A stretch of DNA of 21,959 nucleotides from a virus. The position numbers and the translations under genes were made by a program. This document shows positions 1-21,959 of the stretch, in pieces; the stretch's first letter is position 1; every line of letters starts with the position of its first letter. The stretch spans positions 1-21,959 of the IMG/VR virus record IMGVR_UViG_3300044225_003896; one strand, given 5' to 3'. The notes under the pieces were generated by a model, which was not told the DNA's origin, did not search any database, and saw only the letters and a program-made list of their open reading frames with translations.

Positions 1-2
1 TG

Positions 3-278
3 GTCCTCGCCGGCCTGGCCCTTGTGGCCTGCGCCATGTTCAGCGTCCCGAGCATGGCGTCGACGACCGATCCCGGCCTCTACACGGTGTCCGTCGATTA
101 TCTCGACTACGCCATCCCCATCGACTTCGCGATCGTCGACCGGGCCGCTGTCACGGCGGAAGGCTACGGCGGCGATCGGCTCGCCAAGCAGCGAAGTCCC
201 GGCATCCTGAAGCCGGTGTATGCCGAGAGCTTCCAGACTGACGGCCGCAGCCTTCGCTCCTACCACCGGCGATGTTAG
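3..278 (+). CDS. Exported small protein, 5'-truncated (possible lipoprotein)
   Basis: This reading frame is open from the left edge of the window, so the true start lies outside. The visible N-terminus is a hydrophobic stretch, VLAGLALVACAMFSVPSMAS, which looks like the end of a signal peptide. LVAC fits a lipobox (signal peptidase II), while SMAS could instead be a signal peptidase I site. The remaining part of about 70 residues is soluble, with several Tyr and Asp residues (DYLDYAIPIDF), and ends in a basic tail. I do not recognise the family. A short lipoprotein near phage lysis genes could be an outer-membrane spanin, but no lysis partner is visible and nothing else supports that. The gene ends in TAG and faces the next gene tail to tail. 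Confidence 0.5.
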   Translation, partial: VLAGLALVACAMFSVPSMASTTDPGLYTVSVDYLDYAIPIDFAIVDRAAVTAEGYGGDRLAKQRSPGILKPVYAESFQTDGRSLRSYHRRC

Positions 279-307
279 CGGCAGACGCGATTACATGAGA
301 TACGAGC

Positions 308-326
308 GCCGCGGGCTATCCGCGGC
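308..326. terminator. Hairpin between convergent genes, possible bidirectional terminator
   Basis: A perfect 7-bp inverted repeat, GCCGCGG / CCGCGGC, with a 5-base loop (GCTAT) lies in the 49-base gap between two converging genes. There is no T-run on either strand after the stem, so it is not a classical intrinsic terminator. The placement suggests a role in limiting read-through or in protecting RNA ends. Chance occurrence in GC-rich DNA is possible. Confidence 0.3.
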
Positions 327-327
327 C

Positions 328-531
328 TCACCAGAACCCAAAGGAATGGCCGAAAGGGTGAATGCCGGCCAGTACCGCTCCAACAGCGGCCATGGTCGCG
401 AGCACGATCTGGTAGGCCTGTAGGCTGACCCTCTGCTCAAAACGGACGGCTCTGCCTTTCCAGTACAGGCGGTCGTCATCATCGATCTCGAAGCCATCCA
501 TGCCGTCGATAGAGAGTGTCCGGCGGGTCAT
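328..531 (-). CDS. Small single-span membrane protein
   Basis: A 67-residue reverse-strand protein with an acidic N-terminal part (FEIDDDDR, residues 14-21), a short YWKGRAV segment and one predicted transmembrane helix at about residues 38-60, ending in HPFGHSFGFW. The start ATG is preceded by GGAG nine bases upstream on the reverse strand, which supports this start. Residue use is protein-like, with a Trp/Tyr-bearing soluble face and a clean hydrophobic span. I recall short proteins of this general form near terminase genes of rhizobial prophages but know no function for them. It could be a holin-like or superinfection-related moron, but a single helix does not decide this. It is divergent from the CxxC gene downstream. 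Confidence 0.6.
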   Translation of the reverse strand: MTRRTLSIDGMDGFEIDDDDRLYWKGRAVRFEQRVSLQAYQIVLATMAAVGAVLAGIHPFGHSFGFW

Positions 532-605
532 TTGATCTCACTCCGGTTGCAGAACTTGGCGCATTGTGGACCAGATCACCGGGCTTTTACCAATCCGAGG
601 TTGAG

Positions 606-776
606 ATGCCGTGCAAATCGTGCGCTGCCCGCCGCCGCCTCCTCGCCGCCGGCTATGCCAAGGGCGGCATCAAGGGCGCGGTGAAGGCGATGCCGAGTGT
701 GGGGCGCCATCTGATCACCGGCCGGAAAGCATCAGTCGGCGAGCCAAGAAAGCCTGACCGTCAATCCGATCCCTGA
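606..776 (+). CDS. Small basic CxxC protein
   Basis: A 56-residue forward-strand protein that begins MPCKSC, a CxxC pair that could bind metal or form a disulfide, followed by an Arg-rich run (AARRR) and a Gly/Lys/Ala-rich middle. The start at 606 is chosen because GAGG lies six bases upstream. An in-frame start at 516 would overlap the divergent reverse-strand gene and has no comparable ribosome site. Only two Cys are present, so a zinc site would need a partner chain. Small MPCKSC-type proteins occur just ahead of terminase genes in alphaproteobacterial prophages, with no function I know of. Its last 45 bases overlap the 3' end of the convergent GrlR-like gene, so the true extent is uncertain. 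Confidence 0.5.
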   Translation: MPCKSCAARRRLLAAGYAKGGIKGAVKAMPSVGRHLITGRKASVGEPRKPDRQSDP

Positions 777-1064
777 GACTTGGTCCGATCGGCCTTCGAG
801 GGAGATGCTGTCGTCTTTGCCGACCGTCCCTTCCAGCTTCACGGTGTTCTTTTCTCTGCCGAAGATCGACTCGAAGCCGTGAGACGGTTCGGCATAGGGC
901 TCAGCCTTCACCCGGGCGGTCAGCACGTCGCCATCGAGGTTGTAGGTGCCGACGTAGTAGATCATCGGATCGCCGCCATAGACGCGGCCATCGCGGAGGA
1001 CGACCAGGCCGTGCCCGATGTCGTTCAGGGTCTCGTATTCGGCCTTGTAGAGCCCTTCGCGCAT
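732..1064 (-). CDS. GrlR-family (T3SS negative regulator-like) protein
   Basis: A 110-residue reverse-strand protein with the pattern of the GrlR fold, a small lipocalin-like beta-barrel: MREGLYKAEYETL at the start, then GxGxVVLRDGRVYGGD, YYVGTYNLDGD, an SIFGRE segment and C-terminal beta strands. In enteric pathogens GrlR binds the activator GrlA and represses type III secretion. Alphaproteobacteria carry many stand-alone GrlR-like proteins with no known role. The surface acidic EDED motif described in enteric GrlR is not evident. The start at 1064 is chosen because GGAG lies six bases upstream on the reverse strand; a TTG at 1079 is less likely. It is divergent from the small terminase gene across a short AT-rich gap, so it could modulate a partner regulator or the late promoter. 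That role is inference. Confidence 0.75.
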   Translation of the reverse strand: MREGLYKAEYETLNDIGHGLVVLRDGRVYGGDPMIYYVGTYNLDGDVLTARVKAEPYAEPSHGFESIFGREKNTVKLEGTVGKDDSISLEGRSDQVSGIGLTVRLSWLAD

Positions 1065-1103
1065 GGTCGTCTCCAGCAATCAAATATTCAAAGGTAATCA
1101 AAC
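1065..1103. promoter_or_regulatory. AT-rich divergent gap with three A(A/T)TCAAA repeats
   Basis: The 39-base gap between the GrlR-like gene and the small terminase gene is markedly AT-rich compared with its surroundings. It holds AATCAAA (1078-1084), ATTCAAA (1086-1092) and AATCAAA (1096-1102), all in the same orientation. AAAGG at 1090-1094 also serves as a weak ribosome site for the terminase start at 1104. Regularly placed repeats in a divergent gap suggest an operator or late-promoter element. No clear -35/-10 pair could be assigned. Confidence 0.35.
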
Positions 1104-1487
1104 ATGGCGCGCGGCGGAAAGCGACCCGGCGCCGGTCGCAGGCCGGGCTCGTCCACCAAGATCAATGCGCAGCAGAAGCGCACGCTGACCGAGATCGCCC
1201 GCGATCACACCGAGCAGGCCATCGGCGTTCTCACCTCGATCATGAGCGACACAGATGCCCCCGCAGCGGCGCGCGCCACAGCGGCCAATAGCGTGCTCGA
1301 CAGGGGCTGGGGGCGGCCGACGCAGGATCATCGCCACGGGGGCCCGACGGGCGGCGCCATCCCCACGATCGACGTCACCAAGCTGAAGGGGATGACGGAC
1401 CAGGAGCTCGAGACCCTTGAACGTGCACTTGTCCAGATCGGCATTGTTGACGGCGATCCGGGCGGAGAGGGACGCGAGGAAGACTGA
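1104..1487 (+). CDS. terS: Terminase small subunit
   Basis: A 127-residue protein that recognises phage DNA and delivers it to the large subunit during head filling. The N-terminus is basic and Gly/Pro-rich (RGGKRPGAGRRPGS, residues 3-16), a hallmark of many small terminases. It is followed by a helical segment, about residues 22-70, with the Ala-rich run APAAARATAANSVLDRGWGRP, which is typical of small terminases of this type. The C-terminal part, rich in acidic residues (LERALVQIG...GEGREED), probably contacts the large subunit. The 3' end overlaps the large subunit gene by 71 bases in another frame, which suggests translational coupling. AAAGG lies upstream of the ATG. Assignment rests on the N-terminal pattern plus position immediately before the large terminase. 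Confidence 0.85.
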   Translation: MARGGKRPGAGRRPGSSTKINAQQKRTLTEIARDHTEQAIGVLTSIMSDTDAPAAARATAANSVLDRGWGRPTQDHRHGGPTGGAIPTIDVTKLKGMTDQELETLERALVQIGIVDGDPGGEGREED

Positions 1488-2925
1488 GGACGACCGCGCG
1501 GCCGAGCGGAAACGCTTGCTGGCCTCGCATCTCGATTTCACGCGGAAGTTCTTCGTCGAGAAGGAGGGCCAGCCGTTCTCGGTCGCGGCGTTCCACCAAG
1601 TCATCTGCGACGCGCTCGACCAGGTCTTCACCGGCGCCATCCGCCGGCTGATCATCAACGTGCCGCCGGGCTACGGGAAGACCGAGCTCGCGGTGGTGAA
1701 CTTCATCGCCCGCGGCTTCGCGATCAATCCCCGGGCCCGGTTCATCCATGCCAGCTATGCGCAGGCACTGGCGCTGGACAACTCGTCCAAGGTGAAGGAC
1801 GTTATCAATCTCGACGGGTATCAGGCTCACTGGCCCGTTCGAATGCGCATCGACACCAATGCGAAGGGGCTGTGGCGGACCACTGATGGCGGCCACCTTC
1901 GCGCCGCGGCGTCGGGCGAGCCGATCACGGGCTTTCGTGCTGGCATCCTGGCCGAGCCCGGCTTTACCGGCGCGCTGGTCATCGATGATCCGCTGAAGCC
2001 CGATGACGCCTCGTTCGACACCACGCGGCGGTTCATCAACGAGCGCTGGGAGAACACCTTCCGGTCCCGCCTTGCGCACGAAGACGTGCCGGTGATCGTC
2101 ATCATGCAGCGGCTGCATGTCGACGACTTCACCGCGCACCTCCTGCAAAAATCGGGCGAGCACTGGCACCTGCTGAAGCTGCCGATCCTCATCGACGGCG
2201 AGGACGAGCCGCCGGCTGGTGACGTGACCATGATCCGGCACGGGCTGCCGGCAGGGCCGCTATGGGCCGAGAAGCACACCGTCGACCAGATCAAGGTCCT
2301 GCAGAGCGCGCCGCAGGTCTTCGCCGGCCAGTCCATGCAGGACCCGGTGGTGGCCGGTGGCAATCTGTTCAAGACGGAATGGTGGGGCCGGTACGATGAG
2401 ACGCCAGCGCTGGCCTGGCGTGGGATCTTCGTCGACACGGCACAGAAGACCAAGGAACGGAACGATTACACCGTCTTCGAGCACTGGGGCGCGGGCAGGG
2501 ATGGCAAAGCCTACCTGCTCGATCTCGTGCGGGGACGGTTCGAGGCGCCGGAGCTGGAAAGCACGGCGTTGGCGCTCTGGAAACGCTGCAAGGCGATGGA
2601 CGCGGACCGGTACGGGCACCTGCGCAAGATGGCGATCGAGGACAAGGTCTCGGGCACCGGGCTGATCCAGTCGCTGCAGCGCAAGTCCATCCCGGTCATC
2701 GCGATCCAGCGCGAGAAGGACAAGTACACCCGCGCGCTCGACGTCGTTCCGTCCTGCGCCTCCGGGCTGGTGGTACTGCCGAAGTCGGCGCCGTGGCTCA
2801 AGGAATTCGAGGCCGAGGTCGCGGCGTTCCCCGATGGATCGTTCGACGACCAGGTGGATCCGTTCATCGATGCCGTCGGCGAGATGGCCGGCCTGAGCAC
2901 GTATTCGCTCGACAACGTTAGGTGA
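1417..2925 (+). CDS. terL: Terminase large subunit (packaging ATPase-nuclease)
   Basis: A 502-residue motor protein that pumps DNA into the prohead and cuts the concatemer. Walker A is VPPGYGKTE near residues 82-90, Walker B is ALVIDDP near 186-192 and the coupling motif is VIVIMQRLH near 226-234. The C-terminal RNase H-like nuclease shows IFVDTAQKTKERNDYT (acidic residues near 340 and 350), IEDKVSGTG near 409 and DDQVDPFIDA near 478-487. Length and motif order are normal. No ATG exists near the 5' end; TTG at 1417 has AGGAG ten bases upstream, while GTG 1423 and TTG 1429 are alternatives. The N-terminus therefore overlaps the small subunit gene by about 60-70 bases. The portal gene follows after 3 bases. 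Confidence 0.95.
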   Translation: MNVHLSRSALLTAIRAERDARKTEDDRAAERKRLLASHLDFTRKFFVEKEGQPFSVAAFHQVICDALDQVFTGAIRRLIINVPPGYGKTELAVVNFIARGFAINPRARFIHASYAQALALDNSSKVKDVINLDGYQAHWPVRMRIDTNAKGLWRTTDGGHLRAAASGEPITGFRAGILAEPGFTGALVIDDPLKPDDASFDTTRRFINERWENTFRSRLAHEDVPVIVIMQRLHVDDFTAHLLQKSGEHWHLLKLPILIDGEDEPPAGDVTMIRHGLPAGPLWAEKHTVDQIKVLQSAPQVFAGQSMQDPVVAGGNLFKTEWWGRYDETPALAWRGIFVDTAQKTKERNDYTVFEHWGAGRDGKAYLLDLVRGRFEAPELESTALALWKRCKAMDADRYGHLRKMAIEDKVSGTGLIQSLQRKSIPVIAIQREKDKYTRALDVVPSCASGLVVLPKSAPWLKEFEAEVAAFPDGSFDDQVDPFIDAVGEMAGLSTYSLDNVR

Positions 2926-2928
2926 TCG

Positions 2929-4335
2929 ATGACCGCTGTTCAGCTTCAGACGGATAGCCTTCTGGCGCTGACCTCCGGCATGGGGGACCCGACCCGGGAC
3001 AAGGCGGCCGGCACCTACTACGGCCCGTCGTTCCTCACGGACGAGCAGCTGCTCTACGCCTATCAGGGCTCCTGGCTGCCGCAGAAAATCGTCAACATCC
3101 CGGCGATGGACTCGATCCGGAAGGGCCGGGACTGGCAGGCCGAGAACAAGCAGATCGAGGCGATCGAGGCCGAGGAGAAGCGGCTCGGGCTGTGGCAGAA
3201 GCTGCTGGACGCCCGGATCAAGGCGAGGCTGTGGGGCGGCGCGGCGATCTACATGGGCACGGATCAGTCGCCGGAGACGCCGCTGCGACTGGACGGGCTT
3301 GGCAAGGGCGGGCTGAAGTATCTGACGGTGCTCTCGCGCCGTGAGGTGATCGCCGGCGAACTCGATCAGGACGCACTCGCCGAAACCTACGGGCGGCCGA
3401 AGGACTATCAGGTCACCGGCGCCACCATGCTCGCCAAGATCCACCCGTCGCGGCTGGTGGTGTTCGTCGGGCAGCCGCACCCGGACGTGTGGCTCTCGCA
3501 GGGCGTGAACCGCGGCTGGGGCGAGAGCGCGCTGCAGGCGGTCTTCGACGCGGTCAAGAACGCGGACAGCACGGCGGCCAACATCGCGAGCCTGGTTTTC
3601 GAGGCCAACATCGACGTCTTCGGCGTGCCGGACTTCATGTCGATGGTCGCCGACCCGGAGTATCGCAGCCGGCTGCTGGAGCGGTTCACGCTGGCGAACG
3701 TCGGCAAGTCGATGAACCGCGCGCTGATCATGGACGCGGGCGAGACCTACGACCGCAAGCAGGTTGCGTTCTCTCAGCTGCCCGAGGTGCTGCAGCAGTT
3801 CCTCATCATCGTCTCAGGTGCGGCCGACATTCCGGCCACTCGCCTTCTGGGGCAGTCGCCCGCTGGCATGAACGCCACCGGCGAGAGCGACATGAAAAAC
3901 TATCACGACCGCATCGAGAGCATGCAGAAGCTGGAACTGCAGCCGGCGATCTATGGGCTGGACGAGGCGCTGATCAGGTCGGCGCTCGGATCGCGGCCGG
4001 CGGAGGTCTACTACGACTGGGCGCCGCTCTCTCAGATGTCCGAGAAGGACAAGGCGGACGTCGCGCTGAAGAAGGCGCAGGCGTTCCAGATCGACATCAA
4101 CTCCGGCGTCATGCCAGACAGTGCTCTGGCCAAGGGCCGGCAGAACCAGATCATCGAGGACGGACTTTACCCGGGCTTCGAGAACGCGATGGCAGAGGCC
4201 AAGAAGGAAGGCGACGAGATCGACTTCAGCGAGAAGGCCGAAGAGCCCGAGCTCGTGCCGCCGGTGGTGGCCGCGCCGGGGCAGGTGGAGCGGCTTCGGG
4301 CAGCGGCGAATGATGGGGAAGACGAGGAGGACTGA
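2929..4335 (+). CDS. Portal protein, DUF1073 (phage portal / Acb1-named) family
   Basis: A 468-residue protein expected to form the dodecameric portal ring at the capsid vertex. It shows the DUF1073 pattern: SFLTDEQLLYAYQGSWLP and KIVNIPAMDSIRKGRDW near residues 35-68, ARLWGGAAIYMG near 97-110, HPSRLVVFVG near 166-175, then SGAADIPATRLLGQSPAGMN in the second half, followed by a helical region and an acidic C-terminus (NDGEDEED). Databases sometimes name this family after the anti-CBASS protein Acb1 because some members carry that domain. No 2H phosphoesterase-type HxT/HxS pair is seen here, so I call a portal only. AGGTG precedes the ATG. It is placed correctly between large terminase and gpF-like gene. 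Confidence 0.9.
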   Translation: MTAVQLQTDSLLALTSGMGDPTRDKAAGTYYGPSFLTDEQLLYAYQGSWLPQKIVNIPAMDSIRKGRDWQAENKQIEAIEAEEKRLGLWQKLLDARIKARLWGGAAIYMGTDQSPETPLRLDGLGKGGLKYLTVLSRREVIAGELDQDALAETYGRPKDYQVTGATMLAKIHPSRLVVFVGQPHPDVWLSQGVNRGWGESALQAVFDAVKNADSTAANIASLVFEANIDVFGVPDFMSMVADPEYRSRLLERFTLANVGKSMNRALIMDAGETYDRKQVAFSQLPEVLQQFLIIVSGAADIPATRLLGQSPAGMNATGESDMKNYHDRIESMQKLELQPAIYGLDEALIRSALGSRPAEVYYDWAPLSQMSEKDKADVALKKAQAFQIDINSGVMPDSALAKGRQNQIIEDGLYPGFENAMAEAKKEGDEIDFSEKAEEPELVPPVVAAPGQVERLRAAANDGEDEED

Positions 4336-4337
4336 TC

Positions 4338-5333
4338 GTGCAGTCCTACAGCCTATCCCGCATGGCGGCCACCAAGACACGCCGCCCGACGATCACATTG
4401 CCGCCGATCCAAGACTCGCGCGGTGCCACCGCCGAATACACGAAGGTGCTTCGGTCTCTGGTCCGGGAGATCGCGAAACAGACGCGGGATGAGGTCGTGC
4501 CGGCGGTCGTGGCCGAAATGAACGCGCAGGCAGAGCGCCGCAAGCTGACCGCCGATGCGATCGAGGAAGATCCTTGGTTCCAGCGGCTGCTTGATCTCGC
4601 GCTTCGGCTGGGCCTGATCGCGGAGGAGATGGCGAGCCGCATCTTCCGGGTCGAGGGCAAGCGGCACACAGAAAAGTGGCTCCAGTCCGTACGGTCAGCC
4701 ATCGGCATCGACATAGGGGCGGTGATCGCACAGGAAGACCTTGAGGACGTGCTACGGCTCGCGGCCAAGCGGAATGCGTCCCTGATCCGCAACCTGTCGC
4801 AAACGACCGTCCAGCGGGTCGAGAGAGCCGCCTACGATGCGGTCGCCAACGGGACGACGGTGAAGCAGTTCACCAAGCAGTTGACCAAGGAATTCGGCAT
4901 CGCCGATCGCCGGGCGCAGTTGATCGCCCGCGATCAGATCATCAAGCTGACCAGCACGATGAATCGGGTCCGGCATGAACAGGCTGGAGTGACGAAGTAT
5001 CAGTGGTCGTCCAGCCATGACGAGAAGGTCAGGGGGCTGCACCGCGCCATCGACGGCGATATCTACGAATACGGCAAGCCGACTGAAGCGGAGGATGGTC
5101 TACCGCCGGGTATGCCGCCGAACTGCCGCTGTATCGCGAGGGCTTACGTTGTGATCGGGGGCGAGGAATTCGCACCGAACCCGCTTCCGGAAACGGCAAG
5201 CCGCTTTGCAAGACCCAGCGAGGAACTGACGCCTGAGGCGATGGCTTCGGCGCGGTCCAAGGAACGGCAGAACCAGGCATTCCAGCGGGCCGGTGTTGGT
5301 CAGCGGAACAAGCCGGGCGGGCGTCGCCGCTAA
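4338..5333 (+). CDS. Mu gpF-like minor head (head morphogenesis) protein
   Basis: A 331-residue minor capsid protein of the SPP1 gp7 / Mu gpF family, which associates with the portal and is needed for head assembly or DNA ejection. The diagnostic C-terminal region lies at about residues 192-272: ARDQIIKLTSTMNRVRHEQAG, then SSHDEKVRGLHRAIDG and PPGMPPNCRCIARAYV. The N-terminal 180 residues are helical and charged. The start is GTG at 4338, supported by GAGGAGG at 4324-4330 and a 2-base gap from the portal stop; ATG 4362 lacks a comparable site. The C-terminal tail is basic (QRNKPGGRRR). Its TAA overlaps the TAG of a reverse-strand gene, giving a tight tail-to-tail junction. Confidence 0.9.
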   Translation: MQSYSLSRMAATKTRRPTITLPPIQDSRGATAEYTKVLRSLVREIAKQTRDEVVPAVVAEMNAQAERRKLTADAIEEDPWFQRLLDLALRLGLIAEEMASRIFRVEGKRHTEKWLQSVRSAIGIDIGAVIAQEDLEDVLRLAAKRNASLIRNLSQTTVQRVERAAYDAVANGTTVKQFTKQLTKEFGIADRRAQLIARDQIIKLTSTMNRVRHEQAGVTKYQWSSSHDEKVRGLHRAIDGDIYEYGKPTEAEDGLPPGMPPNCRCIARAYVVIGGEEFAPNPLPETASRFARPSEELTPEAMASARSKERQNQAFQRAGVGQRNKPGGRRR

Positions 5334-5557
5334 CTGTCGCGGAATTGCTTCAGAAGGTCGTCGATGTCGACAGGCGGGGGCGTCTCGGTCCAGTCGCGGG
5401 CCATCGCGTCCTTCAGACCCTGCGGCGCGCACCACTCATAGATCATCGCGTGCCGATGCTCGTTGGCCTCTTCCATCCGCCGCACCTGCATCCGCAATTC
5501 CTTCACCTCAAGCATGAGGTCGAGGATCAGGGTTTTGAGTTCGCGGTCGGTCGTCAT
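5330..5557 (-). CDS. Small reverse-strand coiled-coil protein
   Basis: A 75-residue protein with a likely coiled coil at about residues 5-35 (LKTLILDLMLEVKELRMQV has Leu/Val at heptad positions) and an acidic C-terminal half with a Pro-rich turn (TETPPPVDIDDLL). The residue make-up looks like a real protein rather than an antisense shadow. No Shine-Dalgarno sequence precedes the ATG, but TATGAT lies at 5571-5566 on the reverse strand, which would give a nearly leaderless transcript. No -35 match is seen. Function unknown. Its stop overlaps that of the gpF-like gene and it is divergent from the protease gene, so it is an insertion in the head operon. It might regulate by antisense transcription or be a moron; both are guesses. 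Confidence 0.55.
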   Translation of the reverse strand: MTTDRELKTLILDLMLEVKELRMQVRRMEEANEHRHAMIYEWCAPQGLKDAMARDWTETPPPVDIDDLLKQFRDS

Positions 5558-5592
5558 CGGACGGCATCATACACAAAGCGAGGCCAGCGGCC

Positions 5593-6744
5593 ATGGAATT
5601 TCGGGACAGCCTGACGCTGGACGCATCGGGCCTTCGCTTCACCAATGACGGGTTTCTCGTCGGCGATGCGAAGGTCTCTCGCGCCGGCAATGTGCAACTG
5701 TACCTGGGCGCGGAGCTTGGCCTGACGGACGAGCGCGCCAGCAAGCCGATCGGCGTCTACCGCGACCCGAACACGGTCTTTGACGAAAAGAGCATGATGT
5801 CTCTCGCTGGCCGACCGGTCACACGCGGGCATCCGGCGGGCGTCGTCACTGCCGCGAACTGGAAAGACCTGTCGGTCGGCCAGATGGGCGGCGTCATCCG
5901 CCGTGATGGCGAGCATGTCGTCGCACCGATGGCAATCATGGATCACGCGGCGGCGAAAGAGATCGAGGCAGGCGCCCGGTCCCTGTCCGCCGGCTACACC
6001 GTCTCGCTGGTCGCCGATGAAGGCGTCGCAGAGGACGGCACACCCTATCAGTTTCGGCAGGCGGGACCGCTCCGGTTCAACCATGTCGCATACTTGCCCG
6101 ACAACAATCCAAGGGCAGGCAATACCCGTTTCGGTGACGCGGCGGGCAGCGGGGCTTCGGCTCCTTCATGGGGCATCGCGCCCCTTCATGACCACACTCC
6201 AAAGGAGCCTCCCATGGCTGATCTGACCACCGTGGTCGTCGGAGATAGCGCGGTGCAGATCGCCGCGTCCGACGCCGCAAAGCTGGAGGCTTTCAAGGCT
6301 TCCATGACCAAGGCGCTCGCCGATGCCGAGAACGCCCATACCGTCGCGGTTGCCGCGAAGGATGAGGAAATCGCGAAGGCACATGCGGCCCTCGACGACG
6401 CGAAGGGCAAGATCTTGTCCGACGCCGATCTCGACAAGCGCGTCCAGGACCGCGGCGATCTCGTCGCGCTGGCCGGCGCCATCGCCAAGGACGTGAAGAC
6501 GACCGGCGTTTCCGATGCCGACATCCGCAAGGCCGTCGTGGTCGCCAAGCTCGGCGATGCAGCGGTCGAGGGCAAGTCCGCCGCCTACGTCGATGCCCGC
6601 TTCGACATCCTCGCCGAGGACGCGAAGAAGGGCGCCGACCCGGTCGCTCGCGCGCTTGCCGACGGCAAGCCGGCCCCGGTCACCGACAACGGCCAGACGG
6701 CCTACGAAGCGCGCCTCGGCGACGCCTGGAAGGGAGCGAAGTAA
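5593..6744 (+). CDS. DUF2213 prohead protease fused to scaffold
   Basis: A 383-residue protein whose N-terminal 180 residues match DUF2213, a phage maturation-protease-like family. It has VTRGHPAG (His 80), VGQMGGVIRRDGEHV near 95-109, GARSLSAGY (Ser 132) and FNHVAYLPDNNPRAG near 162-176. By analogy with herpes/HK97-type proteases, His 80 and Ser 132 are candidate catalytic residues. A linker at about 181-207 leads to a helical, Ala/Lys/Asp-rich C-terminal region (about 208-300) typical of scaffolds. The protease would cut itself and the scaffold as the head matures. A second start lies inside at 6214. GAGG precedes the first ATG. The cement gene begins directly after the stop codon. Confidence 0.88.
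   Translation: MEFRDSLTLDASGLRFTNDGFLVGDAKVSRAGNVQLYLGAELGLTDERASKPIGVYRDPNTVFDEKSMMSLAGRPVTRGHPAGVVTAANWKDLSVGQMGGVIRRDGEHVVAPMAIMDHAAAKEIEAGARSLSAGYTVSLVADEGVAEDGTPYQFRQAGPLRFNHVAYLPDNNPRAGNTRFGDAAGSGASAPSWGIAPLHDHTPKEPPMADLTTVVVGDSAVQIAASDAAKLEAFKASMTKALADAENAHTVAVAAKDEEIAKAHAALDDAKGKILSDADLDKRVQDRGDLVALAGAIAKDVKTTGVSDADIRKAVVVAKLGDAAVEGKSAAYVDARFDILAEDAKKGADPVARALADGKPAPVTDNGQTAYEARLGDAWKGAK
6201..6207 (+). promoter_or_regulatory. Internal ribosome binding site for nested scaffold
   Basis: AAAGGAG lies six bases before an in-frame ATG (6214) inside the protease-scaffold gene, a better ribosome site than the one at the gene's own start. It sits in the linker between the protease and coiled-coil regions, where an independent scaffold start would be expected. 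Confidence 0.7.
6214..6744 (+). CDS. Nested scaffold protein (internal start in protease gene)
   Basis: A 176-residue product in the same frame as the protease-scaffold gene, starting MADLTTVVVGDS with AAAGGAG six bases upstream. The sequence is helical and charged (ALADAENAHTVAVAAKDEEI, then KAHAALDDAKGKI), consistent with a coiled-coil scaffold that organises capsid subunits and is then removed. The arrangement matches lambda C/Nu3 and similar phages, in which a protease gene contains a separate start for the scaffold. This gives excess scaffold over protease, as assembly needs. The evidence is the ribosome site, the ATG and the domain boundary; expression itself is inferred. The C-terminus (TAYEARLGDAWKGAK) may contact the capsid protein. 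Confidence 0.7.
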   Translation: MADLTTVVVGDSAVQIAASDAAKLEAFKASMTKALADAENAHTVAVAAKDEEIAKAHAALDDAKGKILSDADLDKRVQDRGDLVALAGAIAKDVKTTGVSDADIRKAVVVAKLGDAAVEGKSAAYVDARFDILAEDAKKGADPVARALADGKPAPVTDNGQTAYEARLGDAWKGAK

Positions 6745-7203
6745 ATGGCTGTCCAGTCCACCTACAACGAGACCATGGATGCGGCCCGCGCCGGTATGCG
6801 GGCCAACATGGAGCCGGTCGATCTGATCTCCCGCACCGTCGAGACGGCGGCCGGCGTCGGCTTCGGCAAGGTCGTCCAGCAGGGCGGTGCCGACAAGGGC
6901 TGCAAGTCTGATCTCTCCGGCATGACCGCGCAGACCTACGTCGGCATCACCATGCGCGAGCGCGGTGTGCGGCCGGAAACGCCGAACGCCTTCGCCCAGT
7001 ACGAGTCCGCGCTGATTATGCGCAAGGGCGTCATCTGGGTCGAGGTCGCGGTCGCGGTGACCCCGGCCGACATCGTCACTGTCACGCTCGCCTCTGGCGT
7101 CATCGGCAAGACTGCCGTCGGCGCGGGCGTCGTGGCCATTCCGAATGCGCGGTGGGAATCCAGCACCTCTGGTGCCGGCCTCGCCATGCTCCGTCTGGGC
7201 TAA
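6745..7203 (+). CDS. Capsid cement / decoration protein
   Basis: A 152-residue protein between the scaffold and the major capsid genes, the usual position for a cement protein that stabilises the mature head. It resembles the family annotated as structural cement protein Gp24: an N-terminal arm (MAVQSTYNETMDAARAGM), a beta-rich core with VGFGKVVQQG, YVGITMRERGV and KGVIWVEVAVAVTPADIVTV, and a C-terminal strand segment (ARWESSTSGAGLAMLRLG). The start ATG directly follows the TAA of the previous gene, and GGAG lies inside the end of that gene. The assignment rests on pattern and position, and DUF2190-type decoration proteins are a related alternative. Confidence 0.75.
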   Translation: MAVQSTYNETMDAARAGMRANMEPVDLISRTVETAAGVGFGKVVQQGGADKGCKSDLSGMTAQTYVGITMRERGVRPETPNAFAQYESALIMRKGVIWVEVAVAVTPADIVTVTLASGVIGKTAVGAGVVAIPNARWESSTSGAGLAMLRLG

Positions 7204-7215
7204 GGAGACCCGATC

Positions 7216-8139
7216 ATGAACCAGCACGTCTTTGACGCCCAGGCTGCAACCGGCTTCGTCCGGTCGCAGACCACCCATGTCGAGCAGGGGGTCAACGAGA
7301 CCGTCTATCCCGACATCCAGTATCCGTCGCTCATCCCGGTGGACACCTCGGCGAACCCGTTCGCCCAGACGGTCACCTACTACTCGAGCGACAAGGTCGG
7401 TCGGGCCGATTGGATCAACGGCAATGCCGATGACATCCCGATGGCCGGCTCCGAGCTGAACGAGCACAAGACCGCCGTCTACACCGCGGCGATCGGCTAC
7501 GGCTACGGCTGGGAAGAGATCAACGTGGCCATGATGACCGGCCGCAATCTCTCCAACGACGATGCCATGGCGGCGCGTCGGGCCTACGAGGAGATGGTCG
7601 ATCGCGTGGCTCTGGCCGGCGATGCGACCAAGAACTTCAAGGGCCTGATCGACAATGCGGCGGTCACCGCCGCGAGCGTGACGACCGGTGCCTGGGCGAC
7701 CGCCACCGAGGATCAGATCCTCGCCGACGTGAACGAGGTGCTGCTCGGCATCACCACCGACACGAAGGAAACGGCGATGGCGAACACGCTCCTGCTTCCC
7801 TACGAGAAGCTGAGCATCCTCGCCTCCAACCGTCTCGGCGATACCCAGGGCACGATCCTCGACTTCCTTCGCCGCAACAACGTCGTCACCTCGATGACGG
7901 GCCAGGAGCTGACGATCCGCACGGTGCGCGGCCTCTCCACGGCTGGTGCCGGCGATACGGCACGCATGGTGGCCTACCGCCGCGATCCGTCGGTGCTGAA
8001 GCTGCACATCCCGATGCCGCACCGGTTCCTGCCGGTTTTCCAGGATGGCCCGCTGCACTGGGTCGTTCCGGGCGTCTTCCGGCTGGGCGGTCTCGATATC
8101 CGCCGTCCGAAGGAAGTTCGCTACGGCGACGGCATCTGA
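7216..8139 (+). CDS. Major capsid protein, DUF2184 family
   Basis: A 307-residue protein, the likely main building block of the icosahedral head. It fits the DUF2184 major capsid family: an N-terminal arm with PDIQYPSLIPVDTSANPFAQ, then ADDIPMAGSELNEHKTAV, a long helix region around YEEMVDRVALAGDATKNFKGL (about residues 125-145), and a C-terminal part with MVAYRRDPSVLKLHIPMP and RLGGLDIRRPKEVRYGDGI. These suggest an HK97-like fold. AAGGAG at 7202-7207 gives a strong ribosome site eight bases before ATG, fitting a high-copy product. It follows the cement gene by 12 bases and precedes the connector genes. Confidence 0.88.
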   Translation: MNQHVFDAQAATGFVRSQTTHVEQGVNETVYPDIQYPSLIPVDTSANPFAQTVTYYSSDKVGRADWINGNADDIPMAGSELNEHKTAVYTAAIGYGYGWEEINVAMMTGRNLSNDDAMAARRAYEEMVDRVALAGDATKNFKGLIDNAAVTAASVTTGAWATATEDQILADVNEVLLGITTDTKETAMANTLLLPYEKLSILASNRLGDTQGTILDFLRRNNVVTSMTGQELTIRTVRGLSTAGAGDTARMVAYRRDPSVLKLHIPMPHRFLPVFQDGPLHWVVPGVFRLGGLDIRRPKEVRYGDGI

Positions 8140-8151
8140 GGAGGGCGGACC

Positions 8152-8559
8152 ATGGCGAACGTCACGAACAAGCATACGGCGCCGCTCACGATGGGCGGCG
8201 TCACGGTCCAGCCGGGCAAGACGGCGAAGATCGACAACTGGCGGATGGTCTCCGGCGGCAATGCCGTGCGGACCTGGCTGAAGCTGGGCGTCATCGAGGC
8301 CGACGAGGAGCCCGCAGAGCGAGCCCTTGCCGGTCTGAAGCGGGAAGAGCTTCGCGGCTTCGCTGCGGGTCCGGCCGAGACGGCAGACGCGCCCGCTGGC
8401 GCCTATTCCGTAAAGCAGACCTCGCCGGGCTGGTTCGCCGTCTTCCAGGGCGACGAGCAGGTCACCAAGGGCCTGCGCAAGGACGACGTGTCCGGCTTCG
8501 ACGAGTTCTCGGACGACGACAAGGCCGCCTTCGTCGAGGCGAACAAGTCCGAGGACTGA
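8152..8559 (+). CDS. Head-region protein of unknown function
   Basis: A 135-residue acidic protein between the major capsid and the DUF4054 connector. GGAGG lies just upstream of the ATG. The N-terminal half (about residues 1-50) contains beta-like TAPLTMGGVTVQPGKTAKI and a Trp-bearing segment (DNWRMVSGGNAVRTWLKLGVI). The C-terminal half is a separate small domain, with YSVKQTSPGWFAVFQGDEQV followed by acidic FDEFSDDDKAAFVEANKSED. I do not recognise the family. The position is consistent with a minor head decoration or head-completion protein, but no motif proves it. It is expected to be co-expressed with its neighbours because gaps are only 12 and 3 bases. Confidence 0.7.
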   Translation: MANVTNKHTAPLTMGGVTVQPGKTAKIDNWRMVSGGNAVRTWLKLGVIEADEEPAERALAGLKREELRGFAAGPAETADAPAGAYSVKQTSPGWFAVFQGDEQVTKGLRKDDVSGFDEFSDDDKAAFVEANKSED

Positions 8560-8562
8560 CCG

Positions 8563-8970
8563 ATGGCCTACACCGCGCCGACCGCTGCCGATCTCAAGGC
8601 GCGGTATCCCGAGTTCGATGCGGTCTCCGATGACCTCGTCACGCTCGTCATCACCGAAGCGGCCGGCACGGTCTCAACCTCATGGCTGGAGAGGGACTAT
8701 GCCCCGGCCATCATGCTGCTGACCGCGCATATGCTGATCACGGAAGGCGCGGTCGAGCGGGCCAACCCCAACGGCAACGGCACGTCCAGCATGACGACGA
8801 CGGGGGCGGTGAAGTCCTACCGCGTCGGCGAGGTGCAGGTCAGCTATGCCGGGACAAGCGAGGGGGCAGGAGCCGCGTCGGGCGATCTGTCTGGCCTTTC
8901 CGCCACCGAATACGGGAAGCGCTTCCTGGCGCTGCGGCGGGCCAATTTCGGCGGGCCGATGGTGGCCTGA
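8563..8970 (+). CDS. Head-tail connector, DUF4054 family
   Basis: A 135-residue protein with the DUF4054 / gp6-like connector pattern: the N-terminal TAADLKARYPEFDAVSDDLVTLVITEA, read as two helices, then ERDYAPAIMLLTAHMLITEG near residues 43-62, a Thr/Gly-rich loop, and VGEVQVSYAGTSEG followed by TEYGKRFLALRRANFGGPMV at the end. Such proteins form a ring below the portal and join the head to the neck. GAGGA at 8551-8555 precedes the ATG. The TGA overlaps the next ATG by one base, giving tight translational coupling. Confidence 0.85.
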   Translation: MAYTAPTAADLKARYPEFDAVSDDLVTLVITEAAGTVSTSWLERDYAPAIMLLTAHMLITEGAVERANPNGNGTSSMTTTGAVKSYRVGEVQVSYAGTSEGAGAASGDLSGLSATEYGKRFLALRRANFGGPMVA

Positions 8971-9431
8971 TGTTCACGGCCAAGGTGCAGCGCCGGACCT
9001 ATCGGGATGTCAGCGATCTGGCGCTGAAGCTGAAGGGGCCGTCGAAGGTCAGGGTCGGCTTCCCGGCCGGCAAGGCCGATGGCGACATAGTCATGCGCGC
9101 GATCTGGAACGAGTTCGGCACCCGCGGCGGCGGCTGGGGCGGGCCAATCCCCGAGCGGCCATTCATGCGCAATTCCATGCGCGGCAACCGCGGCAAGTAT
9201 CAGCGGGCCATGGCTTCAGGCGCCAAGAGCATTCTGCACGGCAGCGCCTCGCTGAATTCGATCCTCTCTCGCCTCGGCATACTGGCGCAGGGCGATATCC
9301 AGAGTGAGATCACGTCGCTCGCCAGCCCGCCGAACAGCCCGGTGACGATCGCGCTCAAGGGGAGCAGCAACCCTCTGATCGACACCGGTGAGATGCGCCA
9401 GAAGGTGACGTGGAAGGTGGACGATGCTTAA
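8970..9431 (+). CDS. Neck / tail-completion protein, HK97 gp10-like
   Basis: A 153-residue protein starting MFTAKVQRRTY. The start at 8970 overlaps the upstream TGA (TGATG), and longer upstream reading in this frame would overlap the DUF4054 gene and is rejected. It matches the gp10-like minor structural family: VGFPAGKADGDIVMRAIWNE (residues about 27-46), EFGTRGGG, IPERPFMRNSMRGN near 61-74, and a C-terminal NPLIDTGEMRQKVTWKV. Such proteins act at the neck between the head connector and tail terminator. The gene overlaps the next by 8 bases. Confidence 0.82.
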   Translation: MFTAKVQRRTYRDVSDLALKLKGPSKVRVGFPAGKADGDIVMRAIWNEFGTRGGGWGGPIPERPFMRNSMRGNRGKYQRAMASGAKSILHGSASLNSILSRLGILAQGDIQSEITSLASPPNSPVTIALKGSSNPLIDTGEMRQKVTWKVDDA

Positions 9432-9762
9432 CCTCGCCGCCGCCTTCAACGGGCACACCACGACGCTCGTCACGCACGAGCGCAGCGATCCGAACGCCGG
9501 GTCTTATGTGAACGGCAAATGGGTGCCAGCGCCGCCGGTCTCCACCACGATCCGTGCATCGGTGCAGCCATTGGCCGGGAAGGAATTCGACAACCTCCCA
9601 TCGACCATCCGCAACGAGGCGCGGGCCAAGTGCATCACGCGCACCGCGCTCAAATCCGGCGACCGGATCATCGACGGCACGACCACCTACAAGGTCCTCT
9701 CGGCTGACGACTGGCAGAAGCTCGGCGGCTACACGCGGGCCATTCTCGGGGCGCTGCGATGA
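9424..9762 (+). CDS. Head-closure-type neck protein
   Basis: A 112-residue beta-rich protein with NGKWVPAPPVSTTIRASVQP, then KEFDNLPSTIRNEARAKCIT and TTYKVLSADDWQKLGGYTRA. This is the style of head-closure or stopper proteins (gp16/FII-like small barrels) in phages with gp10-like neck genes. GGTGG lies just before the ATG, inside the end of the preceding gene. The stop overlaps the next start (ATGA). The family assignment is from position and pattern, and the exact role in the neck is inferred. Confidence 0.7.
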   Translation: MLNLAAAFNGHTTTLVTHERSDPNAGSYVNGKWVPAPPVSTTIRASVQPLAGKEFDNLPSTIRNEARAKCITRTALKSGDRIIDGTTTYKVLSADDWQKLGGYTRAILGALR

Positions 9763-10253
9763 CCGAGACCGATGTTCTCGACGCCACCCGTAATTGGATC
9801 GCCACGGCAACCGGCATCCTCTGGATCGACAGCTACCAGGGCGCACCGCCACCGGCAGAACCCTACGGCGTCATCAACCTGACGATGTCGGACGCGATGC
9901 ATGAGCACCCGAGCGAGATTGAATACCCGGTGACGGACGAAGGCACCGAAGACGAGACGATCCGCCAAGCGCCCGTGCGTGAATGGTTCTGGATGTTCTC
10001 GCTGAACGTCTACGGCGATGGCGGGAAGACGCTTCTGCGCAAGATCAAGACGGCGCAGCACGTGCCGACGGCGCTGGAAAGCCTCGCTCCGCTGTCCCTG
10101 TTCGAAACCTCGCAGATCCGCGACGCGACCGAACTCCTGAACGAGGAGTGGCAGGCGCGGGCGCAGATGGATCTGGAGATCCGCGGCATCGTCCGCGACG
10201 GCCTCGTCATCGACGTCGCCGAGACTGCCCCGGTCGAAGCGAGCCGGGTCTAA
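9759..10253 (+). CDS. Neck / tail terminator protein
   Basis: A 164-residue protein beginning MTETDVLDATRNWIATATGI. It has PYGVINLTMSDAMHEHPSEI and a central VREWFWMFSLNVYGDGGKTL, then VPTALESLAPLSLFETSQIR and a C-terminal beta strand region (QMDLEIRGIVRDGLVIDV). This is the pattern of the phage neck terminator family (LIC_12616-like), whose members cap the tail tube and help join it to the head. Translation is coupled to the preceding gene by ATGA. The stop codon lies inside the stem of a hairpin that fills the gap before the sheath gene. Confidence 0.78.
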   Translation: MTETDVLDATRNWIATATGILWIDSYQGAPPPAEPYGVINLTMSDAMHEHPSEIEYPVTDEGTEDETIRQAPVREWFWMFSLNVYGDGGKTLLRKIKTAQHVPTALESLAPLSLFETSQIRDATELLNEEWQARAQMDLEIRGIVRDGLVIDVAETAPVEASRV

Positions 10254-10294
10254 CCGGGCAACCGCCCTCCCATCATCAAGCCTGGCCCGGTTAG
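10250..10294 (+). other. Intergenic stem-loop upstream of tail sheath gene
   Basis: CTAACCGGGC (10250-10259) and GCCCGGTTAG (10285-10294) form a perfect 10-bp inverted repeat around a 25-base loop. This fills most of the only sizeable gap (65 bases) in the forward head-tail operon. The stop codon of the terminator-protein gene is part of the stem. No T-run follows, so a simple intrinsic terminator is unlikely. An RNA processing site, an mRNA stabiliser giving higher sheath/tube levels, or a partial attenuator are possible. Confidence 0.6.
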
Positions 10295-10318
10295 GGCTTC
10301 AACCATGAGGTTCCCTCC

Positions 10319-11482
10319 ATGGCACGACTTCCGTATTCCCGTGTCGTCAACGTGCAGCTCACCCGGCAGGACGCATTCCCGAGCCGTCGCGGCTTCGGCG
10401 TTCCGCTGTTCCTGACGTCGACGGCAGTGGCCGGCGAACTGGACGCGACGAACCTCACCAAGGTCTACGGATCGATGGAAGAGGTCGCCGCCGACTGGGA
10501 TGCGGCCGACGACTTCTATCTGGCTGCCCAGCAGGCGTTCTCGCAGCGTCCGTCGCCGCTTCAGATCAAGGCCGGCTACTACGACGCCGACGCGGTCGAT
10601 GCAGGCGCCGATGCAGCCGCCAAGGCCGCGCTGCTGACCGATGCGCTGGACGCCATCCAGGACGTCGATCCCGGCTGGTACTGGCTCGATGTCGAGACCG
10701 ACCTCCGCGACAGCCCGCTGCTCGACGGCGTCATTCCGTGGATCGAGGCGCATCGCAAGATGGCGCTGATCACGTCCAACGACGCGCTGATGAAGGACGA
10801 GACCGACACGACCAACGTCGCGGCCCGCTACAAGGGCACCGTCGAGCGCACGGCGATCTTCTGGCACGACAACGCGGCCTACTTCCCCGGCTTCGCTCTG
10901 GCGGCCTTCCTCGGCACCTACAGCTTCGACAACGCCAATTCGGCGTACACCGGCGCGTTCAAGTTCATCCGGGGCCTGCCGGCGTCCGATATCGGCTCTG
11001 CCGCGCTCCAGGCCATCACCGGCTTCGTGCCGGCGCTGGGTGAGGACAAGATCAGCGGCCACGTCGCCAACGCCTATGTCGATATCGGCGGCAGGAACCA
11101 TACCCAGTTCGGCACCACGCTGACGCCCAACGTCTTCATCGACGAAATCCACTCGGGCGACTGGATGGTCGCGCGGATGGAGGAGGAGATCCTCGGCGTC
11201 CTCCTGAACAACGCCCGCGTCTCGTTCGACAATCCCGGCCTGAACCTTCTGGCATCGGGCGCCCGCACGGTCATGCAGCAGGCCGACCGGGCCGGGCTCG
11301 TGGCAGTGGATTACGACGAGGAGACTGGCGAGCGTCTGCCGCCCTACGAGATCATCGTCCCGGACGTGTTCTCGGTCCCGGCATCGCAGCGCAAGGCGCG
11401 CATCGCCCCGCCGATCGTCGTCAACTATCGCGCTGCCGGCGCTGTGCATTACGCGCAGGCTCAGATCAACGTCCGCTACTGA
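10319..11482 (+). CDS. Tail sheath protein, DUF3383 family
   Basis: A 387-residue protein matching DUF3383, the contractile sheath family of simple myoviruses. N-terminal RVVNVQLTRQDAFPSRRGFG and GVPLFLTST are followed by KVYGSMEEVAADWDAADDFY, the region typical of sheath domain I. The central part contains WYWLDVETDLRDSPLL and AAFLGTYSFDNANSAYTGAF, and the C-terminal region has NARVSFDNPGLNLL and VNYRAAGAVHYAQAQINVRY. It would polymerise around the tube and contract on adsorption, so the phage has a contractile tail. GAGG lies eight bases before the ATG. At 387 residues it is a compact sheath lacking large added surface domains. Confidence 0.9.
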   Translation: MARLPYSRVVNVQLTRQDAFPSRRGFGVPLFLTSTAVAGELDATNLTKVYGSMEEVAADWDAADDFYLAAQQAFSQRPSPLQIKAGYYDADAVDAGADAAAKAALLTDALDAIQDVDPGWYWLDVETDLRDSPLLDGVIPWIEAHRKMALITSNDALMKDETDTTNVAARYKGTVERTAIFWHDNAAYFPGFALAAFLGTYSFDNANSAYTGAFKFIRGLPASDIGSAALQAITGFVPALGEDKISGHVANAYVDIGGRNHTQFGTTLTPNVFIDEIHSGDWMVARMEEEILGVLLNNARVSFDNPGLNLLASGARTVMQQADRAGLVAVDYDEETGERLPPYEIIVPDVFSVPASQRKARIAPPIVVNYRAAGAVHYAQAQINVRY

Positions 11483-11497
11483 TAGGGGCCTCGGAAC

Positions 11498-11926
11498 ATG
11501 GCACAGACCTCCGCGTACAGCTACATCGACGTGACCGCGACGATCAATCAGCGGTCCATCCTCGGCATGTGGGAAGGCGACGATGCGATCGCCGTCTCCG
11601 AGGGCGAGGATATCGGCACCGGCCTGATCGGTGCCGATGGCTCCGGCATCTTTTCCCAGCACGCCGGCAAGGGGTCGCAGATCTCGATCAAGCTGCAGCA
11701 CACGTCGCCGACGCACCGCTACCTGACGCAGCTTCTGGAACAGCAGCGGGAAGGCGGGCTCGACGGGGTTCCATTTACCGTCCAGGACCGGCGCTCGGGC
11801 GAGGGGGGCACGGCCGACAAGTGCTTCATCATGCAAGCGCCGGCCACCGAGAAGGGCAAGGCCGCGACCATGCGGGAATGGGTGCTGTGGACGTCGCAGT
11901 ACGACCGCAGCATCCCGAACGGTTGA
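11498..11926 (+). CDS. Tail tube protein, DUF3277 family
   Basis: A 142-residue protein directly after the sheath gene, matching DUF3277. It contains SAYSYIDVTATINQRSI, then WEGDDAIAVSEGEDIGTGLI and a middle KLQHTSPTHRYLTQLLEQQ, with C-terminal DKCFIMQAPATEKGKAATM and REWVLWTSQYDRSI. Members form the inner tube through which DNA passes. The size and the sheath-tube gene order are normal. It sits 15 bases after the sheath gene and 8 bases before the chaperone gene. Confidence 0.88.
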   Translation: MAQTSAYSYIDVTATINQRSILGMWEGDDAIAVSEGEDIGTGLIGADGSGIFSQHAGKGSQISIKLQHTSPTHRYLTQLLEQQREGGLDGVPFTVQDRRSGEGGTADKCFIMQAPATEKGKAATMREWVLWTSQYDRSIPNG

Positions 11927-11934
11927 GGTGATCC

Positions 11935-12351
11935 GTGGCTGAAAAGAAGATCGACGGCGTCCTCTACTCGGTGACGCCGATCCTCGCCAAGCGGGCGGTC
12001 GTCCTGCAGGCGAAGCTGACGAAGGTGATCGGCCCGGCGCTGCCGGCGCTGATCACTGCGCTGGCGAACCGGACGGACGAGGCGGCACAGCAGAAGGCAG
12101 CGATTGATGCGCTGAATGCCATTGCTGCGACCATCGACCCGGAAGCCTTCGGCGACCTGGTGGAAGAGATCGTCCAGCTTGCCGAGGTGCAGGATGGTGG
12201 CCGCTATCGCCGGGTCATCATGGATCAGGACTTCACCGGCAACCTGCAGGGCATTCTTCCGGTCGTCGGCTTCGTCCTTCAGGAGCAGTTCGGTGATTTT
12301 TTTACCGCACTCACGGCGAATGGAGCGCGAAAGCTTCCGGCAAAACCCTGA
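11935..12351 (+). CDS. Tail assembly chaperone, short (G-type) form
   Basis: A 138-residue protein starting at GTG 11935, with GAGGTG upstream. It is helical and acidic (KLTKVIGPALPALITALANR, DPEAFGDLVEEIVQLAEVQD, then GGRYRRVIMDQDFTGNLQGI). It lies between the tube and tape measure genes, where the lambda G/GT-type chaperone belongs. It would bind the tape measure and recruit tube subunits. Near the 3' end the frame runs through seven T residues (GAT TTT TTT ACC), and a second long frame opens exactly there. The zero-frame product ends TALTANGARKLPAKP, which is likely the non-shifted tail. See the frameshift extension. Confidence 0.85.
   Translation: MAEKKIDGVLYSVTPILAKRAVVLQAKLTKVIGPALPALITALANRTDEAAQQKAAIDALNAIAATIDPEAFGDLVEEIVQLAEVQDGGRYRRVIMDQDFTGNLQGILPVVGFVLQEQFGDFFTALTANGARKLPAKP
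12297..12303 (+). promoter_or_regulatory. -1 ribosomal frameshift slippery site T TTT TTT
   Basis: Seven T residues are read in the zero frame as the last base of GAT then TTT TTT, fitting the X XXY YYZ heptamer rule with both codons re-pairing as TTT after a -1 slip. The -1 frame carries a TGA at 12294-12296 immediately before the T-run and is then open to 12551. A weak stem about 18 bases downstream (GGAGC 12322-12326 with GCTTCC 12333-12338) may stimulate slippage but is not convincing. Confidence 0.85.
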
Positions 12352-12551
12352 GCGAGGCCGAGATTGGCAAGATCGCGCCGAACCTGAACCTGTTTCTGTG
12401 GCGGCCGGTCATATCTGAGCCGCCGATGTGCACGCCGGGCGACCTCAATCAGTGGGTGACGCTCACCGATCTGCTCGACATGCACGAGGCGCTGGACCTG
12501 AAGGGCGCCCTGCAGGAACGGGCGATGGAGAAGGACGGGCCGTCAGGCTGA
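12303..12551 (+). CDS. Frameshift extension (T part) of tail assembly chaperone
   Basis: After a -1 slip at the T-run, translation continues as YRTHGEWSASGKTLSEAEIG and onward for 82 codons, ending at TGA 12549-12551. The fused chaperone would be 205 residues (123 + 82). The extension is plainly protein-like: NLNLFLWRPVISEPPMCTPG, DLNQWVTLTDLLDMHEALDL. It has no good start codon of its own near the T-run (first ATG at 12426), so frameshifting is the simplest way to make it. In lambda the GT form binds the tape measure through its T domain, and the same role is expected here. The last 9 bases overlap the 3' end of a convergent reverse-strand gene. The fusion assignment is inferred from sequence. 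Confidence 0.85.
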   Translation, partial: YRTHGEWSAKASGKTLSEAEIGKIAPNLNLFLWRPVISEPPMCTPGDLNQWVTLTDLLDMHEALDLKGALQERAMEKDGPSG

Positions 12552-12953
12552 CACGTAGAACGCCGCGAAGATCAGGACCGCCAGAGCTCCGAGGGTCACT
12601 TTCAGTGCTGTCATTTCCCACGTAGCGGGTTCAGCGTATTCCTTCTGGTCGGCGAGGACCTGCCGCTTCATCGCGCGGCGATCCACTTCGGCCTTATCCT
12701 TCGCGGAGAGGGTCGAGCTGCCGCAACGGCTGCAGACCGGGCCCTTCGCCCCGTTCGCGACGATGATCCAGACGATCAGCCACAGGCCGCCGGTAAATAT
12801 CGTCAGCAGCAAGTGCAGAATGTGGTTCGGCTTATTCTCATAGGCCATCACCCATTCGTTTTCGCGTGTGCAAAAGCCCTGAACTGCTTTCTGGCCCATC
12901 TCGTCCTCCTGACTTCCCTTATATCCGCACTCGCACTGGAGTTCGCAACTCAT
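12543..12953 (-). CDS. Zinc-ribbon-like membrane protein (reverse-strand insertion)
   Basis: A reverse-strand protein of up to 136 residues placed between the chaperone and the tape measure. It has CECGYKG near residues 7-13 and CSRCGSS near 74-80, a split zinc-ribbon pattern, with a hydrophobic span between them (HILHLLLTIFTGGLWLIVWI, about 45-66) and a second span at the C-terminus (about 113-135). The HILHLLL..TGGLWLIVW motif recurs in small phage and bacterial membrane proteins of unknown role. The start is uncertain. ATG at 12953 keeps the first Cys pair but has no ribosome site and shares CATG with the tape measure start. ATG at 12899 (118 residues) has AGGAGG five bases upstream. A superinfection or envelope role is only a guess. 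Confidence 0.65.
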   Translation of the reverse strand: MSCELQCECGYKGSQEDEMGQKAVQGFCTRENEWVMAYENKPNHILHLLLTIFTGGLWLIVWIIVANGAKGPVCSRCGSSTLSAKDKAEVDRRAMKRQVLADQKEYAEPATWEMTALKVTLGALAVLIFAAFYVSA

Positions 12954-14943
12954 GATCGTTGACGAGCTTGTCGCTATCCTTGGCTTTGACGTTCGCGGCG
13001 AGGGCGAACTGCGGAAGTTCAACCAGGGGCTGGACGGCGCCGAGCGGAAGGCACGCAGCTTCTCCACGGCGCTGGTGGCGCTCGGCGGGGCCGCGATTGG
13101 AGCACTCGGTGGCCTCGCGATTGGCCGGCAGGTCGGCGAATTCGTCAGTTCGATCGCCACGGTCAACGCGCAGTTTGAAACCTACGAAGCCACTCTCAAG
13201 ACCATCACCGGGTCGGCAGAAGAAGCCCGCCGGTCGATGGACTGGATCACCGAGTTCGGCCGCACCACGCCCTATGAAGCGGGCCAGGTCACGGAAGCCT
13301 TCGTCCGTCTGAAGTCCTACGGCATCGATCCGATGGACGGCTCGCTGCGGACGGTCGGCGATGCCGCATCGGCCATGGGCAAGTCGCTTATGTCTGGCGT
13401 CGAGGCCATCGCAGATGCGGTGACCGGCGAGAACGAGCGCCTGAAGGAATTCGGCATCCGCGCCGAAAAGGCGGGCGACCAGATCACCTACACCTGGACG
13501 GAGAACGGAAAGGTTCTCACCAAGACGGTGAAGAAGGACGCCGTCGAAATCCAGAAGGCCCTGATGGGCATCTTCGGCCGGTTCAACGGCGCGATGGACG
13601 AACAGTCGAAGACTTGGGTCGGCATGACGTCGAACCTGGCCGACAACTGGACGGAATTCCTGCGCGAGATCGGCGGTGCCGGCTACTACGACGACATCAA
13701 GCGTCGGCTGCAAGGCGTCCTCGACTTCACCAACCGAGCATTCGAGAGCGGTCTTGCTGGCGATGTGGCGAAAGGCATCAGCGATGGCCTGATCGCCGCC
13801 CTGAACACCACCACGCATCTGGCGACCCAGGCATGGCGCGTCGGGGCGGCGTTCTTTCACGCCGCCGACGGTGTTCTCGACCTCACGTCTCGCGTCACCG
13901 GACTTTCCAAGGGCATGTCGGCCGCTGGTCTCGGCGCCGGGCTTCTCGCATCGTCGGCCATGGGCCGCGGCATCCTCATGGCGGTCGCTCGCCGGGTGCC
14001 GTTCGTTGCTGCCGCGCTGGCGATGGACGACATCATCTCGGGACTGAACGGCGACAACAGCCTGGTCGGATCCACGAAGGAGGGTCAGCAGGCTCTCGAC
14101 GGGCTGAAGGAGAAGTTCACGGCGCTGCAGACCGCGGCGACCGGCTTCGCTGACAGCCTCGGCTCGGTGCGCGACCGCATTGCAGAAGCCCTGACCCTGC
14201 CAGACATGCCGGACCTCGGCTTGCAGATGGAAGGCATCCTCTCGCGCCCGGCGGAGATGATCGACCGGACGCTCAAGAGCTTTGAGCAACTGGTCACCGA
14301 TCCCGGCCAGTTCGCCATCGACCTGATGACGACCGGCATCAACAACCTGTCCGCTGCGATGGAGAACGTGGCGTCGGTCCTGACCGCGCTGTCCTCGCCG
14401 ATCGAATCCATCAAGTCGGCGATCGAAAGCCTGAAAGCCACTCTGGCTTCGCTCGATGCGATGCTGCCGGGCGCCGGCGGGACGGCGCAGGCCAACCCCG
14501 GCGCTGGAAAGGTCTCGACCACCGGGAAGTCGGCACGTGCCCCGTCATCGACGGGCGGGTCGACCGGAATGGCCGATCTGGTTCGGTCGGGACGGCAGCA
14601 GGCCGAGGCTCTTCGGATCGAATACGGCGTCAGCGAGGAAGACAGCGTCGCCGCAGCTACCGCGATCGGCAAGGCTCTCGCCTCTATCAGTGGGATGGCC
14701 GCAAGCGCCAAGGTCTTCCTTGAGACGACGGAGTTCATGGCGAGCTACAACCAGGCGAAGGTCGCCATGGCTGATCTCAACGCGCCGATCCGTGCACGGG
14801 CTGACCTCGACATCACTCAGCTCATGGCGAAGGTCCAGACGGCTCAGACGGCACTGAATGGACTTCGCAGCAATGCGGGCGTTTCTGTCGGCGGCGCCGT
14901 CCGGTCCCGTCCGCAGGTCGCACAGTCGGCAGCGGCCCCATGA
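12952..14943 (+). CDS. Tail tape measure protein
   Basis: A 663-residue protein that sets tail length and is thought to be ejected into the cell. The N-terminal region is typical of tape measure proteins: GFDVRGEGELRKFNQGLDGA (residues 11-30), a Gly/Ala hydrophobic segment near 40-58 (GGAAIGALGGLAIG), and ATLKTITGSAEEARRSMDWI with FGRTTPYEAGQVTEAFVRLK near 79-122. A second hydrophobic region lies near 322-357. The C-terminal third is helical with a Ser/Thr/Gly-rich linker. GGAG lies eleven bases before the ATG. At the usual 1.5 angstrom per residue this predicts a tail of roughly 95-100 nm. It is coupled to the Dit-like gene by ATGA. Confidence 0.9.
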   Translation: MIVDELVAILGFDVRGEGELRKFNQGLDGAERKARSFSTALVALGGAAIGALGGLAIGRQVGEFVSSIATVNAQFETYEATLKTITGSAEEARRSMDWITEFGRTTPYEAGQVTEAFVRLKSYGIDPMDGSLRTVGDAASAMGKSLMSGVEAIADAVTGENERLKEFGIRAEKAGDQITYTWTENGKVLTKTVKKDAVEIQKALMGIFGRFNGAMDEQSKTWVGMTSNLADNWTEFLREIGGAGYYDDIKRRLQGVLDFTNRAFESGLAGDVAKGISDGLIAALNTTTHLATQAWRVGAAFFHAADGVLDLTSRVTGLSKGMSAAGLGAGLLASSAMGRGILMAVARRVPFVAAALAMDDIISGLNGDNSLVGSTKEGQQALDGLKEKFTALQTAATGFADSLGSVRDRIAEALTLPDMPDLGLQMEGILSRPAEMIDRTLKSFEQLVTDPGQFAIDLMTTGINNLSAAMENVASVLTALSSPIESIKSAIESLKATLASLDAMLPGAGGTAQANPGAGKVSTTGKSARAPSSTGGSTGMADLVRSGRQQAEALRIEYGVSEEDSVAAATAIGKALASISGMAASAKVFLETTEFMASYNQAKVAMADLNAPIRARADLDITQLMAKVQTAQTALNGLRSNAGVSVGGAVRSRPQVAQSAAAP

Positions 14944-15551
14944 GCGCGATCCTCTTCTCCCGAGCCATCGGCCCAGTGCCGATCGCCGTCGTGGAATCCG
15001 AGCAGCCGGAAAGCGTGCTGTCGATCACGGAGATCCCGCTCGAGAACGGTGCCGTCGCGACAGACCATGCGCACATGGAGCCCGAGCGGTTGGCATGGAA
15101 CGTCGTCACCGACAACGCGGCGGTGACCTGGCAGGCGCTGAAGGCATGGCAGGCGGCGCGCATCCCGTTCACCGTCGTGTCCGGCTTCGATGTCCATACA
15201 GATCTCCTGATCAAGCGCATCGCCCCCGAGCGGACCTCGCAGTTCAGCCGGGTGTTCCGCGGCAAGGTCGAGTTCCAGAAGGTGCTGATCGTCTCGTCGG
15301 CCTCTGTGCCCGGCGATGCGTCCGCCAGCGGCGAGAGCGGGCGCAGGGGCAGCGAGGCGTCGTCCGGTGGGGGCAAGAACCCCGGCGGGGCGAAATCGCG
15401 CCGCGCGGCCACGCCTGCGGCGTCCCGAGCATCCGGGCCGGCAACGGTCGATCGGGCATCGGGCACGGTCAACCGCGGCGACGCGCGCACCACCCCCGTC
15501 CCGGCTGACAGCGGCCGGGGCTCCTCCATCCTCTATGGGCTCACGCAATGA
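14940..15551 (+). CDS. Dit-like baseplate protein with disordered tail
   Basis: A 203-residue protein whose first 120 residues resemble the Dit-like baseplate N-terminal domain: IPLENGAVATDHAHMEPERL, AWNVVTDNAAVTWQALKAWQ, then IPFTVVSGFDVHTDLLI and FRGKVEFQKVLIV. This region lies where the baseplate meets the tube. From about residue 121 to the end the chain is Ser/Gly/Ala/Arg/Thr-rich and probably disordered, closing with RGSSILYGLTQ. The tail gives the protein an unusual two-part character, although similar Ser/Gly-rich tails occur in this family. Coupling is by ATGA at both ends. Confidence 0.75.
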   Translation: MSAILFSRAIGPVPIAVVESEQPESVLSITEIPLENGAVATDHAHMEPERLAWNVVTDNAAVTWQALKAWQAARIPFTVVSGFDVHTDLLIKRIAPERTSQFSRVFRGKVEFQKVLIVSSASVPGDASASGESGRRGSEASSGGGKNPGGAKSRRAATPAASRASGPATVDRASGTVNRGDARTTPVPADSGRGSSILYGLTQ

Positions 15552-15883
15552 TCGAGCTACCCGTGATCGACGCGGCGGATCAGGAGTTCTCCGTCGTCCT
15601 CCTGAACCGCCGGGCGACGTTCCGGCTGCGCTATGCGCCATTCTCGGATCGCTGGTCGCTGGATCTGTCCCTCGATGACGAGCCGGTCCTGCACGGGCGC
15701 CGGATCGTGCTCGGGGTCGATCTCCTGGCGGCGTTCAACTTCGGCATCGGCCATCTGGTGGCCGCCACTGCGCAGGAGGGCGGTACGGCGGCGCCCGGTC
15801 GCGACGAACTGCCGAACGGCGTGGTGCGGCTCTACCACTTCACCGATGCGGATATCGCAATGGCCATCGCGGCGAGGGGCTGA
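15548..15883 (+). CDS. Baseplate plug protein (Pam3 gp18-like)
   Basis: A 111-residue protein with FSVVLLNRRATFRLRYAPFS, then WSLDLSLDDEPVLHGRRIVL and LLAAFNFGIGHLVAATAQEG, ending VRLYHFTDADIAMAIAARG. The pattern fits the small baseplate plug family described for the cyanophage Pam3, which sits at the centre of a simple baseplate. Position between the Dit-like and hub genes agrees with this. Translation is coupled to both neighbours through overlapping stop and start codons. Confidence 0.75.
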   Translation: MIELPVIDAADQEFSVVLLNRRATFRLRYAPFSDRWSLDLSLDDEPVLHGRRIVLGVDLLAAFNFGIGHLVAATAQEGGTAAPGRDELPNGVVRLYHFTDADIAMAIAARG

Positions 15884-16791
15884 TGTCGGCCTTCTATCTG
15901 CGGAAGGCGCGGGTCTACCTGCGCAAGAACGGCAAGGTCGTCCACACCATTAACCCGGGCGACGAGACCGACGAGCAGATCCAGATCCAGTTCGCCATTT
16001 CCAAGAGCCTGTCCTCGACCGCGAACACCGCGCTGATCGATATCTGGAACCTCGCCGAAGGCACACGGAACGCGATGGGCAAGGAGTTCGACGGCATCGT
16101 CCTGGAGGCCGGCTACATCCCGCCAGAAGGTGGATCGAACGTCGGTGTCATCTTCGCTGGGACGCTGCGGGACGTCGAGCACAAGCGCGACGGCGACGAC
16201 ATCATAAGCACCGTCCAGTGCGGCGATGGGGACGCCGCGATCCGCCGGGCGACGATCAACAAGACCTTTCCGGCCGGGACGAAGGTTGGCGAGGTCGTGG
16301 ATGAGCTGCAGGCGCAGTTCGAGAAGGAAGGCATCGCCCGCGGCGAGGTGAAGGGGCTGGACGATCTTCCGGCGTTCAAGCGACCCTATTCGGCCTGCGG
16401 GGATTGCTCGCGGGAGATGGACCGGATCGGTCGCAGCAACAAGCTGCACTGGTCGATCCAGAACGAGACGTTCGAGGTGGTGCCCGGCGATGGCTATCTC
16501 GGCGGTATCGCGCTCCTGACGCCATCGACCGGCCTCATCGGCGTGCCGTCCATCACCGACAACGGCGTGAAGGCCGACGCTTTTCTCAACCCGCAGATCC
16601 GGCCCGGCCGCCGGGTGCAAATCGAGAGCGAGACGCTGGAGATGAATGCCGAAGGCGGGATGTACCGCGTCGGCTCCTGCGACTTCCAGGGCAACAACCG
16701 GAACGGCGACTTCAAGGTGTCGATCCATGGCGAGCGCGTGGCCGGCGGCAAGGTCGACGAGGGCGTGGCGAAGGAGAAGCTGAAGCGATGA
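15883..16791 (+). CDS. Baseplate hub protein (gp27/gp44-like)
   Basis: A 302-residue protein in the position and style of the baseplate hub that links tube to spike. It has an N-terminal beta domain (YLRKARVYLRKNGKVVHTIN, then IQIQFAISKSLSSTANTALI and DIWNLAEGTRNAM), a central VIFAGTLRDVEHKRDGDDII, and IISTVQCGDGDAAIRRATIN, followed by KTFPAGTKVGEVVDELQAQF. This resembles gpD / gp44-type hubs. The C-terminal LKADAFLNPQIRPGRRVQI-type region is the barrel found in hubs (the actual start of that segment is VKADAF). GAGGGG precedes the ATG. It overlaps the spike gene by 4 bases. Confidence 0.85.
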   Translation: MSAFYLRKARVYLRKNGKVVHTINPGDETDEQIQIQFAISKSLSSTANTALIDIWNLAEGTRNAMGKEFDGIVLEAGYIPPEGGSNVGVIFAGTLRDVEHKRDGDDIISTVQCGDGDAAIRRATINKTFPAGTKVGEVVDELQAQFEKEGIARGEVKGLDDLPAFKRPYSACGDCSREMDRIGRSNKLHWSIQNETFEVVPGDGYLGGIALLTPSTGLIGVPSITDNGVKADAFLNPQIRPGRRVQIESETLEMNAEGGMYRVGSCDFQGNNRNGDFKVSIHGERVAGGKVDEGVAKEKLKR

Positions 16792-17459
16792 GCGGCCACG
16801 GCTATATCGGCAAGACCAACACCCTGTTGGAAGACCTGATCGACACACGCATCAGGAACGAGCGCGAGGACCAGTGGGGGCCGATGGATGGCGAGATCGT
16901 CGCCTTCGACCCAGCCAAACAGACCGCCACCGTGCGGCCCTTCTACAAGAAGAACCTAGCCGGCGTCCCGACACAGGTGGCGGACCTGCAGGAAGTCCCG
17001 ATCGAGTTCCCGCGGGCCGGCAACGGCGCCATCACGCATCCGGTGAAGGTCGGCGATCGTGTCCGGCTTACGCCGAAGATGCGGGACAGCACCAGCTATG
17101 ACGTCGATGGCGGCGCCTACGATGCGGCGTCCGAGCGGTCGTTCAACCTGTCCGACATGACGGGGACGGTCGTCGGCGGCGACAGCATCTCGAGCCCGAT
17201 CCAGAACTTCGACCCTGCGAACACGCACATTCGGTTCAGCGAGGATGGATCGTTCGGGCTCCGCGGCTCGGCCGACGGCAAGTTCAAGATCGAGGGCAGC
17301 GAGGGCAACCTCTACGACATCCTGGCGACGTTCATGGAGCTCGTCGCTTCCGATCAACTGGCGATCGCCTACGGCTCGTCAGCCGGCACCGGACACGCGC
17401 TGCAGAACCGCGCAGCGCTGATGGACCTGGCGGCGAAGGTGAGGGCGATGGCACTATGA
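16788..17459 (+). CDS. Membrane-puncturing spike, Gp138 family
   Basis: A 223-residue protein starting MSGHGYIGKTNTLLEDLI. The start at 16788 overlaps the hub stop (ATGA) with AAGGAG eleven bases upstream. Longer upstream reading in this frame is antisense to no known protein and lies inside the hub gene, so it is rejected. The N-terminal OB-like domain matches the Gp138 spike family: MDGEIVAFDPAKQTATVRPF, then GNGAITHPVKVGDRVRLTP. The C-terminal beta-rich part (THIRFSEDGSFGLRG, ADGKFKIEGSEGN) would form the trimeric needle tip, with a helical end. It pierces the outer membrane when the sheath contracts. Confidence 0.85.
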   Translation: MSGHGYIGKTNTLLEDLIDTRIRNEREDQWGPMDGEIVAFDPAKQTATVRPFYKKNLAGVPTQVADLQEVPIEFPRAGNGAITHPVKVGDRVRLTPKMRDSTSYDVDGGAYDAASERSFNLSDMTGTVVGGDSISSPIQNFDPANTHIRFSEDGSFGLRGSADGKFKIEGSEGNLYDILATFMELVASDQLAIAYGSSAGTGHALQNRAALMDLAAKVRAMAL

Positions 17460-17830
17460 CGGTCTCCCGCATCGGCCTCGCGTTGCGCCCGAACGAGAAC
17501 GGCATCCACGACCTCGCACTGACCGCTGACGGCGACCTCGACATGGTGCAAGACGCCGAGGCTATCGGCCAGCACGCCCGGCAGCGGGTGATGACCTATG
17601 CTGGCGAGTGGTTCATCGACACGACGTGCGGCGTGCCCTGGCTCGACCAGATCATGGGTCGGCAGTTCGACCCGGCGCTGTCCGAGAGCGTCATCAAGAA
17701 AGAGCTGATCGAGACCGACGGCGTGACGGCGATCGAGGCGTTTTCGCTCTCGTTCAACCGCACGCTTCGCGGGATCAACGTCACCCGCGCGACGCTCGCG
17801 ACCGAATACGATGAAGAGGCCCAGGTATGA
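17456..17830 (+). CDS. Baseplate wedge protein, gp25/DUF2634-like
   Basis: A 124-residue protein with the gp25-like lysozyme-fold pattern: IGLALRPNENGIHDLALTAD and GDLDMVQDAEAIGQHARQRV, then TYAGEWFIDTTCGVPWLDQI at about residues 47-66 (GEWFxDxxxGVPW is diagnostic) and ELIETDGVTAIEAFSLSFNR. This wedge protein locks the sheath base and helps start contraction. It is not expected to be an enzyme despite the fold relation. ATGA overlaps link it to both neighbours. Confidence 0.88.
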   Translation: MTVSRIGLALRPNENGIHDLALTADGDLDMVQDAEAIGQHARQRVMTYAGEWFIDTTCGVPWLDQIMGRQFDPALSESVIKKELIETDGVTAIEAFSLSFNRTLRGINVTRATLATEYDEEAQV

Positions 17831-18714
17831 GCTACGGCGTCCAGCCCACCGGCTTCGTCCGCAAGAACCTCGCTACCATCCTGTCCGAGATCGAACAGCA
17901 GATGGTGACCGAGTTCGGCCCCGGCGTGATCCAGACGCCGCAGAGCCCCTTCGGTCAGTTGAACGGGCTTCTGGCCGACATCATCACCGAGCTCTGGGAG
18001 ATCGGGCTGCAGGCCTATCAGGCGCGCGACCCGGACCAGGCGGAGCAGGTCAACCTCGACGCGCTCGGCCGCTATCGGCTCGTCAGTCGCAACGGCGCAT
18101 CCGACGAGGCCTATCGGCAGCGGATCACCAACGCCGGGCAGGCGAGGGTGGACGTGCAGGACATCGAGGCCGCCGTCGCGAGCATCCCCGGCGTCTCCTA
18201 CGTCATGGTCTTCGTAAACGGCGGCGGCGAGATCGATGAGAACGGCGTCCCGCCCGGTGGCCTGGCCATCGCGGTCATCGGGGGAGATGACGAGGACGTC
18301 GCGAACACCATACGCAGCTTCCTCGTTCCCGGCACCGTCACCTACGGCAACGCCGTGGTGGACTCGCAGATCGATGGCTACTGCCGATCCCTCTACATCG
18401 TACGGCCGATCGATATCCCGGTGACGCTGAACGTCCAGGTTCGGGTTTCCGCCGACCGCTTCAACTGCCCGGCGCCGTCGCCGACCGCCGTCCGCAACGG
18501 CCTCGTCGCCGACTGGATGGCGACCCGGACGAACGGCAAGGACGTCACCTTCTATGCTGTGCGGCAGCTTATCGAGAGCCGGCACGATGGCGTCGAAGTG
18601 GTCGGCATCTCTGCGTCCCGTGACGGTCTCGATCCGCTGGGTGTGGCCAGCATCGGGTTTATCGAGATCGCATCGCTGACCACCGACCTGACCACCGTCG
18701 AGGTTGTCGCGTGA
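17827..18714 (+). CDS. Baseplate J-like wedge protein (gp47/gpJ family)
   Basis: A 295-residue protein matching the baseplate J family. It has VQPTGFVRKNLATILSEIEQ and FGPGVIQTPQSPFGQLNGLL in the N-terminal 50 residues, VNLDALGRYRLVSRNGASDE near 78-97, and EAYRQRITNAGQARVDVQDI with EAAVASIPGVSYVMVFVNGG near 97-137. These are typical of the J-like ring of the baseplate wedge. The C-terminal half has alternating strands and helices (IPVTLNVQVRVSADRF). The stop overlaps a GTG start of the next gene. Confidence 0.9.
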   Translation: MSYGVQPTGFVRKNLATILSEIEQQMVTEFGPGVIQTPQSPFGQLNGLLADIITELWEIGLQAYQARDPDQAEQVNLDALGRYRLVSRNGASDEAYRQRITNAGQARVDVQDIEAAVASIPGVSYVMVFVNGGGEIDENGVPPGGLAIAVIGGDDEDVANTIRSFLVPGTVTYGNAVVDSQIDGYCRSLYIVRPIDIPVTLNVQVRVSADRFNCPAPSPTAVRNGLVADWMATRTNGKDVTFYAVRQLIESRHDGVEVVGISASRDGLDPLGVASIGFIEIASLTTDLTTVEVVA

Positions 18715-19508
18715 GTGTCGGCGATATGGTCGAGCCGCGGATCGACCGAGTCCTCACCCAGTATCGGGAATCGCCGAAGCTCCTGCATGTGATCCGCACC
18801 GCGCTCCGTCAGGTGCAGGAGGCCGCCGAGGCCATCGACGCCATCCCGTCGTTCTTCGAGATCGAGACCGCAGTCGGCGACCAGTTGACGCTGATCGGCA
18901 AGGCGCTCGGCTGGCCGCGCACGCATTGCGTCTGCGACGTTCAGCCGGTGTTCGGCTTCGAATGCGAGGGTGTGGAGCTTGGCTATCTGATCGCCGGCTT
19001 CTGCGACGACAATTCGACGTGGGCCGCCTGCGATGAGCGCGGCTTCTCCGACGTCACGCTTGAGGACGACGATCTCTACCGGAAGTTCCTCAAGGTACGC
19101 CGCTACCAGTTCATGCGGCAGTTCGATCGGGCCAGCCTGACGGCCGCGATCCAGACGCTCTGGGGCGAGACGGCATTCATCATCGACGACGCGAACCGCC
19201 GAGTGGTGATCGCGCCCGGCCGGGAACTGACCGCCGCAGAGATAGCGGTCCTGCAGCTCTATCCCCGCGTCCTGCCGATCGCGCTCGGGATGAAGATCCG
19301 CTTCCATTTCGGCACGCGGTTTCCGGTGTTCGGCTTCGGCGAAGGCTGGGGCGGCTTCTGCGAGCCGTTCCTCGATGACCCGGCACTCGTCACCGAGAAC
19401 GGCGACCTGATTACCGACGAGAACGGCAATGCGATCTCCGTCGGCCAGATCACCCAGGGTGCGGATTGGGTCTGCCCGATCGACGTCCACCCGTACTCCT
19501 GCAACTGA
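18711..19508 (+). CDS. Baseplate DUF2612 protein (gpI-like) with Cys-rich segment
   Basis: A 265-residue protein with the DUF2612 pattern: RIDRVLTQYRESPKLLHVIR, VQEAAEAIDAIPSFFEIETA and VGDQLTLIGKALGWPRTH in the first 70 residues, followed by DDDLYRKFLKVRRYQF near 119-134 and QTLWGETAFIIDDANRRVVI. It likely joins the wedge to the tail fibres. A segment of about 50 residues between these parts carries five Cys (CVCDV, FECEG, GFCDD, AACDE), and three more follow later; no such cluster is expected in the basic family pattern. The C-terminus has fibre-like turns (ENGDLITDENGNAIS). The start is GTG with a GTGA overlap; ATG 18726 is an alternative. Confidence 0.82.
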   Translation: MSVGDMVEPRIDRVLTQYRESPKLLHVIRTALRQVQEAAEAIDAIPSFFEIETAVGDQLTLIGKALGWPRTHCVCDVQPVFGFECEGVELGYLIAGFCDDNSTWAACDERGFSDVTLEDDDLYRKFLKVRRYQFMRQFDRASLTAAIQTLWGETAFIIDDANRRVVIAPGRELTAAEIAVLQLYPRVLPIALGMKIRFHFGTRFPVFGFGEGWGGFCEPFLDDPALVTENGDLITDENGNAISVGQITQGADWVCPIDVHPYSCN

Positions 19509-19527
19509 CCTCCCAGAGGGCTCCTAG

Positions 19528-20433
19528 ATGGCAGATTTCAATGTACCGTTTGGACAGGATTCCGAGCGCCGCTTTCCCACGTCCACCGAACGCGAGAACG
19601 GCTTCCCGTGTGGTGCCGCCGATCAGTCCCTGTTCAATGGGCTGATCTGGCAGCTGCAGGCGGAGCTTGGGGCAATCCACGACGAGGCGGGCATTGCCGG
19701 CGACGATTCCACGTCGAGCACAACCGTCGATGCGATCCTTGCGCTGATCGCAGCGGCCACCGGCGGCAACCCCGCAGGATACGTGCTGATGACGCAGGCA
19801 CGGGCACGGCTGCCGGTCTATCCCGAGGTGCTGAATACCGACGGCCGGATCGTCGTCACGGCGCCATCCACGGGAACCGTGCGGCTGCCCGGCGGCGTGG
19901 ACTTCCTCCATCGAGGGATTTTCAGTGTCACCACGGCGCAGACCGATTTCCTGACCGATCCGTCGAAGACCTATCACCTGCGCTGGGATCAGGTGAACGG
20001 GTTCCGGCTCATCGACACCGCATCGGGCACGTACAACCCCACGGCGCTGGTCGAGACGAACGCGGCCTTCGATTCCACCTATGACGACATGCTGATCGCG
20101 CGGGTGATCACCAATTCGTCCAACGTCGCGACGATCACCAACCTCGCGAACAAGGCTCGGCTCCGCCTGATGGTCGAGAAAACGACGGTCGAGGTGACGG
20201 CCGCGCCCACTGGCGCCGTCGGCTACACCTGCAACTTCGCGCGCACGCCGCGCGCCTATCTGTCCGAGACCGACGTCAGCCCGGCCTCCGATCCGAACGC
20301 CGAGCACATCATTGGCTTCACCCGGACCGTCAACCGCTATGGCGGAACGGCGCGCACGCTCGGCTATGTCCCGGCTAACCCGCCGGGCTCGAACTACGTC
20401 AACGGCACGTTCAAGCTGGAGCTCGACGCATGA
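19528..20433 (+). CDS. Tail fibre / receptor-binding protein 1
   Basis: A 301-residue protein beginning MADFNVPFGQDSERRFPTST, a head typical of fibre proteins that attach to the baseplate. The middle holds a helical stretch (QSLFNGLIWQLQAELGAI) and then beta-rich Thr/Val segments (GTVRLPGGVDFLHRGIFSVT, SKTYHLRWDQVNGFRLIDT). The C-terminal part is Thr/Asn/Tyr-rich. No enzymatic motif is seen. It would form a trimer that contacts the host surface. It starts the fibre module 19 bases after the DUF2612 gene, with AGAGGG upstream, and is coupled to the next gene by ATGA. Confidence 0.75.
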   Translation: MADFNVPFGQDSERRFPTSTERENGFPCGAADQSLFNGLIWQLQAELGAIHDEAGIAGDDSTSSTTVDAILALIAAATGGNPAGYVLMTQARARLPVYPEVLNTDGRIVVTAPSTGTVRLPGGVDFLHRGIFSVTTAQTDFLTDPSKTYHLRWDQVNGFRLIDTASGTYNPTALVETNAAFDSTYDDMLIARVITNSSNVATITNLANKARLRLMVEKTTVEVTAAPTGAVGYTCNFARTPRAYLSETDVSPASDPNAEHIIGFTRTVNRYGGTARTLGYVPANPPGSNYVNGTFKLELDA

Positions 20434-21470
20434 GCAATCTGCGGATCGACGAACTCCCGGCCACCGTCAATCCGAGCGCGCAGCACGTATTCCCGGCCAT
20501 GCGGGATGGGCTCGCGGTCAAGCTGACTGTGGATCAGGTGAAGACGCTGATCATGGCGGCAGTGGTGGATGCCGCGCCTGCGACGCTCGACACGCTGAAC
20601 GAACTGGCGGCCGCTCTCGGCGATGATCCCGACTTCGGAGCGTCAACCGCGGCTGCGCTGGCGAACCGGGTTCGCGTCGATGCGGCGCAGGGTTTGACCG
20701 ATGCACAGAAGCGGCAGGCGCGCGCCAATATCCTGGCTGACACCCTGCCGGGACACATCTGGGGCCTGACGACCGGAAACAACGCATCCGATCCGACGAA
20801 CGATATCGACGTTGCCTTGGGATATGCGGCCGACGTGTCGAACGAAGTTCGGCTTGTCCTCCCTGCCGCCATGACCAAGCGCCTCGACGCGCCGTGGGCT
20901 GCGGGCTCGGGCAATGGTGGTCTGGATACGGGCGCGATCGCGGACGGAACCTATTTTGCCCACCTGATCGGCAAAGCCGATGGGGCCGCTGATGTCCTCC
21001 TGTCGGCATCACCGACGGCCCCGACCATGCCGAGCGGATACACGTTCCGTCGCCGGATCAGTTCCTTCATCCGGTCAGGCGGGGTGATCCGGCCATTCTA
21101 CCAGATCGGCGATCGGTTCCTCTACAAGACCGAAATCGTCGACCGCACTTCCACGGCGGCGGCGGACACCGCGCTAACGATGAGCGTGCCCACCGGCATC
21201 GTGGTCTGGCCGATCTTCAGGCAATCGCAGAGGCAGGCCACGACAGGGCAGGCGGTGACGTTCTTCGCCGATGGCGTCGCCGGGGCGCTGAAGCGACCAG
21301 TGGTCGCCACGACGCTGGTTGATCATTTTGCCGTGGCCCCGGTGGACGGGCTGTTCGTCACGAACACATCGGCACAGCTCGCCATCCAGGTTTCGTTCTC
21401 TGGCGGTTCGCTCAGTTCCAATTCCACCGAAACGCAGGGCTACATTGACCGCCGCGGGAGGGACGCCTGA
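20430..21470 (+). CDS. Tail fibre protein 2
   Basis: A 346-residue protein with an N-terminal LRIDELPATVNPSAQHVFPA and the recurring fibre motif LDTLNELAAALGDDPDFGAS at about residues 54-73, followed by LTDAQKRQARANI. The LNELAAALGDDPDF signature is common in fibre shafts, for example lambda Stf-like proteins. From about residue 100 on it is beta-rich and Ser/Thr-rich, probably a receptor-binding domain of unknown specificity. The C-terminus has VSFSGGSLSSNSTETQ. It is likely the main host-range determinant of the window together with the preceding gene. Confidence 0.75.
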   Translation: MSNLRIDELPATVNPSAQHVFPAMRDGLAVKLTVDQVKTLIMAAVVDAAPATLDTLNELAAALGDDPDFGASTAAALANRVRVDAAQGLTDAQKRQARANILADTLPGHIWGLTTGNNASDPTNDIDVALGYAADVSNEVRLVLPAAMTKRLDAPWAAGSGNGGLDTGAIADGTYFAHLIGKADGAADVLLSASPTAPTMPSGYTFRRRISSFIRSGGVIRPFYQIGDRFLYKTEIVDRTSTAAADTALTMSVPTGIVVWPIFRQSQRQATTGQAVTFFADGVAGALKRPVVATTLVDHFAVAPVDGLFVTNTSAQLAIQVSFSGGSLSSNSTETQGYIDRRGRDA

Positions 21471-21883
21471 TGCCTTATCTCGAACGCGACGAGGCCGGTA
21501 ATGTCGTCGGCATCTATGCCAACCCGCAGCCTGGTTTCGCCGAGGAGCTGATGGAGGGGCCGGTCAGCTTGGCACCACCTCTGGCGCCGCCCTCGGCGCC
21601 GACCATTGCGGCGGCGGCCTTCGGCCTGGCCGTGGCGGATGGCGACATCAGCGGCCTCGACGGCGGCTTCAATATCGGCGGGGCGATCTACTTCGGCCCG
21701 GGTGAGTACCTGGTGTTCTTCATCCAGCCGATCGAGGGGCGCTATGCGCCCGTCTTCATGGCGGGCGGCTCGGTGGCGATGAGCGCCACCGCGGCCGACG
21801 CCTATTCGATGACGATCGAGGCGCGCTCGGACGGCGTTCTCGCCGACCCGGACGGCTTCAGCCTGCAGGTGTTCAAGCTATGA
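21470..21883 (+). CDS. Fibre-associated small protein
   Basis: A 137-residue protein starting MPYLERDEAGNVVGIYANPQ, the N-terminal peptide often found in fibre-tip or fibre-assembly proteins (YLERDEAGNVVGIYANPQPG). A Pro/Ala linker (LAPPLAPPSAPT) leads to a beta-rich domain with GGAIYFGPGEYLVFFIQPIE and ADAYSMTIEARSDGV. GGGAGGGA precedes the ATG. The stop overlaps the next ATG. The two-domain form suggests it binds the fibre and another partner; a fibre chaperone or tip role is plausible but unproven. Confidence 0.65.
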   Translation: MPYLERDEAGNVVGIYANPQPGFAEELMEGPVSLAPPLAPPSAPTIAAAAFGLAVADGDISGLDGGFNIGGAIYFGPGEYLVFFIQPIEGRYAPVFMAGGSVAMSATAADAYSMTIEARSDGVLADPDGFSLQVFKL

Positions 21884-21959
21884 GCGAGGAAGAGACCATG
21901 GCCAAGGTGTTCTACGAGGAAACCGTCAACGGCGAGACCGTGCTGCGCAATTACACCAC
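21880..21959 (+). CDS. Start of another fibre-region gene, 3'-truncated
   Basis: A frame opening with MSEEETMAKVFYEETVNGET runs off the right edge of the window. The ATG at 21880 overlaps the previous stop (ATGA). ATG 21898 has AGGA-rich sequence (GAGGAAGAG) just ahead and may be the real start, giving MAKVFYEETVNGETVLRNYT. Only about 26 codons are visible, so no function can be given. The position suggests another tail or lysis gene. Confidence 0.55.
   Translation, partial: MSEEETMAKVFYEETVNGETVLRNYT

Follow-up and report, generated by a model that had tools for sequence, protein, structure and literature searches.

A candidate internal translation start between the protease and scaffold parts of phage DUF2213 genes

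Does a phage head maturation protease gene of the DUF2213 type encode one protein or two? The question is raised by a 21,959-base linear virus fragment from IMG/VR (IMGVR_UViG_3300044225_003896), referred to in its entirety as the window, in which a Shine-Dalgarno (SD) sequence and an ATG lie in frame inside such a gene. The original prediction took these for a nested start between protease and coiled-coil parts, comparable to that of lambda Nu3. We consider it highly probable that the gene yields a protease-scaffold fusion plus a separately initiated nested scaffold resembling Nu3 or Mu Z. The nested start itself is, judged from sequence, very likely real and functional.

The gene belongs to a head module encoding a portal, a MuF-like protein, the DUF2213 protease, a cement protein of the Pam3/E217 type, and a PF09950 major capsid protein. 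The features that concern us are as follows.

5593..6744, plus strand: parent gene (383 aa, 39.8 kDa) for a DUF2213 head maturation protease joined to a scaffold domain
5593..6120, plus strand: protease domain, residues 1-176, with the Pfam DUF2213 match ending at residue 176
6121..6213, plus strand: disordered linker, residues 177-207, bearing the internal ribosome site (pLDDT < 50 at 177-208)
6201..6207, plus strand: internal Shine-Dalgarno AAAGGAG, read from the sequence and kept in homologs
6208..6213, plus strand: six-base spacer CCTCCC, read from the sequence
6214..6216, plus strand: internal start codon ATG, parent residue 208, alignment column 360
6214..6744, plus strand: predicted nested scaffold protein, 176 aa, 17.9 kDa, with a beta hairpin, a 49-residue helix and a helical C-terminus
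6745..7203, plus strand: capsid cement protein (Phage_cement, E217 gp24/Pam3 gp6), Pfam PF22758, E 2e-31
7216..8139, plus strand: major capsid protein, presumed scaffold partner, Pfam PF09950, E 2.5e-80

The predicted AAAGGAG, six-base spacing, and in-frame ATG are exact in the junction sequence, CCAAAGGAGCCTCCCATGGCT. The ATG keeps the parent frame (6214 - 5593 = 621 = 3 x 207) and is codon 208 of 383. In the window protein, the peptide diagnostic of a start at this ATG would be ADLTTVVVGDSAVQIAASDAAK, its N-terminus predicted at Ala209 after Met excision. The pattern AAGGAG-N4-9-ATG occurs only twice on the plus strand of the window, at the internal start and at the major capsid gene (7216), and nowhere on its minus strand.

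Elsewhere in the window, the tail assembly chaperone gene (Phage_TAC_15, 11935-12551) contains GATTTTTTTACC at 12295, past which the -1 frame stays open, with protein-like sequence, to about 12551; a -1 frameshift like that of lambda G/GT is probable there. A 136-aa cysteine-rich ORF with hydrophobic stretches runs on the minus strand inside the tail operon (12543-12953). It starts head-to-head with a tape-measure-like gene, the ATGs of the two overlapping at 12952, and its sole match, to DUF4234, is sub-threshold. Another minus-strand ORF, of 75 aa (5330-5557), lies between the MuF-like and protease genes, overlaps the end of the former, and has no match in the phage collection.

Domain boundary and fold

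The parent protein matches Pfam DUF2213 (PF09979) with an E value of 1.3e-36 and 126.5 bits, against a cut-off of 22, and the head maturation protease family phrog_530 over residues 10-382 (E 6e-80). AlphaFold2, run on a 75-sequence alignment, gave a confident beta domain at residues 1-168, pLDDT below 50 at 177-208, and beyond the linker a beta hairpin (211-224), a 49-residue helix (225-273), and further helices. Foldseek ranks the T4 prohead protease gp21 (5jbl; probability 1.00, E 7.9e-4) first among PDB matches to the model, and below it come weak matches to assembly proteases of herpesviruses. Residues H80, S132, and H164 are invariant in the 75 sequences; their catalytic role, and proteolytic activity itself, are putative. 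With its capsid-protease fold and conserved His and Ser, the window protein fits the DUF2213 head maturation protease family. A Tn-seq study classes the Burkholderia BCAM1066 DUF2213 among essential bacterial domains (PMC8770471); contrary to that label, DUF2213 is a phage head protease family.

The placing of the ATG between protease and coiled-coil parts is borne out by the Pfam match, which stops at residue 176, and by the poorly ordered stretch that follows. Modeled alone, the nested 176-residue product has a mean pLDDT of 89.8, with zero residues below 50, and it matches the C-terminal part of phrog_530 (E 8.8e-24). Residue 208 thus stands at the end of the disordered linker (177-208), between two folded parts, and the internal ATG opens the scaffold-like part alone.

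Conservation of the internal start

A 19-sequence alignment set against the collection was too diverse, and was therefore replaced by three closer alignments; a scan of genome contigs found four prophage loci. One locus (L171), whose frame breaks just before the junction, was excluded as a probable contig error. The resulting set holds 114 non-redundant homologs at less than 90% identity, with loci from IMG/VR plus genomes. A site was counted when an in-frame ATG no more than 45 codons past the conserved GD at the end of the protease domain was preceded by an SD with an anti-SD duplex energy of at most -5 kcal/mol. Nearly all of the first 25 homologs have a junction ATG with SD, though linker residues differ; the junction reads gaaggaggccacATG in Silvergun and gacaaggagacgaaaATG in Pam3. 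Far from being lost among close homologs, SD and ATG are both retained in 106 of the 114, and in 15 of the 17 representatives below 50% identity. The remainder comprise four ATGs without a strong SD by the threshold, two GTG cases, and two Chaseviridae without any. The GTG of one (L003) has a good SD at the junction, and in the other GTG-tagged case (L192) an ATG with a weak SD (aggacacacagtATG) is present too. In L123, counted among the four, an insertion of about 80 residues lengthens the linker, and an ATG with SD (-5.3) immediately precedes the scaffold part. An insertion of about this size, VLHEKHMNGTAPTTGPEGEKSQQKMMDLMVAALEAL and more, is present in the protease-scaffold linker of L124 as well as L123.

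Could such a site arise by chance, or could the Met be conserved for the sake of the protein? Conservation and synonymous controls rule out the former. Such a site is present in 10.3% of control 45-codon windows taken elsewhere in these genes, and the threshold is reached by 76 of 661 in-frame ATGs at other positions (Fisher p about 1e-50 for the junction ATGs against these; the homologs share ancestry and are not independent events, so that this and the other p-values given here are not strict probabilities). Alignment column 360 is Met in 108 of the 114 homologs, and a contiguous SD core of 4 nt or longer precedes all 108, whereas among other ATGs 102 of 666 have one. Synonymous recoding with each gene's own codons, repeated 500 times, yielded such a core in 78 homologs on average and in 87 at most, compared with the 108 observed. 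The SD core uses all three reading phases (64/35/11), and a single amino-acid motif therefore cannot account for it. Folding of the mRNA from -25 to +20 of the internal start falls below the gene average in 105 of 106 cases (mean z +1.36). A second conserved Met column, column 102, served as a control, and has neither SD excess nor mRNA accessibility; its 34 apparent ATG-plus-SD occurrences, from the energy-based count, are codon-driven by the contiguous-core test. Since the SD at the junction exceeds synonymous expectation and column 102 shows no such excess, conservation of the Met for protein reasons is also ruled out. Each of the four controls (synonymous codons, reading phase, sliding window, and mRNA accessibility) points toward selection on an RNA start signal. 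Site, RNA-level conservation, and domain boundary are all computed here.

Two products from one gene

We propose that initiation at 5593 would give the protease-scaffold fusion, and that independent initiation at 6214, from the conserved Shine-Dalgarno in the unstructured linker, would give the scaffold alone. The scaffold would bind the major capsid protein and line the procapsid, and the fusion would bring the protease in through the scaffold part that the two products share. Cleavage of the scaffold by the protease, and perhaps of the capsid protein too, would then let DNA enter. Scaffold role, copy ratio, and cleavage are inferred by analogy with Pa193, lambda, and Mu.

A structural guide is PDB entry 9b40, whose chain G, the "gp24 scaffolding protein" of Pa193, gives a profile match over the DUF2213 domain (E 7e-17). 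Residues 286-326 of Pa193 gp24, EMSGE included, form a helix-turn-helix pentamer beneath the capsid five-folds, or pentons; its authors propose that gp24 is a scaffold and liken the helix-turn-helix to the P22 scaffold (PMC11042391). These residues fall after the junction, and EMSGE is also found, well past the junction, in PB1 gp22 and Pa204. This supports a scaffold function for the post-junction part in Pa193 gp24. The same role may be proposed by analogy for the window phage, in which fold and synteny fit a capsid-binding scaffold, capsid contact having been seen in the distant homolog Pa193 gp24 alone. The Nu3-like reading draws support from conservation, RNA-level controls, fold, and the Pa193 gp24 structure.

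The main alternative is that the fusion alone is made, much as in P2 gpO, with the protease freeing the scaffold by a cut in the linker while the internal ATG goes unused. Chaseviridae relatives without an internal start suit such a scheme, and so does a linker whose disorder makes it cuttable. It leaves unexplained, however, why SD and ATG are kept more often than synonymous codons would predict, across several reading phases and where the mRNA is unfolded, and we regard it as improbable. Slighter still is the likelihood that the nested protein is made but serves mainly as a protease regulator or inhibitor, or as an internal capsid pin, instead of as bulk scaffold. The Pa193 gp24 helices do stay under the pentons in mature heads (PMC11042391), but the cement and capsid gene neighbors, the coiled-coil make-up, and the P22-scaffold-like helix-turn-helix suit a scaffold better. 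Most doubtful of all is a relic of gene fusion, in which two ancestral genes with their own starts merged and the internal site has yet to decay: the linker does resemble an intergenic stretch and varies in length among homologs, but a relic should decay, and the site persists below 50% identity and across a linker insertion.

The original prediction that the internal site is the stronger of the two held only in part. The internal SD core is longer in the window (a contiguous match of 6 nt, against 4 nt for the parent), and across the family the mean SD energy is better at the internal start (-7.27 versus -6.00, p 2e-4). Against this, the anti-SD duplex energies in the window tie (-7.9 versus -7.8), and the internal start has the more strongly folded -30 to +30 region (-18.4 versus -14.2 kcal/mol); parent starts across the family likewise lie in less folded mRNA (-11.2, versus -12.9 for internal starts, p 3e-4). 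With two sites that look roughly matched in strength, the window sequence by itself does not predict that scaffold would be made in excess.

Occurrence among phages and comparison with known systems

Among 50,697 phage records, about 1,770 have a match to a DUF2213 protein of this family. Comparable internal sites occur in PB1 gp22 (gatgagggtaatgaaATG) and Pa204, both Pbunavirus, and in two T1-like Drexlerviridae (aaagaggataatgaaATG in IME347), AbTJ, yong1, and Aaphi23. The internal start is absent from the three Chaseviridae examined (ST32, Berlingot, and SppYZU05), which implies that the fusion can function without a nested start in some lineages. Chaseviridae DUF2213 homologs that lack it (L022, L023, and L227) offer a natural contrast to other members. 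None of 30 public phage records, those of PB1, Pa204, and Pam3 included, annotates the nested CDS, as foreseen in the claim that annotation with one start per frame would miss it; gene calling of that kind would hide a putative capsid-assembly protein. In the literature searched, with most subscription papers outside our reach, we found no report of a DUF2213 nested start, and its wide occurrence through DUF2213 genes appears to be undescribed in searchable papers. For XM1, a Spartan-like gp46 has been proposed as the prohead protease, and the scaffold gene is stated to be unidentified (PMC10457771).

We incline, modestly, toward a broader view, in which the nested start is an ancestral and near-universal rule in DUF2213-type phages (T1-like, Pbunavirus, Pam3-like, and many prophages) that was lost in one lineage, the Chaseviridae. 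In that case, many sequenced phages with no identified scaffold would encode it as an unannotated second product of the protease gene. The nested start also offers a directly testable model of dosage and cleavage.

The nested-scaffold arrangement itself is of an already known kind, and the window gene, with a candidate in-frame SD and start codon at its protease/scaffold boundary, matches the lambda C/Nu3 and Mu I/Z type in that respect. Lambda gpC is an S49/ClpP-type protease, its fold unrelated to that of the window protease, which resembles T4 gp21; the two are not of the same family, Pfam giving DUF2213 alone for the window protein and the best fold match being T4 gp21 and not ClpP-type. 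The likeness to lambda is that there, too, a scaffold gene occupies, in frame, the 3' end of the gene for the capsid protease (Shaw and Murialdo 1980, cited in PMC8508860). The Mu-like protease I/scaffold Z genes of Mu and PaMx73 resemble the window gene in that the protease gene contains an SD and an internal start in frame, the start in PaMx73 being Val177, after ACGAGGA (PMC4378225). They differ in that the Pfam matches of the window protein are to DUF2213 only. P2 gpO and the HK97 gp4/delta domain system are not known to have a separately initiated nested scaffold. Both resemble the window gene in linking protease and scaffold in capsid maturation (PMC8508860). Pa193 gp24, called a putative scaffold, and Pam3 gp5 (Pam3_05, annotated "head scaffold protein") are sequence homologs of the window protein, and the internal SD and ATG are present in Pam3 and in the Pa193 relatives PB1 and Pa204.
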